From: Streptomyces sp. NBC_01454
GTDB lineage: Bacteria; Actinomycetota; Actinomycetes; Streptomycetales; Streptomycetaceae
DNA: 64,000 nucleotides
Direction: 5' to 3'
NCBI RefSeq assembly: GCF_036227565.1
Contig: NZ_CP109461.1
Coordinates: forward strand, 248,001-312,000
Both the position numbers and the translations under genes were made by a program. Below are positions 1 to 64,000 of this stretch, piece by piece (the stretch's first letter is position 1; each line of letters starts with the position of its first letter). The notes beneath the pieces are model-generated. The model did not search any database. It had not been told where the DNA came from and saw only the letters and a program-made list of their open reading frames with translations.

Positions 1-1
1 T

Positions 2-316
2 CCCATGATCATGCGCGACACGGTCTTCTGCGCGATTCCGCAGGACTCCGACCGCGACGCGATCAGCGAGTCCATCGTCCGGATGGTCAGCGAAGTCGCC
101 GAATACGTACCCGGCTACACCCTGCGCGCCGACCCGCAGTTCGACGACCCGCGCCCTGAATGGAAGGACCAGGCCCGGGTGGCCGTCTTCCTCGAGGTGC
201 GCGGCCGGGGCGACTATCTGCCGCCCTGGGCAGGGAATCTGGACATCATGACGGCCGCGGCCGCTCGCGTAGGCGAGCTGCTGGCGGACGCGAAGACCAC
301 GGCGGTGAACTCATGA
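2..316 (+). CDS. dmpF: acetaldehyde dehydrogenase (acylating), C-terminal part
   Basis: The coding frame is already open at base 2, so the gene starts outside the window. The visible 104 residues match the C-terminus of acylating acetaldehyde dehydrogenases (DmpF/BphJ/MhpF), including the near-terminal block [20 protein letters not shown]. The enzyme converts the acetaldehyde channelled from the partner aldolase into acetyl-CoA with NAD+ and CoA. Its TGA overlaps the ATG of the aldolase gene (ATGA at 313-316), which fits the known obligate complex of the two proteins. The NAD-binding part and the catalytic Cys lie upstream and cannot be checked. Confidence 0.9.
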
Positions 317-1365
317 CTCCCGAAACGACCGATGCTCCGCGCAAGCTGCGCATCACCGATTCGACCCTCAGGGACGGCTCGCACGCGATGCGGCACCAGT
401 TCACCGAGGAACAGGTACGCGGCGTCGTCCACGCCCTGGACAACGCGGGTGTCGAGGTCATCGAAGTGGCCCACGGCGACGGCCTCGGCGGCTCAAGTTT
501 CAATTACGGCTTCTCCAAGGTCGACGAGATCCAGCTGATCGGGGCCGCCGTCGACGAAGCCACCCGCGCGAAGATCGCCGTCCTGATGCTGCCCGGCGTC
601 GGCACGGTCACCGAGCTGAAGCGCGCCCACGCCGTCGGCGCGAGTGTGGCCCGCATCGCCACCCACTGCACCGAAGCCGACACCTCCGTCCAGCACTTCA
701 CTGCCGCACGGGCGCTCGGCATGGAGACGGTCGGCTTCCTGATGCTCTCGCACCGCATCGGCCCGGACGAACTCGCCAAGCAGGCCCGGATCATGGTCGA
801 CGCCGGCGCCCAGTGCGTGTACGTCGTCGACTCCGCCGGAGCCCTGGTGCTCGCAGATGCACAAGCCCGCGTCCAGGCCTTGGTCAAGGAGATCGGACAC
901 GAGGCCCAGGTCGGCTTCCACGGCCACCAGAATCTCTCCCTCGGCGTTGCCAACTCCGTGCTCGCCTACCAGGGCGGCGCCCAGCAGATCGACGGCGCTC
1001 TGTGCGCGCTCGGCGCCGGAGCCGGAAACTCACCGACCGAAGTGCTTGCGGCCACCTTCGAGCGCATGGGAATTCCCACCGGCGTCGACGTCGATCTGGC
1101 ACTGGCTGCCGCCCAGGACGTGGTCAAGCCCTTCATCCCGCGGCTGCCATGGATGGACCGCTCTTCGATCGTGCAGGGCTATGCGGGCGTCTACTCCAGC
1201 TTCCTGTTGCACGCCGAACGTGCCTCGGAACGCTACGGCGTGCCCGCCCACGAGATCCTCGAGCAGGTGGGCGAAGCCGGCTACGTAGGTGGCCAGGAAG
1301 ACATGATCATTGACATCGCTCTGCGGCTCGCTGAAGAGCGCGAGAAGGCGGGGGCCGATCGATGA
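313..1365 (+). CDS. dmpG: 4-hydroxy-2-oxovalerate aldolase
   Basis: 350 residues, a normal length for the DmpG/BphI/MhpE family of HMGL-like pyruvate aldolases. It cleaves 4-hydroxy-2-oxovalerate to pyruvate and acetaldehyde. The N-terminal block [17 protein letters not shown] carries the Arg-Asp pair used for catalysis and metal binding, and [15 protein letters not shown] carries the His metal ligands. An open frame runs further upstream to 160, but the ATG at 313 overlaps the stop of the dehydrogenase gene and gives the family N-terminus, so 313 is the start. Its own TGA overlaps the next ATG at 1362. The tight overlaps indicate translational coupling in one operon. Confidence 0.95.
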
Positions 1366-2141
1366 CCCGGAACATCGCCCACGCCGCCGCTGCCCTGCTG
1401 GAAGCAGAAGACAACCGCACCGACCGCACCCCGCTCACCGACGAGTGGCCCGAACTCGACCTGGCCACCGCGTACGCGGTTCAGGACGAAGCACTCCGCC
1501 GCAGGCTGGAGCGCGGCGAGAAGCTCGTCGGTGTCAAGCTCGGCCTGACCTCGCGGGCCAAGCAGGAGCGGATGGGCATTGCCACACCGCTCACGGCTTG
1601 GCTGACCGACGCCATGCTGCTGCCGACGGGCTCCCCGGTTCCGAAGGACGGGCTGATCCACCCACGAGCGGAACCCGAGATCGTGTTCGTCATGAAGGAC
1701 AGGCTCGCTGGTCCCGGTGTCACTGCGGCAACGGCCCTGGCCGCAGTCGGCTCCGTGCACGGAGGCATCGAACTGATCGACAGCCGCTACCGGGGCTTCC
1801 GCTTCACACTGCCCGACGTGGTCGCCGACAACTGCTCCTCCGGCCGTTTCGTCACCGGCCCCGTCGCCCAGCCGCCCGAGAAGATCGACCTCACGATGGA
1901 GGCCTGCCTGGTCGAGGTCGACGGCCAAGTCACCGACAGTGCCACCGGCGCCGCCGTTCTGGGGCATCCGGCTGAGGCACTGGCTTTGGCAGCCAACGAC
2001 CTCGCCCGCCGAGGCGTTGCGATCGAACCTGGCTGGCTGGTGCTGACCGGCGGCATGACCGACGCGGTCCCCGTACCGCCCGGCACCACCATCGCGGTCC
2101 ACTTCACCCACCTCGGTTCGCTCCATCTGACAGGAGGCTGA
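1362..2141 (+). CDS. dmpH: 4-oxalocrotonate decarboxylase (2-oxo-3-hexenedioate decarboxylase)
   Basis: 259 residues of the hydratase/decarboxylase family related to fumarylacetoacetate hydrolase. The blocks [16 protein letters not shown] and [17 protein letters not shown] are closer to DmpH/XylI/NahK decarboxylases than to the DmpE hydratase. The enzyme makes 2-oxopent-4-enoate from 2-oxo-3-hexenedioate. The next two genes, a tautomerase and a semialdehyde dehydrogenase, supply this substrate, which supports the decarboxylase call. The start overlaps the aldolase stop (ATGA). A 2-oxopent-4-enoate hydratase is still needed and is presumably encoded upstream of the window; a hydratase role for this gene itself is the main alternative. 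Confidence 0.85.
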
Positions 2142-2142
2142 C

Positions 2143-2361
2143 ATGCCGCTGATCGAAGCGATCCTGGTCGGCGGCCGTACACCGGACGGAATCCGCTCGC
2201 TCATCCCCGAGCTGACCGAGGGAGTCGTCAAGGCACTGGGCGTGCCGCAGCAGAGCGTTCAAGTCGCCGTTCGGGAGCTACCGAAGACGCACTGGGCGGC
2301 CGGCGATGTCACCGTCGCCGAACGCGAGACGGCAAGCCGGTTCGCGGAAGGACCGATCTGA
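2143..2361 (+). CDS. dmpI: 4-oxalocrotonate tautomerase family protein
   Basis: 72 residues, the usual size of 4-oxalocrotonate tautomerases. After Met removal Pro-1 (MPLIEAILVGGR) would be the catalytic base, and Arg at about position 12 is in the family place. It isomerises 2-hydroxymuconate to 2-oxo-3-hexenedioate between the dehydrogenase and the decarboxylase. An AGGAGG ribosome site ends 5 bases before the ATG. It lies one base after dmpH and its TGA overlaps the next ATG. The C-terminal half is less conserved than the N-terminus, so substrate specificity is inferred mostly from context. Confidence 0.88.
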   Translation: MPLIEAILVGGRTPDGIRSLIPELTEGVVKALGVPQQSVQVAVRELPKTHWAAGDVTVAERETASRFAEGPI

Positions 2362-3809
2362 TGGAGCTCTACGGCCACGTGATCGACGGCAAGGAGGTGG
2401 CCGCTGCCTCGGACGCCACCTTCAACACCGTTGATCCATACACCCGTCAGGCCTGGGCGGAGATCGCGCTCGGCGACAGCTCCGACGCAGACCGTGCGGT
2501 GGCCGCCGCCCGCCGGGCTTTCGACTCAGGCCCGTGGCCGCGGATGGGCGCAGCCGAGCGAGGCCGTATCCTGCACCGCCTGGCCGACCTGATCGAGGCA
2601 CACGCCGACGACCTCGGTCTGGCGGACACCCGGGACATGGGCAAGCCGATCGCCCAGTCCCGTGGCAACGATGTACCCCGCACGGCCGCGAACTTCCGGT
2701 TCTTCGCTGACCACGCACGGCTGTCCACCTCCGAGGCTTATTCGATGGACACCGGCCACCATGCCTACGCCCGTTTCGACCCGGCAGGGGTTGTGGCCGC
2801 GATCGCGCCGTGGAACTTCCCGATGATGCTGGAGTCCTGGAAGATCGCGCCCGCGCTCGCCTGGGGCAACACCGTGGTACTCAAGCCCGCCGAGGACACC
2901 CCCGTCTCCGCCACCCTGATGGCCCGGCTGGCGCTCGAAGCAGGAATGCCGCCCGGCGTGTTCAACGTCGTCCACGGCTACGGACCTGACTCGGCGGGCC
3001 AGGCCCTCACCGAGAATGCGGCCGTGGACCGGATCACCTTCACGGGCGAGTCGGGCACCGGCCGCATCATCGCCGAGGCAGGAGCCCGCAACCTCACCCC
3101 TGTCAGCCTTGAACTCGGAGGCAAGGGCGCCAACTTGGTCTTCGCCGATGCCGACCTGAACAACGCGGTCGAGTGGTCGATCCGGGCAGTGTTCACCAAC
3201 TCGGGCCAGGTCTGTCTCGCAGGCTCTCGGCTGTACGTCCAGCGGGAGATCTACGACGAGTTCCTCACCCGGTTCATCGCAGCGGCCGACGCCATGGTCA
3301 TCGGCGACCCCATGGACGAGACAACCCAGATCGGGCCGCTCGCCTCCGCGGAGCACCACGCGAAGGTCACCGGTTACGTGGACACCGTTGCGGAGCAGGG
3401 AGGCACGTTGCGAGCCGGTGGTCGCGACGACGGCTGGACGGTACGCCCCACGGTGATCACCGGCATGGGCCAGAACGCCCGGCACACCCGCGAGGAGATT
3501 TTCGGCCCCGTCGTCGTGGTGATCCCCTTTACCACCGAGGCCGAGGTGGTCGACCTGGCCAATGACACGCTGTACGGCCTCAACGCCATGTTGTTCACCG
3601 AGAACCTGCATCGCGCACACCGCGTCTCGGCCGCACTGCGTGCGGGAACCGTCTGGGTCAACTGCTTTTTCGTACGGGACCTGCGGGCGCCCTTCGGCGG
3701 CGTCGGTGACTCCGGAATAGGGCGCGGGGGAGGCACCTTCAGCCGTGAGTTCTTCACCGAGCCCAAGGCAGTGGTGATGCAGATTGCGCCGGAAGAGAAC
3801 GCACAGTGA
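2361..3809 (+). CDS. dmpC: 2-hydroxymuconic semialdehyde dehydrogenase
   Basis: 482 residues of the aldehyde dehydrogenase superfamily. The oxyanion Asn is in APWNFP (N152), the general base Glu in LELGGK (E251) and the nucleophile Cys in [10 protein letters not shown] (C285), so all catalytic residues are present. In this operon it should oxidise the ring-cleavage product 2-hydroxymuconic semialdehyde to 2-hydroxymuconate with NAD+, the entry of the 4-oxalocrotonate branch. The start TGATG overlaps the tautomerase stop. It is the last gene of the operon: 330 bases without a convincing gene follow. A related semialdehyde substrate is possible. Confidence 0.9.
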
Positions 3810-4140
3810 GGTTGGCGAGGGCATGGATACCGCGGCGCGGATGGACAACCAGGCCGCGATCGAGATCGGCACCAGAGATCTTTGGGACTGCTGAGGTTCG
3901 AAACGGCGGGTTCGTGCCGCGAACGTTTCCCGGCAAGCGCACGATCTGTTCACCCCGGACTCCGGACCGGTCGTGCTGGATCCCGGCAAGATCCCCTGTA
4001 TCGGCCGGCCGGTGATGAGTCCATTTGACACCGGTGATCGCCGATGAGTCAGTAGATGAAGCCGTTCATGACTCGTTATGGGACTGCCACGGATCAGGCA
4101 TGCAGAAGCCCGACATGTTTGGCAGCCCACACACGAAGGA
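3810..4140 (+). other. intergenic region without a recognised gene
   Basis: About 330 bases between the meta-cleavage operon and the SpoIIE-type gene. Short frames exist but none resembles a known protein. I see no strong terminator hairpin. The stretch is likely decayed sequence plus the promoter of the downstream regulator. Confidence 0.4.
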
Positions 4141-6987
4141 GTGACCGACGAAGTTGGTAATATTTTGCATATGAAAGCGCGACTGGATGCGCTTGCCAGT
4201 TCCGAAGACATCACGGAGGGTGATGCCTTCGGACTGGCTCTTCTGCACGCCGTGGCCGGACTCGATGGCTTTGGTGGAGCAATACACCTGTGCGCTCCCC
4301 CCGCCAGGCTGCGTCTGGTGTCTTCGGTCGGACTGCATCCGGTGCTGCGCCAATCCTGGGAGATCATTGACCTGGAGGACGAGCCGGTTCCCGCACGCGC
4401 CGTCCGCGAGGGCGATGGCGTGTGGCTGCCCACCGCTCCATCCCGGGAGCTTGCTCACTCCGCCGGCCGATCGCTGGACGACCGGCTCGGCAGCGGGGCC
4501 GCCGCTGTCCCTCTGCACAGGGGCGGCAGGGTGACAGGATCGCTCACGGTCCTGACCGGCGCTCATGGCGGACCGTCGCAGGAGCAGTGGGACTTTCTCC
4601 ATGCCGTGGCTGTGTGGGTCGAGCAGCAACTGGGACAGGGGCCACCCCCCGCCCAACGGTTCCGCTCGGACGGAAGCGATCTCCGGCAGGTGCTCAAGGC
4701 CGTCGAGGTCGGCTCATGGGACGTCGACCTCCGCACTGGCGAGATGCTCTGGGACGAGGCATGCATGGTCCTCCACGGCGTCGATCCGGTCGGCTTTGTG
4801 CCGCGAGTCGAGACGTGGCTGGAGTCCATCCACCCCGACGACCTGCCGCGGACGCTGGCCGCTGTCGAGACGGTGATCCAAAAACGCAATCTGTACGAGG
4901 CCGAGTACCGGACCCGGCGGCGCGGCGGCCTGTATGCCTGGATACGTGTCCGCGGCACCGTCGTGCTGGACGACCAGGGGCAAGCCATCCGACTGGTCGG
5001 CACCGTTTGGGACAGCAGCGAGTCCCGATCCGCCTTGGACGCCCTGGGCCGCGCCGTGCGCCATATGCACGACGGGTTCCTCTCGGTGGACGGTGAATGG
5101 CGGCTCACCTTTGTGAACGAGGAAGCGGAACACATTCTGGGCGCTTCAGAGGAGGAACTGCGTGGCCGCGTCCTGTGGGAGCTGTCCCCGCTGCAAAAGA
5201 TGACGACCCTTGAAACCGCGTTCCGCGAGGCTGCCGCCAGGGATGCGCCTGTCGGCTTCGACGTTCGGATGCCAGATTCGGAACGCGACTACCATCTGCG
5301 GCTCGTCCCAGGGCGGGGCGCACGCGCCGTCTACTTCACGGATGTCACCGAGACCCTTCGCTACGAAGCCGAGCGGTCCGAGGCTGCACAGATCGCCGCT
5401 GAACGCGGCGCTTGGATCTCCGAGCTGACAGCGGCGCTCGCCAAAGCGACGACAGCGCGCGACGTGGTCGATGCCCTCGCCCAGCGGGTTCTGCCGTACG
5501 GAGTCACGGGCGTCAAAATGCAGATCATCGAGGGCGATCAGCTGTATGACATCGGTGAAGCCGGTCGGCCTCTAGCCTCCCTCGACCGGGGGGCAAGTTA
5601 CACGATGGCGCCCTGCGAGCCTGTCTGGGACGCGGTGCTGACCAAAGAGCCGGTCCTCATCTCCTCGACCCAGGAGTTCTTGGCGCGCTACCCGCAGGCA
5701 GCAGAACACCTGCGGGAGCCCAACCAGCAAGCATGGGCGTTTGTGCCTCTGGCCGCGTCCGGACACACCTTCGGCGTCTGCGTCCTGGCCTTCGACCAAC
5801 CCCGGGTATTCAGCGAGGACGAGTGCGCCCTACTGACGGGAGTCACCGCACTGGTTGCCCATGCCCTTGAGAGGGCGCGACTCTACGACGCCGAGCACAC
5901 CCGGTCCAGGGAACTGCAGCGGAGCCTGCTCCCCCAGGAGCTCCCCGACCTGTCCGCATGCACGATCGCCGCACGCTATATCCCTGGCGAGCAGGATATG
6001 GATGTGGGAGGTGACTGGTACGACGTCATCCCACTCTCGGCGGCGCGAGTCGCACTCGTCATCGGCGACGTAATGGGGCATGGCCTGTCCGAGGCCACCA
6101 CCATGGGCCGACTGCGTACTGCAGTCCACACTCTCGCCGCCCTCGAGCTTCCTCCCGAAGAGATCATGGGACATCTCAACGACATCGTCAGCGGCCTCGG
6201 GGAGGACTCGTACGCCACCTGCCTGTACGCACTCTATGATTCCACCGACCGCAGCTGCACTATTGTTTGCGCTGGCCACCCACCACCAGCAGTGGTCCAT
6301 CCCGACGGCTCTGTGCACTTCCTCGACGTACCCCGGAATCCGCCGCTAGGCGCTGCGGAACCGCCGTTCGAGACGATGGAGCTGGACCTACCTGCGGAGA
6401 GCCTGCTGGTGCTGTACACCGACGGCCTGGTCGAATCGGCTGAACGCGACATCGATCAAGGCATGCTCCGACTCACGCAGCTTCTGCACACGGCCCAGAG
6501 CGAAGATTTGCACCGACTGTGCAGCGCGTTGACCGCCGATCTGCTCCCGGCCGGGCATCCCAGCGGGGATGACGCTGTCCTTCTCGTTGCCAGCGTCCAC
6601 GCGTTGCCGGCCGATCACATGGCCTCTTGGCTGCTCCCGGAGGACCCACAGGCCGCAGGCCGGGCTCGCGAATTGATCCGGGACCAGCTTTCCGCCTGGG
6701 GACTGGACGATCTGACGATGACCACGGAGCTGCTGGCCAGCGAACTGGTGGGGAACGTCATACGCCATGCGCAGGGGCCACTGCACTTGCGGCTGCTGCG
6801 TGATGAGGAGCTTCTCTGCGAAGTCTCCGACGGCAGCCTCACCATGCCCCGTATCCGCCGGGCTTTGGAGACAGATGAAGGAGGGCGGGGGCTGCAACTG
6901 GTCGCTGCGCTCTCACAACGGTGGGGCGTCCGCTACACGGCCACCGGAAAGTGGATCTGGACAGCTCAGCCGCTTCCCGGCAGGTGA
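4141..6987 (+). CDS. multidomain SpoIIE-type PP2C phosphatase with GAF, PAS and HATPase domains
   Basis: About 950 residues. In order I read a GAF-like domain (about 10-165), two PAS domains (about 190-290, with VGSWDVDLRTGEMLW, and 300-405), a second GAF (about 425-580), a SpoIIE/PP2C phosphatase core (about 600-815, with VGGDWYDVIPL, VIGDVMGHG and a terminal GDDAVLLV metal motif), and a C-terminal GHKL kinase-like domain (SELVGNVIRHA and GGRGLQLV). This is the actinobacterial type that dephosphorylates anti-anti-sigma factors and may phosphorylate them through the last domain. The sensory ligand is unknown. The start is uncertain: ATG 4078, GTG 4141 and ATG 4171 are in frame and none has an ideally spaced ribosome site. 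It stands alone, so a link to the aromatic operon is only positional. Confidence 0.85.
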   Translation: MTDEVGNILHMKARLDALASSEDITEGDAFGLALLHAVAGLDGFGGAIHLCAPPARLRLVSSVGLHPVLRQSWEIIDLEDEPVPARAVREGDGVWLPTAPSRELAHSAGRSLDDRLGSGAAAVPLHRGGRVTGSLTVLTGAHGGPSQEQWDFLHAVAVWVEQQLGQGPPPAQRFRSDGSDLRQVLKAVEVGSWDVDLRTGEMLWDEACMVLHGVDPVGFVPRVETWLESIHPDDLPRTLAAVETVIQKRNLYEAEYRTRRRGGLYAWIRVRGTVVLDDQGQAIRLVGTVWDSSESRSALDALGRAVRHMHDGFLSVDGEWRLTFVNEEAEHILGASEEELRGRVLWELSPLQKMTTLETAFREAAARDAPVGFDVRMPDSERDYHLRLVPGRGARAVYFTDVTETLRYEAERSEAAQIAAERGAWISELTAALAKATTARDVVDALAQRVLPYGVTGVKMQIIEGDQLYDIGEAGRPLASLDRGASYTMAPCEPVWDAVLTKEPVLISSTQEFLARYPQAAEHLREPNQQAWAFVPLAASGHTFGVCVLAFDQPRVFSEDECALLTGVTALVAHALERARLYDAEHTRSRELQRSLLPQELPDLSACTIAARYIPGEQDMDVGGDWYDVIPLSAARVALVIGDVMGHGLSEATTMGRLRTAVHTLAALELPPEEIMGHLNDIVSGLGEDSYATCLYALYDSTDRSCTIVCAGHPPPAVVHPDGSVHFLDVPRNPPLGAAEPPFETMELDLPAESLLVLYTDGLVESAERDIDQGMLRLTQLLHTAQSEDLHRLCSALTADLLPAGHPSGDDAVLLVASVHALPADHMASWLLPEDPQAAGRARELIRDQLSAWGLDDLTMTTELLASELVGNVIRHAQGPLHLRLLRDEELLCEVSDGSLTMPRIRRALETDEGGRGLQLVAALSQRWGVRYTATGKWIWTAQPLPGR

Positions 6988-7186
6988 GGCTTCCTGGCGA
7001 TATCGGCGGGGCGATCGTACGGTCAGCGACTCGTAGCGTGACCGGCGCCGCGACCGGCCGCACCTCGGGACATGGGTGGCTGTTGCCCGGACGGCCGAAC
7101 TCCTTCTCATTCGCGACGCTGTCGGCCGCATCCCAGCAGCGTACGCCCAAGCCATCGAATGCTAAAGACAACGGCATTGCCTCTTA

Positions 7187-8077
7187 GAGGAGCTAACAGA
7201 AAGCTTCTGTGTCGCCATGTCTCGCTTCCTGGTGGCTCGTTGGACATGTCATGGGGAAGGGGAAGGGTCCGCCGTGGCTGGTGACGGATGACTTGTGGGC
7301 GAGATTCGAGCCTCTGTTGCCGGTCCGTGAGCGCAGATCTCGCAATGCTGGGCGTCTGCCGCTGGATGACCGCCGGTGCCTGCAGGGGATCCTGTTCGTG
7401 CTGCATACCGGCATCCAATGGGAGTGGTTGCCACAGGAGCTCGGGTTCGGGTCGGGGATGACGTGCTGGCGCCGGCTGCGGGACTGGAACGAAGCTGGCG
7501 TATGGGACCGGCTCCACCAGGTGCTGCTGACCGAATTGCACCAGGCGGGAAAGCTGGACTGGTCCCGGGCGGTGATCGACGGGTCGCATCGGCAGGCGCG
7601 TCGGGGCGGCCCAAAACAGGTCCGAGTCCGGTCGACCGTGCCAGGCCGGGCTCGAAGCACCACGTGATCACCGACGCACAAGGCACCCCGCTGGCCATCA
7701 CGCTTACAGGTGGCAACCGGCATGATGTCACCCAGTTACTGCCCCTGCTCGACGCGATACCGCACATCAGGGGCCGCACCGGCAGACCTCGCCACCGGCC
7801 CCGGCAGCTGTTTGCCGACCGCGGTTACGACTTCGACAAGTACCGCCGTCTGCTGTGGAAGCGCGGGATCAAGCCGGCCATCGCCCGACGAGGGGTGCCG
7901 CACGGCTCCGGGCTCGGCGCCGTCCGCTGGGTGGTCGAGCGCACGAACGCCTGGATTCACGGCTTTCGCAGGCTGCGAATCCGCTGGGAGATCCGCGACG
8001 ACGTCCACGAGGCATTCCTCAAACTGGCCTGCTGTGTCATCACCTATCGACGCATCCAAGCATTCTGTTAGCTCCTC
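7187..8077 (+). mobile_element. IS5-family (IS427-group) insertion sequence, intact
   Basis: The ends are a perfect 15-bp inverted repeat: GAGGAGCTAACAGAA at 7187-7201 and its complement at 8063-8077. The element is 891 bp and is flanked by the trinucleotide TTA on both sides (7184-7186 and 8078-8080), the type of duplication made by IS427/IS1031 relatives. Perfect ends and target duplication indicate a recent insertion. Confidence 0.92.
7251..8071 (+). CDS. IS5-family transposase, two frames joined by a likely -1 frameshift
   Basis: The first frame (7251-7667) encodes the N-terminal part with the DDE Asp block AVIDGSHRQARRGGPK. The second frame (ending 8071) continues with GPSPVDRARPGSKHH, the second Asp block QLFADRGYDFD and the Glu region RWVVERTNAWIHGFRRL. 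Reading CCA AAA and then slipping back one base at the A run near 7612 gives PKTGP, which matches the uninterrupted family sequence. Programmed -1 shifting is known in IS5-family IS427-type elements, so the element may be active. A sequencing error would look the same. The start ATG at 7251 gives the typical WLVTDDLWARFEPLLP N-terminus. Confidence 0.88.
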
Positions 8078-8252
8078 TTAGCCGGCCGAGCCGAGATGTC
8101 CGGGCAGGTGGGTCGGCGTGGAGTTGCCCCTCGTTCCTGCGGGCCGTCTGCTCCGGCAAGGGCGACGTGCTATCCGGCGCCATAAGGTCACGCGCCGGTG
8201 GACGCCGACGTCGGTGCGGCGCAATGACAGGCACTCGACGCTCTGTAGGTGT

Positions 8253-9089
8253 TCAGAATTCTCCGGAAAGGAAGGTAGACGCGAGGGAGGCGAAGCTTTC
8301 GGCGTGCTCGATCTGGACCCAGTGCCCGCACTGAGCGAATACGTGCAGTTGGCTCTTGGGGATCAACTCGAGCAGCCTGCGGCTTGTGGTCAACGGAATC
8401 ACCTGGTCATCGCGCCCGTGCACAATGAGCGTTTCGTGTGGGAGGGCGGCAATGTCACTTTCGGGGACCGCCATGGCAGTGATCTTGTCCTGCCGTGGCG
8501 CGGGGAACATTGCCGCATACGCTTCATGGACACCAGGGCGGGTCGAGGCTCGGTATCGAAGCTCGGCGAGCTCGTCGGTGGCGAAGCGTGGGTCGTAGGC
8601 GAAGACGTCGAGCAGACGACGCATGTTCTCGACGGACGGTTCGTAGCCCCAGACCGCGTCCAACCCGGGGGTGAGGGGGAACAGCACGCCGACGCTGCCC
8701 ATCAATACCAGCCGGTCCACCCGATCGGGGTGGCGGGTGGCAAGCCTCAGTGCCAATGATCCGCCGAAGCTGTTGCCGACAATCGATACCCGTTCGAGGC
8801 CCAGCGCGTCGAGGAAGCCCACGAGGTGGGCCAACCAGTTCTCGGCGTCGTACTGCACTCCTTCGGGGCGTTGTGTGTAGCCGAAGCCGAGGATGTCGGG
8901 GGCGAGGACGCGATGTCGTTTGGCAAGTTCGGGAATGGTAAGGCGCCAGTTGGCCCATGCCGACACACCGGGCCCCGAGCCGTGGATCAGCAGCACCGGG
9001 TGGCCGGAGCCGTAATCGTGGTAGTTGGTCGCGACGCCGTTCACGTCGACGGTCAGGCCGATCTCTGGTGATTCCGCATTGCCTGTCAT
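8253..9089 (-). CDS. dmpD: 2-hydroxymuconic semialdehyde hydrolase (alpha/beta hydrolase)
   Basis: 278 residues, the usual length of DmpD/XylF/TodF C-C bond hydrolases. The nucleophile elbow GNSFGG gives S107, the acid is D228 in HGRDDQVIP and the base is H256 in CGHWVQIEH. The oxyanion segment LLIHGSGPGVSAWANW is that of meta-cleavage product hydrolases. It would cleave 2-hydroxymuconic semialdehyde (or an alkyl/aryl homologue) to 2-oxopent-4-enoate and a carboxylate, the hydrolytic branch that bypasses dmpC, dmpI and dmpH. It lies downstream of the TetR-fusion gene on the same strand, 368 bases away. Exact substrate is not determined. Confidence 0.88.
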   Translation of the reverse strand: MTGNAESPEIGLTVDVNGVATNYHDYGSGHPVLLIHGSGPGVSAWANWRLTIPELAKRHRVLAPDILGFGYTQRPEGVQYDAENWLAHLVGFLDALGLERVSIVGNSFGGSLALRLATRHPDRVDRLVLMGSVGVLFPLTPGLDAVWGYEPSVENMRRLLDVFAYDPRFATDELAELRYRASTRPGVHEAYAAMFPAPRQDKITAMAVPESDIAALPHETLIVHGRDDQVIPLTTSRRLLELIPKSQLHVFAQCGHWVQIEHAESFASLASTFLSGEF

Positions 9090-9457
9090 GGGAGCTCCTT
9101 ACTGCCCGCATGGGCGTTGGCTTGGGTGTCTTCCCACTCGATACGACACGATCGTAGAACCTGGGCCAGGGTGATACAGCGCCTTGCCGACCGCGGTCCT
9201 CGGTGGTCTGGGCGAGCGACGCCCTGCCGTTGTGTTTCTCGTGGCGCCGAATTCGGCTGGTGCAGTTGCCGCGCCACCAGGCACGTCACCGGCACCGGTC
9301 TCGCTGGAGGCGTTTCATCGCCCGTGGCGCCCAGTTCGTGACCCCGTGATCCGGTCCGGCACGGCCGCCGGCCCCGCTCAAAGAGTCGGTCCCTAGGAAG
9401 ATGAGCCGCCCCACAGAAATCAGCACCTTGGCGGTAAAGGCTGAGGTGGACTGCTCG
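9090..9457 (-). other. intergenic region upstream of the hydrolase gene
   Basis: About 370 bases with no recognisable gene on either strand. A GGAGCTCC segment just before the hydrolase ATG supplies its ribosome site. The region is long enough to hold a separate promoter for the hydrolase gene, but I see no clear copy of the GAAGTAA palindrome found upstream of the dioxygenase gene. Confidence 0.4.
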
Positions 9458-10855
9458 TCACTGCCCCGATGGGCCACCTGCCTCGGGGTCATCTCGAGTG
9501 AGATGTGACCACATGCGCTCTTCGATCTTGCCGGCCCACACAGCTCTGGCAGCTATCTCCGCCGCACTGAATTCGATCGCCTCGCTGCCAGTCGACCGTA
9601 CGGCCAGATCGATCTCGCTGGCGGTCTCCAGAAATTGGGCAAGGACGACGGCTCGAGGCAGCGAATTTCCCACAATGACAGCGCCGTTGCCGCGAAGCAC
9701 GATCGCCGGCGCGTCACCAAGGGTGTCCGCCACCCCGTCCGCTGCTTCCGCAGTGCGAACCAGCCCTGGATCGGACCACAGCGGCGGTCCCGGTGCGAAG
9801 TACGAGCCGGTCCCGTCGAGCGGGCGGGCGGTGAGGCCCAGAACCGACAGCGCCCGCACCGCGGTGGGCAGTACCCTCGCGATTCCGCCTACGTCGGCTC
9901 TACGACGGTAGATCGCTTGGTGCATCCGCACCTCGCCCGGGACATCGTCGGGCAGCTCGCCTTCGACCGGGACGAGGATCCCGGGCTGTCGCGTGATGTG
10001 CCCGAGCGGGACGACGGGCGTGACGAGGAATGTGGACTCGTCACGACGGATCGAGCAGTGCCCGTACGCCGTGACGAGCCCCGCGCTCGACAGTGCCCGG
10101 GCTGCAGTCCGAAGCGTCCGGTGCAAATCCCGCTCCGCGTCCGGCGTTTCGACGCGGCCTGCGTCGGTACGCTTCGCCAGGATCGATCGGCCAAGTTCGG
10201 CCAGGAAGGCGTCGTACCGCTTACGGAAGGCAGCTGATTCTGGAGACTGTCCGGTGATGACCTGCGTGAGTGGGCGGAGGGCAGACGGGAAGATCGCCAG
10301 TGCCATGAGGGCAACGAGCAGGAGATCGGCGTCGAGCGTCGGGGGGATGTGCCCGGCGCGTTGCGCCTGTCGGATCAGCTCGATCTCTCTGACATACATA
10401 TCGGCCCTGACCGCGGAGGCCATGACGTCAGTGCCCGGACGGTCCATGCTCACCGACAGTGCATCCCACGTGACCAACCGGACGAAGGCGAGGCTGCCGG
10501 CCAGGGACTGGTGAAACGCCCCCAGGAGCTCGTCGGCTTGTCCCTCGTCGTCGACGACGGCCTCGATCGCGTCGAGAACGGCGTTGTGCTTCTTACGGAA
10601 CGAGTCCCCGAAGACTGCCTCGTACAGCGCTTCCTTGCTGCCGAAGTGCTGATAGAGCGCGCGAACGTTGACACCGGCACGGGCCGCCATGGCCTCGACC
10701 CGGGCACCCGCGTATCCCTTTGCCGTGAACTCGTCGAGCGCAGCCGAGAGAACGCGCTCACGAGTCTCGGCGCCGTCCCGCCGGCGCCGAGGACCTTGCT
10801 CCGAAGACCCACTCGACAAGTGCCTCGCCTCTCCGATAAGTCGGTCCGCCGTCAC
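9458..10855 (-). CDS. TetR regulator fused to a class II aldolase-like domain
   Basis: 465 residues in one uninterrupted frame. Residues about 28-75 are a TetR helix-turn-helix (RVEAMAARAGVNVRALYQHF), followed by a TetR-type helical region to about 225. Residues about 240-445 resemble class II aldolase/adducin proteins (EVRMHQAIYRRRADV and VLRGNGAVIVGNSLPRA). Compared with fuculose-phosphate aldolase, the Glu equivalent is kept (E308) but the three zinc His are replaced by R327, L329 and N390. The second domain is therefore probably a ligand sensor or oligomerisation module, not an enzyme. The gene starts 25 bases after the dioxygenase gene, so they are likely co-transcribed and the protein may regulate its own operon. 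Such a fusion is unusual to my knowledge. Confidence 0.85.
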   Translation of the reverse strand: MTADRLIGEARHLSSGSSEQGPRRRRDGAETRERVLSAALDEFTAKGYAGARVEAMAARAGVNVRALYQHFGSKEALYEAVFGDSFRKKHNAVLDAIEAVVDDEGQADELLGAFHQSLAGSLAFVRLVTWDALSVSMDRPGTDVMASAVRADMYVREIELIRQAQRAGHIPPTLDADLLLVALMALAIFPSALRPLTQVITGQSPESAAFRKRYDAFLAELGRSILAKRTDAGRVETPDAERDLHRTLRTAARALSSAGLVTAYGHCSIRRDESTFLVTPVVPLGHITRQPGILVPVEGELPDDVPGEVRMHQAIYRRRADVGGIARVLPTAVRALSVLGLTARPLDGTGSYFAPGPPLWSDPGLVRTAEAADGVADTLGDAPAIVLRGNGAVIVGNSLPRAVVLAQFLETASEIDLAVRSTGSEAIEFSAAEIAARAVWAGKIEERMWSHLTRDDPEAGGPSGQ

Positions 10856-10880
10856 CGTTCACGCACGCTATCGCACCACG

Positions 10881-11951
10881 TCACGGCCGGTAGACCGCGA
10901 ACACCTTGCACGAATTGAAGACGTACGACTCCTCGAACACGCTCCAGTCCGGCTTCGTGTGGCCCAGCTCTTCCATCGCGCCGACAAGGGTGTACCAGTT
11001 GAGCAGTTCCTGCTGGCCACTGTTCTCGATCGCCGCGGTGGTACGGTCCCGCCAGACGTCGTACTTCCCGTTCACCATCGCGTCGTACAGCTCACGGTCG
11101 GCGGCAACGTCGGGCTGGAGCCTCCACGTCTTGTCTGTGTTGAAGGCATGGCTCCAACTTGACGACGCGACGAGCGCAACCCGCAGGTCAGTGGCGGCAA
11201 GCGCCCGCACGACAGCGCGGCCGACCTCCATGAACCGCCACGGCGGCGGCGACGGCGGGTCCAGCTGCTCGGGCTTTTCTCCGAGAGACACGGTGAAACC
11301 CTTGTTCGCGACAACGAGGGATCCGTAGCAGTTCAGCGGGAACGCAACGACCGGGTAGGGGAACCCTCGACGGTGGTAGTCGAGGTAGAGCAGCGTGTTC
11401 AGGAACGCGTGCGCGAACCCCTCCTGGTGAAGGGGCTTGTATGCGTACGAGACGTCGATGCCCTGCTCGAGGAGCTGCTTCGCGAGCAACCGTGCAACCT
11501 CGGGCGCTCCCTTCACCTCGAAGGTCGTGTCAGGGCCCTCATTCCATACGTTCGGCCTGTCATCCATCGCCGACGAGTGCGCCATGTTGGCCCACGGCTT
11601 GACCGTCATGTCGGGATAGGCCAGGACCGCGTAGGGCGGGATGATGTCCTCGCGGAAGTTCTCGTACTGGTCATCGCCCCAAACCACAACGACGTCCGGG
11701 TTGAACGCGTCGAGTTCGGCCCGACAGTGGTCCAGCCCAGCCACCAGACCCTCGCGGTGGCGCGCTGCCGCAGCCCTGCCCTCGTCGGAGCCCCACTCTT
11801 CCCTCATCCGCTTCGGCCACGAAGCCACGTCCTTCGCGTGCTCGGGCACGAGCGGGTCTTGCAAGCTGTTGCGCAGGAGCCACGCCATGTCTTCGTCCAC
11901 CCCTGACAGGGGTGGGTAATGCGTGACTCCGATTCCGAGAATCTCGCCCAC
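10881..11951 (-). CDS. LigB-type (class III) extradiol ring-cleavage dioxygenase
   Basis: 356 residues from the GTG at 11951, which has GAGGA seven bases upstream; the frame is open further upstream but that part does not look like protein. The N-terminal GIGVTHYPPLSG carries a His placed like the first iron ligand of LigB. The segments DVVVVWGDDQYENFRED, HQEGFAHAFLNTLLYLDY and PLNCYG fit the catalytic-subunit family. These Fe(II) enzymes cleave catechol-type rings such as protocatechuate, gallate or 2,3-dihydroxyphenyl compounds. It is the only ring-cleavage enzyme in the window and sits with the hydrolase and the TetR-fusion gene. Whether it feeds the meta pathway at 1-3809 is inference. 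Confidence 0.85.
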   Translation of the reverse strand: MGEILGIGVTHYPPLSGVDEDMAWLLRNSLQDPLVPEHAKDVASWPKRMREEWGSDEGRAAAARHREGLVAGLDHCRAELDAFNPDVVVVWGDDQYENFREDIIPPYAVLAYPDMTVKPWANMAHSSAMDDRPNVWNEGPDTTFEVKGAPEVARLLAKQLLEQGIDVSYAYKPLHQEGFAHAFLNTLLYLDYHRRGFPYPVVAFPLNCYGSLVVANKGFTVSLGEKPEQLDPPSPPPWRFMEVGRAVVRALAATDLRVALVASSSWSHAFNTDKTWRLQPDVAADRELYDAMVNGKYDVWRDRTTAAIENSGQQELLNWYTLVGAMEELGHTKPDWSVFEESYVFNSCKVFAVYRP

Positions 11952-11989
11952 GGTGTTTCCTCGCAATCGCGGCGGCCGATCAGATGAGG

Positions 11990-12007
11990 GAAGTAAACAC
12001 TTACTTC
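11990..12007. promoter_or_regulatory. palindromic operator candidate upstream of the dioxygenase gene
   Basis: A perfect 7-bp inverted repeat, GAAGTAA-ACAC-TTACTTC, lies 39 bases upstream of the dioxygenase start codon. It has the size of TetR-family operators, and the TetR-fusion gene is the second gene of the same transcript. A related half site, TGATTACTTC, lies at 12078-12087. Confidence 0.6.
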
Positions 12008-12072
12008 GTTTCTGCGTCAACAGGCCAGGAAAGATGCAGGTTGCAAGTCTTCTCGGTAGCCGGAAGATCAAA

Positions 12073-12420
12073 TCAGTGATTACTTCGGTTCCTGTCGCCG
12101 CCGAAGGCGTACAGCCCCGTCGGGCTCGTCGCGACGACGAAGCCGACGCCGGTCCGGTGTCGGACGCCCTCGGCGCGCGGCTGCAGTGACGCAGACGGGT
12201 CGGAGGGACGCAGGGCCGCCAGGGGCTCGGGGGATTGCGCGAAAGTCTCGGCAACGGCAAGCGCCCGCTCGCGGACCTTCTCCTCGCTGGTGTGCCGGGC
12301 CTGCCAGACGAGCGCCGCCGCCCCAGCGGCGACGAGCAGCAGCACCACCGCCACCAACAAGACGAGCATCTGGCCGGCGATGCTGCGCAGGGCCGGTGCC
12401 GACCGCAAACGCCGACCCAC
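12073..12420 (-). pseudogene. N-terminal fragment of a sensor histidine kinase
   Basis: The first 115 residues resemble the start of a CitA/DcuS-type sensor kinase: a short basic leader, one strong membrane segment (MLVLLVAVVLLLVAAGAAAL), the linker SEEKVRERALAVAETFAQSP, and the beginning of a periplasmic sensor domain (TGVGFVVATSPTGLYAFG). The frame stops just where the PAS-like sensor begins. No dimerisation or kinase domain follows, and the tail runs into the dioxygenase promoter region. It is a decayed remnant. Confidence 0.6.
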
Positions 12421-12781
12421 CTACCCGAGCGGGGTCTCGCGCGAGCGCTGCTCCTGATGTCCCGGACGCTCCTGCCGACTCCGGGCGGACCGGCTCATGA
12501 ATCCACGGGAAATTTTCCCCAAGCTCGCCCAAACCGGACCTTGTTGTTTTTTTAACGCATATCGAGAGCAGGTGGGCGAAGAGTCCTCGCCCCGAAGACC
12601 CTCACGAGCGGCACATGCAGGGGCGGGTAAGTGTGGAACGCAATGAAGCGGGGCGCGGTCTCGATGCCGGCCGCGTACGCACGCAAGCTCGGTCGAGTGC
12701 GGAGCGAAAGCTCACGGTGTGGGGGCGGTACGGATTCCTGCACGCTTGCCCTGTGGCCACTGATGCTCGTGGAGTTCGGTG
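12421..12781. other. intergenic region, no gene recognised
   Basis: About 360 bases between the kinase remnant and the end of the GntR-type gene. Several GC-driven frames exist on both strands but none resembles a known protein. A run of eight T at 12546-12553 (broken by one A-free block) stands out in this GC-rich DNA. Confidence 0.3.
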
Positions 12782-13492
12782 TTACTCCCCGTTGGCGTTG
12801 GCGTGCCACTCCAGCAGTTTGACGTGGCCGACGCTGTCGACGTGGGTGTGCATGGCCTGTGCCGCGGCCTCCGGGATGCCGGCTCGTACGGCTTCCGCGA
12901 TGAGTTTGTGCTGGTGGAGCGACTGCTCGGGGCGGCCTGGCTGGCGCAGTGACTCGGTGCGGCTCTCTGCGATCGGCTGCGAGATCTCTGTCATGAATTC
13001 GGCCAGCAGCGGGCTGTGGGCCGCTGCGGTGATCGCGGCATGGAAGCGCTGATCCTCGGTGACGGCGAGCTCTCCGCGTTCGACTGCGTCGACCATGGCG
13101 GCGAGGGCCGCGTCGATCTCTTCCAGGTCCTGGTTCGTGCGGCGGGCGGCCGCGAGGGCGGCGAGTTTGGTCTCCAATGCGTCCCGAGCGTCCAGGACGT
13201 CCGGTAGCCGTCGACGCCGGTCGATCATGGCTTGGAGGGGCTCGGCGTCCAGCCGGTCGCGCAGTAGGTAGGTGCCGCCACCGTGCCGAACCTCGACCAG
13301 GCCCTGCACTTCCAGGGCCACGATGGCCTGCCGCACGGAGGTGCGACTCACTCCGAGCTGGTCGGCGAGGTCACGTTCCGGGGGGAGTCGGTCGCCGGCT
13401 TGCAGGCTCTCGGCCTGGACGTACTCCCGCAGTCGTTCCACGACCTGCTCGTACAAGCGGGGGCGTGCCAGCGGACGCAGTGAATCGGTCAC
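12782..13492 (-). CDS. GntR-family regulator, FadR subfamily
   Basis: 236 residues from the GTG at 13492, preceded by GGAAGGGA at ribosome-site distance. Residues about 8-75 form the winged helix (LYEQVVERLREYV, LPPERDLADQLGVSRTSVRQ, GLVEVRHGGGTYL). The rest is an FCD effector domain with DARDALETKLAALAA, RFHAAITAAAHSPLLAEF and a C-terminal MHTHVD block whose His are typical metal or ligand contacts. FCD regulators usually sense small carboxylates or acyl compounds. It diverges from the CoA-transferase operon and very likely controls it through the palindrome between them. Confidence 0.9.
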   Translation of the reverse strand: MTDSLRPLARPRLYEQVVERLREYVQAESLQAGDRLPPERDLADQLGVSRTSVRQAIVALEVQGLVEVRHGGGTYLLRDRLDAEPLQAMIDRRRRLPDVLDARDALETKLAALAAARRTNQDLEEIDAALAAMVDAVERGELAVTEDQRFHAAITAAAHSPLLAEFMTEISQPIAESRTESLRQPGRPEQSLHQHKLIAEAVRAGIPEAAAQAMHTHVDSVGHVKLLEWHANANGE

Positions 13493-13577
13493 CGTGCAGA
13501 TCCCTTCCCCGGACGGACTCGCCCCCGACCCTTGACAGCGGATCGGACCCGCCTGACACTCTAGCGCAAGGTCCAGA

Positions 13578-13590
13578 GGACCAGTGGTCC
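13578..13590. promoter_or_regulatory. GntR-type operator candidate GGACCA-G-TGGTCC
   Basis: A perfect 6-bp inverted repeat with a single central base between the divergent GntR gene and the CoA-transferase gene. The TGGTCC/GGACCA arms resemble the TGGT-N-ACCA core bound by FadR-type regulators. It lies 43 bases before the CoA-transferase ATG. Confidence 0.6.
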
Positions 13591-13632
13591 ATCCAATTTC
13601 TCGGTAGCTGGCCCCAGAAAGGCACGACCCCG

Positions 13633-14862
13633 ATGACATCGACCGCACATCCCAGCTCCCAGACCGGAACGGCTCCCGCCGCCCTGGCAGGCATCCGCGT
13701 ACTGGACTTGTCCCGCATCCTGTCCGGCCCGATGGCCACCATGGTTTTGGCCGACCTCGGCGCCGACGTCGTCAAGGTCGAGGACACCAAGGACGGCGAT
13801 GACACCCGTCAGTGGGGCCCGCCGTTCCAAGGCGACGAGGCGGCCTACTTCCTGTCCACCAACCGCAACAAGCGTGGCGTCTCGGTCGATCTCAAGACCG
13901 GCCAGGGACGCGAGTTCGTCCTGCGGCTGGCCGACCGGGCCGACGTCGTGGTGGAAAACTTCCGCCCCGGCACCGCCGACCGGCTCGGCCTGGGCTACCG
14001 CACCCTGTCCGCCCGTAACCCGCGGCTGGTGTACGCCTCCATATCCGGCTACGGACAGACCGGCCCCTGGGCGGCGCGGCCCGGCTACGACGCCATCGCC
14101 CAGGCCCAGAGCGGCATGATGAGCATCACCGGAGAACCCGGCGGTCCGCCGATGCGGCCCGGAGTCGCCACCGCCGACATCGGCGCCGGCATGTGGGCCA
14201 CCATCGGCATCCTTGCCGCGCTGGAGGCCCGCCGGAGCACCGGGCTCGGCCAGCACCTGGACGTCTCACTGCTCGACGGACAGCTCGCCTGGCTCACCTA
14301 CGTCGCCGGCGGCTACTTCGCCACCGGCGCCGCCCCCGGCCCGCACGGCTCCGCGCACCCCACGATCGTGCCCTACCAGGCGCTGGCCACCGGCGACGGC
14401 TATCTGATGGTCGCCGCCGGCAACGACAAACTGTTCCGGTCCCTCGCCGCAGTGCTGGGCTCCGCCTCGCTCGCCGCCGACCCCCGCTTCGCCACCAACC
14501 CCGATCGGGTCCGCAACCGTGAACAGCTCATCCCGCTGCTGGAGGCGGAACTCGCCCGGCACAGCAACGCCGAATGGGCACAGCTACTTGAAGCCGCCGG
14601 CGTGCCCTGCGCCCCGATCAACACCGTCGAAGAAGCCCTGACCAGCCCCCAGGCCACCGCCCGGGACATGGTCACCGCACTCGACCACTCCACCGCGGGA
14701 CGGCTGCGCACCGTCGGCTCCCCGCTGAAGCTCAGCGGCACACCCACCCGCATCCGTACCGCACCGCCGGTCCTGGGCCAGCACACCGACGAGGTGCTCA
14801 CCGAAACCGGATACAGCCCGGCCGAGATCGCCGAACTGCACGCGGCAGGAGCGGTGCGATGA
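13633..14862 (+). CDS. CaiB/BaiF family CoA-transferase (family III)
   Basis: 409 residues, normal for family III CoA-transferases. The N-terminal GIRVLDLSRILSGPMATMVL and DLGADVVKVE are family hallmarks. The active-site Asp, which forms the mixed anhydride, is D153 in RPGYDAIAQAQSG. The enzyme moves CoA between carboxylic acids; the acid here is unknown. The ATG at 13633 is chosen because the longer open frame upstream covers the GntR promoter. The stop overlaps the crotonase ATG (ATGA at 14859), so the two are translationally coupled. Confidence 0.93.
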   Translation: MTSTAHPSSQTGTAPAALAGIRVLDLSRILSGPMATMVLADLGADVVKVEDTKDGDDTRQWGPPFQGDEAAYFLSTNRNKRGVSVDLKTGQGREFVLRLADRADVVVENFRPGTADRLGLGYRTLSARNPRLVYASISGYGQTGPWAARPGYDAIAQAQSGMMSITGEPGGPPMRPGVATADIGAGMWATIGILAALEARRSTGLGQHLDVSLLDGQLAWLTYVAGGYFATGAAPGPHGSAHPTIVPYQALATGDGYLMVAAGNDKLFRSLAAVLGSASLAADPRFATNPDRVRNREQLIPLLEAELARHSNAEWAQLLEAAGVPCAPINTVEEALTSPQATARDMVTALDHSTAGRLRTVGSPLKLSGTPTRIRTAPPVLGQHTDEVLTETGYSPAEIAELHAAGAVR

Positions 14863-15623
14863 CCGACTCCGGAGCGATAGACATCCAGCGTGACGGCGCC
14901 GTCACCACTGTCCGGGTCGGCACCGGGCACCGCGCCAACGCGCTCGGTACCCGCGACTGGCAGGCACTTGCCGCCCTGTTCGACGACCTGGCGGAAGACC
15001 GGTCCCTGGGCGCCGTCGTCCTGTCCGGCCGGGGGACCGCCACCTTCAGCGCGGGCTCCGACATGCGCGAATGGCTGTCCGCCGCCCCCGCTGATATCGA
15101 CACGAGTTTCGCCGCCATGGAGACTGCGCTCACCGCCATCGAACGCCTCCCCGTCCCCGTCATCTCCACCGTCCGCGGTGCCGCAGTCGGTGCCGGCTGC
15201 CAGCTGGCCTGCGCCTGTGACCTGCGGATCGTCTCCTCCAGCGCCAAGCTGGGCATGCCCATCGCCCGATGGGGCATTCTGGTACCTCCTGCCTTCGCGG
15301 CCCGCCTCGCTGTGCTCACCGGCCCGGCCACGGCCCGCGACCTGCTGTTCACCGGGCGGCTGGTCGACGGCGCGGAGGCGGTACGGCTCGGGCTGGCCAC
15401 CGCCAGCGCACCCGAGGAAGAACTGGATACCGCCACGGCCGCCCTGGTCGCATCGATCACCGCCCACCCCCCGACGGCGATTCGCGCGGCCAAGCGCTCC
15501 ATCGACACCCTTCTCGCCCCCGCACGCGACCGTCTGCGCAAGCTCCCGGCCGGCCCCGCCGCCGACTACGCCAGCATGCAGAGCGGGCTCAGCACCTTCC
15601 TCAACCGGATCACCGTCGGCTGA
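14859..15623 (+). CDS. crotonase-family protein lacking both hydratase glutamates
   Basis: 254 residues with the crotonase oxyanion features (FSAGSDMREW and GAAVGAGCQLACACDLRI). The two Glu of enoyl-CoA hydratase are replaced: Q115 stands where hydratases have Glu in CEL, and I135 in MPIARWG stands where they have PE. Simple hydration is therefore unlikely. Isomerase, hydrolase, dehalogenase, decarboxylase or ring-modifying activity on an acyl-CoA is more plausible. It follows the CoA-transferase gene with a 4-base overlap and precedes the MFS gene, so it should act on the CoA ester made by the transferase. Confidence 0.85.
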   Translation: MTDSGAIDIQRDGAVTTVRVGTGHRANALGTRDWQALAALFDDLAEDRSLGAVVLSGRGTATFSAGSDMREWLSAAPADIDTSFAAMETALTAIERLPVPVISTVRGAAVGAGCQLACACDLRIVSSSAKLGMPIARWGILVPPAFAARLAVLTGPATARDLLFTGRLVDGAEAVRLGLATASAPEEELDTATAALVASITAHPPTAIRAAKRSIDTLLAPARDRLRKLPAGPAADYASMQSGLSTFLNRITVG

Positions 15624-15690
15624 CCTGCGTCGGACCGCAGGCGTCACCTCCCCCCGCCGTCGTCACCTCCCGAGCCGAATCGAGGTCCCT

Positions 15691-17004
15691 GTGACGATCA
15701 ACGAGCACACCACAGAGAGCACCACAGCCAAATCCCCTCCCACCCGCCTCACCGGCCCCCAGCGCCATGCCTTCTGGGGCTCTTTCGGCGGCTGGGCCAT
15801 GGACGGCTTCAGCTGGACCATCCCCGGGCTCGTGCTGGCCCCCACCCTGACCGTGCTGCTTCCCGCCGCCGGCATCGCCGTCACCCCGGAGAACATCGGC
15901 TGGTACGGACAGCTCAGTGCCGCCGTGTTCCTGCTCGGCTGGGGCTGCGCCTTCATCTGGGGCCCCATCGCCGACCGGTTCGGCCGCAAGCCCGCCATGA
16001 TGGCGTCCATCCTCATGTACGGGGTCTTCACCGCCCTGGCCGGGACAGCCACCAACCTGTGGGAATGGAACGCCTTCCGCTTCCTGGCCGCCATCGGCGT
16101 CGGCGGCGAGTGGGCCATGGCCGGCACCCTGCTTGCCGAGGTCATACCGGAGCGGGTCAGGGCACGCTTCGGCGGCCTGATGCACTCGGCCGCGTACTTC
16201 GGCGTACTCGCGGTCTCCTGCGTCTACCTGCTGTTCGGCCCCGCACTCGGCTGGCGCGGCATGTTCTTCGTCGGCGGCATCCCTGCCCTGGCCGTGTTCC
16301 TCATCCGCCGTACCACCCCGGAACCCGAGCGCTGGCAGGAGGACACCTCGGACCGGCCGGCCCGCTCCTTCTGGCAACCCGTCATCGAAGTGCTCTCCAC
16401 TCCCTACCGCGCACGCACCATCGGCAACCTGCTGCTGCTCGTGGTCTGCGTCATGGGGTTGTGGGCAGGCTCCACGTACGTGCCCACGGCGATGACCAAC
16501 TTGTCGACCGACGCCGGCTACAGCCACGACGCCACCGTGCGCCTCGCCAGCCTCTCCTCCATGACCGTGGCCGCCTTCACCATCCTGGGCTGCTTCGCAG
16601 TGCCCCGGCTGGCCGGCCGCTTCGGACGGCGCGGCGCGCTCGTCGCCGCCTTCGGACTGATGATCGTCGGAACGGTGGGTGCCTACGGCATCGCCTACCC
16701 GCTGCACTCCATCGGCCTGACCTTCGCCTTCCTGCCGGTACTCGGCCTCGGCGGGGCCAGCTTCGCGGTGTTCACCATCTGGCTGCCCGAGCAGTACCCC
16801 ACCCGGATGCGAGCCACCGCCTTCGCCTTCACCACCACGTTCTCCCGCTGGTTCGCCGCCGCCGGCACCTTCCTCATCGGCTACGGCATCCACGCCACCG
16901 GCTCCCTCACCATCCCGCTCACCCTCACCGCGCTCGTCTTCATTATCGGCATGGCGCTGGTACGCCTCGCGCCCGAAACCCGCGGCACCGCCCTTCCCAC
17001 CTGA
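15691..17004 (+). CDS. MFS transporter, metabolite:H+ symporter type
   Basis: 437 residues with about 12 hydrophobic segments. The motif after helix 2, GPIADRFGRKPAMM, is the MFS signature. WAMDGFSWTIPGL at the start and the EVIPERVRARFGGLMHS loop resemble symporters for organic acids. The GTG at 15691 follows CGAGG at ribosome-site distance; a much longer frame upstream overlaps the crotonase gene and is spurious. It is the third gene of the CoA-transferase operon and probably imports the acid that the operon degrades. Confidence 0.88.
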   Translation: MTINEHTTESTTAKSPPTRLTGPQRHAFWGSFGGWAMDGFSWTIPGLVLAPTLTVLLPAAGIAVTPENIGWYGQLSAAVFLLGWGCAFIWGPIADRFGRKPAMMASILMYGVFTALAGTATNLWEWNAFRFLAAIGVGGEWAMAGTLLAEVIPERVRARFGGLMHSAAYFGVLAVSCVYLLFGPALGWRGMFFVGGIPALAVFLIRRTTPEPERWQEDTSDRPARSFWQPVIEVLSTPYRARTIGNLLLLVVCVMGLWAGSTYVPTAMTNLSTDAGYSHDATVRLASLSSMTVAAFTILGCFAVPRLAGRFGRRGALVAAFGLMIVGTVGAYGIAYPLHSIGLTFAFLPVLGLGGASFAVFTIWLPEQYPTRMRATAFAFTTTFSRWFAAAGTFLIGYGIHATGSLTIPLTLTALVFIIGMALVRLAPETRGTALPT

Positions 17005-17021
17005 GCGACCCGCGCACCGTG

Positions 17022-17058
17022 CCCCTGATAGGTGAGCCGATGGCTCACCTATCAGGGG
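17022..17058 (+). terminator. strong terminator hairpin after the MFS gene
   Basis: A perfect 17-bp stem with a 3-base loop: CCCCTGATAGGTGAGCC, GAT, then the complement. It begins 18 bases after the MFS stop. No T run follows, which is common for streptomycete terminators. Confidence 0.85.
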
Positions 17059-17184
17059 ATGCCCGTGCAGGTCAGGGACGAGCGGGAAGTCAGCGTTGCC
17101 GGCCATCTTGCTCTCGACCCGCTTGCCATCGCCTGCCTCGCCTACGACACGGGCTTTCCCATCACTGTCTCGTCTGACTACTGA
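17059..17184 (+). pseudogene. C-terminal fragment of a small hypothetical protein, possibly Imm49-like
   Basis: A 41-residue frame beginning MPVQVRDEREVSVAGHLALD and ending PLAIACLAYDTGFPITVSSDY. The ending is reminiscent of the Imm49 immunity-protein family as I remember it, but this is a weak call. It stops 4 bases before the left end of an IS3 element, so the gene was probably cut by the insertion. Confidence 0.3.
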
Positions 17185-17438
17185 TTCCTGAGGGGCCCCG
17201 CGTTTTCCGGACAGCTACCTACTGGCTAATTCATGCGGCGAGCTGCTGATTCAGCAGGTACTCGTCGTGGACTTCTCGTGGGGTCCGATACCCGAGTCCT
17301 GAGTGGCGGCGTTTCGTATTGTAGCGGACCTCTATGTAGCGGGCAATATCACGGTAGGCGTGTTCGCGGGTGTGGTAGACGGTCCGATGGACTCGTTCGT
17401 TTTTCAGGGTCGCGAAGAATGATTCCGCCAGGGCGTTG

Positions 17439-19365
17439 GTGTGTCCAGAAGGTGATTGTGAGGTTCTGATGTAGAAGACGGAAACGAACAGTCGCCATGT
17501 TGTTGTGGAGATGAAGGTAGGTCCTTCGACATCGGCATGCAGGTGCAGGTGTCAAACCACCATGAGCTGCTGCGGTGAATGAGCCGTGGTGGTGAGCGTC
17601 ATGGAAAAGCCGTACTGAATGCGGCAGGTGGGGGTTGAGAAGGCGAACGCAAGTGAACCACTGATGACGTGTCGTAAAGCTTAGATGACATCAAAACCAG
17701 GGCCTCAATGCTGTCCTGGGACAAGCCAGACGAGAACCTGTCTATTGGTCTGGCGGTGTCCGGCATGAAGGTGGCGCGAGCTCAGTCCGGGCTTCACAAC
17801 GGAACTGGAGAACTCCTCGACGCGAAACCGCGATCCACGGGTTGACGTGGCTCGCGAGAGGAAGAGGCTCAAGTGGCGAAGAGCCATGAGAGCCGGAGTA
17901 CCGGTCGCGCGTCGGGAGGGCGGAATGTCCCGTAGTAGTGATGAAACCTCCGTAATAGAGGCGGAGCGAAGGGGACGTGTTGTTGGGTGTCGATCGGCGA
18001 TCAACCAGAGATGGGAGGAATCGGATGGTCGAGACGAGATCAGCGAGCAAGCCGTTTGATATTCCGAAACGGCTGATCTGGAACGCATACCTGAAGGTCA
18101 AGGCCAACAGGGGAGCGGCTGGGGTGGACGGGCAGTCGTTAGCGGAGTTTGAGCAGGATGAGAAGAACAACCTGTACAAGCTGTGGAATCGACTCTCCTC
18201 GGGAAGCTACTTCCCCCCACCCGTGAGAGCGGTTGACATTCCCAAAACCGGCGGTGGGACTCGGAGCCTTGGGGTTCCGACCGTGGCCGACAGAATCGCC
18301 CAGACGGTAGTGGCCATGACGTTGGAGCCAGATGTGGAGCAGATCTTCCATCAGGACTCGTATGGCTATCGCCCGAGGCGGTCCGCGCTGGATGCGGTGG
18401 AGACGTGCAAGCAGCGGTGCTGGAGGCATCCCTGGGTGATCGACCTTGATATCCAGGGATTTTTTCGACAACGTGCCGCACGCCCCCATCATCGCGGCAG
18501 TGGAAAGGCATACCAATCTCTCGTGGGTTCTGTTGTATGTGAAGCGATGGCTTGTCGCCCCTGTGCAACAGCCCGACGGAACGCTCGTCAGACGGGAAAA
18601 GGGAACTCCTCAAGGATCTTCTATTTCCCCGTTGTTGTCGAATCTGTTTATGCACTACGCCTTCGACGCGTGGTTGGCTCGGGAGTACCCGGCGATCAGG
18701 TTCGAGCGGTACGGCGACGACGCTGTGGTGCATTGCGCCAGTGAGAAGCAGGCGAATTTCGTCCGCGACATCATCGAGCGCAGGTTGCTGCAGTTCGGAT
18801 TACGTCTCCATCCGGAGAAGACCAGGGTGGTGTACTGCAAACAGGAAGGTCGTGAACGGGAGTTCCCGGTCACGGAGTTCACGTTCCTGGGGTACACCTT
18901 CCGTCCTCGGGCGGCCCGCTTGCGGGATGGGAGGCTGAAAACCGGCTTCCTTCCAGCAGTGAGCGAAACAGCCATGAAGTCCATGGCGAGGACTATCCGG
19001 AGTTGGCGACTGGGGCGCTGCACCGAGCTGAGCTTTCGGGAGATCGCCGCGATGATCAACCCTGTCGTGGCGGGATGGATCAATTACTATGGGCGCTTCT
19101 ACAAGTCCAGATTGATCAGGTTCCTGGAACAGCGGATCAATCCGTTCCTGGTGAAATGGGCCCGGAGGAAGTACAAACGGTATCGTAGTGCCTCAAGGAA
19201 GGCCCGGAGGAGGCTGGCTGAGATTGCCTCAGCATTCCCGGGTATGTTCGCTCACTGGAAGCATGGCGCATTGCCCACTGGTTCAACAATGGGAGCCGTG
19301 TGAGTCGCGAGGTTCACGCACGGTTCTGAGAGCGGCGGTGGGTGAGATTCCCGCCGCCGACTCAC
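17439..19365 (+). mobile_element. group II intron 1
   Basis: The 5' end GTGTGTCC at 17439 fits the GUGYG consensus. Domain V is visible near 19296-19331 (GAGCCGTGTG ... CGCACGGTTC), followed by a domain VI stem (GGCGGTGGG / CCCGCCGCC) and an ACTCAC 3' end at 19365. The last one or two bases are uncertain (19364-19366). It carries a reverse transcriptase/maturase frame. It is inserted in the IS3 orfB on the strand opposite to that gene. Confidence 0.85.
18025..19303 (+). pseudogene. group II intron reverse transcriptase/maturase with one frameshift
   Basis: The N-terminal half (from ATG 18025, with GGGAGGAATC upstream) reads RT domains up to VIDLDIQGFF. A tract of six T near 18460-18465 has one base too many; the second frame (from about 18446) continues DFFDNVPHAPI with the catalytic YGDD box (FERYGDDAVVHC) and the maturase region (INPVVAGWINYYGRFYKS), ending at 19303 inside domain V. 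The close relative at 54155-55411 has an intact frame here. The shift is in a homopolymer, so a sequencing error, a mutation or recoding are all possible. No HNH domain is present. Confidence 0.85.
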
Positions 19366-20050
19366 CTCGTAACAGATGCCGGTCCGCCCGACGGATTGCC
19401 GGATGCCCAGTCTGTCCAGCGTCCGGGCGAACTGTTCTGAGGTGTAATTACTGCCGCGGTCCGAGTGGAATATGGCGTCTTCGGAGAGCGGGTGATTGCG
19501 TGCCGCCATTTCGATGGCAGCCTCGATGAGCGGGGTCTTGTAGTTGTCGTCCATCGCCCAGCCTGTCACGGCCTTGGTACGGCAGTCGATGACGGTGGCG
19601 AGGAATACCCAGCCCTCCCAGGTCGAAATGTAGGTGATGTCACCGACCATTTTCTTCCCCGGCGCGTCGGCGGTGAAGTTGCGGTTCACGAGGTCGGGGA
19701 TCGGGCCGGCCCGGCCGTCGTTCTCGGTGAGACTGTGGCGCCACGGCCGCGGCTGGCACGCCTGGAGGTCCAGCTCCCGCATGAGGTCACGCACGAGTTC
19801 GGGCCCGCAGGCCACGCCCCAGGCGGCGAGGTCGGCGTGAACGCGCCGGTAGCCGTAGGTGCCGTCAGAATCCTCGAAAGACTTGGTGATCAGCAATTTC
19901 AGATCCTCCCGTCGCCGGGTGGTCGCCGAAAGCGGCCGACTCCGCCATTCGTAGAATCCGGAGCGGGACACTTCCAGCCAGTCACACATCTTCGCGACCG
20001 ACGATATCTCTTCGGTGTTCGTGGTGAATGTCGCGTACTCGGCATCGATG

Positions 20051-21412
20051 CAGGGCTCCGTCAAGTTCCTGGCTTGCGTGGAGGGTTGACGATCAGGCCG
20101 GTAGGGGCGGATGGCAGAGCAGGCACGGGGGTTCGTGATCATTGTGGTGTCGAAGCCAGATGATCACGAGGACGTCCCGTGCCTGCTGTTGCAGCTTCCC
20201 CTATCCCTGCCGTGCTGGAGAAGCTGGGGCCGCTGGATGCGGACCGGATCGCTGACCTGGGCCCCTACCTCGAATCGGTTCCGGATCCGCGCTCACGCCG
20301 GGGCCGGTGGTACTCGCTGACGGCGATCTTGCTGATGTGTGCTTGCGCGGCCGTCTGCGGTGCGAAGAGCATCGATGAACTCGCCGAGTTCGGCGAGCGG
20401 GCCACGAACTCGCTGCTGGCATCCCTCGGGGTACGCCGTCACCTGCTCGGCTGGCGGCGCAGCCCCAAGCCGGTCACTCTCGGACGCGTCCTTCAGGCAC
20501 TTGACGGCGACGCCCTGGACCAGGCTGTGGGCGCCTACCTGGCCGACCGGCACCGCATCACCGCGTCCGTGGACATGCCCGAGACCCGATCGCGGCAGAT
20601 CATCGCCGTGGACGGCAAGGCCCTCACGGGCTCAGCCCGCCTGGCCGCGCCGCGGCGCCACCTGCTCTCGGCGGTCACCCACGACCGCGTCGCCACGATT
20701 GCCCAGGTCGAAGTCGGTGCGAAGACCAACGAAGTGCGCCACTTCAAACCCCTGCTGGCACCGCTCGACCTCGCCGACACCGTCGTCACCTTCGATGCCC
20801 TACACTCGGTGAAGGCCAACATCACCTGGCTGGTCGAGACGAAGAAGGCCCACTACATCGCCGTCATCAAGACCAACCAGCCCACCGCCTACGCCCAACT
20901 CGCCGCCCTGCCCTGGACCTCGATCAAGGTCCAGCACACCGCCACCGCCCACGGCCGCCGCGAGTCCCGCTCGATCAAAACCTGCGCTATCGCCGACAAC
21001 CTCGGCGGCATCGCTTTCCCCCACGCCCACCTCGCCATCCGGGTCCACCGCCGCCGCAAGCCCACCGGCCGGCCCGAAACCCGCGAGAACGTCTACGCGG
21101 TCACCAGCCTCGCCGCCCATCAAACCCGCCCCATCGACCTCGCCGCCGCCATTCGCGGGCATTGGGGAATCGAAAATTCTTCCCACTACATCCGAGATGT
21201 CACGTTCGCTGAGGACGCCTCGACCATTCACACCGGCACTGCACCCCGCGCCATGGCCACCATCCGCAACCTCGCCATCGGCACCCTGAAGATCCTCGGA
21301 GCCGACAACATCGCCAAGACCACCCGCGCCATTCGCCACGAACCCGAACGAGCACTCGCCATCCTGGGCATCACCAACAACCCAGACACTCACGGAACTT
21401 GATCAAGCCCTG
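20051..21412 (+). mobile_element. ISAs1-family insertion sequence, intact
   Basis: Ends CAGGGCTCCGTCAAGTTCC (20051-20069) and, read inward, CAGGGCTTGATCAAGTTCC (21394-21412) match at 16 of 19 positions. The 9-bp sequence GCATCGATG is duplicated at 20042-20050 and 21413-21421. Length 1362 bp. It lies within the first codons of the IS3 orfB. Confidence 0.95.
20179..21402 (+). CDS. ISAs1-family transposase
   Basis: 407 residues, full length for ISAs1 (H-repeat) transposases. The N-terminal DPRSRRGRWYSLTAILLMCACA is the DDE_Tnp_1-associated domain. The triad is visible in IIAVDGKALTGSAR (first Asp), TVVTFDALHS (second Asp) and GHWGIENSSHYIRDVTFAED (Glu). There is no frameshift or stop, and the terminal repeats are present, so it could be active. 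Confidence 0.95.
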   Translation: MPAVAASPIPAVLEKLGPLDADRIADLGPYLESVPDPRSRRGRWYSLTAILLMCACAAVCGAKSIDELAEFGERATNSLLASLGVRRHLLGWRRSPKPVTLGRVLQALDGDALDQAVGAYLADRHRITASVDMPETRSRQIIAVDGKALTGSARLAAPRRHLLSAVTHDRVATIAQVEVGAKTNEVRHFKPLLAPLDLADTVVTFDALHSVKANITWLVETKKAHYIAVIKTNQPTAYAQLAALPWTSIKVQHTATAHGRRESRSIKTCAIADNLGGIAFPHAHLAIRVHRRRKPTGRPETRENVYAVTSLAAHQTRPIDLAAAIRGHWGIENSSHYIRDVTFAEDASTIHTGTAPRAMATIRNLAIGTLKILGADNIAKTTRAIRHEPERALAILGITNNPDTHGT

Positions 21413-21437
21413 GCATCGATGAACTCGAACCTATCGC

Positions 21438-21755
21438 TCACCGAGGATCCTTGGCAAAGTACGCTGCGACCTTTTCCAGGAAAGCAACTTTTTGCCGCAG
21501 TTCCCTCAGCTCGCGTTCCTGCTCGCGGAGCCGCGCCCGTTCATCCACCGTGAGGGGCGGCTCCTCTCCCGCGTGCTCACGGCGGTAGGCGTTGACCCAA
21601 TTCCCGAGCGTGCCTTCGACAAGTCCGAGTTCCCGAGCGATCTGGGCGACCGGACGCGACGTCTCGATCACCATCCTCACGGCCTCTTCCCGATACTCAG
21701 GAGTGAACTTCCTGCGTATCTGCGACAATCGACTTCCCTTTCTGAACAGACCCAC
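21438..21755 (-). CDS. IS3-family orfA (HTH protein)
   Basis: 105 residues: an N-terminal helix-turn-helix (RRKFTPEYREEAVRMVIETS, ARELGLVEGTLGNWV) and a C-terminal leucine-zipper-like helix (RELRQKVAFLEKVAAYFAKD). The protein combines with orfB by -1 frameshifting to form the transposase. The frame is intact, but its orfB partner is destroyed, so it can act only in trans with other copies. A nearly identical orfA is at 28042-28359. Confidence 0.9.
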   Translation of the reverse strand: MGLFRKGSRLSQIRRKFTPEYREEAVRMVIETSRPVAQIARELGLVEGTLGNWVNAYRREHAGEEPPLTVDERARLREQERELRELRQKVAFLEKVAAYFAKDPR

Positions 21756-21808
21756 CTTAGTGGGACCCCTGTCCGGAAACTTCGGGGCGCCTCATCCCAA
21801 TGAAGCTT

Positions 21809-21892
21809 CTATGTCTCGTCAACCCCTGGTGCCGTTGCGGCGGCATTGTTGAGGTGGCGGTAGAGGCGTCGGGCGAGGTAGCGCTTGAGAGG
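21809..21892 (-). pseudogene. C-terminal tail of an IS110-family transposase
   Basis: On the minus strand the frame LKRYLARRLYRHLNNAAA, ending in GVDET and a stop at 21809, resembles the conserved tail of IS110/IS116-type transposases. Nothing else of that gene is present; the next sequence belongs to an IS256-type fragment. Confidence 0.5.
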
Positions 21893-21928
21893 GTGTGTCA
21901 GTGACTCCGTGTAAGTCCTGGGGTTTCA

Positions 21929-22195
21929 CTAGAGGGTAATGCGGTCCTGGAAGTAGATCGAGAACGCGTTCAGCGCGGCCTTCCAGTGCGGCGTGGCGTG
22001 GGTTTTGCTGTGGGTCTTGGGTTCGATCAGCTCTCGGATCGCGAGGTAGAGCACCTTGACCGCGGCCTGCTCCGTCGGGAAGTGTCCGCGGTTGCGGGTG
22101 ATTTTCCGCAGCCTGGCGTTGATCGACTCGATCATGTTCGTGCGGTAGATCACCTTCCTGATCTCCGGCGGGAACGCCGGGTAGGGCACGCTGCC
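21929..22195 (-). pseudogene. C-terminal fragment of an IS256 (mutator)-family transposase
   Basis: The frame contains PPEIRKVIYRTNMIESINAR, RNRGHFPTEQAAVKVLYLA and an ending HWKAALNAFSIYFQDRI, the conserved C-terminus of IS256 transposases including the Glu region. It is joined directly at about 22195 to an IS21 IstA head, making one continuous but chimeric open frame. Confidence 0.75.
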
Positions 22196-22567
22196 GGCCC
22201 TTCTTGCCCTCCAGCACGAGCTGCGGGCGCCGCTTACCGCCGTAGTCCCGCACCGTGGAATACGAGGCCAGCTCGAAGTCCCGCTCCGCAGCCAGACGCT
22301 CCAGGATCCGGTCAACGGTGTGCTTATGTTGCGCGGCGCGTCGGCGTCCTCGCGCAGCATCGGGTCGATGAAGCCCTTCACCGGCTCCAGCACACTCTTG
22401 CGCGGCGGCGGCTTCTTCCGCACCGCCGGCACCGGGCACGCCAACGCCTTCGCCACCGTGTTCCGCGACACCTTGTACCGCTGAGCAAGCTCCCGCCCCG
22501 ACACCGCCGGATCCATCCGACGATCACGACGGATCCGCTCAAAGATCCACTCACGCGACCTGTACAC
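22196..22567 (-). pseudogene. N-terminal fragment of an IS21-family IstA transposase
   Basis: From 22567 the frame reads YRSREWIFERIRRDRR, GRELAQRYKVSRNTVAKAL and PRKSVLEPVKGFID, the helix-turn-helix head of IstA. Near 22330 the frame shifts; the continuation HTVDRILERLAAERDFELA and GKRRPQLVLEGKKG is typical IstA. It ends abruptly at the IS256 fragment. The DDE core and istB are missing. Confidence 0.7.
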
Positions 22568-22738
22568 CCACGGGCTCCTGACACGACCGTGATCAACAGA
22601 CCACAGCGTGATCGGACCAAACGGCCCACAACCGCCATTACGCCATCAGCGGCATGTCATACCCACCCAAACACAGTGGCCCTCATTCCCGCTGTCTCAC
22701 TGGCTCTACTTCACCCTGTCGAAAACAAGCCCGGACAC

Positions 22739-23130
22739 CCAGGCGGCGTGTACTGCGACCTCGGGCACGAGCTGGACCCACCCGAGCACCACATCCCGAC
22801 CCTGCTCTCCCGCAGCCGGCCGCCCGGCCGCCGGGACGAGCAGGAATTCCGGGGCGGATGCCTCACCCGCGACTGGGAAGGCCCCATCCACCGCGGCGAG
22901 GGATACGGGCGGTGGAAGACGCCCACGACCACGCGCTCCCGGGCTGGCGGACGCTGCCGCCGATCACCAGAGTCAAAGACCGGTGGCAGATCCCACAGAG
23001 CCCGGGACACTGGGCCCAACTGACATCCGTGTACCCGGCGGGGTGGATGGACCAAGGCGCTCCGCTCCTGGCCTGGAGCCGCTACCGCAGCGAAGCACGC
23101 GCCCCGCCGCACACGGGACGCCCCCGCTAA
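22739..23130 (+). pseudogene. DUF6349-like hypothetical protein, frameshifted
   Basis: The segments VYCDLGHELDPPEHHIPTLL and CLTRDWEGPIHRGE in one frame continue as AVEDAHDHALPGWRTLPPI and LYPAGWMD-like VYPAGWMDQGAPLL in another. Together they resemble a family common on streptomycete plasmids (DUF6349 in my recollection). At least one frameshift lies near 22910. The start is unclear and may have been removed by the IS21 fragment. Function is unknown; the Cys/His-rich WEGPIHRGE region could bind metal. Confidence 0.5.
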
Positions 23131-23371
23131 CTCCACATAGCCCGGCCGCCGAGCGACCAGGACAAGCACCCGACAGATCAGGGGGCCCTCTTCTGATGAC
23201 CGCCGTCCTTCGGACCAGGGCCCCACCCCGCTCAACCCAAAGGTGGTTTAATTACTCCGCCGTCAGCGGAGCGGGCAACCTCCGACCGGCCGTGCGTCCC
23301 ACGGGGCGCCACGCACCCCAGGCAACAGATGACGGTCAGCGCACAAGGGCAACAAGGCGCTGGCCGTCAGT

Positions 23372-23391
23372 GTTCTCTCACCAGAGAGAAC
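23372..23391. promoter_or_regulatory. inverted repeat GTTCTCTC-ACCA-GAGAGAAC
   Basis: A perfect 8-bp inverted repeat with a 4-base loop, ending 6 bases before an ATG at 23398. The right arm supplies the only ribosome-site-like purine run (GAGAGA), so the hairpin could act as an operator or hide the ribosome site. Confidence 0.5.
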
Positions 23392-23397
23392 CGTACC

Positions 23398-23674
23398 ATG
23401 CTATGCGACCGACACCCCGACTGTCCCCAGCCCGGCGACATCGCCCAGCTCAAGAGGGGTAACAGCCTCGGTGCCGACCACACCGACACCTTCGTCATCG
23501 TCGAGGACCTCCCCCCGACCGGCCGGCACCTCGTACTCAACCTCCCCGCCGGCCACCACTGCCGCGCCGACTGGGCCGCCGCCGTTCCCCTGGACAACAT
23601 AGCCGCCCTCACCCGACTCGAACCCACCGGCAGCCGCAGTGGGCGCCGGCACCGAACCAGACGACCTCCAATGA
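23398..23674 (+). CDS. small hypothetical protein, C-terminus uncertain
   Basis: From the ATG the frame reads MLCDRHPDCPQPGDIAQLKR and DTFVIVEDLPPTGRHLVLN, which looks like real protein. After about residue 80 the composition becomes Arg/Pro-rich. A one-base shift near 23640 would give an acidic end (GTEPDDLQ) and a stop at 23674, in better keeping with the next gene start at 23712. I do not recognise the family. It precedes a plasmid-type HTH gene on the same strand. Confidence 0.4.
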
Positions 23675-23711
23675 GCCCGCCGAGTACTCACGACCCCGAA
23701 CAGGAGACGAC

Positions 23712-24366
23712 GTGCCCCGCAAGACCAGCCCAACGCTCTACTCACGAGCGGACCTGCGCAAGGCCCATAATATCAGTGAGCCGACGCTTCAGAGCCTCTG
23801 GACCAACCGGGAGAAAAACGGTCACCCGGACGTCGCGGAGACCATCGACGGCGTCATGCACTGGGATGGCGAGGTCTGGGCGACGTGGCACCACGAGCTT
23901 CAGCGTCAGCGCGCCGCCGCGAACACCACCAACCCGCCGAAGCTCGACGGAGACCCAGAAGAGATGGTGGGCCCGGCCGAGGCGGCGAAGGTGTGCGGAT
24001 TCTCCGACTCCGCCACCGTCTCCCACTACGTCAAGAACCCGCCTGAGGGTTGGCCCGAGCCGGATGACTGGGACGAGCTCCCGACCCGGGATCGCCCGAA
24101 GTGGAAGCGTTGGAGGCTGTGGCAGTACCTCGCGGACCGGAAGGGGCGCGGTCACGCCGGCGGGCGGCCCACGGGTCGCCGCGGACTGGCCTACCCCTAC
24201 CAGGGGAGACGAGCGACTGGCCCTTGCGCGACAGGCCATCGCGGCAAACCCCGGCGCCAAGAACGCCGAACTGATCCCCCAGCTCCAGGAGCAGACGGAG
24301 AAGGCGTACTCCCGCCCGACGTGGAACCTGATCCTCAAGTCCGCCCGCGACCATCCCGAGGAGTGA
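23712..24366 (+). pseudogene. hypothetical DNA-binding protein, frameshifted
   Basis: Starts at a GTG with CAGGAGA upstream. Residues about 5-60 look like a helix-turn-helix (YSRADLRKAHNISEPTLQSL), and a second repeat-like unit follows (VGPAEAAKVCGFSDSATVSH). The frame is lost near 24175; the neighbouring frame continues with WPTPTRGDERLALARQAIAA and a natural-looking end at 24366 (PTWNLILKSARDHPEE). Two helix-turn-helix units suggest a plasmid or phage-type DNA-binding protein. The exact role is unknown. Confidence 0.5.
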
Positions 24367-24483
24367 TCCGCGTCCGGTACCCGCTGCCCGCGTTGCAGCG
24401 GCCCGCTCCGTGCCGGGCGCCTGGGTAACCCCCTCAGCAGAGGCTCGTTGAAGAGCACGACCACGTCCCCCACGTGGGCATTG

Positions 24484-24515
24484 GGGGCTCCGCTTCGTGA
24501 TGGCAGCGGAGCCCC
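24484..24515 (+). terminator. hairpin terminator
   Basis: An 11-bp perfect stem, GGGGCTCCGCT and its complement, with a 10-base loop, 118 bases after the HTH frame. It probably ends that transcription unit. Confidence 0.65.
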
Positions 24516-24681
24516 GTCCCATGAGCGCAGCACCCAGGTCGCCGATACTCGATCAGGAAAGTGCGGCGGAACGTCACATGTCCGGACGATGAGATAGCTT
24601 TTGCACGATTCCTCCTTCGAATCAGGCAGCTCTACCTTCTTGATCGGGTTGATCGAGCCATTCGTAGGGTTGGGTCGCCCA

Positions 24682-24777
24682 GGGGTGCTGGGTGTGGCTG
24701 TCAGGCGGCTGCCACCTTGTGGCTTGCGAGGCTTCGCCGCCCGGCACCCCACGACGACTCGGCCGCCGATTAGGAAG
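24682..24777 (+). ncRNA. candidate bridge RNA of IS110 element 1
   Basis: In the non-coding left end, GGGGTGC (24682-24688) pairs with GCACCCC (24744-24750). Inside are two hairpins, GCCAC-CTT-GTGGC (24711-24723) and GGC-TTC-GCC (24730-24738). The adjacent ATTAGGAAG (24769-24777) repeats the sequence at the element's right boundary (26063-26071), as a donor-binding guide would. Assignment as a bridge RNA is inference from the IS621/IS110 model. Confidence 0.4.
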
Positions 24778-24858
24778 TGCGAACAAGTCGCTGCGTAGAG
24801 CAATGCCGGCGAAGTCGTCCGTGGCACGAACAGTACGAACACGAACGTCAGGAGCACG

Positions 24859-26055
24859 ATGAGCCGGATATGGGCGGGGATCGACAGCGGCAAGGGCCAC
24901 CACCACGGCCTCGCCTTGGACACCGACGGCAAAACACTGCTGTCGCGGCGGGTCGCCAACGACGAGCCCGAGCTGCTGAAACTGCTCGGTGACGTCCTCG
25001 ACCTGGCCGACGGGCGTCAGGTCACCTGGGCCATCGACATGACCGGCGGAGAACCCGCACTGCTGCTGGCCCTGCTGGTCAACCACGGCCAGGAGATCCT
25101 GTACATGCCCGGCCGGCTGGTGAACCGGGCCTCCGACGGCTACCGCGGCGAGGGCAAGACCGACGCCCGCGACGCCTACGTGATCGCCGACCAGGCCAGG
25201 ATGCGCCGCGACCTGCGGCCCATCCGCCCCGGCGACGAAGCCGCCATCGAGCTGAAGCTGCTGACCGGACGCCGCGCCGACCTGGTCGAGGACCGCACCC
25301 GCACCGTGAACCGCCTGCGCGGCACCCTGCTGAGCATGTTCCCCGCCCTGGAACGGGCCCTGGACGTGACCAACACCGGCCCGCTCAAGCTGCTGACGGG
25401 GTACCAGAGTCCGGCCTCGATCCGCCGCGCCGGGGTCACACGGCTGACCAAGTGGCTGGCCAACCGCACCGTCCGCAACGCAAGATCCCTGGCCGAAGCA
25501 GCCGTTGAGGCAGCAGAGCGGCAGCACACCGCCATCCCCGGGGAGAAGACCATAGCCAAGCTGGTCCACACCCTGGCCGGGGAGGTGATGACCCTCAACG
25601 AGCAGATCTCCGAGATGGACAAGCTCATCGAGGGCCGGTTTCGCGAGCACGAACTCGCCGACATAGTCCAGAGCGTCCCCGGCATCGGTGCCGTGCTGGG
25701 AGCGGAATTCCTCGCCGCTGTCGGCGGCAGCCTGGACGACTTCGACTCTCCGGACGCCCTGGCGGCCTTCGCCGGCGTTGCGCCCGCGCCTCGCGACTCG
25801 GGCAAGGTCAGCGGCAACCTCCACCGGCCGGTCGCCTACCACCGAAGACTCCAGCGCGTCTTCTACACCTCCGCGCTCGTCAGCGTCCGCTGCGACCCCA
25901 ACTCGCGGAAGTTCTACGACCGCAAACGCGCCGAGGGAAAGAAGCACGTCCAAGCCGTGCTCGCCCTCGCCCGCCGCCGCGTCAACGTCCTGTGGGCCCT
26001 GATCCGTGACCGACGGTGCTACGAGGTCGCACCCCCAGTGGCTACAGCGGCTTGA
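24859..26055 (+). CDS. IS110-family recombinase (DEDD transposase)
   Basis: 398 residues. The N-terminal RuvC-like DEDD domain shows WAGIDSGKGHHH (first Asp) and GKTDARDAYVIADQAR (the later Asp pair). The C-terminal Transposase_20 domain contains VPGIGAVLGAEFLAAVGG and GVAPAPRDSGKVSG, followed by the conserved Ser-region. AGGAG precedes the ATG by 5 bases. The frame is intact. IS110 recombinases insert their circular intermediate through a bridge RNA encoded in the non-coding end. Confidence 0.95.
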   Translation: MSRIWAGIDSGKGHHHGLALDTDGKTLLSRRVANDEPELLKLLGDVLDLADGRQVTWAIDMTGGEPALLLALLVNHGQEILYMPGRLVNRASDGYRGEGKTDARDAYVIADQARMRRDLRPIRPGDEAAIELKLLTGRRADLVEDRTRTVNRLRGTLLSMFPALERALDVTNTGPLKLLTGYQSPASIRRAGVTRLTKWLANRTVRNARSLAEAAVEAAERQHTAIPGEKTIAKLVHTLAGEVMTLNEQISEMDKLIEGRFREHELADIVQSVPGIGAVLGAEFLAAVGGSLDDFDSPDALAAFAGVAPAPRDSGKVSGNLHRPVAYHRRLQRVFYTSALVSVRCDPNSRKFYDRKRAEGKKHVQAVLALARRRVNVLWALIRDRRCYEVAPPVATAA

Positions 26056-26067
26056 CAACTTCATTAG

Positions 26068-26501
26068 GAAGCCGAGCGGTTCGCGCGAGGCGAGGCGAGC
26101 TCGGTGATCGCCAAGGACCTTCGGATCAGCGTCCGCTCGGTGCAGCGATGGCGGCAGGGGTGGGACGAGGGCGGTCCGCGGGCTCTGCGGTCACAGGGGC
26201 CGGCGTCACTGCCGAGGATGAGCGAGAAGCAGTTCGCCCAGCTGGAAGCAGAGCTGGCCAAGGGGCCGGCCGCGCACGGCTGGGAGGACCAACGCTGGAC
26301 CCTGAGCCGTGTGAAGACGGTGATCGGCCGGCGTTTCCACCTGACCTACACGGTCCAGGGCGTGCGCAAGCTGCTGGTACGCAACGGCTGGTCCTGCCAG
26401 GTACCGGCCCGACGCGCCATGGAGCGGGACGACGACGCGGTGGCCGGGTGGGTCAAGGAGGTGTGGCCCTGCGCGGAAGACTCGCGGCGGGCGTTTCCCC
26501 T
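26068..26501 (+). pseudogene. N-terminal part of an IS630-family transposase
   Basis: The frame EAERFARGEASSVIAKDLRI, RSVQRWRQGWDEGGPRALRS and WTLSRVKTVIGRRFHLTYTV is the double helix-turn-helix head of IS630 transposases. It is cut on the left by the IS110 end and on the right by an IS3 at 26502. The matching C-terminus is at 27758-27930. About 140 residues with the catalytic core are missing between the two pieces. Confidence 0.8.
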
Positions 26502-26557
26502 TGAGCGTGGACACCCTGATCATTGGATCGTGATGATCCATAGGACAGGAGTTCCCG

Positions 26558-26845
26558 TTGGGGACGTCGAAGTACTCGCCTGAGTTCCGGGCCGATGCCG
26601 TCGCGCTGTATCACTCGAGCCCGGGTGGGACGTACGCGTCGGTGGCCAAGGACCTGGGCGTCAACCACGAGACGCTCCGCACGTGGGTGCGGGATGCCGA
26701 GCAGGCCGCCCGGCCCGGGGCGGTGGAGGCCACCGCGATGGAGAAGGAGAACCGGCAGCTGAGGGCGCGGGTGAAGGAACTCGAGCTCGAGCGGGAGATC
26801 CTGCGGAGGGCCGCGAAGTATTTTGCGGCGGAGACCAGTTGGTGA
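26558..26845 (+). CDS. IS3-family orfA
   Basis: 95 residues from a TTG start. The helix-turn-helix KYSPEFRADAVALYHSS / VNHETLRTWVRDAEQ is followed by a zipper-like helix ending LEREILRRAAKYFAAE. The last codons overlap orfB (GTGA at 26842), the usual site of -1 frameshifting. AGGACAGGAG precedes the start. Confidence 0.88.
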   Translation: MGTSKYSPEFRADAVALYHSSPGGTYASVAKDLGVNHETLRTWVRDAEQAARPGAVEATAMEKENRQLRARVKELELEREILRRAAKYFAAETSW

Positions 26846-27738
26846 GCAGCCGCTTCCAGTTCGTCGAGGATCACCGTGGCGCCTTCGGCGTCAAGCGGCT
26901 GTGCCGGATACTCGCGGTCTCGCGTTCCGGCTTCTACCGGTGGCTGGCCGGCGCATCCGCGCGGGCCAGCCGGGCGAGGGCGGATGCCGAGCTCGCCGAG
27001 CACATCAACCGGATCCATCAGGAATCGGACGGCACCTATGGGGTTCCGCGCGTCACCGCCGAGCTGAAGGAGGCCGGGAAGCCGGTCAATCACAAGCGGG
27101 TCGAGCGCGTCATGCGCAAGTTCCACATCGTCGGGCTGCACCTGCGCAAGAAGGTCCGCACCACCATTCCCGAGCCGTCGGCGACACCGGTGCCGGACCT
27201 GCTCCAGCGGGACTTTGCTGCCCCGGTGCCGAACACCAAGTACGTGGGCGACATCACCTATCTCCCGATCGGCAACGGCCAATTCCTTTATCTGGCAACG
27301 GTGTTGGACCTGTGCTCGAAACGCCTGACGGGCTGGTCGATCGCCGACCACATGCGGACCTCGCTGGTCACCGACGCGCTCAGGGCCGCAGCGAGGGCCC
27401 GCGGCGGGGACGGCCTGCGCGGGGCGATATTTCACAGCGACAACGGGGCGCAATATGTGTCGAAGGAGTTCGCCCAGGTCTGCTCGGAGCTGGGCGTGAC
27501 CAGATCGCGAGGCACGGTCGGCACAAGTGCGGACAACGCCGCCGCGGAGAGTCTGAACGCGACCATGAAGCGCGAAACGCTCCAGGGCCGCAAGCGGTGG
27601 AACGGGGCCAGTGAGGCCCGCCTCGCGGTCTTCCGCTGGGCGACCCGCTACAACACCCGCCGACGGCACTCCCGCCTCGGCCAGATCAGCCCGATCACCT
27701 ACGAACAGCGATCAACTACGCTGGCCACCGCCGCATGA
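26842..27738 (+). CDS. IS3-family orfB transposase
   Basis: 298 residues. HTH_21 region with RLCRILAVSRSGFYRWLAG, then an integrase core with the DDE residues in KYVGDITYLPIG, FHSDNGAQYVSKEF and DNAAAESLNATMKRE. The tail NTRRRHSRLGQISPITYEQR is typical. No stop or frameshift. Produced as an orfAB fusion by -1 frameshift at the overlap, as in other IS3 elements. Confidence 0.93.
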   Translation: MSSRFQFVEDHRGAFGVKRLCRILAVSRSGFYRWLAGASARASRARADAELAEHINRIHQESDGTYGVPRVTAELKEAGKPVNHKRVERVMRKFHIVGLHLRKKVRTTIPEPSATPVPDLLQRDFAAPVPNTKYVGDITYLPIGNGQFLYLATVLDLCSKRLTGWSIADHMRTSLVTDALRAAARARGGDGLRGAIFHSDNGAQYVSKEFAQVCSELGVTRSRGTVGTSADNAAAESLNATMKRETLQGRKRWNGASEARLAVFRWATRYNTRRRHSRLGQISPITYEQRSTTLATAA

Positions 27739-27757
27739 CAACCGGTGTCCACGATCA

Positions 27758-27930
27758 CGGGGAAGGCCCCCTGGTCCCTCCTGCGACGCGGCTGGCTCTC
27801 CAACGTCGCCTTCAGCCCCCCCGAACACCTCGTCCAGCGCATCCGACGCGGCCTACGCCACATCCAGTACCGCAGCGACCTTATCGACGGGTGCCTCGCC
27901 GAGACCGGCCTGACCATCAGACCCACCTGA
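27758..27930 (+). pseudogene. C-terminal fragment of an IS630-family transposase
   Basis: The frame PWSLLRRGWLSNVAFSPPEH and LRHIQYRSDLIDGCLAETGL, ending at 27930, is the conserved C-terminus of IS630 transposases. It is the other end of the gene whose head is at 26068-26501. Confidence 0.75.
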
Positions 27931-27974
27931 GCAACTACGCGACATCACGAGTTCAACCTCAGTAATCAATCGAC

Positions 27975-28398
27975 GTTGCCCTCTCTTCCGTGTCCGTGGT
28001 GAACATTGCGTACTCTGCGTCGATGAACTCGAACTTGTCGCTCACCGAGGATCCTTGGCAAAGTACGCCGCGACTTTTTCCAGGAAAGCGACCTTCTGCC
28101 GCAGTTCCCTCAGTTCGCGTTCCTGCTCGCGGAGTCGGGCCCGTTCATTCACCGTGAGGGGCGGTTCCTCTCCCGCGTGCTCACGGCGGTAGGCGTTGAC
28201 CCAATTCCCGAGCGTGCCTTCGACAAGTCCGAGTTCCCGGGCGACCTGGGCGACCGGACGCGAGGTCTCGATCACCAACTTCACGGCCTCTTCCCGATAC
28301 TCAGGAGTGAAATTCCTGCGTTTCCGCGACAACCGACTTCCCTTTCCGGATAGTCCCATCGTAGTGGGACCACTGTCCGGAAACTTCGGGGCGCCTCA
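27975..28398 (-). mobile_element. truncated IS3-family element, 5' portion
   Basis: The outer repeat TGAGGCGCCCCGAAGTTTCC read inward from 28398 is the same as in the element at 17189-21794. The unit contains orfA and only about 22 codons of orfB, ending near 27976. About 125 bases of it are identical, in inverted orientation, to the start of the 62103-63115 fragment. Confidence 0.8.
28042..28359 (-). CDS. IS3-family orfA
   Basis: 105 residues, nearly identical to the orfA at 21438-21755 (for example RRNFTPEYREEAVKLVIETS against RRKFTPEYREEAVRMVIETS). Helix-turn-helix plus zipper-like helix. The frame is intact but the orfB that should follow is truncated after about 22 codons, so the element cannot move by itself. 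Confidence 0.88.
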   Translation of the reverse strand: MGLSGKGSRLSRKRRNFTPEYREEAVKLVIETSRPVAQVARELGLVEGTLGNWVNAYRREHAGEEPPLTVNERARLREQERELRELRQKVAFLEKVAAYFAKDPR

Positions 28399-28764
28399 AA
28401 CCCCCGGCGCTTGAGGTACTTGCCCACACCGGGCTCGGTGAATCGGCCCCGGTACAGCTTGACGATCAGCTCGCCTGTCTGCCCCCGTGTCCACAGCTGA
28501 CCCGAAAGTCCCAGGTCGGAAGGGATGTGTTCGAGGACAGCCTGCCGGACGGCGGCCTGCTCGGCCTCGGACAGGACCTGGTGTTCTCCTACGCGCCGGC
28601 CTGCCACCTCGCCCACCAGTTGTCGACGGCCCTGACCGACACTTGAGCAGGGCGGCAACCTCTGCCCGGTCCCGGCCCTCCACCAACGCGGACACCGCCA
28701 GCAACCGCACGGTCTCCTGGGCATCCGGCGACCACGTCCGTGCATCCCCCACGAGCTCACTCAC
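28399..28764 (-). pseudogene. N-terminal fragment of an IS630-family transposase, frameshifted
   Basis: From 28764 the frame reads TVRLLAVSALVEGRDRAEVA, then after a one-base shift near 28640 continues SVRAVDNWWARW and EQAAVRQAVLEHIPSDLGL, WTRGQTGELI and GVGKYLKRRGF. This is an IS630 head of a different subgroup from the one at 26068. It is cut at 28398 by the IS3 fragment; the catalytic domain is absent. Confidence 0.7.
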
Positions 28765-28814
28765 GCACAGTCAACGAGCCTGACCCCAATGCGTCTCGGG
28801 TCAATAGGACACGG

Positions 28815-29807
28815 TCTTATGCGCTCAGCCATTTGGGTCATGATGCTATGCAAGGGGTTGCCTGTGGGCAAGCCTTGTGGGCTACTTGAACTGAACCCGG
28901 TGGGATGCTGTTGTCGGTCAGTAGCTCACCTCGTCTTGGTGTACCGCTGACACGGAGCCAATTGACGTATCTGCTGAAAAGTGGGGGTTCCTCTCGCCTC
29001 GATGGGGCCCCTCCTCGGGGCGAGAGCTCTCATGCAAGTTCTCGAATCCGCAGGGATTGCAGGTCCAGGATCCACCTACTTCGTGGCCTGGGGCAGGCCC
29101 TGCACTTTCCCTTTCCTACGCATGCGAGCTGGCGTTAAGGACTGTCTCGTAAATGATCTTTGGCGGTGTGTCGGCCGCTGGTCCACTGTTCGCTTATCCG
29201 GCGAGGACGAGGTTGTGCAGGCGGGCGATGCCGAGCATGGCGTGGTGGACGCCGTCGCCTTTCAGGCGGCAGTCGCGGAGGATCTTCCAGCTCTTCATCC
29301 GGGCGAAGGCGTGCTCGACGCGGGCTCGGACTTTGCGGTGGGAGGTGTTGTGTTCCTCCTTCCAGGCGGGCAGTTCGGCCTGGCCGCGTTCGCGGCGGTG
29401 CGGTATGACCAGGCCGGTGCCCCGATAGCCGCCGTCGGCGATCACCGTGGTCTTGCCGACGGCCGCCTTGGCTCCGGACAGGTCCCACGCCTTGCAGTCG
29501 TTGCGGTTGCCGGGCAGCGCCGGCCCACGGCGACGATCAGCTGGCTGTCGGCGTCGATGACGACCTGGTGGTTGGTCGAGTAGCGGTAGTTCTTCGACTG
29601 CTTGGCCACGGTGTGGTCCCGGGTGGGGACCAGCGTGCCATCCACGATCAGGACAGCGTCCTTGCGGAACCGCTTGCGGGGCTGAAGCGCCAGATGCGGG
29701 CCGAGGTGGTCGACGATGCGGTCCGCTGCCGACTTCGAGACGCCGAACAGCGGCGCCAGCTGCCGCAGTGTCAGGTTCGTACGCCAGTAAGCGGCAACCA
29801 GCAGAAC
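28815..29807. repeat. 993-bp direct repeat, copy 1
   Basis: Bases 28815-29807 are nearly identical to 59651-60643, in the same orientation; I see only two differences (28855 G against C, and one G/A near 29248). It holds about 320 bases of non-coding DNA and most of an IS5-family element. Copy 1 ends exactly where the next IS3 begins at 29808. Confidence 0.92.
29194..29807 (-). pseudogene. IS5-family transposase, truncated and frameshifted
   Basis: Two minus-strand frames together encode LAPLFGVSKSAADRIVDHLG, VLIVDGTLVPTRDH, and, after a one-base deletion near 29512, GNRNDCKAWDLSG, VIADGGYRGTGLVIPHR and RVEHAFARMKSWKILRDCRL. The N-terminus is removed by the IS3 at 29808; it is complete in copy 2 (60799). 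The left inverted repeat of the element lies near 29139-29160 (GACTGTCTCGTAAATGATC). Confidence 0.85.
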
Positions 29808-29858
29808 TGGCCTTCCCCTCGTAGCGTGGAGGTGTGACTGAAGGGGAAGTTGAGGGTC

Positions 29859-30186
29859 ATGGGTGGGAAGCGACGGTCGTATGACGCGCCCTTTCGTGAG
29901 GGTGCGGTACGGATTGTGTTGGAGACGGGGAAGACGGCGGCGGTGGTCGCGCGGGACCTGTGACGACCTGGGGGTGCACGAGGGCACGCTGCAGACCTGG
30001 GTCCACCGGGCCAAGGCTCGCGCGGCCGCGGAGGCCGCGGGCGGGCTGGAGGAGTCCGAGCGGGAGGAACTGCGCCGGCTGCGTGAGGAGAACCGGCAGC
30101 TGCGCAGGGAGAACACCGAGGTCGGGATGGAGCGCGATGTCCTCAAGCGTTCCGTGGTCCTCTGGGTGAAGGAGGCGACGAAGTGA
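29859..30186 (+). pseudogene. IS3-family orfA with a small internal duplication
   Basis: From ATG 29859 the frame reads KRRSYDAPFREGAVRIVLE and stops after VVARDL. A short duplication around GACCTGTGACGACCTGGG (near 29958) breaks the frame; afterwards GVHEGTLQTWVHRAKA and the zipper helix REENRQLRRENTEV follow in the next frame to 30186. Without the duplication the protein would be a normal orfA, so this copy is inactive. Confidence 0.75.
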
Positions 30187-31109
30187 CGGTTGCGGGCTTC
30201 ATCGCCGACCAGCGGACCGAGCACCACGTCCCGCACACGGTTGCCTGCCGGGCGCTCGGGGTGTCCGAGTCCTGGTTCTACAAATGGCGACGTCGCCCCG
30301 AGCAGCCGACGAAACGCGAGGTCAGACGAGCTACGCTGGCCGAGCGGATCACCCACTTCTTCAACGCGTCGGGCCGGACCTACGGCTCGCCGAGGATCAC
30401 ACTGGATCTGTGGGCCGAGGGTTGGCAGGTCTCGCAGAACACCGTCGCCCAGATCATGGCCGACCTCAGTCTGCAGGGCCGCAAGCCACCGCGCAGGCGC
30501 AAGAATCTGACTCGCCAGGGTAAGCGGAAAGCCGCCCGCGACCTGGTACTTCGCCGCTACGACGCCATCGGGCCCGACCTTCTGTGGTGGGGCGATATGA
30601 CCGAGCTTGAGACCGGCGAGGGCAAGCTCTACCTCGCATCCGTCCACGATGCGTTCTCACGGCGGGTATTGGGCTACGCGATGGGCGAGCGGCACGATGC
30701 GTCGCTGGTCAGCGCATCGTTGCAGATGGCCGCCGCGACGCGGGGCGGGAGCGTGGGCGGCGTGATTTTTCATAGCGACAGGGGGGCGGAGTATACGAGT
30801 GAGGCGTACGACAGCCTCTGCGGCCGGCCGGCCGGCCGGCTGGGTGTGGTGCAGTCCATGGGGCGCGTGGGCTCGGCCCTGGACAACGCTGCCGCGGAAT
30901 CGTTCCACTCGTCGATCAAGGCCGAGTACATTCGCCGGCACCGCTTCGCCACTCGCGCCGAGGCCCGACTGAAGATCGCCACCTGGATCGCGGACTTCTT
31001 CAACACGCGCCGCAGACACAGCGCCGCCGGAGGGTTGGCTCCGGCGGAGTTCGAACGAATCATCAACCAGAAGCGCGCAGAGGCCCGTTCACAAGCCCGA
31101 GCCGCATAG
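30183..31109 (+). CDS. IS3-family orfB transposase
   Basis: 308 residues. HTH_21 region (CRALGVSESWFYKWRRRPEQ) and an integrase core with DDE residues in LWWGDMTELETG, FHSDRGAEYTSEAY and DNAAAESFHSSIKAEY. The tail FFNTRRRHSAAGGLAPAEFE is typical. A short GRPA insertion from a GGCCGGCC repeat (30827-30840) sits between the second Asp and Glu, so activity is uncertain. The start GTGA overlaps orfA. Confidence 0.92.
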   Translation: MTVAGFIADQRTEHHVPHTVACRALGVSESWFYKWRRRPEQPTKREVRRATLAERITHFFNASGRTYGSPRITLDLWAEGWQVSQNTVAQIMADLSLQGRKPPRRRKNLTRQGKRKAARDLVLRRYDAIGPDLLWWGDMTELETGEGKLYLASVHDAFSRRVLGYAMGERHDASLVSASLQMAAATRGGSVGGVIFHSDRGAEYTSEAYDSLCGRPAGRLGVVQSMGRVGSALDNAAAESFHSSIKAEYIRRHRFATRAEARLKIATWIADFFNTRRRHSAAGGLAPAEFERIINQKRAEARSQARAA

Positions 31110-31913
31110 AGGAAGCCTCCACGCTTCCAGGGGATTGCCAGTGGTGCTTTCGAGGAGTTCGGTGATGACGGCGAGTTCGGCGAAGCGGCCGGCTGGTGTG
31201 TTCAGCACGTCCGCGAACTCGCTGCGGATATGCGAGGCGACGTCGGGTGCGAGAAGGCTGTAGCTGTGGAGGGTGGCGGCGTCGTAGCCGGTGGGCGCGA
31301 GTCCCCATCCTTCCCAGTCGAGCATCGTGAGTTGGGGTGCGCAGAGGTTCGCCCAGTTCAGGTCGCCGTGGGCGGTGCTCCAGGACGGGGTTCGGGTGTC
31401 GACGGCGGGACCGAGGAATCTCGGCATGGCCCAGTCGAGGTACTGCTGGTCGGTGGTGTGGCGGTCGGTGGGGATTGTGGCGATGGTGCCGAGGGCGGTA
31501 TGCAGGGATGTCCACCACGACGTGGGCAGGTTGGGGTTCGTCGTCAGGGTCGGTGCGGTCGCGACAGGGTGTTCGTCGATGTGGTCGTACAGCTCGGCGC
31601 GGTAGCGCCGCGGCGGCTCGTTCCAGTCATGGATCGTGCGCAGGCGGGGGCGGGGCACCGTCTCCGAGATGGCGCCTTTGGCGTCGCGGGAGCCGTTCCA
31701 GAAGGTGGAGTCGGCCTGGTCGAGGGGTGCGGCGGCGAGGCGGAGCCAGGCGGGGCCGTCTGGGGTGGTGACGGGGCGGCCGAGGGTTCGGCCGTGCCAG
31801 CCCCATGCCTCGTGCCCGCCCGGATGGGGCCGTACGTCCAAGGAGGTGCGGGCTCGGTGGTGGGCGGACCGCATCCGGGCGACGTCCTGGCGGTCGTGGG
31901 GTTCGGGGTGCAT
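31089..31913 (-). pseudogene. aminoglycoside phosphotransferase-like kinase, 3' end replaced by IS3
   Basis: About 258 gene-derived residues (31141-31913). The catalytic loop STAHGDLNWANLC and the metal motif LTMLDWEGWGLAP are those of APH/choline-kinase-like enzymes; the upstream half contains nucleotide-fold features only weakly. The ATG at 31913 overlaps the stop of the SpaB_C-type gene, so it belongs to the lan operon. The last codons (31089-31140) come from the IS3 end, so the true C-terminus is lost, though both catalytic motifs remain. It may modify the peptide or a tailoring substrate, or give self-protection; neither is shown. Confidence 0.75.
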
Positions 31914-32920
31914 TACGGTGCCGTGCCGTCGTCGGGAGTGGTGAGGAGGGTGGTCCGGGCGGCCCGTGCAAGTACGGCCTGGGTGGTGGCGGGCAGGCCG
32001 AGGCGGTTCCAGTGGAAGATCACGTGGCTGGCGAGAGTGTCGCGGAGTCCGCGTTCGAGGGTGCCGTCGCGGGCGGCGTCGGCAAGGCGCCTGCCGGTGG
32101 TGGCAAAGGCTTCGGACCACTGAGTTGCGAAGGCGAGAGGGCCCTCGGCCGCGAAGAGGGTGCCGGTGGGCGAAGCATCCAGGCTGATGAGTCGTCGCAG
32201 GCCGGGGCTCATGCCGTTCAGCTTGTCCGGAGAGGGTTCGGTGGTCAGGGGGCGTTCGCGTACGACGCGGTGCCAGATGTCGGCTTGCTCGTTGTCGTCC
32301 TGGCGGGCGCCGCGGAACAGAGTGCTGCACAAGAGGACAGACAACTCCCGTCGGCCGACTGTGACTTGGTTTGGAATTCTGGGGGTGTGACGTAGGTAGT
32401 CAAGGGTGCCGCGACTGTCGGCGTGGAAGAGGTCATGGGCGATGTCCATGCCCGCCGGTCCGCCGAAGGTGAGCTCTTCGGGTTCGTAGAGGGATTCCCA
32501 CCAGCGTTCGACGGCGCCGTCGGCGGCCATGGTGTCCAGCACGGCCCCGACTGCGGCCGTCATCGCGGTTCTGGTGGCCTTTGGGCCGGGGCGGCACCGC
32601 AGCCTCCAGCAGGGGTGCTTGCGCAGGAACCACCACTCGGCGATCGTCCCGGCATCCTGGGCTTGCTGCAGGTGGGGGGCGAGGCGGGCGGCGGCGATCC
32701 GTTCCGCGCCGTTCCAGTCGGTGAACTGGATTCGGACCTGGTACCAGTCGCGGAGGCCGGCTTGTGCTTCGAGGGCGGCGCGTCCAGCCGCCTTGTACGT
32801 CTCGATGGCCTCGGCGAGGTGGGCGGCTTCCATCGGGGCCTGGGCGGCTGCCTGATCCAGCGGCATTCCCGCGAGGACGGCCACGATGAGGTCCTCTGTG
32901 GTGCGGGGGTTCGGGGGCAT
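31913..32920 (-). CDS. thiopeptide-type bacteriocin biosynthesis protein (SpaB_C-like)
   Basis: 335 residues. After an N-terminal helical part (about 1-55) the segment DWYQVRIQFTDWNGAERIAA begins a stand-alone SpaB_C/thiopep_ocin domain, with WWFLRKHPCWRLRCRPG and FHADSRGTLDYLRH. This domain performs glutamate elimination in LanB-type dehydratases. A full-length LanB is also present, so this protein may act as a second eliminase, as a partner, or in another modification such as a peptidyl transfer. It lies 57 bases after lanC on the same strand and overlaps the kinase start. Confidence 0.85.
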   Translation of the reverse strand: MPPNPRTTEDLIVAVLAGMPLDQAAAQAPMEAAHLAEAIETYKAAGRAALEAQAGLRDWYQVRIQFTDWNGAERIAAARLAPHLQQAQDAGTIAEWWFLRKHPCWRLRCRPGPKATRTAMTAAVGAVLDTMAADGAVERWWESLYEPEELTFGGPAGMDIAHDLFHADSRGTLDYLRHTPRIPNQVTVGRRELSVLLCSTLFRGARQDDNEQADIWHRVVRERPLTTEPSPDKLNGMSPGLRRLISLDASPTGTLFAAEGPLAFATQWSEAFATTGRRLADAARDGTLERGLRDTLASHVIFHWNRLGLPATTQAVLARAARTTLLTTPDDGTAP

Positions 32921-32977
32921 GGGGTGGCCTCTTCTCGACGACAGGCTGGATGGGATCTACGGCGATGGCGGGAGTGC

Positions 32978-34171
32978 TCAGCCGGACAGCAGGCAGGCGT
33001 CCCAGCCGGAGACCGTGGTGCCCTGCGTCTCGGCGGTCAGCAGGGCGAGCGAGCGCCCGGCCTCGCCGTCCAGGAATCCGTCATCGGCGGCGGGTGCCTG
33101 CTGCAGGAGCAAGGTGCGCAGGCCGGGCAGATGGGCGTCGAAGCCGGTCACGGCGGCGTCGCGGGCGACACGGTGGGTGGTGTGGAGCAGGCCGGCGGCG
33201 CCGTGGCAGATCCCGACGTCGCGGATGCGGCCGAGCTGGTCGGGGTCGGACAGGCAGGCGATCAGGGCGCGTTCGGCGAGGTATTGCCGGTCGGTGTCGC
33301 CGAGGGCGAGGGCGGCGAGTTGCTGGGCGCGGGCGAGGCCGGGGGTGCCATAGCACCAGCTCGGCCGCAGCGGGCCGGGCTGCTTCACGGTGCCGGTGCG
33401 GTGCTCGGCCCGGGTGATCCACTGCGGCCACCACGGGCTGGTCTCGGTGCCCTGGCGCCAGCGGTCCAGCCAGCCGCAGATCCGTTTCATCGCCGCGATC
33501 TGGCCGTCCACGACCCATCCCGCCCGCGCGCCGATGGCCAGCAGGGACAGAATCCCGCCGACACCGTGGGCCATCCCCAGGTTCCCGTGCCCGCCGGGAA
33601 ACTCCGCCGTGCGACTGCCGGAGGGATCGAGGTCTGTCCACCATCCCGGGAGTTGGTCGGGGTCGTTGTCGAGGGGAAGCGTCAGTCGCACCAGGTAGGT
33701 GAGGACTTCGCGCAGGGCCGGGGCGGCCGTCTCGCGGCTGAGCAGGTAGGAGCCCAGGCCGGTGAGCCCGTAGAAGAGGTCGAACTCGCCGACGCGGGGG
33801 CGTATCTGGCGGTCGATGCGCGCGTGCGCGGCGTGGATGCGCTGTCGGGTGAGCTGGGTGATCTGGGAGTCGAGGGCGTGCAGGGCGCCGCTGTAGCGGC
33901 CGGTGTCCCGGGCCGCGGCGTGCAGGGCGAAGGCGACGGCCGGGGCACCGACGTACAGCGACGCGTCCTCGTCGGCGAGGAGGTTTTTGGTGCAGGACGC
34001 GAGGCGGGTGTGTGCATCGGCCCAGGATGTGAGGCTGCGGTGGGCGCGCTCGATGTGCAGCAGTGCGGTGCCGACGGTGCCGTGGGCGAGTGACTGGGCG
34101 TGCAGAGCGCGAGTGGCGGGGCCGTGGCCGGGGTTGGAAAGTTCCGGGCCGGTGGTCGCTGAAGGGTTCAC
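32978..34171 (-). CDS. lanC: lanthionine synthetase C (LanC) family cyclase
   Basis: 397 residues, normal for LanC. The zinc ligands are present: C273 in SWCYGTPG and C322-H323 in ICHGAAG. Other family blocks are FDLFYGLTGLGSYLL and GGHGNLGMAHGVGG, whose His is thought to take part in catalysis. It adds Cys thiols to dehydrated Ser/Thr to form (methyl)lanthionine rings. The GTG start overlaps the lanB stop (GTGA, 34168-34171), so the two are translationally coupled. Confidence 0.95.
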   Translation of the reverse strand: MNPSATTGPELSNPGHGPATRALHAQSLAHGTVGTALLHIERAHRSLTSWADAHTRLASCTKNLLADEDASLYVGAPAVAFALHAAARDTGRYSGALHALDSQITQLTRQRIHAAHARIDRQIRPRVGEFDLFYGLTGLGSYLLSRETAAPALREVLTYLVRLTLPLDNDPDQLPGWWTDLDPSGSRTAEFPGGHGNLGMAHGVGGILSLLAIGARAGWVVDGQIAAMKRICGWLDRWRQGTETSPWWPQWITRAEHRTGTVKQPGPLRPSWCYGTPGLARAQQLAALALGDTDRQYLAERALIACLSDPDQLGRIRDVGICHGAAGLLHTTHRVARDAAVTGFDAHLPGLRTLLLQQAPAADDGFLDGEAGRSLALLTAETQGTTVSGWDACLLSG

Positions 34172-37100
34172 GCGCGGGCTCCTTGGTTTCGGGCGGTCCA
34201 GGACAGGGCGGCGGAGCGGGCCAGCCGTGAACAGAGGTCCTCGCCTGCCGGGCCGATCCCGGCCGTACGCAGGTAGTGCAGGTGCATCAGGGACGGCAGC
34301 ACCGTCTCCGGCGCCTTCGTGCCGTCGGCCGCCAGGACGGTGCGGTAGTGCTGCAACGCTTGGCGGCGGGCTGCCCAGGCGGCGGTGAGCGCTTCACCGC
34401 CGGGCAGAGCGCGTACGGCGGCGAAGCCGTCGGACGGGGTGGACAGGCGCATCGCTTCTTGGTGGAGAGGGCGGGCCGGGTGCAAGGCGGCGCTCGGGTC
34501 GATGTGGTCGATCAGCCAGCGCATCGCGCGCGGAGTGTCGCCGGTGAACGAGGCGGCGAGGTCAACGAGGCCGGCGGTGGTCAGGGCCTGGGGGTCGGCC
34601 TCACTGTCGACCACGCACGTCAGGTGGGCGAGGGCGACGGTGGAGTCGGCGGCGAACACCGACTCGGCGGCGGCCATGGCCGGTCCTGTGCCGTAGCGGC
34701 CGGTCTCGGGGTAGTAGGTGTCCCACTGCATGCGGCCGAGCAGTCCGTGCCGTCGCAGATCGGCCGCCCAGATACCGGCCTTGGCGGCTATCTCTCCGAA
34801 CGCTTCCGGGTGTGGGAGGCGGAAGCGCAGCCGCAGCTGGTCGTGCGGGTCGCGGTAGCGCACGTACCACCACTCGGGTACTTCGTCGAAGCCGCTGAGG
34901 AGGTGGGGCAGGTGGCGGGTGAGGATGTCGGGGAACCGGTCTGGATGTCCGTAGAGCTTGAGAAAGGCCCACGGTGAGGTGCTGGGCAGGTGTCCGTGGT
35001 CCCGGCCGACGGCCGTCTGGCCTCCGGCCGCGTGCCGGTGCGTGGCGGGAGGGGCGGTGGAGGCGAGGGCCAGGGTGATTTCGTGAGGTCGCCCGCCGAT
35101 CCACGCCCAGGCCGCCTCGTCGGCCGCTTCACGCAGGACGGCGTGCCCGGTGCGGTCCAGCTCGGCGCGCAACAGCATCGTGTCGGCGGGCTGTTCCAGG
35201 TCCAGGCGGAGGCGCTGGTCGTCGTCGCCGAGGTGCACGGCGGCGGGGACACCGAGGCGATGCCGCCAGGTGTTTAGGCGCTTGGCCCATAGGGCGAACT
35301 CGGCGACACTGGAGGGGAGTTCGGTGGCCGTGAGGCGCCAGGTGGCACTGGCGAGAACGGTGCGGCCGTAACGGATACGGGGCAGGAACGGCAGGCGGGC
35401 GGCCACGCCCCAGGCGAACGGGCCGAAGGCGGCGGCGCCGGCGCGGGGCAGTTCGACCAGCAGTCGGGCCAGCGGGTGGGTGAAGGTGCCCAGGTCCACC
35501 GCGTTGAGCGCGAACGGCTCGATGGTCCGGCCGGTCGAGAGCCGGACCAGGCGGAAGCCGGTCGCGTCCGCGGTGACCGCTAGGTCGTCCAACTCCAGCC
35601 GGATGCCTGGGTAGTGCTCGGCGATGGATATGACGCCGGGTTCCACGGCGGGGGCCCGGCCGACGTTGTCCGTACGGATGTGCAGCGCAGGGCTGGAGAC
35701 CTGGACCCGGCGGGCGCCGCTGGTCAGGGTCGGCAGACCGGTGTACGCGGCCGTCATACGGTCGCGGTCGGCGGCGTCGAGGAGATCGAGGAAGCGGCCC
35801 GCGGTCGCGCCGGCTGCCGGGGCGATGCCGTTGACATGGAGCGTGAAGTCGCCGTTGTCGACCGCCTGGAGGGTGGCGGCCTGGAGGTGGAAGCGCAGGT
35901 CGATGTGCGGCAGCGGGACGCCGCCGTGCGCGGGTGCCAGGCCGGTCAGTAGCTCGTCGGTGAGCTGGACTTCGCGGACGCCGTCGAAGGCGGCGTGCTG
36001 GGCGAGCGCGAGGAGTTGTTCGTCGCGGGGGGTCAGGGCCGGGGCGGGTCGGGCAAGGCGGGAGCCGCGGTATCCGGCGGGGAAGTCAAGGCCGGTATCG
36101 GGGTCGGTGAGCTGACGGACGGGGACCAGGGCGCCGGGCCCGTAGGTTTCCAGGAACCGGGCGTGGTAGTCCTGCCAGGCCGCCGATCCGGAAGGGAACG
36201 GCGTCAAGCGGGCCAGCACACTCGCGGCCTTCTCCGCCTCGCGGGCCACCAGCCGGGGCAGAGCCAGTGCCCCGCCCAGCCGCAGGTCGGCAGACAGGGG
36301 CGCCCCGGCGGCCGGGGCGAGGGCGGTCATCGCCCCGGCCGCCGAGCCCCGCAGACTTCGCTGCTGGTATGTGGGAGCCGCATCGTGCCGGGTCAGCATC
36401 GCCCGGATGTCCTTCAGCGCGTTCAGGAGGGGCCGCGCAGCCTCGACGTGCACGGCGTCTGCCGTCTGAAGCGCGGTGATGACGTGGCTCAGGGGGTCAG
36501 TGACGGTCATCGGCGGACGCACGGCGGTGAGTAGAACGCGGCGGGCGACCAGTTCGGCCAGCAGGGCGTCGACGGCGCGGGTGGGGGTGTCGGGGTATTC
36601 GGCCGTGAGCTTGGCGGCCAGGTCGCCGACCGTGACGGGCACGGTGGCGGCGGCCATGACCATCTGCACCGCGCGGGTGTGCCGCACGCTCATCTCGCCG
36701 GGACCGCGGTCACTGTCCCGGTCGGGCCGCTGGCAGGGCACGACCAGGCGTCCATCGCGTACGAAGCAGGTGGAGTCCACCACGACCGGAAGGCGCCGCA
36801 GCAGTTCGGGGATCGATTCCAGGCGATCGATGACGTACGCGAGCCATACGGCGTCCACGCGTGCGGTGGGCCGGTGCACGTCCGTCCAGTCGAGGGAGAG
36901 CGTGTCTGTGATGCGGGCGGGGGCTATGCCGGCGAACAGGCCGAAGGGAGTGGAGCGGTGCTGGATACGCAGTACGTAGCGGGCGAGCGCGTCTGCGGCC
37001 CGCCGGACCTGCTTGGGCTGCCGCACCTGCCCGCCACGGATCTCCTCGATGCGGCGGGCGAGCGCGGAGCTGGCCAGCTCGACCGCTTCGGCGACCGAGC

Positions 37101-37245
37101 CGATGGCCCACACCTGCGTGATCCACTCCCGCCACTGCCCGGTGTCCGCCGCCGCGTCGCCGGTCGGCTCCGGCCGGGACGGGATGGCCAGTTGGCTCGG
37201 ATAGGCGGCGGCCCGTAACAAGGCCGCGTCCACGTACCGGTACAT
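34168..37245 (-). CDS. lanB: lantibiotic dehydratase (LanB), full length
   Basis: 1025 residues, the full LanB size. The N-terminal glutamylation domain begins with LARYVLRIQHRSTPFGLFAG, the diagnostic R-STPFG block. The C-terminal elimination domain (about 730-1010) contains PWAFLKLYGHPDRFPDILTR, EWWYVRYRDPHDQLRLRFRL and MQWDTYYPETGRYGTG. It activates Ser/Thr of the precursor with glutamyl-tRNA and eliminates glutamate to give dehydroalanine and dehydrobutyrine. GGAGGGGAAC precedes the ATG. It lies 91 bases after the precursor gene, with a hairpin in the gap. Confidence 0.95.
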   Translation of the reverse strand: MYRYVDAALLRAAAYPSQLAIPSRPEPTGDAAADTGQWREWITQVWAIGSVAEAVELASSALARRIEEIRGGQVRQPKQVRRAADALARYVLRIQHRSTPFGLFAGIAPARITDTLSLDWTDVHRPTARVDAVWLAYVIDRLESIPELLRRLPVVVDSTCFVRDGRLVVPCQRPDRDSDRGPGEMSVRHTRAVQMVMAAATVPVTVGDLAAKLTAEYPDTPTRAVDALLAELVARRVLLTAVRPPMTVTDPLSHVITALQTADAVHVEAARPLLNALKDIRAMLTRHDAAPTYQQRSLRGSAAGAMTALAPAAGAPLSADLRLGGALALPRLVAREAEKAASVLARLTPFPSGSAAWQDYHARFLETYGPGALVPVRQLTDPDTGLDFPAGYRGSRLARPAPALTPRDEQLLALAQHAAFDGVREVQLTDELLTGLAPAHGGVPLPHIDLRFHLQAATLQAVDNGDFTLHVNGIAPAAGATAGRFLDLLDAADRDRMTAAYTGLPTLTSGARRVQVSSPALHIRTDNVGRAPAVEPGVISIAEHYPGIRLELDDLAVTADATGFRLVRLSTGRTIEPFALNAVDLGTFTHPLARLLVELPRAGAAAFGPFAWGVAARLPFLPRIRYGRTVLASATWRLTATELPSSVAEFALWAKRLNTWRHRLGVPAAVHLGDDDQRLRLDLEQPADTMLLRAELDRTGHAVLREAADEAAWAWIGGRPHEITLALASTAPPATHRHAAGGQTAVGRDHGHLPSTSPWAFLKLYGHPDRFPDILTRHLPHLLSGFDEVPEWWYVRYRDPHDQLRLRFRLPHPEAFGEIAAKAGIWAADLRRHGLLGRMQWDTYYPETGRYGTGPAMAAAESVFAADSTVALAHLTCVVDSEADPQALTTAGLVDLAASFTGDTPRAMRWLIDHIDPSAALHPARPLHQEAMRLSTPSDGFAAVRALPGGEALTAAWAARRQALQHYRTVLAADGTKAPETVLPSLMHLHYLRTAGIGPAGEDLCSRLARSAALSWTARNQGARA

Positions 37246-37278
37246 CCGCAGGTTCCCCTCCCCTTGTGTGACGGGATC

Positions 37279-37322
37279 GGCCCGGTGCCGGACCCCGTGG
37301 AGCAGGGGCCGGGCACCGGGCC
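37279..37322 (-). terminator. hairpin between the precursor and lanB genes
   Basis: GGCCCGGTGCC (37279-37289) pairs with GGCACCGGGCC (37312-37322), and the inner CCCC/GGGG extend the stem. Placed between lanA and lanB it looks like a partial terminator or stability element that would keep precursor mRNA above that of the enzymes, as in many lanthipeptide operons. Confidence 0.7.
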
Positions 37323-37336
37323 TGGTGTCACGCTGA

Positions 37337-37492
37337 TCAGTCGGTGATGCAGCCGGCGCAGGCGCTCTCGCTGGTGCTGCCGCAGTTGTCGCTGGTCTTG
37401 TTCATCAGCTCCGCGATGACCGTGCCCTTCTCGGCGAAGGTCACGTCCAGGTCGAAGTCGCTGCCGGTGGTGCTCATTCCAACGGTGTCCAC
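37337..37492 (-). CDS. lanA: FxLD-family lanthipeptide precursor
   Basis: 51 residues from the GTG at 37492, which has GGAGG five bases upstream; the in-frame ATG at 37477 is too far from that site. The leader contains the FDLDV motif (residues 13-17) that names the FxLD family. The C-terminal half (about 31-51) has three Cys (37, 45, 48) and seven Ser/Thr, enough for up to three lanthionine rings. Leader and core are separated near ELMNK (28-32); no Gly-Gly cleavage site is present. It is first in the order precursor-lanB-lanC. A tailoring methyltransferase gene lies 55 bases upstream on the same strand. Confidence 0.9.
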   Translation of the reverse strand: MDTVGMSTTGSDFDLDVTFAEKGTVIAELMNKTSDNCGSTSESACAGCITD

Positions 37493-37547
37493 TGTTTCCT
37501 CCAGGGGTTGGTGATGGATGTGCACTTGCACCTGACCTGCTCGGATT

Positions 37548-38786
37548 TCAGTGTCCGGCGGGCCAGGAGATCGTGAAGTGGAAGGCGGGCCGCTCCAGCA
37601 CTGCCCCGGTGGGCAGCTGCTGGTCACCGGTGCCGGTGGCGAATGCCTTCAGCTCGGGCTTGTGGCCGCGGTGAGCGCGGTCCCACGTGCGGATCTGAGC
37701 GATCAGTGCCTCGGCGGTCTTGGCGGCTTTGGGCCCGTGACCGACGGCGCCGAACTCGAAGGCCTGTCGCTCGGGTGTGGTCGGGCGCATCGTCAGATAG
37801 GCGAAGGAGCCGGAGGCGCGGTCGAGGAGCGTGGCCACTCCGCGGCGGGACCAGGAGGCGACCACGCCGCGGTCGCGGGCCTCGCGGGTGGCGGCCAGCA
37901 GCGCGAACTCGGGCAGTGCGGAGACCAGCCACAGCTCCAGGTCATCGTACGGCAGCCCCAGCCCGAGCGTCACCGAGGACCATGCCTCGGTGCGCGGGCT
38001 GGCCAGGGCCTTGCGCATCTGGTCGGCGTCGACCTGGTCCTCGTCCAGGCGCAGGCCGACCTCTTCGTCTTCGCCATCGTGCAGCACGACCAGGTGCTCA
38101 TCGCGGGCTCCGGATCCGCGCATGGGGACGAACCCGCAGACCTCGAAGTCCCTCGCCGTCAGCGCGGTGTCCTGGCGCTGGAAGGCGACCGACCAGGTCA
38201 GGCCCCGCAGTCGGAGCGGAACCACGATCCGCCCGTTCTCGGCGAGTTGGTCCACCCAGGCCGGGGCGAGGTCGGCGGCCTCGACGGTGACCACAATCCG
38301 GTCGTACGGGGCGTGGGTGGGTTCGCCGTCGGCGCCGTCGACGACGAGCGCGTGTACGCGGTCGTATCCGGCGGCGGGCAGCAGCTTCTTGGCGCGGTCG
38401 ATGACGTCGGCGTCGATGTCGATCGTGGTGACCTCGCCGCTCTCGCCGACCAGCTCGGCGATCAGGGCGGCGTTGTAGCCGCCGCTGCCGATCTCCAGCA
38501 CTCGCATGCCGGGGCGGATGTCGGCCTGTTCCAGCATGAATGCCTGGATGCGGGCGGCGCTGACGGAGCTGAGGGAGGTCCCGTTCTCGTCCCTTTTGGT
38601 GATCAGGGCGTGCTCGGCGGCGTACGCCTTCTCCGGTGTCTCCTCGGGCATGAACAGGTGTCGGCCGACGGTACGGACCGCTTTCTCGACGGCTTCGGTA
38701 CGGATCGCGCCCAGCTTGCGCAGCTTGTTGATCATCTCCTCGCGCAGGGCATCGATGTGGGCGGGGTCGGGGGGCTGAGTCGTCAT
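37548..38786 (-). CDS. FxLD-system methyltransferase (PCMT-like)
   Basis: 412 residues. The N-terminal half is a protein-isoaspartate O-methyltransferase-like fold with SAM motif VLEIGSGGYNAAL (about 96-108) and TTIDIDADVIDRA. The C-terminal half (about 240-412) is the extension seen in the lanthipeptide-associated class called methyltransferase, FxLD system. Related enzymes methylate an Asp side chain in the cyclised peptide; the precursor core has Asp 35 and a C-terminal Asp 51. The start ATG at 38786 is chosen over the longer frame. It precedes the precursor gene in the same direction. Confidence 0.88.
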   Translation of the reverse strand: MTTQPPDPAHIDALREEMINKLRKLGAIRTEAVEKAVRTVGRHLFMPEETPEKAYAAEHALITKRDENGTSLSSVSAARIQAFMLEQADIRPGMRVLEIGSGGYNAALIAELVGESGEVTTIDIDADVIDRAKKLLPAAGYDRVHALVVDGADGEPTHAPYDRIVVTVEAADLAPAWVDQLAENGRIVVPLRLRGLTWSVAFQRQDTALTARDFEVCGFVPMRGSGARDEHLVVLHDGEDEEVGLRLDEDQVDADQMRKALASPRTEAWSSVTLGLGLPYDDLELWLVSALPEFALLAATREARDRGVVASWSRRGVATLLDRASGSFAYLTMRPTTPERQAFEFGAVGHGPKAAKTAEALIAQIRTWDRAHRGHKPELKAFATGTGDQQLPTGAVLERPAFHFTISWPAGH

Positions 38787-38892
38787 CGGCCGGAGTGTAG
38801 TCACGCCGTTACTCCTTGGTGGTGCGTCTTGTGGGGGTGGCCTGTCCGGACCGGCCACGGGGGAGCACCCGGTCCGGACAGGCGGTTCGGGG

Positions 38893-39444
38893 TCAGCCGG
38901 TCTGCTGTGGCGGCACGGTGCCGCGACGCAGGATCTGGCTGACCGGGGTGGTGCTGGTCGGGTCGGACAGGGCCTTGACGGCGGCCTCCAGCCGCCCGGG
39001 GTCGGCGCCCAGGTGCTGGACGGCGGCCGAGGCGAGGGTCTGGGCGAGGTTGTGCTGGAGGAAGGCTTCGTGCCGATGGATGGCGACCTCGGCGGCCAGC
39101 GCCTCGAGTGAGGGAATCGCTTTGCGGCGCATGGTTTGCTGGGGCGGGTTGCCGAAGGTCTTCCACACCACCAGCTGGCCGGTGGCGGCGTCGACCTCGA
39201 CGACCAGCGGAACCAGGTCGCCGCAGGACCGCACCGCGTTGCCGATCAGTTCCGAGGCCACCAGCTGGGCGCCCTCGGCGGTCTCGGTGTCCACCCCGGC
39301 CGCCGTCAGGCGCTTGTCGGCCAGGTCGCGCACCAGACGCAGACGCTCGGCGCTGGCGTTTATGTGCACCACGAAGCCGTGGTCGCTCTCGATCAGATAG
39401 AACCCGGGGGCGGCCTCCGCAACCGTCTCCGCTATGCGTGCCAT
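38893..39444 (-). CDS. RsbW-like ATP-binding protein
   Basis: 183 residues from ATG 39444 with GGAGGAG upstream. The segment LRLVRDLADKRLTAAG and QLVASELIGNAVRSCGD form the first part of a GHKL ATP-binding fold (N box), typical of anti-sigma-like proteins of actinobacteria. The G boxes after LVVEVDAATGQLVVW are hard to see, so nucleotide binding may be weak. The rest (about 110-183) is helical and unassigned. It is about 106 bases upstream of the methyltransferase gene on the same strand and may regulate the lan operon. Confidence 0.7.
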   Translation of the reverse strand: MARIAETVAEAAPGFYLIESDHGFVVHINASAERLRLVRDLADKRLTAAGVDTETAEGAQLVASELIGNAVRSCGDLVPLVVEVDAATGQLVVWKTFGNPPQQTMRRKAIPSLEALAAEVAIHRHEAFLQHNLAQTLASAAVQHLGADPGRLEAAVKALSDPTSTTPVSQILRRGTVPPQQTG

Positions 39445-39643
39445 GGCTCCTCCGTGACCCGGCCCGCGAGGCCGCACGTCCCGATCCGTGCACGCCGCGA
39501 GATCAACAACTGACCGTCAGTGACGCGCCTTTGAGTCAGAGCATGACGCACTTAGCCGTCAACTCGCAATATTGACACCGAAGTTCATCGGACTGTTCTG
39601 TTGTTCTATCGACTTGAGAGGTGCGTGGTGAAACACTCCGCAT

Positions 39644-40576
39644 ATGCCGAACGCGCGACCAGTACCGACCGTGCGGCGCCGGCGCCTCGGTGAGGCCCTT
39701 CGCCGCTTCCGCAGCCAGGCCGGCCCCGAAGGCAAGGGGCTCACCCTGGAGGAGGCCGCCGACCTGCTGGCCCGCCTCGACAAGGAAGCCGGAGGCGACG
39801 GCGGCGCCTGGACCTCCCCGAAACTGTCCCGGATCGAGACGGCAAAGGCCCACATCCGCCCTGCCGAGGCCACCCACGTCCTCAAGGCATACGGGCTCAC
39901 ACCCGCAGGTGATCCCGAGGTGTTCACCGCCTTGGAGGGCCTGGCCAAGCACGCCGGGCAGAAGGGCTGGTGGCAGACCTACAGCGGCGTCGTCGCCCCC
40001 GCGTACGCGGACTACATCTCGCTCGAGTCGGATGCGGAGAACATTCGCATCTGGTCACCGCAGCTCATTCCGGGACTGCTGCAGACCGCCGGGTACGCCC
40101 GCGAGACCATCGCGGTCAACGCCACCACCCGCACCCCCGAGGAAGTCACCGCGCTCGCCGAGGTCCGCATGGCCCGCCAGGCCGTCCTCTCCCACCCCGA
40201 GGGACCCCTGAAGCTATGGGCGATCATCCACGAGAGCGTCCTGCACCAGCGGTTCGCGACCCGCCCCACCCTCATGCCCGACCAGCTGCGACGCCTGGTC
40301 GACGTCGCCGAGCTGCCCAACATCACCCTGCAGATCATGCCGCTGGACGCCAGCCCGCACCCCGGCACAACCGGCGGCTTCAGTCTCGTCGGCTTCCCCG
40401 GCCCCATGCCTGACGTGGTGCTGTTGGAGAACCTCATCGGCGCGTCCTACGTTGAGGCCGTCGACGAGGTTCAGATCTACGCCGACGCCTTCGAGCGGGT
40501 CGTTGCCTCGGCCCTGTCGAGCGATGACTCGCTGGTACTGATCACCCGCAGAATGGAAGAAGGAACCCGTACGTGA
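39644..40576 (+). CDS. XRE-family regulator with DUF5753 domain
   Basis: 310 residues. The N-terminal helix-turn-helix (about 12-85, RRRLGEALRRFRSQ ... SPKLSRIETAKAHIRP) is followed by the DUF5753 domain (about 110-300, SPQLIPGLLQTAGYARE, ESVLHQRF, TLQIMPLDASPHPGTTGGF). It is the usual partner of the DUF397 protein encoded next; such pairs control antibiotic production and differentiation in streptomycetes. It diverges from the ATP-binding protein and lan genes, separated by 200 bases of relatively AT-rich promoter-like DNA. Regulation of the lan cluster is inference. Confidence 0.92.
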   Translation: MPNARPVPTVRRRRLGEALRRFRSQAGPEGKGLTLEEAADLLARLDKEAGGDGGAWTSPKLSRIETAKAHIRPAEATHVLKAYGLTPAGDPEVFTALEGLAKHAGQKGWWQTYSGVVAPAYADYISLESDAENIRIWSPQLIPGLLQTAGYARETIAVNATTRTPEEVTALAEVRMARQAVLSHPEGPLKLWAIIHESVLHQRFATRPTLMPDQLRRLVDVAELPNITLQIMPLDASPHPGTTGGFSLVGFPGPMPDVVLLENLIGASYVEAVDEVQIYADAFERVVASALSSDDSLVLITRRMEEGTRT

Positions 40577-40794
40577 ACCACGACAAGGCCGAGCTGTACG
40601 CCCTCGACCTCTCCGACGCCGACTGGACCAAGTCGTCCTTCAGCGGTGGTGAGAACGACTGCGTGGAGATCGCCGTCCTGCCCGGCGGAGCCCGGGCCGT
40701 GCGCGACTCCAAGCACCCCGAGCGTGAACCCCTGCGCTATACGGCCACCGAATGGGCAGCCTTCCGGCAAGGCGTGATCGCCGGAGAGCTCTGA
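40573..40794 (+). CDS. DUF397 family protein
   Basis: 73 residues. The signature WTKSSFSGGENDCVEIAVLP and RDSKHPEREPL with a final AEWAAF-like block (EWAAFRQGVI) is the DUF397 family. The GTG start overlaps the regulator's stop. DUF397 proteins act with their XRE/DUF5753 partner, possibly as an antitoxin-like or modulating subunit. Confidence 0.93.
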   Translation: MNHDKAELYALDLSDADWTKSSFSGGENDCVEIAVLPGGARAVRDSKHPEREPLRYTATEWAAFRQGVIAGEL

Positions 40795-40813
40795 CCAGCA
40801 CCTCCTGCACAAA

Positions 40814-40858
40814 CGGCGCCTGCTTTCCCCCGAACCCACCGCGGGAAAGCAGGCGCCG
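40814..40858 (+). terminator. hairpin terminator after DUF397 gene
   Basis: A perfect 16-bp stem, CGGCGCCTGCTTTCCC and its complement, with a 13-base loop, beginning 19 bases after the DUF397 stop. Confidence 0.85.
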
Positions 40859-40921
40859 CAGTATGGTCAGCCCTACCCCGCCCACGGCCCGTTGTCACAC
40901 CCCCACGACACCATGGGAAGC

Positions 40922-41335
40922 ATGACGGACACGAACCACGTCACAGACGCCTCCCGACAGATCCCCGCCCTCATCCCCACCGTCGGCCCAGGCTGGACCG
41001 AACTGCTGGATCAGCTCCACCGCGACCTGTCCGCTCTCGATCCCGCCTACCGGATCGAAGAGTTCGGCACACAGCTCGGCCGCCTGCGCATCACCGTCAC
41101 CGACCGCTTCGAGGCTGGCGAGTTCGACGGCGAGTACGCCGACCGGGCCGCCGCCCTGACCGATACGGCCGAGACCGCGTCCGAGCAGACCTGTGAAGCC
41201 TGCGGATCTTCGGGCCGCATCCGCTTCCGCGGCGACGGCACATGGATGCGAATGCAGTCCCTGTGCGACGACTGCCGCAACCTCGGCGTCTTCCCATACA
41301 CATCGTTCGACAACGTGCCTAACGTCCCTCACTAG
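40922..41335 (+). CDS. hypothetical protein with a Cys4 zinc-ribbon-like segment
   Basis: 137 residues from ATG 40922 (ATG 40913 also possible). The N-terminal part (PTVGPGWTELLDQLHRDLSA, AYRIEEFGTQLGRLRIT) resembles small streptomycete plasmid proteins. The C-terminal part has CEACGSSGRIRF and SLCDDCRNLG, a CxxC-CxxC pair 29 residues apart that could bind zinc. It reads towards the broken lanC. Function unknown. Confidence 0.75.
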   Translation: MTDTNHVTDASRQIPALIPTVGPGWTELLDQLHRDLSALDPAYRIEEFGTQLGRLRITVTDRFEAGEFDGEYADRAAALTDTAETASEQTCEACGSSGRIRFRGDGTWMRMQSLCDDCRNLGVFPYTSFDNVPNVPH

Positions 41336-41372
41336 CCTTCAGTCATCTGAACTGCTCAAAGAGTTGACAACC

Positions 41373-42026
41373 CTAGATAACAGCGATGCCGTGTGCGGCG
41401 CCGAAGTTGCCGTGTCCGCCGGGGAAGAACGGGGAATCGCCGCGGGCGGGGTCATGGCGGACCCACCAGCCGGGAAGGCCGCGGTTGGCGGGTGCGAGCG
41501 GCCGGGTCAGGGCGACGAGGTAGTTCAGGACCCGTTCCAGGGCGGGGCATTCGGGGTCAGTGCGTAGGAGGTAGGCGCCGATCCCGGTGAGGCCGTAGAA
41601 GAGGTCGTATTCCGCGAAGGTGGGCAGGTCGCGCCTGTCGATGCGGGCGAGTGCAGCGTCCACGCGGCGGTTCGCGAGGTCGGTGATGTGCTGGTGCACC
41701 ATCGCGCGTGCCGAGGCGTACAGATGCTGGTAGGCCGGGGGGACGGTGGTTAGGAGGAAGCCGATGGCCGGGGCCCCGAGGAACAGGCCCGTCTGGTCGG
41801 CCGCGCTGATGGGCCCGGAGGCCGCAGCCGTGATCCATCGGTGGGCGGGGCGCCAGGAGCCGCCGTACCGACTGACGGTTTCGGCGTGCAGCAGAGCGAT
41901 CCCGGCGGCACCCTCGGCGAGGGACTGCACCGCCCAAGGCATGTTCTCCGGCGGCGGGGTGGGTTCTGCCAGGCCGGCGGTGTACTGGTCGAGGATGGCC
42001 GGGGCTGTGGCGACCGGGGCGCTCAT
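41373..42026 (-). pseudogene. LanC-like protein, C-terminal half missing
   Basis: 217 residues from ATG 42026. It follows the intact LanC well (FAEYDLFYGLTGIGAYLL, LPGWWVRHDP, GGHGNFGAAHGI) but ends directly after that block with IAVI and a stop. The zinc-binding Cys and Cys-His pair are absent, so it cannot cyclise. The break at about 41380 abuts the hypothetical gene region, suggesting a deletion. Its upstream partner, a LanB-like tail, is at 43504-44682 beyond the IS110 element. Confidence 0.85.
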
Positions 42027-42063
42027 TAGAGGACCATCCTTTCTGCAGCCTTCACGCGTAGGG

Positions 42064-42197
42064 TTGTGACCTCTCGGTCCCGGCGGGTGCATGGCCAGTG
42101 GCGCGAGCCGTTCGACGGCCACGATGAGTTCCGCCAGCCCCGCCGGACCGAGGCCGTCTGATCGGCTTCAGGGACACGCCCCGCAGAGGGCCGATTA
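42064..42197 (+). ncRNA. candidate bridge RNA of IS110 element 2
   Basis: The long outer stem pairs 42070-42087 (CCTCTCGGTCCCGGCGGG) with 42138-42153 (CCCCGCCGGACCGAGG), interrupted by two bulges. Inside are GTGG/CCAC (42098-42101 with 42119-42122) and CCG/CGG (42108-42110 with 42116-42118). A second stem-loop pairs ATCGGC (42161-42166) with GCCGAT (42190-42195) around a 23-base loop. Two guide-like loops in the non-coding left end match the IS110 bridge-RNA plan. Expression and guide pairing are inferred. Confidence 0.5.
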
Positions 42198-42265
42198 ATG
42201 AGCTCCCGGCAGACCACCTCACCCCCGAGCAGGTGCTCCGTCAGAGCCACAGGAGTACGACGCGC

Positions 42266-43486
42266 GTGTTCATCGGATGGGACTGGGCAACCGAGACCCA
42301 TGACGTGACCGTCATGGACGCCTCCGGCAAGCGCATCGACCGGTGGGAGTTCGCCCACACCGAAGAGGGTTTCGCCAAGACCCTGGCCAGGCTGCGCAGA
42401 CACGGGGCTCCGGCCGATCTGCCGGTGGCGATCGAGACGACCCGCGGACTGGCCGTGGACCGGCTGCTGGCGGCCGGTCACCCAGTGGTGCCCGTGCACC
42501 CCAACGCCTTCCACGCCATGCGCCCGCGCTGGGGCGCTTCCAAGGCCAAGACCGACGCGGGCGACAGCATGAAGCTCGCCGACTACCTGCGCACCGATGG
42601 CCACCTGATGCCCCGGCTGGAGCCCACCGAGCAGGCCACCATGGACCTGCAGGCCCTCACCCGTCAGCGCGCCGACCACGTCGAGGCCCGTGTCGCCGCG
42701 GTCAACCAACTCGCCGCGCTGCTGGACATGCACTGGCCCGGCGGCAAGGCGGTGTTCGCCAATCTGGACAGCGACATCGCGATGGCGTTCCTGGAGCGCT
42801 ACCCCACCCCGGCCTCGGCCGCCAAGCTCACAGCCGGGCGGCTGGAAGCCTGGTGCAGGCGCCGCGGATACTCCGGTAAGCGCCCCGGTGCCGTCCTCAT
42901 CGAACGTCTGCGCTCGGCCCCGACCGCGGCCTCCCGCCTCGGCGAAGCGGTCGTCGAGCAGCTGGTCCGCGTCCAGGTCCAGCTGGTGCAGGGCATACGA
43001 GCAACCATCCGCACCCTGGACAAGGCCATCGCCGAGAGGGTCGATTCCCACCCCTACGCGCCGCTGTTCGCGACCATGCCGCGCATCGGAAAGGTCAACC
43101 TCGGCCAGATCATCGGCGAGGTCGGTCCGCTCCTGGAACGCGCCCAGACCTGCGAACAGCTCATCGCCGAGGGCGGCGTCGTCCCCGTCACACGTGCTTC
43201 GGGCAAATCCCGATCGGTGGCCTTCCGATTCGCGACCAACCGCAGGGCCCGCCTCGCCCTGACCCAGTTCGCCGACAACAGCCGACACAACAGCCCCTGG
43301 GCCTCCAAGATCTACAACGATGCCCGTGCCCGCCAGAAACGACACCCCCATGCGACCCGGATCCTCGCCCGCGCCTGGCTGCGAGTGATCTGGGCCTGCT
43401 GGCGCGACGGAGTCTGCTACGACCCCGTCACCCACGAGGCCAACGGCAAGATCAAACCCGCCGCCGACACACCTTTGGCGGCATAG
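42266..43486 (+). CDS. IS110-family recombinase (DEDD transposase)
   Basis: 406 residues from GTG 42266 (AGGAG ten bases upstream). The first Asp is in VFIGWDWATETHDVTV, the Glu in VAIETTRGLAVD and the later Asp pair in SKAKTDAGDSMKLADYLR. The C-terminal Transposase_20 region contains MPRIGKVNLGQIIGEVG and VVPVTRASGKSRSV. Only distantly related to the IS110 protein at 24859. The frame is intact. Confidence 0.94.
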   Translation: MFIGWDWATETHDVTVMDASGKRIDRWEFAHTEEGFAKTLARLRRHGAPADLPVAIETTRGLAVDRLLAAGHPVVPVHPNAFHAMRPRWGASKAKTDAGDSMKLADYLRTDGHLMPRLEPTEQATMDLQALTRQRADHVEARVAAVNQLAALLDMHWPGGKAVFANLDSDIAMAFLERYPTPASAAKLTAGRLEAWCRRRGYSGKRPGAVLIERLRSAPTAASRLGEAVVEQLVRVQVQLVQGIRATIRTLDKAIAERVDSHPYAPLFATMPRIGKVNLGQIIGEVGPLLERAQTCEQLIAEGGVVPVTRASGKSRSVAFRFATNRRARLALTQFADNSRHNSPWASKIYNDARARQKRHPHATRILARAWLRVIWACWRDGVCYDPVTHEANGKIKPAADTPLAA

Positions 43487-43503
43487 AGGTTGACTCAGGA
43501 AAC

Positions 43504-44682
43504 TCATCGGTTCGCTTTCCGGTGCTGGAGGGCCGCGGTACGAACGAGCCGCAGCGTGGTGGACTCGGCGGTCGGGCTGACGCCCAGAGCCCTCACGTGG
43601 TGCTGGTGGAGCAGGGATCGGACGACGGTGAGCGGGTCACGCTCCCCGGCGAGGACGTTGCGGTAGGCGGTCACAGCGGCGGCACGGACCCGCCACGCTT
43701 CGGCGACCTGGGGGCCGCCAGGGAGAGGTGCGAGAAGCGAGGTGGCGTCAGGGCCGGCGAGTTCAAGCACCTGGTTACCCAGCTTCCGGTCCAGGCGGCC
43801 TGTGCTCTGGGAGAGGTTGTGGACCAGCCACTGTTCGGCCTCGGCGGTGCTCGGCGCGAGGTAGGTGACGAGGTTCAGGGCGCTGGCTGCGGCGAGGGCC
43901 TGCGGGGCGAAGGCATCTGTGCGCTCGGTGAGTTGGATCTGCGCGAGGGCTGCGGCGGAGTCCGCGGCGAACGCCCGATGCGCGGTGTCCATGGCTGCCG
44001 CGCCGCCGAACCGCCCAGTCTGCGGCTGGTAGGGAGCCAGGACGAGACCGGACGCCAGGCCGAGGGAGTGCAGGCCGTCCGCCCAGGCGTGGGCGTGCGC
44101 GGCTGCGGTGCCGTACGCGCCGCGTGGCAGGTGCAGCGTGAAGTCGAGGTGCTGGTCGGCGTCCGGGCGGGCCATCTCCCGGTGCCGGGTGAACCACCAC
44201 ACCGGCGGGGTGTCATCGAACATCGCGAGCAGCCGGGGCAGATGCCGGCTCAGGATCTCGTCGTAACGGCGCGGATGCGCGTGAAGCTGTGCATGGAGGA
44301 CATCGCCACCGCCAGGCAGGTTCCGCGTGGGGACGGCGACGGCGGCCGGACGCGGTAGCGGTGCGGCAGCGGCCTTGGGCTGAGTGAGTCCGAGGGAGAG
44401 CCACACCTCGTGCGCCCGCCCGATCCACCCGTGCACGTCGCCGTCGGGGACCTCGCGCAGGTCCAGACGCCGGGTGTTGTCGAGGGCGGCACGCAGCACC
44501 CGCCGGTGGACCGGGTGGGTCAGGTCCAGCGGAAGGCGCTGGTCGTACTCGATCATGGCGACACGGCTCGGGACGCGGAGGCGGTCGCGCCAGGCATCGA
44601 AGGCGTCGTCCCACTCCTTTGTCGAGACGCCCGGCAGGGGGGAAGCCTTGGCCGTGGGACACGGCGGGTTGTGCTCGCACAT
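43504..44682 (-). CDS. LanB-like dehydratase C-terminal region with foreign N-terminus
   Basis: 392 residues from ATG 44682. From about residue 20 it matches the end of the LanB glutamylation domain (SRVAMIEYDQRLPLDLTHPV) and the full SpaB_C elimination domain (LHAHPRRYDEILSRHLPRLL, VWWFTRHREMARPDADQH, GLVLAPYQPQTGRFGG). The N-terminal two thirds of a LanB are missing. The first residues, MCEHNPPCPTA, look like the start of the unrelated small DUF5999 family, so the ORF seems to be a recombination chimera. The LanC head at 41373 would be its downstream partner before the IS110 insertion. It may retain eliminase activity. Confidence 0.75.
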   Translation of the reverse strand: MCEHNPPCPTAKASPLPGVSTKEWDDAFDAWRDRLRVPSRVAMIEYDQRLPLDLTHPVHRRVLRAALDNTRRLDLREVPDGDVHGWIGRAHEVWLSLGLTQPKAAAAPLPRPAAVAVPTRNLPGGGDVLHAQLHAHPRRYDEILSRHLPRLLAMFDDTPPVWWFTRHREMARPDADQHLDFTLHLPRGAYGTAAAHAHAWADGLHSLGLASGLVLAPYQPQTGRFGGAAAMDTAHRAFAADSAAALAQIQLTERTDAFAPQALAAASALNLVTYLAPSTAEAEQWLVHNLSQSTGRLDRKLGNQVLELAGPDATSLLAPLPGGPQVAEAWRVRAAAVTAYRNVLAGERDPLTVVRSLLHQHHVRALGVSPTAESTTLRLVRTAALQHRKANR

Positions 44683-44735
44683 GGTGCTCGTCGTCCTCTC
44701 GGGTGCGGTGCGGGAAGAGGGCCACTCCCCGGTGG

Positions 44736-45200
44736 CTACGGGGCCGTGGGGGAACACGGAACGGAGACTGCTGGCGAAGGGGACTGGGGGTGCTGGCGTA
44801 CGAACGTGGTGATGGCTGCCTCGCTGTAGCCGTAGAAGCGGCCAAAGACCATGTCGCTCTCCCACCAGCCGGGAGAGGGATCTCCCCACTCGACGGTGTG
44901 GCAGGTGTCGCGGAACGGCGACCACCGGATACGGAGGTCCGGGAATCCGGCCTGGCCCGCGAGTAGACCGCGTGCTGCTGTCGCCAGAGTCAGCAGGTCG
45001 AAGGACATGTATCCGCCGCGGCGCTGCCCACCGACGGGAACGGCGAGGAGGGGCGCCCGAAAGACACGGACTGCTACAGCGTCAGCGAGGAGAGCGGGCT
45101 CGGCGAGGCGACTGCGGAAATACTCGTAGTCGTACGCTTGCACAGCCGGGCGAAGGGAGACGGTGGGATGGCGCGTCAGCATTGTGGCGGTGGTCAGCAT
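44736..45200 (-). CDS. DUF6302 family protein
   Basis: 154 residues. The blocks YDYEYFRSRLAEPALLADAV, APLLAVPVGGQRRGGY and RWSPFRDTCHTVEWG with GRFYGYSEAAI match the streptomycete DUF6302 family. Function unknown; the family often lies near natural-product or plasmid genes. It overlaps the upstream gene by 7 bases and the following LanB-like ORF begins 54 bases later, suggesting a common transcript. Confidence 0.8.
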   Translation of the reverse strand: MLTTATMLTRHPTVSLRPAVQAYDYEYFRSRLAEPALLADAVAVRVFRAPLLAVPVGGQRRGGYMSFDLLTLATAARGLLAGQAGFPDLRIRWSPFRDTCHTVEWGDPSPGWWESDMVFGRFYGYSEAAITTFVRQHPQSPSPAVSVPCSPTAP

Positions 45201-45718
45201 TCGACCAGCCCCTTTACGATGCCGACTTCTTCCGGGCGCTCGGCGAGCTCCAAGGTGACCCGACCCAGCTTCCGAAGGAGCGTCAGGGCTTGGTGCTCGT
45301 CGCCGGGCAGCCCTTCAGAGCGCAACGTACGGGCCTGTTCGATCAGGACGGCGATGTCCGGGTGCTTCTCGTCGGCCGCGTCGCGCAGACCTCGGCTCAC
45401 GAGCTGTATAAGGGCCCCGCGGAATCGCTGAGCAAGGTCTTCGGCTTCGTCATAGCTAGGCACAGCGGCCCCGGGTCGGCCGCCGCCGCTTGCACCTGCC
45501 GCGTGGTGGCTGACCTCGTCATTCAGGACGGTGTCCAGGCTGTCATACACCGCTTCCCAGTCCACCGGCTCCCAATTGCGCACGGCGGTCAGCAGGTTGT
45601 GGAGGCCCAGCCTGCCAAGCGGTGGGATCCAGCGGGTTGACGGGGCCGTGGGGTCCTTGACGCGGACCGGCATGGTCTCTGGTCTCGCCATCTCGTCGCG
45701 TAATGCGGTGTTCGTCAT
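45194..45718 (-). CDS. hypothetical protein resembling DUF6415
   Basis: About 174 residues if started at ATG 45718; upstream in-frame starts exist and no clear ribosome site decides. The sequence is mostly helical (RFRGALIQLVSRGLRDAADE, IAVLIEQARTLRSEGLPGDE, LTLLRKLGRVTLELAERPEE) and resembles the streptomycete DUF6415 family placed beside DUF6302 genes. Function unknown. It is the first gene of the DUF6302 / LanB-like group. Confidence 0.6.
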   Translation of the reverse strand: MTNTALRDEMARPETMPVRVKDPTAPSTRWIPPLGRLGLHNLLTAVRNWEPVDWEAVYDSLDTVLNDEVSHHAAGASGGGRPGAAVPSYDEAEDLAQRFRGALIQLVSRGLRDAADEKHPDIAVLIEQARTLRSEGLPGDEHQALTLLRKLGRVTLELAERPEEVGIVKGLVEC

Positions 45719-45831
45719 CAGCTGTAGATAGCCACTCAACATGCTGACGAACGGGCAGTGTTGTGCCATTGGTGATGTTGATGAGGAAGAGTTCACAAGA
45801 AGGTAATTGATCTTCTGGGTGCTGGGCGGCA

Positions 45832-45893
45832 CCGTGATCATGTCCTGAACATGATCACGGCCCTCCCGCTCGTTTGGCGGCGTCCGGGAGGGC
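45832..45893 (+). promoter_or_regulatory. palindrome and hairpin upstream of the DUF6431 gene
   Basis: CCGTGATCATG-TCCTGAA-CATGATCACGG (45832-45860) is a perfect 11-bp inverted repeat. It overlaps by one base a second 9-bp stem, GCCCTCCCG / CGGGAGGGC (45860-45893). The first may be a transposase or regulator site near the element end; the second looks like a terminator or a structured leader. Confidence 0.55.
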
Positions 45894-45918
45894 CGTGCGA
45901 GCGCCAACGGAGGGCGCT

Positions 45919-46503
45919 TTGGTCACGGTAGAGGTGGCAACTTCGGTTGTCGAACGGCGCTTGGTCGAGGGCGAGTTGTCGTGTCCGGGCTGCGGCGGGG
46001 TGCTAGCCCGGTGGGGCTGGGGCCGGTCGCGGAGCCTGCGGGGTCCGGGCGGGGTCGTGGTGGTGCGTCCGCGTCGGGCGAGGTGCCGCTCCTGCGAGGC
46101 GACGCACATCCTGCTTCCAGCGTTGTCCCTGGTCAGACGCGCGGACACGGCTGAGGTCGTCGGGGCCGGGCTGGAGCTCGCGGCAGCCGGCTGGGGCTGC
46201 CGGCGGATCGCCGGGCGGCTGGGCAGGCCGGTGACGACAGTGCGGGGCTGGCTGCGGTGCTGGTCGCGGCGGGCGGTCCGGGCGACGGCGGTGTTCACCG
46301 CGTGGCTGGTCGCGCTGGCGGACGACCCGGCCGCGGTCCTGCCGGCCCCGGCCGGGACGGCGGTCGCTGACGCGGTCAGTGCGGTGACGGGGTTCGCGTT
46401 CGCCGCGAGGGCGAGGCTCGGGAAGTTGAAGGTGCCTACCTGGTTGCTGGTGTCGGCGGCCTGCCACGGCCGCCTGCTGGCGCCGGGCTGGCCTCCGGCC
46501 TGA
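45919..46503 (+). CDS. DUF6431-type zinc-ribbon / HTH protein
   Basis: 194 residues from TTG 45919 with GGAGGG six bases upstream. Residues about 15-55 form a four-Cys ribbon (LSCPGCGGVLARWGW and RARCRSCEATHILLP). A homeodomain-like helix-turn-helix follows (AAAGWGCRRIAGRLGRPVTT, VRGWLRCW). The C-terminal third is hydrophobic and unassigned. It is the first gene of the transposon; an accessory DNA-binding or target-selection role is plausible but unproven. Confidence 0.75.
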   Translation: MVTVEVATSVVERRLVEGELSCPGCGGVLARWGWGRSRSLRGPGGVVVVRPRRARCRSCEATHILLPALSLVRRADTAEVVGAGLELAAAGWGCRRIAGRLGRPVTTVRGWLRCWSRRAVRATAVFTAWLVALADDPAAVLPAPAGTAVADAVSAVTGFAFAARARLGKLKVPTWLLVSAACHGRLLAPGWPPA

Positions 46504-46602
46504 CCTCCGAAACGATCAACACGAGCTGACCCTGACGAAGATCGTCGGGCTCGGCTCATCCTGGCGGCTGGCATGTCCACAGCCGTTTCAGGAGGGCGCC
46601 GG

Positions 46603-47982
46603 ATGGCGTTGGTCGATGAGGAGGAGCGACGGCGGGCCGAACGGGCCCACCAAGTCGCCTTGTTCCGTTACCAGTTGATCCGCGAGGCGGCTGACGCTGC
46701 CCTGAGCCCGCGCCAGCGCGGGGCGATGGTCCGCGCGATCGCTGCCCGGGTGCACACCGATCCGTTCGGGAAGCCGGTCAAGATCACGCGCGGGACGGTG
46801 GATCGCTGGCTCAAGCTCTGGCGTGAGGGCGGTTTCGACGCGCTGCTGCCGCCGACCCGGCAGGTCACCCCGCGCACGCCGGAGGAGGTGCTGGACCTGG
46901 CAGCGGCCTTGAAGCGGGAGAATCCGAGCCGGTCGACCGCGCAGGTGGTGCGGATCCTGCAGCAGCACCTGGGCTGGGGCCCGTCCTACCGCACCGTCCA
47001 CCGGCACCTTCAGCGCCTGGAACTGCTGACCCGCCCCGACGGGCAGGCGCCGGAGGCGTTCGGCCGGTTCGAGGCGAACCGGCCGAATGAGCTCTGGGTC
47101 GGGGATGCCCTCCACGGGCCGAAGATCGCAGGTCACAAGGCTTATCTCTTCGCGTTCGTCGACGACCACAGTCGGGCGGTGGTCGGGCACCGCTGGGGCG
47201 GCGCCGAGGACAGCGTCCGACTGGCGGCGGCGCTTCGGCCGGCACTGGCCGCCCGCGGCGTCCCCGAGGGCGTCTACGTCGACAACGGCTCCGCGTTCGT
47301 GGACTCCGCCCTGCTCAGAGCCTGCGCGAGGCTCGGGATCAAGCTGATCCACTCGACGCCGGGGCGCCCGCAGGGCAGGGGCAAGATCGAACGCTTTTTC
47401 CGCACTGTCCGGGAACAGTTCCTGGTCGAGGTCGACACGGAGAAGGTCACCGACCTGGCCATGCTCAATCGCCTCTTCACAGCCTGGGTCGAGCAGGTCT
47501 ATCACCGGCGGGCGCACTCCGAGACGGGGCAGCAGCCGCTGGAGCGGTGGATGGCCAGCGCCCCGTTCCCGGTCCCCACCCCGGACGCGTTGAGGGAGGC
47601 TTTCCGCTGGTCAGAGCTGCGGAAGGTCGCCAAGACCGCCACGGTCTCACTCCAGTCCAACACCTACAACGTCGACGCCTCGCTGGTCGGCCGGCAGGTC
47701 GAGCTCGTCTTCGACCCCTTCGACCTGACCGACATCGACGTCCGCTTCGGCGGACGCTCGTTCGGCAAGGCCATCCCGCACCAGATCACCCGGCACGCGC
47801 ACCCCAAGGCCAAGCCCGAGACCCCCGTCGCGGCCCCGCCGGCGCCGACCGGGATCGACTACCTCTGCCTGATCGACACCGAGCGCACCAGGGAACTCGG
47901 GCAGCGGATCAACTACGAGGTCTTCCTGCCCGGCCAGGCCCAACCGACCGAAGCCGTCGACCTGACCGAGGAAGGCTCGTGA
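46603..47982 (+). CDS. DDE transposase with Mu-type C-terminal domain (TniA/TnsB-like)
   Basis: 459 residues from ATG 46603 with AGGAGG ten bases upstream. An N-terminal HTH region (ITRGTVDRWLKLWREGGFDA) precedes an rve integrase core with WVGDALHGPKIAG (first Asp), GVYVDNGSAFVDSALL (second Asp) and GRPQGRGKIERFFRTVREQF (Glu). The C-terminal KTATVSLQSNTYNVD and GRQVELVFDPFDL resemble Mu_transpos_C. Such transposases work with an AAA ATPase partner, which is encoded downstream. The stop overlaps the next GTG. Confidence 0.9.
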   Translation: MALVDEEERRRAERAHQVALFRYQLIREAADAALSPRQRGAMVRAIAARVHTDPFGKPVKITRGTVDRWLKLWREGGFDALLPPTRQVTPRTPEEVLDLAAALKRENPSRSTAQVVRILQQHLGWGPSYRTVHRHLQRLELLTRPDGQAPEAFGRFEANRPNELWVGDALHGPKIAGHKAYLFAFVDDHSRAVVGHRWGGAEDSVRLAAALRPALAARGVPEGVYVDNGSAFVDSALLRACARLGIKLIHSTPGRPQGRGKIERFFRTVREQFLVEVDTEKVTDLAMLNRLFTAWVEQVYHRRAHSETGQQPLERWMASAPFPVPTPDALREAFRWSELRKVAKTATVSLQSNTYNVDASLVGRQVELVFDPFDLTDIDVRFGGRSFGKAIPHQITRHAHPKAKPETPVAAPPAPTGIDYLCLIDTERTRELGQRINYEVFLPGQAQPTEAVDLTEEGS

Positions 47983-48209
47983 CCAGCGGCAACCCGGTCC
48001 AGGACCGGCTCGACGAGCTCGACGACCAGGAGACGTCGGCCCGCCTGCTGCTGGAGCGGACGCTGCGGCTGGCCGGCCGCAGGCTCGACCACCACCGGGT
48101 CACCGGCCCGGCCTTGCGGCTCGCGGTCCGCTTCCACCGGCGGGCCGAACACGCCGCAGCCGAACTGGACCGCTGCATCGCCCACTTGGAGAGGACGGAC
48201 GGACGTTGA
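47979..48209 (+). CDS. small transposon protein of unknown function
   Basis: 76 residues, GTG start overlapping the transposase stop (GTGA) and stop overlapping the ATPase TTG start. Predicted mostly alpha-helical and Arg-rich (LLLERTLRLAGRRLDHHRV, LRLAVRFHRRAEHAAAEL). The double overlap shows it is a real part of the operon. It may link the transposase and the ATPase; I do not recognise the family. Confidence 0.75.
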   Translation: MTSGNPVQDRLDELDDQETSARLLLERTLRLAGRRLDHHRVTGPALRLAVRFHRRAEHAAAELDRCIAHLERTDGR

Positions 48210-48983
48210 TAGACAAACTGACCGCGCACTGGGGCTTCACGCGCATGCCCTTCGACAAGGACCTGGCCCCCTCGATGCTGCACCGGCACTCCTCCCACGC
48301 GCAGGCCGTCGCCCGCATCACCTGGTGCATCGGCGAACGCGCACTGGGGGTGATCACCGGCGAGGTCGGCGCGGGCAAGACCGTCGCGGTCAGAGCGTCG
48401 CTGTCCCAGCTGGACCACCCCCGCCACAAGGTGATCTACCTGGCGAACCCCGCGGTCGGCGTCGCCGGGATCCACCACGCGATCGTCGCCTCGCTGGGCG
48501 GCGTCCCGCGTCCGCACAAGTCGACGCTGATCCCGCAGGCCACCGCCCTGCTGGCCACCGAGAACAACGAGCGCGGCCGCGTCCCCATCCTGATCATCGA
48601 GGAGGCACATCTCCTGGACCACGAGCAGCTGGAGGCGATCCGGATGCTGACCAACGACGAGATGGATTCCAACAGCCCGCTGGCCTGCCTGCTGATCGGC
48701 CAGCCGACCCTGCGGCACAAGATCAAACTCGGTGTCCTGGCCGCCCTGGACCAGAGGATCCAGGTCCGCTACAACATGCCGTCCATGACCGGCGAGGAGA
48801 CCTCCTCCTACCTGGTCCACCACCTCGCGCTCGCCGGCCGCAGCGACACCCTGTTCACCGACGACGCGATCACGCTGATCCACGACACCGCCCGCGGCTT
48901 TCCCCGCGCCGTCAACAACCTCGCCGTCCAGGCCCTGCTGTCCGCCTACGCCGAGGGCAAGCCCATTGAGGTGATCCCCGTGA
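48206..48983 (+). pseudogene. ExeA/TniB-like AAA ATPase, C-terminus truncated
   Basis: About 259 residues remain. Walker A is GEVGAGKTVAV, Walker B is VPILIIEEAHLL, and sensor and lid features follow (SPLACLLIGQPTLRHKI, LDQRIQVRYNMP, FTDDAITLIHDTARGFPRAV). It starts with the TnsC/ExeA-like IDKLTAHWGFTRMPF. The family is usually about 265-280 residues, so only the end is lost, to the IS3 at 48984. It would select or activate the target for the transposase. Confidence 0.88.
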
Positions 48984-49035
48984 TGTGGACACACCTGACA
49001 ATGGATCTTGTTGATCCTGGAAGGTGTAGATCTCT

Positions 49036-49344
49036 GTGGCACGGCCCTCGAAGTACAGTGCGGAGTTCCGGTCCGACGCGATCGCGTTGTGGCGGGCTTC
49101 GGCCGGCAGGCGGACGTTCAAGGACGTCGCGGCCGATCTGAACGTCAACCCCGAGACGCTGCGGACCTGGGTGCGCGACATGGACGCACCGTCGGCCGCC
49201 GCTGGCGCGTCGGATGGCGCGGAGGGCGAGCTGGCGCGGCTGCGGGCGGAGAACGCCCGGCTGCTGAAGAACGAGAAGGAATGGCAGCTGGAGCGGGAGA
49301 TCCTGCGCCGGGCAGCGGCGTATTTTGCCCGGGAGATGAAGTGA
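49036..49344 (+). CDS. IS3-family orfA
   Basis: 102 residues from GTG 49036. Helix-turn-helix (KYSAEFRSDAIALWRASA, VNPETLRTWVRDMD) and a zipper-like helix ending LEREILRRAAAYFAREMK. Overlaps orfB by GTGA at 49341. Related to the orfA at 26558 but clearly a different element. Confidence 0.9.
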   Translation: MARPSKYSAEFRSDAIALWRASAGRRTFKDVAADLNVNPETLRTWVRDMDAPSAAAGASDGAEGELARLRAENARLLKNEKEWQLEREILRRAAAYFAREMK

Positions 49345-50240
49345 AGACCGCCGCTTGGGACTTCGTCTCCGCCCATGCCGAGATGTTCGGCGTCAAGCGG
49401 ATATGCCGGGTGCTGGAGGTCTCCCGCTCGGGCTACTACGGGTGGATCGCCGGCGCCGAAGCGCGGGCCGTGCAGCAGGCCGCCGAGGACACGCTGGTCG
49501 CCGAGATCCGCGAGATCCACGCCGAACACCGCGGGAACTACGGCGCGTTGCGGGTCCACGCCGAGCTGCGCGGCTTCGGCCACACGGTCAACCGCAAGCG
49601 GGTCGCGCGGCTGATGCGCAAGCACGACATCGTCGGCCGCCACCTGCGCAAGAAGAAGCGCACCACGACTCCAGACCGCCTCGCGCCGCCGGTGCCGGAC
49701 CTGGTCCGGCGGGACTTCACCGCCGGCGATCTGGACGAGAAGTGGTGCGGTGACATCACATACGTGCAGGTCGGAGCAACGTGGCTCTACCTCGCCTGCG
49801 TCGTGGACATCCGGTCCCGCCGGGTGCTCGGCTGGTCGATGGCCCCGCACATGCGGGCCGAACTCGTCATCGACGCGCTCCAGAACGCGGTCGCCGCCCG
49901 CGGCGGCAACGTGGCCGGAGTGATCTTCCACGCGGACCGCGGGTCGCAGTACACCTCGGCCGCGTTCGCCCAGGTCTGCGACCGGTACGGCATCCGCAGG
50001 AGCATGGGCAGGGTCGGCTCGAGTTACGACAACGCCCTGGCCGAGAGTTTCTGGCAGGGCCTGAAGCGAGAAACGATGTACGGGAAACTGTTCTTGACGA
50101 TGCGGCAGGCGAGGCTGGAGATATTCCAGTGGCTCACCTACTACAACGCCCGCCGCCGCCACAGCGCCCTGGGCTACCTCTCCCCAATGGAGTTCGAACA
50201 GCAGCACCACAAGACAGCTAAACTCTCACTCGCAGCATGA
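49341..50240 (+). CDS. IS3-family orfB transposase
   Basis: 299 residues. HTH_21 part (KRICRVLEVSRSGYYGWIAG) and the integrase core with DDE residues in KWCGDITYVQVG, FHADRGSQYTSAAF and DNALAESFWQGLKRE; the tail NARRRHSALGYLSPMEFEQQ is canonical. Intact frame, so with orfA the element could be active. Confidence 0.94.
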   Translation: MKTAAWDFVSAHAEMFGVKRICRVLEVSRSGYYGWIAGAEARAVQQAAEDTLVAEIREIHAEHRGNYGALRVHAELRGFGHTVNRKRVARLMRKHDIVGRHLRKKKRTTTPDRLAPPVPDLVRRDFTAGDLDEKWCGDITYVQVGATWLYLACVVDIRSRRVLGWSMAPHMRAELVIDALQNAVAARGGNVAGVIFHADRGSQYTSAAFAQVCDRYGIRRSMGRVGSSYDNALAESFWQGLKRETMYGKLFLTMRQARLEIFQWLTYYNARRRHSALGYLSPMEFEQQHHKTAKLSLAA

Positions 50241-50255
50241 ACCCCTGTGTCCACA

Positions 50256-50662
50256 CTCCGGGGGTCACCTCAGGCCTGTCCGACCCCGGCGGGCAGCACC
50301 ACCAACGCAAAGCCTCCTTCGGCAACTTATGCACCGGGTGCCCCCTGCGTGAGCAGTGCACCAAAGCCAAGGCCGGACGCATCCTGACCATCCGTCCGCA
50401 CCACGACCTCCAAGCGGCCGCCCGCCACCAGGCCGCCACCGATCCTGACTGGCAGGCCGACTACCGCCGCTGGAGACCACCGGTCGAACGCGCCGTCGCA
50501 TGGCTCGTCCACCACGGCAACCGCCGACTCCGCTACCGCGGCACCCTCAAGAACGACGCCTGGCTCCACATCCGAGCCGCCGCCCTCAACCTCCGCCGAC
50601 TGATCAACCTCGGACTCACCCGCATCGACGGCGCCTGGCACCTCGCCCCAGCCACCACATAA
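50256..50662 (+). pseudogene. C-terminal fragment of an IS1182-family transposase
   Basis: The frame holds QHHQRKASFGNLCTGCPLRE with two more Cys, HHDLQAAARHQAATDPDW, YRRWRPPVERAVAWLVHHGN and LRYRGTLKNDAWLHIRAAAL, the typical end of IS1182 transposases including the Glu region. The N-terminal part was replaced by the IS3 at 48984-50255. Confidence 0.75.
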
Positions 50663-50666
50663 CGAA

Positions 50667-50701
50667 GAGGGGCCATCCGGCCTCCGGCCGGACAGCCCCT
50701 C
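50667..50701 (+). terminator. hairpin after the IS1182 remnant
   Basis: GAGGGGC / GCCCCTC outer stem with an inner TCCGGCC / GGCCGGA stem and a 3-base loop, starting 5 bases after the stop. Confidence 0.75.
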
Positions 50702-50763
50702 CCCAAGATCTTCATCGGCCTTCTACGCCTGCTCCGCCGTGGCGGTTGTGACGCCTGCGACGC

Positions 50764-51051
50764 TCAGTCGAGCCAGCGCGAGGCGAGCCCGGCGACGTAG
50801 GAGAGCGACAGGGCGGTGGTGGCGAGTTGTAGCGCGAGGCTGCCACCGGCCCAGTGCATGGCGGCGGTCATCGCGGCGGCCATCCAGATGCTCGTGCACC
50901 AGCTACAGCTGACCAGGTACGAGGGTCTGGAGTCGTCGCCGAAGCGGTCGGCGATCCATGAGCGGAAACCCGCTGCCAACGTGTCTTTCGTGAGGAATCT
51001 GGTGAGGCGGCACGTGGCGCCGAGGGAGAGAAGAAACTCTGAAAGCGTCAT
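50764..51051 (-). CDS. DUF1360-like small membrane protein
   Basis: 95 residues. The start LSLGATCRLTRFLTKDTLAA, the block YLVSCSWCTSIWMAAAMTAA and the hydrophobic tail with two predicted membrane segments resemble DUF1360 proteins of actinophages and prophages. The SCSWC Cys pair is characteristic. It lies with other phage-like genes in the same direction; a phage holin or envelope role is speculative. Confidence 0.75.
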   Translation of the reverse strand: MTLSEFLLSLGATCRLTRFLTKDTLAAGFRSWIADRFGDDSRPSYLVSCSWCTSIWMAAAMTAAMHWAGGSLALQLATTALSLSYVAGLASRWLD

Positions 51052-51256
51052 GAAGTCCGTCCCCTAACCGTGAGGGTGTCTGGACGAATTGGCAGAGCGA
51101 GGGCCGGGACCGGCAGTTCTCCCGGCAGGCACGGGCGGGAAGGGACGGCGGCCCCGGCTGACCGGTCGGCCGGAGCACGGGCCTGCGGCGTCGGCAGAGT
51201 TGCTGTCAGGTCAATGCCGTGGGTCGCGGAACTGCTCTCGTGCCGACGGGAGTCGG

Positions 51257-51427
51257 TTACTGGTACACGGGGACGATGGTGCCGACTCCGCCCGCCCGCT
51301 GGTAGGCGGCGTGCGCTTCTTGCCACGTGTAGTACACGCGCACGGTGCCGTCGGGAAGGACCAATTGAAAGGCAGTGATGGTTTGTTGCTGTTGCTGTTG
51401 CGTGCCTCCGCCGCAGTTGCAGCCCAT
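51257..51427 (-). CDS. small phage-like protein with N-terminal Cys motif and polyglutamine
   Basis: 56 residues from ATG 51427 with AAAGGAG upstream. It begins MGCNCGGGTQQQQQQ and continues FQLVLPDGTVRVYYTWQEAH and AAYQRAGGVGTI. Short proteins starting MGCNCG occur beside structural genes of Streptomyces phages. The Cys pair might coordinate metal or anchor the protein. Function unknown. Confidence 0.75.
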   Translation of the reverse strand: MGCNCGGGTQQQQQQTITAFQLVLPDGTVRVYYTWQEAHAAYQRAGGVGTIVPVYQ

Positions 51428-51732
51428 GTCGTACTCCTTTTGTCGCTCTCTTGGCGAGGGGCCGAGGGGGCCGGACACGGCGTCGTGATGGTCGCCCGCA
51501 GCGAACTTCGTGGGTCGGACGCGGGCGTCCGCTCCGGCCTCCTCGTGGGGTCCAGGGGCGCCTGGCATCGGCTCGGCGCAGTGCCTCTGGGGCTATCCTT
51601 GTGACCCGAGCCGTCCCCCGTAGTTGCGTTACGGGGGACGGCTCTTGTGGGGGGCTGATCTGTGCTGCCTGGTTCAGCGGTTCGGGGTCAGCAACCGCGC
51701 ACTTTCAGCCGTGCAGACCAGGGGGTGATGGG
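51428..51732. other. intergenic region between the small protein and the Ig-like gene
   Basis: About 300 bases without a gene. It holds the strong hairpin at 51608-51644 and the upstream region of the 56-residue gene. Weak frames on the plus strand are composition artefacts. Confidence 0.5.
51608..51644 (-). terminator. hairpin terminator after the Ig-like protein gene
   Basis: A perfect 15-bp stem, GAGCCGTCCCCCGTA and its complement, with a 7-base loop. It lies 89 bases past the stop of the minus-strand Ig-like gene, so it separates that transcript from the small phage-like genes. Confidence 0.75.
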
Positions 51733-53172
51733 TCAGATGCAGGGGAGCAGGGTGCTGGAGGAAGTGAGGAACCCTCCGGGCACGGGGGTGGTTGCCGTGT
51801 AGCCGGAGGCGAGCTGGAAGACGGTCAGGTGGGCGAGGCAGGTAGCGTTGCCGAAGGTGTCGGCGACTGCGGTGCACAGGACGGGCCCGCCCGGTCCGTC
51901 GGAGTGGAAGGTGACCGTTGATCCCGGGGTCGCGCCGGTCACGGTGAGGGTGGCGTGGGCGAAGGACCACGGCAGCGGGGGGAAGTCCAGCGTGTAGCAG
52001 GCCGGGTGCGCCGTGAAGGTCTGCGACGGTCCGACGGTCACCGTTGTGGTGCCGGCGACGCCGGTGCAGGTGCAGGTGGTGCCTTCGCCGATCACCGTGG
52101 CCGTGACGGTGTTGGCCCCGGAGGGCAACGCGCTGGTGGTCACGACGGCTTGGCCGGTGGCCATGGTGGTGGTGCTGCCCAGGATCGTGGCGCCGGAGTT
52201 GAAGAGTACCGTCGCGCCCTGGACGGGGACGCCGCTGCAGGTGACGGTGGCGGTGAGGGTCACGGACTGGCCCGCGGTCGGGTTGGCGGGCACCGCAGCC
52301 AGTGCCACCGCGCAGGTCCCGGCGGCGGCGACGGTCACGGTCGTGGTGGCCTGGACGTTGGTGCAGGTACAGGTGCCACCTGCGGCGTTCACGGTGGCGA
52401 TGACGGTGTTGGCTCCGGCGGGAAGTGTGCTGGTGATCGTGGTGGCCACGCCGGAGCCGTTGGTGGTGGCGGAGGCTGCCAGTCCGCCGGGTCCGGTGAA
52501 GAGTACCGTCGCGCCCGCGACGGGGGCGCCGCTGCAGGTGACGGTGGCGGTGAGGGTCACCGGCTGGCCCGCGGTCGGGTTGGCGGGCGACGAGGTGAGC
52601 GTGACCGCGCAGGTCGCGGCGGCGGTGACGGTCACAGTCGTCGTGATGGTGTTGCCGATGCAGAGGCAGGTGGGGGGGACCCCCGTGAAGCCGACCACCG
52701 TGGCCGTGATGGGGCTGACGCCGAGGGGCAGCGCGCCGACGTTCAGGGCGGTCCCTACACCGCCGGCGGTGATGCCGACGAAGGTGCCGTTGGGGGTGGT
52801 GAGCGACACCACGGCACCGTTGACCGGGACGCCGTTGCAGGTGACGGTGGTGGTGAGGGTCACCGGCTGGCCCGTGGTCGGGTTGGCGGGCGAGGGCGTC
52901 ACCGTGATCACACAGGCCGCTGCCGCGGTGACGGTCTGCGTCGCAACGCCGGTTCCGCTGACAGCGCCGGTAGCAACTACTGGCCCCGTCGTGGTCGCCG
53001 TGAAGGTGGCGATCGCCACACCGCCCGCGTTGGCGTTGACGATCTGAGTGGGCTGTGCGTCGTACACGAAGGTGATCGGTTCGCCTGCCACGGCCGGGGT
53101 GGCTGTGGCAGTGGCCGTGAAGGTCTGGCCCGCTACGGTTGTTGCGGGGGTGAGAACGAGCGCGATTGCCAT
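51733..53172 (-). CDS. Ig-like domain repeat protein, Cys-rich
   Basis: 479 residues from ATG 53172 (AAAGGGG upstream); no signal peptide is visible. After a first domain (about 1-85) come three or four Ig-like repeats of 85-95 residues, each with NPTAGQPVTLTATVTCSG and a loop such as TCTCTN, TCLCIG or TCTCTG. The C-terminal part (from about 385) differs and contains CYTLDFPPLPWSFAHATLTV. The paired Cys recur once per repeat and could form disulfides or bind metal. The DNA shows matching internal repeats of about 60 bp. With the DUF1360-like and MGCNCG genes nearby, a phage or tail-like surface protein is the best guess. Confidence 0.8.
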   Translation of the reverse strand: MAIALVLTPATTVAGQTFTATATATPAVAGEPITFVYDAQPTQIVNANAGGVAIATFTATTTGPVVATGAVSGTGVATQTVTAAAACVITVTPSPANPTTGQPVTLTTTVTCNGVPVNGAVVSLTTPNGTFVGITAGGVGTALNVGALPLGVSPITATVVGFTGVPPTCLCIGNTITTTVTVTAAATCAVTLTSSPANPTAGQPVTLTATVTCSGAPVAGATVLFTGPGGLAASATTNGSGVATTITSTLPAGANTVIATVNAAGGTCTCTNVQATTTVTVAAAGTCAVALAAVPANPTAGQSVTLTATVTCSGVPVQGATVLFNSGATILGSTTTMATGQAVVTTSALPSGANTVTATVIGEGTTCTCTGVAGTTTVTVGPSQTFTAHPACYTLDFPPLPWSFAHATLTVTGATPGSTVTFHSDGPGGPVLCTAVADTFGNATCLAHLTVFQLASGYTATTPVPGGFLTSSSTLLPCI

Positions 53173-53503
53173 GATGGCAGCCCCTTTCAAGGCTCCGTGA
53201 GGGAGGTGGGGGCTGAATACACGCCGGAGGAAGAAGACTCTCCGAGCGTGCTCACCTGCCGGGGGTGCCCTGAAGAACAGGACGAATTCGCCGCATGACG
53301 GCAGTCGTCCCTGGTCCCCCGACAGGGGATGGGCACCCCACCGTCGATAGCACCGATTGAAGCGACCGACCGGACGGCGCACCATAGTTGGGGAGCGAAT
53401 TAGCCTGATTGGCGCAGCGCGCTTCGGAGGTGGATTCCAGCCCCCGGCCGCACCCGGCGGGCACCGGCACGTGCGGTCCCTATTGATCAGAAACTAGTTG
53501 GGT
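53173..53503. other. region upstream of the Ig-like gene
   Basis: About 330 bases between the Ig-like gene and an IS630 fragment. No gene is recognised. CCCCGACAGGGG and CACCGGCACG-type short palindromes occur. It presumably holds the Ig-like gene promoter. Confidence 0.35.
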
Positions 53504-53690
53504 TCACTCGTCGAGGATGTAGCGGACGTGCGGGGCTTTGAAGTAGCCCGTGACGACGTGGGGCTGGCGTTGTCGGCGGTGGAAGAACCTGCGGGTTTCG
53601 GCGGCGAGTTTCGGCTTGGCTCCTGGCTCGGTGGGTGTGGGGCAGGCTGCCTTTGAGGTCGGCGTTGACCAGTTCGTCCCCCCCCTGACG
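53504..53690 (-). pseudogene. C-terminal fragment of an IS630-family transposase
   Basis: On the minus strand the frame includes KLAAETRRFFHRRQRQPHVV, GYFKAPHVRYILDE and a stop at 53504, the usual end of one IS630 subgroup. A one-base shift near 53640 separates it from the preceding ELVNADLKGSLP segment. The sequence is replaced by group II intron 2 at about 53690. Confidence 0.65.
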
Positions 53691-55477
53691 AGCCGAAGTC
53701 AGTAAGTGCCGTTCGTGGTGAGCGCTGCGGGAAAAGACGCGACGTGATCGCGTCAGGTGTGGGTCAGGAAGGCGAGCGGGAGCGAACCGCTGATGACGTG
53801 TCGTAACAAATTCCAGTGGCGTCGAAACCAGGGCGAGACCAGGGCTCTGGGACAAGTCCGGGGGGAGCCTGCTGACTGCCCGGATGGCGTCCGGCATGTA
53901 GGCGGCGCGAGCCTGACCTGGGCTCTTGCACGGAACGTGAGAACCTGTCGCCCCGATACTTCTGCTGGCCTGTGGGGCCGGCGGCGAGAGGGAGATCCCC
54001 AAGCGGCCAACACCGCAAGGGGCCGAGTACCGATGCGGGGCATGGGGGCAGACCGTCTCGTAGTAGTGACGAAACCCGGTAATGCGGGTGGAGCGAAGGG
54101 GACGGATCATCCAGGTCTGCTTGGCGGTCAACCGGAGTTCCCGGGAGGAGCCGGATGAGCGGGCCGAAGCCGTTCGAGATCTCGAAGCACGTGGTCTGGG
54201 AGGCGTATCTCAGGGTCAAGGCGAACCGGGGAGCGGCCGGGGTCGACGGTGAGTCGGTCGAGCAGTTCGAGGCTGACCTGCAAGGCAACCTCTACAAACT
54301 GTGGAATCGTCTGTCGTCGGGCAGCTACTTCCCACCGCCGGTGCGGATGGTGGAGATCCCCAAGCCCGGGGGATCGGGCAAGGTCAGGGTTCTCGGGGTG
54401 CCGACAGTCGCGGACAGAATCGCGCAGACGGCGGCGGCCATGGTCCTGGAACCGGAGGTGGAACCGATGTTCCATCCCGATTCCTATGGATACCGGCCCC
54501 GCAGAAGCGCGCTGGACGCGGTCGCGGCGTGCCGGGAGCGGTGCTGGAGGACCGACTGGACGGTCGATATCGACATCCAGGGGTTCTTCGACAACCTCGA
54601 CCACGACCTGGTCCTCAAAGCGGTGGCCCACCACACCGACCAGCGGTGGATTCTGCTGTATGTGGAGCGCTGGTTGAAGGCTCCGCTGCGGCACAAGAGT
54701 GGCGAACTGGTCGCGCGGGATCGTGGGAGTCCCCAGGGCTCGGCGATCTCGCCCCTGTTGGCGAACCTGTTTATGCACTACGCGTTCGACGCCTGGATGG
54801 ATTGGGTCTTCCCGGGTGTCCGGTTCGAGCGCTACTGCGATGACATGGTGGTTCACTGCCGCACCGAGGCCGAGGCGCACCAGGTGTGCCAGGCGATTGG
54901 CCAGCGGCTGGCCGAGTGCGGGGGCTTGCGGCTGCATCCCGACAAGACCCGCATCGTGTACTGCAAGGACGGCAAGAGGCGTGGTTCGTACGAGCACGTC
55001 TCGTTCAGCTTCCTCGGGTACACGTTCCGTTCGCGGAAGGCCCGGTCGAGGACGGGGAGTTACTTCTTCGGCTTCAACCCGGCGATCAGCGATGAGGCGG
55101 CCAAGCGCATCCGGGCGCAGATCCGCCGGTGGCGGCTGCACCTGCGCAGTGGATCGTCCCTGGCAGACCTCGCACGGGAGATCAATCCCATCGTGCGGGG
55201 ATGGATCAACTATTACGGCCGGTTCTACCCGTCCGCGTTGGTCCCGAGCCTGATGGGCATCGATCAGTATCTGATGCGATGGGCCACGCAGAAGTACAAG
55301 CGGCTCCGGCGTCGCCGGAGCTGGGCGTGGCAGGGCTTGGAGAGGACCGCCAAGCTCTACCCGGGGCTCTTCGCCCACTGGAAACTGCTCCGGCCTCGAA
55401 CGACCGGGTGATGGGAGCCGTGTGAATCGAGAGGTTCACGCACGGTTCTGAGAGAGCGTGCGACACGAAGTCGCACG
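53691..55477 (+). mobile_element. group II intron 2
   Basis: Closely related to intron 1: shared domain I-III sequences such as ACCGCTGATGACGTGTCGTAA (53790 region), an RT frame with AGGAG before the ATG, and domain V near 55418-55453 (GAGCCGTGTG ... GCACGGTTC) with a GTGCGAC/GTCGCAC domain VI stem. The 5' end is not certain; no perfect GUGYG is seen at the junction with the IS630 fragment. The 3' end is near 55470-55480. Confidence 0.75.
54155..55411 (+). CDS. ltrA: group II intron reverse transcriptase/maturase
   Basis: 418 residues. RT blocks include LYKLWNRLSSGSYFPPPVR, PTVADRIAQTAAAMVLEP, SYGYRPRRSALDAV, IDIQGFFDNLDHDLVL, GSPQGSAISPLLANLFMHYA and the catalytic RYCDDMVVHC. The maturase (X) region is EINPIVRGWINYYGRFYPSA. 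No HNH endonuclease domain, so retrohoming would rely on nicked or single-stranded DNA. The frame is intact, unlike that of intron 1. GGGAGGAG precedes the ATG. Confidence 0.95.
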   Translation: MSGPKPFEISKHVVWEAYLRVKANRGAAGVDGESVEQFEADLQGNLYKLWNRLSSGSYFPPPVRMVEIPKPGGSGKVRVLGVPTVADRIAQTAAAMVLEPEVEPMFHPDSYGYRPRRSALDAVAACRERCWRTDWTVDIDIQGFFDNLDHDLVLKAVAHHTDQRWILLYVERWLKAPLRHKSGELVARDRGSPQGSAISPLLANLFMHYAFDAWMDWVFPGVRFERYCDDMVVHCRTEAEAHQVCQAIGQRLAECGGLRLHPDKTRIVYCKDGKRRGSYEHVSFSFLGYTFRSRKARSRTGSYFFGFNPAISDEAAKRIRAQIRRWRLHLRSGSSLADLAREINPIVRGWINYYGRFYPSALVPSLMGIDQYLMRWATQKYKRLRRRRSWAWQGLERTAKLYPGLFAHWKLLRPRTTG

Positions 55478-55520
55478 AATCGAGTGAATTGCACTGAAAG
55501 GAGGATCAGAGGTGTTGATG

Positions 55521-58011
55521 GTGTAATTCCGGACTAGTGTCCATGGGTCCGTTCCCGCCCTGACGTGCGTTGCGAGTAATCGCGGGGTGCGAAGCTCAGG
55601 GTTCAAGCCCAAGGGTGCTCGTACCATCCGAGCGCAACAGGCCAGGGAAAGGCTGATGGGTGAACGACAGTGAACCCGTGATGATGCTCCGTCACAGAAA
55701 GCCCTGGAGATGGCATGTAGGACCAGGGTGTAGGGCTGGCCGTTGGAAAGCGGCAGGCGGCGGCTGTGCAGCTCTACGCAGCCGTAAGGACACCGCAGCC
55801 TCGGAGTTGAGCGGGCACCCTTCCCAGCTGCATCTCGATCGTGTGAAACGTGGTAACCCCGTTGAGGTCCGGTGGCGATAACCGGTAGGCCGACCGTAAG
55901 GAGAGCTCAACTCCCCAGCGGGAACAGGATGGTCCAACAAGCCAAAGCCAGCAGCCGAAAGGAAACAGGAAGCCGGATGTCGCGAACTGGCACCTCCGCT
56001 GGTGACCTCCGTATAACTGGCTGGATACAGGCTCTTGCCTGGCCCGAAAGGGAGCTGACGTGGACCAGGTGAGCCTTTGAATGCTCACGCCGCAAGGACA
56101 ACCGAACCGAAGGGCAAGTTAGGCGCCATGACAACGCGGACGAGTGAGGCGGCGCCGGCCGTCGTGCCTGCTCCGAGTCTGGTGAACGGACCGGAGGACC
56201 TGGACTGGCACTGGGATGCCATCGATTGGGGGCATGCCGAAGCCCAGGTAAGACGTCTGAGGCAGCGGATATTCAAGGCAACGCAGGAAGGGGACCTCAA
56301 GAAGGTCCGCAATCTGCAAAAATTGATGCTTCGGAGCTTTTCCAACACGCTGGTCAGCGTACGGAAGGTCACGGAGGTCAACGCTGGACGCCTGACACCG
56401 GGGATTGATGGGAGGGTCATTACGACCTCCCAGGGCAAGACAGGGTTGACGCAAGCCTTGCGTCGTTCCGTTCGAGAACCCAAAGCCCGGCCAGTCAGGA
56501 GGGTCTATGTAGCGAAGGCGAACGGGAAGCGGCGCCCACTGGGGATTCCCGTCATTGTAGATCGCGTGCGACAAGCCCGTGTCGTCAATGCGCTGGAACC
56601 AGAGTGGGAGGCCAGGTTCGAGCCGAGATCTTACGGATTCCGGCCGGGCCGCGGCTGTCATGACGCGATTGAGACCATCTTCACCACAGCGTGCGGTAAG
56701 AATGCCAAACGCCTGTGGGTGCTCGACGCGGATCTCAAGGCAGCCTTCGACCGCATCAGTCATGATCACATCCTCAACCAGCTCGGCACCTTCCCTGCTA
56801 GGAAGTTGGTCCACGGCTGGTTGAAGGCAGGTGTGGTTGAGAGGGGCTGGCTCACCCCGACCCGCGAGGGAACGCCTCAGGGCGGTGTGGTCAGTCCATT
56901 GCTACTCAATATCGCCCTCCATGGAATGGAGAGTGCGGCCGGGGTACGCTATCGCACCGGCCAAGACGGAAACATCGTCGAGGTAGTGCGTGGTGCCCCG
57001 GTGCTGGTCCGCTACGCTGACGATCTTCTCGCCTTATGCTCCAGCCAGGAGCAAGCCGAGTGGGTCAAAGCGCGGTTGAGTGAGTGGTTGACTCCCAAGG
57101 GTCTTACCTTCAACGAAGAGAAGACCCAGATCGTCCATCTGACACAAGGGGTCGATTTCCTAGGGTTCAACATCCGCCGTTACGACAGTGGAAAGCTCAT
57201 CATCAAGCCCAGCAGAGACGCCGTTAAACGAATCCGGAAGAGACTCGCTGATGAGATGCATGCCCTACGCGGTGCGAACTCGGCGGCAGTCTTAGCCAAG
57301 CTCAATCCCATCATCAAGGGTTGGGCTTGCTACTACCGGACCGTGGTGTCCAGCCGAATATTCAACGCGCTGGATGCCTATGTGTGGAGGCTCACCTACC
57401 GGTGGGGTCTACATAGTCACCAGAGCAAACCCACACGCTGGGTTGTGGATCGGTACTACGGCGCTTTCAACACCGCCAGGAAGGATCGATGGGTCTTCGG
57501 CAACCGTGACAACGGTGCCTATCTCATCAAGTTCTCCTGGATTCCGATCGTTCGGCACCAGGCGGTCAAGTCTGGGGCGTCACCAGACGACCCTGAGCTG
57601 GCCGAGTACTGGGCCAAACGACGACGCAGGAGAAGACCACCGCCCCTCGATCAGTCGACCTTGCGCCTACTCAAAGCGCAAGAAGGACGCTGTCCGGAGT
57701 GCGGGGACTACCTTCTGTACGCCGACCAGGAACCACAAGCTCCAGAGGAATGGGGAACGTGGTTCACCGTCGTCCGCAAGGCTCTCCGCAAAGAGGTGTT
57801 GACCTTGCAGAACGATGGTTCTGGCGATCGGAATCGCATCCATCTCCTGCATAGCTACTGCCACCACCGACGCTCAGCAAGAGTGGCATCGGAACAGCGA
57901 ACTCAGCAGAACCTGCCAGCCCTTGTGGCTTGCCCGAGCCGTGTGCGGTGATAAGTCGCATGCACGGTTCCGAGGGGGCGGCGGCGCAGCAATGCGCCGT
58001 CGCTACCCGAC
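55521..58011 (+). mobile_element. group II intron 3 (5' end approximate)
   Basis: About 600 bases of structured leader precede an RT/HNH gene. Domain V is clear at 57937-57972 (GAGCCGTGTGCGGTGATAAG and the GCACGGTTCC arm), with a domain VI stem (GGCGGCGGCGCA / TGCGCCGTCGC) and the canonical 3' end CTACCCGAC at 58003-58011. The 5' end is probably GTGTAATTCC at 55521. It starts about 45 bases after intron 2 ends. Confidence 0.8.
56128..57951 (+). CDS. ltrA: group II intron RT/maturase with HNH endonuclease domain
   Basis: 607 residues, full length. N-terminal RT_N region (WHWDAIDWGHAEAQVRRLRQ), RT core with PLGIPVIVDRVRQARVVNAL, SYGFRPGRGCHDAIE, EGTPQGGVVSPLLLNIALHG and the catalytic VRYADDLLALC, maturase region (KLNPIIKGWACYYRTVVSS), and an HNH domain (about 555-595) with GRCPECGDYLLY and IHLLHSYCHHRR. 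It should splice its intron and cut the target strand for retrohoming. It belongs to a different class from the protein at 54155. Confidence 0.95.
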   Translation: MTTRTSEAAPAVVPAPSLVNGPEDLDWHWDAIDWGHAEAQVRRLRQRIFKATQEGDLKKVRNLQKLMLRSFSNTLVSVRKVTEVNAGRLTPGIDGRVITTSQGKTGLTQALRRSVREPKARPVRRVYVAKANGKRRPLGIPVIVDRVRQARVVNALEPEWEARFEPRSYGFRPGRGCHDAIETIFTTACGKNAKRLWVLDADLKAAFDRISHDHILNQLGTFPARKLVHGWLKAGVVERGWLTPTREGTPQGGVVSPLLLNIALHGMESAAGVRYRTGQDGNIVEVVRGAPVLVRYADDLLALCSSQEQAEWVKARLSEWLTPKGLTFNEEKTQIVHLTQGVDFLGFNIRRYDSGKLIIKPSRDAVKRIRKRLADEMHALRGANSAAVLAKLNPIIKGWACYYRTVVSSRIFNALDAYVWRLTYRWGLHSHQSKPTRWVVDRYYGAFNTARKDRWVFGNRDNGAYLIKFSWIPIVRHQAVKSGASPDDPELAEYWAKRRRRRRPPPLDQSTLRLLKAQEGRCPECGDYLLYADQEPQAPEEWGTWFTVVRKALRKEVLTLQNDGSGDRNRIHLLHSYCHHRRSARVASEQRTQQNLPALVACPSRVR

Positions 58012-58113
58012 CGGGAGGTGAGATCCCTCCCGGCTACTCGCTAGGCATGGTTTTGCTCGGGGTGAGGGAGGCATGCGGTGTCTTGTGTCCGCTTGATGGT
58101 CGAGGGGTGCGCG

Positions 58114-58641
58114 GTGGCGTCGGTGTTGGGAATGCTGGAGGAGCGCGAGGCGGCTGCCCGGGTGCGGGTGGAGGGTCTGCGGGAGGAAGTCGCGCGGCTG
58201 GCCGAGGTGTTGGAGGCCGCGGAGATCGAGCTGGACCGGCGGGTGATCGCGAGGGAGGAGCTGGTCGAGGCCCTGGCGGTCTCTGCGGCCGAGTCGACTG
58301 CCGTGACCGAGGCCGGGGCGGAGCGGGAAACCGCGGCGTCACCCGTGCCGGGCTCGACGGTGGCGCCCTGGCGGGACGGGTTGCCGGTGACGGTTCTGGC
58401 GCCGGACTATCAGCGGCTTCTGGGTGTGCTGGAGGAGGGGCGATCAGCGGGCAGGGGGCCACTGAAGGCCAGGGAGATCGCGGTGGAACTGGGCTTGAAG
58501 ACGACGCCGGCGAAGGTCGAGGGAGTGCGCTCGAAGGCCAGGCGACTGGCGGAGCGCGGGTGGCTGGTGCAGGAGTCGTCGGGGACGTTCAGCGTCGGCC
58601 GGCGGCCCGTGGCCGTGCCAGACGCCGGCCCATCCGCGTGA
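58114..58641 (+). CDS. coiled-coil / winged-helix protein, IS-associated type
   Basis: 175 residues from GTG 58114 (GAGGGG upstream; ATG 58096-type starts are possible). Residues about 5-60 form a coiled coil (REAAARVRVEGLREEVARL, EVLEAAEIELDRRVIARE). The C-terminal half is a winged-helix-like unit (LKAREIAVELGLKTTPAKVE, RRLAERGWLVQESSGTFSV). Proteins of this make-up recur next to actinobacterial insertion sequences. Its 3' end overlaps the end of the convergent IS5 gene by about 53 bases. Function unknown. Confidence 0.75.
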   Translation: MASVLGMLEEREAAARVRVEGLREEVARLAEVLEAAEIELDRRVIAREELVEALAVSAAESTAVTEAGAERETAASPVPGSTVAPWRDGLPVTVLAPDYQRLLGVLEEGRSAGRGPLKAREIAVELGLKTTPAKVEGVRSKARRLAERGWLVQESSGTFSVGRRPVAVPDAGPSA

Positions 58642-59509
58642 TCATCGACCATAGGATCATCGCTTCGCTGGTGGCGGGCAGGGTTTCGTAATCCCTCGCC
58701 AGACGGCGGGAGTTCATCAGCCATGCGAATGTGCGCTCGGCCACCCAACGCCTGGGGAGCACCACGAATCCCTTCATGTCGTCGGTGCGCTTGACGATCT
58801 GCAGGGTGAGGGCGAGTTTGTTGCGGCACCAGTCGACCAGGTCGCCTGTGTAGCCGCCGTCGGCCCAGAGAAGAGTGACGTCGCGGTGCAGGCGGCGCAG
58901 CCGCCTCAGCAGGCCCGCCGCTGCGTCCCGGTCGCCGATGTTCGCGGCGGTAACCGCGACGACCAGCAGCAGACCGAGCGTATCGGTCACGATGTGCCGC
59001 TTGCGGCCCGGCACCTTCTTCCCGCCGTCGTAGCCGCGTGAGGCGGCCGGCACCGTCGCGGCGGCCCGCACCGACTGCGCGTCGATGATCCCCGCCGTGG
59101 GCTCGGCCTCACGGCGCTCGCACTCCCTCACTCGCCCGCGCAGCCGGTCGTGGAACTCGGTGATCAGCCCGTGCTCGCGCCAGCGGCGGAAGAAGGCGTA
59201 GACCCGGCCCCAGTCGGGGAAGTCCGCGGGCATCGCCCGCCAGGAGATCCCGCCCGCGACCAGATACCGGATCGCGTCCAGCATCTGGCGGTGGCAATAG
59301 CCTTCCGGCTGCCCGCCCCGCCCCTGGAGCCAGGCCGGCACCGGCAGCAACGGTCGGATGGACGCCCACTCCGCGTCCGTCATGTCCGACGGATACCGCC
59401 GCACCCGATCGGGATGATCGGCCGCGTTCCCGTACACGTGCGCGAGGCAATCACACGATCGAGAGCCCGAGTTGAGAACAGCGGGCGTGAGCGCGTACAA
59501 CTGCGACAA
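58589..59509 (-). CDS. IS5-family transposase
   Basis: 306 residues in one frame. The DUF4096 N-terminal block MTDAEWASIRPLLPVPAWL and GGISWRAMPADFPDWGRVYA precede the DDE_Tnp_1 core with GIIDAQSVRAA (first Asp), LLWADGGYTGDLVDW (second Asp) and LPRRWVAERTFAWLMNSRRL (Glu). The true start may be a GTG nearer the YGNAADHPDRVRRYPSD segment. Intact and possibly active; clear terminal repeats were not identified. Confidence 0.92.
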   Translation of the reverse strand: MSQLYALTPAVLNSGSRSCDCLAHVYGNAADHPDRVRRYPSDMTDAEWASIRPLLPVPAWLQGRGGQPEGYCHRQMLDAIRYLVAGGISWRAMPADFPDWGRVYAFFRRWREHGLITEFHDRLRGRVRECERREAEPTAGIIDAQSVRAAATVPAASRGYDGGKKVPGRKRHIVTDTLGLLLVVAVTAANIGDRDAAAGLLRRLRRLHRDVTLLWADGGYTGDLVDWCRNKLALTLQIVKRTDDMKGFVVLPRRWVAERTFAWLMNSRRLARDYETLPATSEAMILWSMITRMGRRLARPRAAGRR

Positions 59510-59650
59510 CAGGGCCTCCTGGTACTGCTCGGTTCGGTTCGCACCTCCGAGCTACCAAGGGGCCCTGCCCCCATGCGCCGACCGCCAGAAGATCACCCCA
59601 GCGAGAAACCTGTTCGACTCGCACGTTCCATGATCGGTTGAGATACGGCT

Positions 59651-60643
59651 TCTTATGCGCTCAGCCATTTGGGTCATGATGCTATGCAAGCGGTTGCCTG
59701 TGGGCAAGCCTTGTGGGCTACTTGAACTGAACCCGGTGGGATGCTGTTGTCGGTCAGTAGCTCACCTCGTCTTGGTGTACCGCTGACACGGAGCCAATTG
59801 ACGTATCTGCTGAAAAGTGGGGGTTCCTCTCGCCTCGATGGGGCCCCTCCTCGGGGCGAGAGCTCTCATGCAAGTTCTCGAATCCGCAGGGATTGCAGGT
59901 CCAGGATCCACCTACTTCGTGGCCTGGGGCAGGCCCTGCACTTTCCCTTTCCTACGCATGCGAGCTGGCGTTAAGGACTGTCTCGTAAATGATCTTTGGC
60001 GGTGTGTCGGCCGCTGGTCCACTGTTCGCTTATCCGGCGAGGACGAGGTTGTGCAGGCGGGCGATGCCGAGCATGGCGTGGTGAACGCCGTCGCCTTTCA
60101 GGCGGCAGTCGCGGAGGATCTTCCAGCTCTTCATCCGGGCGAAGGCGTGCTCGACGCGGGCTCGGACTTTGCGGTGGGAGGTGTTGTGTTCCTCCTTCCA
60201 GGCGGGCAGTTCGGCCTGGCCGCGTTCGCGGCGGTGCGGTATGACCAGGCCGGTGCCCCGATAGCCGCCGTCGGCGATCACCGTGGTCTTGCCGACGGCC
60301 GCCTTGGCTCCGGACAGGTCCCACGCCTTGCAGTCGTTGCGGTTGCCGGGCAGCGCCGGCCCACGGCGACGATCAGCTGGCTGTCGGCGTCGATGACGAC
60401 CTGGTGGTTGGTCGAGTAGCGGTAGTTCTTCGACTGCTTGGCCACGGTGTGGTCCCGGGTGGGGACCAGCGTGCCATCCACGATCAGGACAGCGTCCTTG
60501 CGGAACCGCTTGCGGGGCTGAAGCGCCAGATGCGGGCCGAGGTGGTCGACGATGCGGTCCGCTGCCGACTTCGAGACGCCGAACAGCGGCGCCAGCTGCC
60601 GCAGTGTCAGGTTCGTACGCCAGTAAGCGGCAACCAGCAGAAC
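59651..60643. repeat. 993-bp direct repeat, copy 2
   Basis: The same sequence as 28815-29807 with only two visible differences. Here the IS5 element continues past the repeat to its right end near 60820, so this copy is the more complete one. Confidence 0.92.
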
Positions 60644-60799
60644 CCGGTCCTTCAGCGGCAGGCTCGACGGCCGACCCTTGCGCACCGGCTCCACACACTC
60701 ACGGCGCAGCACGGTGATCAGCTTGCCGAACTGACGCGGACTCAACCCGGTGAACGGGACTATCCAGAACGGCTCCGACGCCGCGATCACACCAGACAC
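60030..60799 (-). pseudogene. IS5-family transposase with one-base deletion
   Basis: From ATG 60799 the frame reads FTGLSPRQFGKLITVLRREC, LAPLFGVSKSAADRIVDHLG and VLIVDGTLVPTRDHTVAKQS (first Asp). A missing base near 60350, where VGRPLPGNRND is expected, shifts the frame; the rest is GNRNDCKAWDLSG, VIADGGYRGTGLVIPHR (second Asp) and RVEHAFARMKSWKILRDCRL (Glu), ending 60030. The same deletion is in copy 1, so it predates the duplication. Confidence 0.88.
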
Positions 60800-60891
60800 A
60801 GCAAGATCATCTCACCCGTAACTGAGCCGCCCCGAAGTTCTCGGACAGGGGTCCCCGATAGGATCGAAGTCCGGAACGGCGGAGAGAGCAC

Positions 60892-61182
60892 GTGGCACCA
60901 AAGCGTAGGAAGTTCAGTCCCGAATTCAGGGACGAGGCAGTCAAGATGGTGGTCGTGGAGTCCCGGCCGATCGCCGAGGTCGCACGGGAAATCCAGGTGA
61001 ACGAGGGAACTCTGGGTACCTGGGTCAGCCGCTACCGGCAGGAGCACGCCGGCGAGGAACCACCCCTGAACATCAGTGAACGCGCTCGCCTGCGTGAGCT
61101 GGAACGCGAGAACCGTGAACTGCGGATGAAGACCGAGTTCCTGGGAAAAGAGGCGGCCTTCTTCGCCCAGGAATACCGGTGA
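60892..61182 (+). CDS. IS3-family orfA
   Basis: 96 residues from GTG 60892. Helix-turn-helix (RRKFSPEFRDEAVKMVVVES, EIQVNEGTLGTWVSRY) and zipper-like helix (RARLRELERENRELRMKTEF). The terminal codons overlap orfB (GTGA at 61179). Related to, but distinct from, the orfA at 21438. Confidence 0.93.
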   Translation: MAPKRRKFSPEFRDEAVKMVVVESRPIAEVAREIQVNEGTLGTWVSRYRQEHAGEEPPLNISERARLRELERENRELRMKTEFLGKEAAFFAQEYR

Positions 61183-62060
61183 CGGAGAAGTACGAGTTCA
61201 TCGACGGCGAGTCCGATACCTATCCCGTGCGACGAATATGTGCCTGGGCAGGTGTATCGACGTCGGGTTTCTACCACTGGCGTTCCCTGCCGTTGTCGGC
61301 CACCTCCGGGCGCCGCACAGAACTCAAGGAAATCATCTGCCAGGTCTTCTCCGACTCGCACGAAACCTACGGCTACCGGCGCGTCCACGCCGCCCTGAAG
61401 AGGATGAACGTGCAGGCCGGGCCGGAGCTGGTCCGCGCTCTGATGCGCGAGCTGGGCCTGGTCCCGTGCCAGCCACGACCCTGGCGAGTGACCACCGTCG
61501 CCGACGACACGGCGCCGTCCACACCCGACCTGATAGCCCGTGACTTCACCGCCGATGCCCCCGGTCGCAAGCTTGTCAGCGATATCACGTATATCCATAC
61601 CTGGGCCAGGTTCCTCTACCTCGCGACGGTTATTGACTGCCATACCAAGGCCGTGATCGGCTGGGGGATGGCTGACCACATGAAGACCTCACTCATATCG
61701 GACGCACTCGACATGGCAGCACGGAACACCCACCTCACCGACGGCTGCATTTTTCATTCGGACCGCGGCAGTCAATACACTTCTCGGGAACTCCGGGGGA
61801 AACTTCGTTCGTTGGGACTCAGGGCATCAGTCGGCCGCACCGGAGTCTGCTGGGACAACGCTATGGCCGAATCATTCTTCGGCGCCCTGAAGAACCAGCT
61901 CGTCCACCGAACTTCGTTCCCGACGCGTGCACATGCTCACCGGGCGATCGTCCGATACATCGAGATGTTCTACAATCACAGACGCCTCCACTCCGCACTC
62001 GGCTACCGAACCCCCGCAGAAGTTCATGCCGAGTACGAAGAGTTGCAGGCCGCAGCATAG
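61179..62060 (+). CDS. IS3-family orfB transposase
   Basis: 293 residues. HTH_21 part (RRICAWAGVSTSGFYHWRSL) and an integrase core with DDE residues in KLVSDITYIHTWAR, FHSDRGSQYTSREL and DNAMAESFFGALKNQ; tail YNHRRLHSALGYRTPAEVHA. The frame and terminal repeats are intact, so this is a candidate active element. Confidence 0.95.
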   Translation: MTEKYEFIDGESDTYPVRRICAWAGVSTSGFYHWRSLPLSATSGRRTELKEIICQVFSDSHETYGYRRVHAALKRMNVQAGPELVRALMRELGLVPCQPRPWRVTTVADDTAPSTPDLIARDFTADAPGRKLVSDITYIHTWARFLYLATVIDCHTKAVIGWGMADHMKTSLISDALDMAARNTHLTDGCIFHSDRGSQYTSRELRGKLRSLGLRASVGRTGVCWDNAMAESFFGALKNQLVHRTSFPTRAHAHRAIVRYIEMFYNHRRLHSALGYRTPAEVHAEYEELQAAA

Positions 62061-62102
62061 GAATCCCGCAAACCCCCTGTCCGAGAAACGCGGGGCGCCT
62101 CA

Positions 62103-63115
62103 AACTGCGGCAGAAGGTCGCTTTCCTGGAAAAAGTCGCGGCGTACTTTGCCAAGGATCCTCGGTGAGCGACAAGTTCGAGTTCATCGACGCAGAGTACG
62201 CAATGTTCACCACGGACACGGAAGAGAGGGTGCCGGTTGCCAAGATGTGTGACTGGCTGGGAATATCGCGTTCCGGATTCTACGAATGGCGGAGCCGGCC
62301 GCTTTCGGCGACCGCCCGGCGACGAGAGGATCTGAAATTGCTGATCACCAAGTCGTTCGAGGATTCCGACGGCATCTACGGCTACCGTCGGGTGCACGCC
62401 GACCTGTCCGCCTGGGGTGTGGCCTGTGGACCCGAGCTCGTGCGTGACCTCATGCGGGAACTGGACCTCCAGGCCTGCCAGCCGCGGCCGTGGCGCCATA
62501 GCCTCACCGAGAACGATGGCTCGGCCGGCCCGATCCCCGATCTCGTGAACCGCGACTTCACCGCCGACGCGCCCGGCCACAAAATGGTCGGCGACATCAC
62601 CTACATTCCGACGTGGGAAGGCTGGGTATTCCTCGCCACCGTCATCGACTGCCACACCAAGGCCGTCATCGGGTGGGGCCTGCAAGACAATTACAAGACC
62701 CCGCTCATCGAAGCAGCCATCGAAATGGCGGCACGCAACCACCGGCTCGCCGAGGGCGTCATCTTTCACTCGGATCGCGGCAGCAATTACACTTCGGCCC
62801 AGTTCGCCAACACGCTGGCCGGACTGGGAATCCGGCAATCCGTCGGACGGACCGGGATCTGCTTCGATAATGCCATGGCGGAATCATTTTTCGCGACCTT
62901 GAAAAATGAACGCGTCCATCGGACCGTCTACCCCACGCGCGAACACGCCTACCGTGATATTGCCCGCTACATAGAGGTCCGCTACAATACGAAACGCCGC
63001 CACTCGGGACTCGGATGCCGGACCCCACGAGAGGTCCACGATGAGTACCTGAACCAGCAGCTCGCAGCCTGAATTAACTAATTGGCAGGCTGTCCGGAAA
63101 ACGCGGGGCCCCTCA
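62103..63115 (+). mobile_element. IS3-family element, 5' end missing
   Basis: Starts inside orfA (about 20 residues, ELRQKVAF-type zipper to 62167) and runs through a complete orfB to the right end TGAGGGGCCCCGCGTTTTCC read inward from 63115. It is the same element type as 17189-21794 and 27975-28398. Its first ~125 bases are identical to part of the latter in inverted orientation. Confidence 0.85.
62164..63072 (+). CDS. IS3-family orfB transposase
   Basis: 302 residues from GTG 62164 overlapping the orfA stop. DDE residues in KMVGDITYIPTWEGW, FHSDRGSNYTSAQF and DNAMAESFFATLKNE, tail YNTKRRHSGLGCRTPREVHD. The frame is intact but orfA is cut to its last 20 codons, so the usual orfAB fusion cannot be made from this copy. 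It serves as the reference for the broken orfB at 17231-21441. Confidence 0.92.
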   Translation: MSDKFEFIDAEYAMFTTDTEERVPVAKMCDWLGISRSGFYEWRSRPLSATARRREDLKLLITKSFEDSDGIYGYRRVHADLSAWGVACGPELVRDLMRELDLQACQPRPWRHSLTENDGSAGPIPDLVNRDFTADAPGHKMVGDITYIPTWEGWVFLATVIDCHTKAVIGWGLQDNYKTPLIEAAIEMAARNHRLAEGVIFHSDRGSNYTSAQFANTLAGLGIRQSVGRTGICFDNAMAESFFATLKNERVHRTVYPTREHAYRDIARYIEVRYNTKRRHSGLGCRTPREVHDEYLNQQLAA

Positions 63116-63120
63116 GACCT

Positions 63121-63228
63121 GTGACAGCATCAGCGAAGGAAGCTGATCCGCTCCTCACCTATGACGGAGACTGCGGCTTCTGCCAGAACGTCATCCGCAA
63201 GATCCCGCACCGGCCCCACCGGCAGTGA
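63121..63228 (+). pseudogene. DCC-family (DUF393) thiol oxidoreductase-like protein, frameshifted remnant
   Basis: From GTG 63121 the frame TYDGDCGFCQNVIRKI carries the YDGDCGFC signature of the DCC (DUF393) family and stops at 63228. Downstream, PWQFLPEEATWPHSDRLNRE and VMGGRSG in other frames look like the rest of the same gene to about 63350. Two or more frameshifts make it inactive. It begins 6 bases after an IS3 end. Confidence 0.6.
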
Positions 63229-64000
63229 GAACTGTCCCCTGGCAGTTTCTCCCGGAAGAAGCGACATGGCCCCATAGCGACCGACTCAACCGTGAAATGC
63301 TGGTGAACCGGCCCCTACATGGTTCCGTAATGGGCGGGCGCTCTGGTACCACGGCGCCACACGAGACTCTTCTGGCTTCATCGCGGCGCATGCGGACGGC
63401 CGATGGATCTTCGTGCACCGCCTCCGCAGAAATCTTCGCCACACCGACCGCCTGGCTACGCAAATACTGAAGGCGTCAAGTGCAGCCTCCCGACGGTGAG
63501 TCGACCGACCCCAGGCGGTGCCTTCCGGACTGCTTGTCCCAGTTGGAGCGACCGTACGCTGCAGGTGAGCTGAAGGCCCGTGCGAAGCGCGTAGCTCTCA
63601 TCCGGACAGTGGCGTCGAAGACGCAACGCTGCTCATCTGGAGTGGATCGGCGAGCACGGTGGAGGGGAATTTTAGGAGCGTCGTACTTGACGACGCCTTC
63701 ACCACCCCCGCTCATCGATACGCTCACCCGGCACCGCTCTTGCCAGCCGGCACCTTCTGCCGTCCGCACCGCTCGCGCCGGAAGCGGCGCGGATCACCTG
63801 GTGCCGTCAGCGTATTCGGCCGAAAGAATGAGGGGCCCGGTCCGGGGATATGGCAGCATGGGGGAAAGATGGCGCCCGTTGTGAGGGCACCGGGATATGT
63901 CCGCGCGAGCAAAGAGGTGATGGGGATGAGTCCCGATGGAAGTCGTTGCCACAGCGTTGCAGCGTACTGACTGCTGCCATTCTCCGAGCCGTTGATGGTG
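63229..64000. other. right end of the window, no intact gene recognised
   Basis: About 770 bases. The first part (to about 63500) contains remnants of the DCC-family gene and a plus-strand frame with GRALWYHGATRDSSGFIAAH and FVHRLRRNLRHTDRLATQ that looks protein-like but is not recognised. Beyond 63500 no frame resembles a known protein. Confidence 0.35.

Follow-up and report, generated by a model that had tools for sequence, protein, structure and literature searches.

Parts of the report on Pseudomonas reinekei MT1 (PMC6362003) describe dhbB as the gene of a class II aldolase that takes part in decarboxylation of the product formed by ring cleavage of 2,3-dihydroxybenzoate, and describe DhbA, the dioxygenase that acts before DhbB, as type I; they give 375 nm as the absorption maximum of 2-hydroxymuconate semialdehyde. 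In the p-cumate pathway, CmtD acts at the equivalent step, between the dioxygenase CmtC and the hydrolase CmtE, and in LB400 a cymR homologue sits between cmtD and cmtE (PMC5224996, in part). Enzymes that double as transcription factors appear to be few. Specifically, the relevant part of PMC8249747 names five E. coli enzymes that are also transcription factors, including those of the PutA, BirA and NadR type, and PutA is described there as acting on its own gene.

Extra domains on TetR proteins are not new as such, given that 70 different companion domains have been counted on TetR/AcrR proteins; the word "aldolase" is absent from the main text of that survey (PMC5882156, in part). We found no description of a TetR-aldolase fusion in the parts of the open-access literature searched. 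Within these bounds, an earlier note on this DNA holds good in stating that no one-component regulator of such make-up has been described. Here we analyse a gene for this kind of fusion in a window of Streptomyces DNA (the whole stretch of 64,000 nucleotides that was analysed, to which all unassigned positions refer). Its sequence suggests a single protein with two possible tasks, conversion of a pathway intermediate and control of the operon that encodes it.

Results

A TetR regulator fused to a class II aldolase-fold domain

The gene of the fused protein occupies positions 9458..10855 on the minus strand and encodes 465 amino acids from a GTG start at 10855. It forms one continuous frame with no internal stop, as had been read from the letters before. 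Residues 1-232 (10160..10855, minus strand) make up the TetR regulator part. Specifically, Pfam matches a TetR_N helix-turn-helix (PF00440) at residues 36-81 (10613..10750, minus strand; E 7.8e-14, 51.6 bits against a cut-off of 24) and the effector/dimer domain TetR_C_21 at residues 123-210 (10226..10489, minus strand; E 2.1e-9, 38 bits against a cut-off of 26.2). The helix-turn-helix noticed previously is present, although its range, given as about 28-75, was a few residues off. With both a helix-turn-helix and a C-terminal effector/dimerisation domain recognised by profile, this half can be assigned to the TetR family.

The C-terminal part, residues 242-465 (9461..10132, minus strand), is a class II aldolase/adducin-fold domain without metal ligands, recognised by Pfam, a structural model, a fold match and family alignments, and is a probable ring-cleavage-product decarboxylase. 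Aldolase_II matches residues 248-415 of the fused protein (E 6.9e-18), and the Pfam scores of TetR_N, TetR_C_21 and Aldolase_II all exceed their curated cut-offs. The AlphaFold model of the fold is confident at residues 241-460 (pLDDT block means 94-99), with the class II aldolase fold spanning about residues 242-455. Its best structural match by Foldseek is 2z7b (E 4.7e-13, target TM 0.83), the 3-hydroxy-2-methylpyridine-4,5-dicarboxylate decarboxylase of Mesorhizobium loti, a decarboxylase of class II aldolase fold that is also the best profile match. Domain search and structure prediction alike bear out the aldolase/adducin-like region previously placed at about 240-445, and the predicted fold places the domain in the class II aldolase/adducin superfamily. 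The model was built on 50 family rows, of which three cover the TetR part, and this half of the model is weak (pLDDT block means 36-84). Because the TetR part is poorly predicted, its fold rests on Pfam and on sequence similarity to TetR proteins of known structure. The best NCBIfam match of the fused protein is the 3,4-dihydroxyphthalate decarboxylase PhtC (NF053537), whose equivalog cut-off of 200 bits is not reached by a score of 65.4 bits.

The same fusion, adjoining a LigB-type gene, occurs in S. cellulosae NRRL B-2687 (L039; also G177) and in Pseudonocardia kujensis (L038). A strain-specific loss of a stop codon between two genes is therefore ruled out. These two fusions are 63% and 67% identical to the window's protein over nearly its whole length, and the window's TetR part is 66% identical to that of P. 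kujensis and 64% to that of S. cellulosae. Among the three fusions, identities reach 64-73% for the TetR parts, 65-70% for the aldolase-like parts and 74-80% for LigB, and the linker between the halves varies in both sequence and length. Values of dN (0.21-0.28) against dS (0.88-1.26) yield a dN/dS of about 0.2-0.3 in both halves, which by this sequence comparison are under purifying selection.

The nearest relative of the aldolase-like domain, from Amycolatopsis tucumanensis (L037), is 80% identical in the domain, and its neighbouring LigB is 87% identical to that of the window; the corresponding LigB values are 74% for P. kujensis and 74% for S. cellulosae. In A. tucumanensis the gene stands alone directly after ligB, with a likely GTG start that overlaps the ligB stop, and no TetR was found in its frame or in its 14.7 kb surroundings. 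A tree of a 17-row set that includes the long branch L026 joins the window with A. tucumanensis (SH-aLRT 90), P. kujensis with S. cellulosae (91), and all four together (97), and the LigB and TetR identities agree with this grouping. The simplest history suggested by the tree is one ancestral fusion followed by TetR loss in Amycolatopsis. Alternatively, two gains of related TetR parts are possible, and the order of gain and loss depends on the branches with SH-aLRT 90 and 91.

No wider set of fusions emerged from the searches. Among the best 80 of 335 relatives, a TetR part lies in the same frame only in P. kujensis and S. cellulosae. Matches were obtained in 4 of 392 same-genus genomes, two of them fusions with the window's own included, and in 13 of 396 genomes of the phylum and 3 of 200 of the family, where, judged by match span, the window's own protein was the only fusion. 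Of 297 genomes in the family of Pseudonocardia, 70 matched, with one fusion as judged by match span and, for the best 20 loci, also by frame. Twelve of 72,556 plasmid records matched, none over 80% of the fused protein. The genome-collection searches ran at set E-limits and scored only a few candidates per genome. A phage origin was considered and rejected: the fused protein had no match in a phage collection, and the LigB protein had no relative in a viral-contig scan.

Nine loci present an unfused arrangement, with the aldolase-like gene standing alone and a separate TetR-like ORF about 1 kb downstream of it. In locus coordinates these ORFs lie at 8620-9348 (L086, L087, L089, L095, L096 and L100), 8529-9323 (L094 and L097) and 2728-3456 (L082).

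A subfamily with Arg and Asn at metal-ligand positions

In a phmmer alignment to the Thermus fuculose-1-phosphate aldolase 2fk5, E308 (9932..9934, minus strand) lies opposite the catalytic Glu of class II aldolases, and R327 (9875..9877, minus strand), L329 and N390 (9686..9688, minus strand) lie opposite the first, second and third metal-binding His. This alignment confirms the previous comparison, in which the Glu was kept and His92, His94 and His155 corresponded to these three residues. The fused protein thus lacks the three metal His residues of metal-dependent class II aldolases of the FucA type.

This absence is not peculiar to the fusions. The main family alignment comprises 50 rows, namely the three fusions and 47 stand-alone proteins, and His is missing from the three ligand positions in every one of them. 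R327, N390, E308 and H312 are invariant throughout, and position 329 is occupied by Met (31 rows), Gln (14), Leu (4) or Phe (1). In a second alignment of 17 rows from Proteobacteria and Actinobacteria, some of them more distant, the Arg and Asn are again invariant and the second ligand place lacks His in 16 rows; the exception that has it is the distant long-branch row L026. Because the three His residues are missing from all 47 stand-alone rows, the ligand loss is old and decay after the fusion is ruled out. The earlier note's description of a "degraded" fold in this protein is not supported, given the loss in 50 of 50 rows and the invariance of R327 and N390. Rather, the alignments indicate that the His residues were lost before the fusion arose and that their absence is the mark of a widespread subfamily, in which Arg and Asn occupy two of the ligand positions without exception.

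Ordinary members that retain the His residues coexist with this subfamily; examples are P0002, from the window's own genome, and L126, from that of Pseudonocardia. The subfamily profile matches 37 solved chains, none named as an Arg/Asn member, and the three that were aligned keep the His residues. Among the 47 stand-alone rows, 29 columns are invariant; the window's protein keeps all 29, that of P. kujensis 28 (differing from the stand-alone consensus at one position) and that of S. cellulosae 25 (differing at four). Residue 347 (codon 9815-9817) is His in 46 of the 50 rows and Asp in the window, in P. kujensis, in S. cellulosae and in the unfused A. tucumanensis protein. By this distribution, Asp at residue 347 is a trait of the clade and not of the fusion.

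Gene context

A LigB-family class III extradiol dioxygenase-like gene (10881..11951, minus strand; Pfam LigB 2e-12 on the longer ORF 10881-12260) lies directly upstream of the fusion gene. It ends 25 bp before the fusion gene, and the two are probably co-transcribed. The LigB-like protein reads DDQYENF at the place where the aligned dioxygenase 8k04, a weak match, reads PDHYNGF, and the Gln of the former motif is common to the LigB relatives in A. tucumanensis, P. kujensis and S. cellulosae. We take the His of the 8k04 motif to be an iron ligand. Because Gln stands where the aligned dioxygenase has His, it is uncertain whether this partner carries out the ring-cleavage step, and its sequence may represent an unusual dioxygenase branch.

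On the other side, 368 bp downstream of the fusion gene, is the gene of an alpha/beta hydrolase resembling HsaD/BphD C-C bond hydrolases (8253..9089, minus strand; Pfam above cut-off, NCBIfam HsaD and BphD below their equivalog cut-offs), which need not belong to the operon. Genes of a lower meta pathway, including one for a hydratase, lie at 1-3809 and just before the window. Those within the window, all on the plus strand, comprise the end of an acylating acetaldehyde dehydrogenase gene (1..316; Pfam AcetDehyd-dimer on L117 13412-14317, running into the window), a 4-hydroxy-2-oxovalerate (HOA) aldolase of the DmpG type (316..1365; NCBIfam TIGR03217 above cut-off), a DmpH-like 2-oxo-3-hexenedioate decarboxylase (1362..2141; best NCBIfam match below cut-off, no Pfam match at 1e-5), a probable 4-oxalocrotonate tautomerase recognised by reading its sequence (2143..2361), and a 2-hydroxymuconic semialdehyde (HMS) dehydrogenase-like protein (2361..3809; Pfam Aldedh, best NCBIfam match TIGR03216 below cut-off). 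Except for the HOA aldolase, the lower-pathway NCBIfam matches fall below equivalog cut-offs. Together, ligB 25 bp upstream and these genes at 1-3809 uphold the earlier link of the fusion to aromatic ring cleavage. A search of the window's genome found no second subfamily member, the only other match in the aldolase part being P0002, which keeps its His ligands. For decarboxylation, the search thus leaves the fused domain as its sole candidate.

The surroundings of the cluster, on a 639 kb contig, are mobile, with DDE_Tnp_1 transposase genes at 7376-8071 and 20179-21402 and a reverse-transcriptase domain at 17977-18744. A PAS/GAF/SpoIIE-phosphatase protein is encoded at 4078-6987, between the lower-pathway genes and the transposase.

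The context of the relatives was surveyed at the best 80 of 335 loci with up to 7 kb of flank each. A VOC ring-cleaving dioxygenase-like gene is present in 57 of the 80 loci, and the same search found none in 23. Aldehyde dehydrogenases resembling the window's HMS dehydrogenase occur in 40 of these loci, an FAH-type hydratase in 33, an HOA aldolase in 21, an acetaldehyde dehydrogenase in 20, a hydrolase resembling that of the window in 10, and LigB in four. Three Pseudomonas loci (L043, L071 and L110) share the order VOC gene, aldolase-like gene, HMS dehydrogenase-like gene, hydratase, acetaldehyde dehydrogenase and DmpG (HOA aldolase), which fits a dhb-type pathway. From this gene order we infer that L043 and its like are DhbB. 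Some other stand-alone genes among the best 80 sit in operons unlike the dhb order.

Of 299 Burkholderiaceae genomes, 30 contain a member (E 1e-30), with a VOC gene within about 1.5 kb at all 30 loci. We could not identify CmtD among these members, which are only 58-64% identical to the L043 protein and among which no cmt operon was recognised. A dioxygenase neighbour in a meta-cleavage cluster is what characterises the context of DhbB/CmtD-type decarboxylases, and it is found here; membership of the fused domain in this class is supported by that context.

A candidate operator before ligB

The candidate operator GAAGTAAGTGTTTACTTC, a perfect 7+4+7 palindrome, lies at 11990..12007 (minus strand), 39-56 bp before the ligB start. 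Nothing else in the 9.46 Mb genome matches it with two mismatches or fewer, and the reversed control pattern has no match. A copy with three mismatches is located 62 bp further up, at 12069-12086, and one of 100 window shuffles had as many matches as these two. In P. kujensis, two related sites before ligB have zero and two mismatches to a 13-base pattern, with 0.01 expected in 14.7 kb, an expectation that is flattering because the pattern was written after seeing one of these sites. The single three-mismatch site of S. cellulosae, some 210-225 bp upstream, is weak (0.77 expected by chance in 20 kb). In A. tucumanensis, which has no TetR, no operator match was found before ligB, and the one three-mismatch match lies elsewhere. 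Inverted repeats of 7 bp also occur before ligB in A. tucumanensis and P. kujensis at unrelated places, with none in S. cellulosae, and symmetry of the palindrome is therefore weak evidence by itself. As a pattern, the candidate operator fits a single-target autoregulator.

A scan of 9000-12300 found no consensus promoter (0.3 expected). A minus-strand ORF at 12073-12420, whose sequence resembles the beginning of a membrane sensor protein and looks truncated, reaches the ligB promoter region.

Discussion

As a whole, the locus is best read as encoding a protein akin to a trigger enzyme, in which a decarboxylase is joined to the repressor of the ligB operon that it belongs to, and we give this reading somewhat better than even credence. 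It comprises decarboxylation, repression, DNA binding, an effector and coupling between the halves, all of which we infer. The C-terminal domain would be a working member of the metal-ligand-free branch of the class II aldolase fold and would decarboxylate a carboxylated catechol ring-cleavage product, a beta-keto-acid-type compound like 3-carboxy-2-hydroxymuconate semialdehyde. The carboxyl of the latter is beta to a (tautomeric) ketone and could leave without a metal if the enolate charge is stabilised. Arg327 and Asn390 could stabilise this charge in place of the lost metal. Bound at the palindrome 11990-12007, the TetR half would keep the ligB operon, its own gene included, repressed and would release the DNA once a pathway metabolite binds. 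Because an effector domain is matched within the TetR half itself, the signal might come through either pocket.

A stricter form of this mechanism is also conceivable, though we regard it as doubtful. In that form, a covalently joined TetR and active metal-free decarboxylase would use the enzyme's own substrate as the signal, and occupancy of the catalytic site would be passed to the DNA-binding dimer such that the operon is induced only while the intermediate is present. At the opposite extreme, the halves might share a transcript and a polypeptide only, with the TetR half answering its own ligand and the enzyme working independently. This would be the trigger-like arrangement stripped of allosteric coupling, and thus a sub-case of the best explanation. 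Each half matches a whole domain and is under purifying selection, the linker varies in sequence and length, and the enzyme half stands alone in A. tucumanensis. We consider such an absence of crosstalk very improbable, even though nothing decisive speaks against it.

The decarboxylase reading is favoured because the window's protein keeps 29 of 29 invariant residues and because, of the solved structures, the decarboxylase 2z7b matches best by both profile and fold. Also in favour of the overall reading are the ring-cleaving dioxygenase genes beside many stand-alone members, the unfused A. tucumanensis gene directly after ligB, the lack of a second candidate in the genome search, the low dN/dS of both halves and the operator pattern. 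Conservation, however, cannot separate an enzyme from a sensor, since pocket residues would be retained in a sensor too. The aldolase-fold domain might therefore be a sensor only, derived from a metal-free decarboxylase family, that binds the ring-cleavage product without turnover, whereupon the TetR half releases the DNA. This is the idea of the earlier note with a different ancestor. In its favour, enzyme-fold sensor domains occur in other regulators, the pocket residues are kept, and the fusions of P. kujensis and S. cellulosae deviate at one and four of the 29 family-invariant positions. Against it, the window's protein deviates at none of these positions, the TetR half already has a TetR_C_21 match, A. 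tucumanensis has the domain as a separate gene in the equivalent place of its operon, and no other subfamily member was found in the genome for the decarboxylation step. Recruitment as an effector-binding domain, as the earlier note proposed, is thus not the simplest reading, and we judge a pure sensor to be unlikely. A working enzyme could also perform other chemistry on the ring-cleavage product, such as tautomerisation, isomerisation or hydration, an alternative that seems to us quite improbable. It would accommodate the loss of metal ligands across 50 rows, the range of solved members of the fold (aldolases, epimerases, decarboxylases and iron oxygenases) and those stand-alone genes among the best 80 of 335 that sit in operons unlike the dhb order. 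It is at odds with DhbB being reported, in part of PMC6362003, as the decarboxylase of its pathway, and with a best NCBIfam match that is a decarboxylase, though at 65.4 against 200 bits.

If the TetR version of a trigger enzyme is true, it would be a simple means of sensing unstable ring-cleavage products with one self-contained protein, and it would draw attention to a widespread subfamily in which metal ligands have been swapped for Arg and Asn. The fused protein of this genome and its unfused counterpart in Amycolatopsis, with domains 80% alike, form a natural pair that makes both functions directly testable.

Among known systems, the DhbB and CmtD enzymes act at the step proposed for the fused domain, decarboxylation of a ring-cleavage product, and the gene neighbourhoods of some relatives fit this likeness, which is drawn from gene order and from the description in parts of the published reports. 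They differ in standing alone, whereas the present domain shares its chain with a TetR part and has a LigB-type gene as its neighbour. The Mesorhizobium loti decarboxylase keeps its metal His residues, unlike the fused domain, and the chain that was matched consists of an aldolase-fold protein on its own. CymR and other TetR repressors likewise place a TetR protein in an aromatic operon, but CymR, as described in part of the cmt literature, is a separate protein, whereas here the regulator and an enzyme-like domain form one chain. The trigger enzymes PutA, BirA and NadR unite an enzyme and a transcription factor in one protein, as described in the source excerpted above, and the present fusion may do likewise. 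The five trigger enzymes named for E. coli in that part of PMC8249747 are, by their names, without a TetR module or an aldolase-fold decarboxylase, the two modules that this Streptomyces protein appears to combine.
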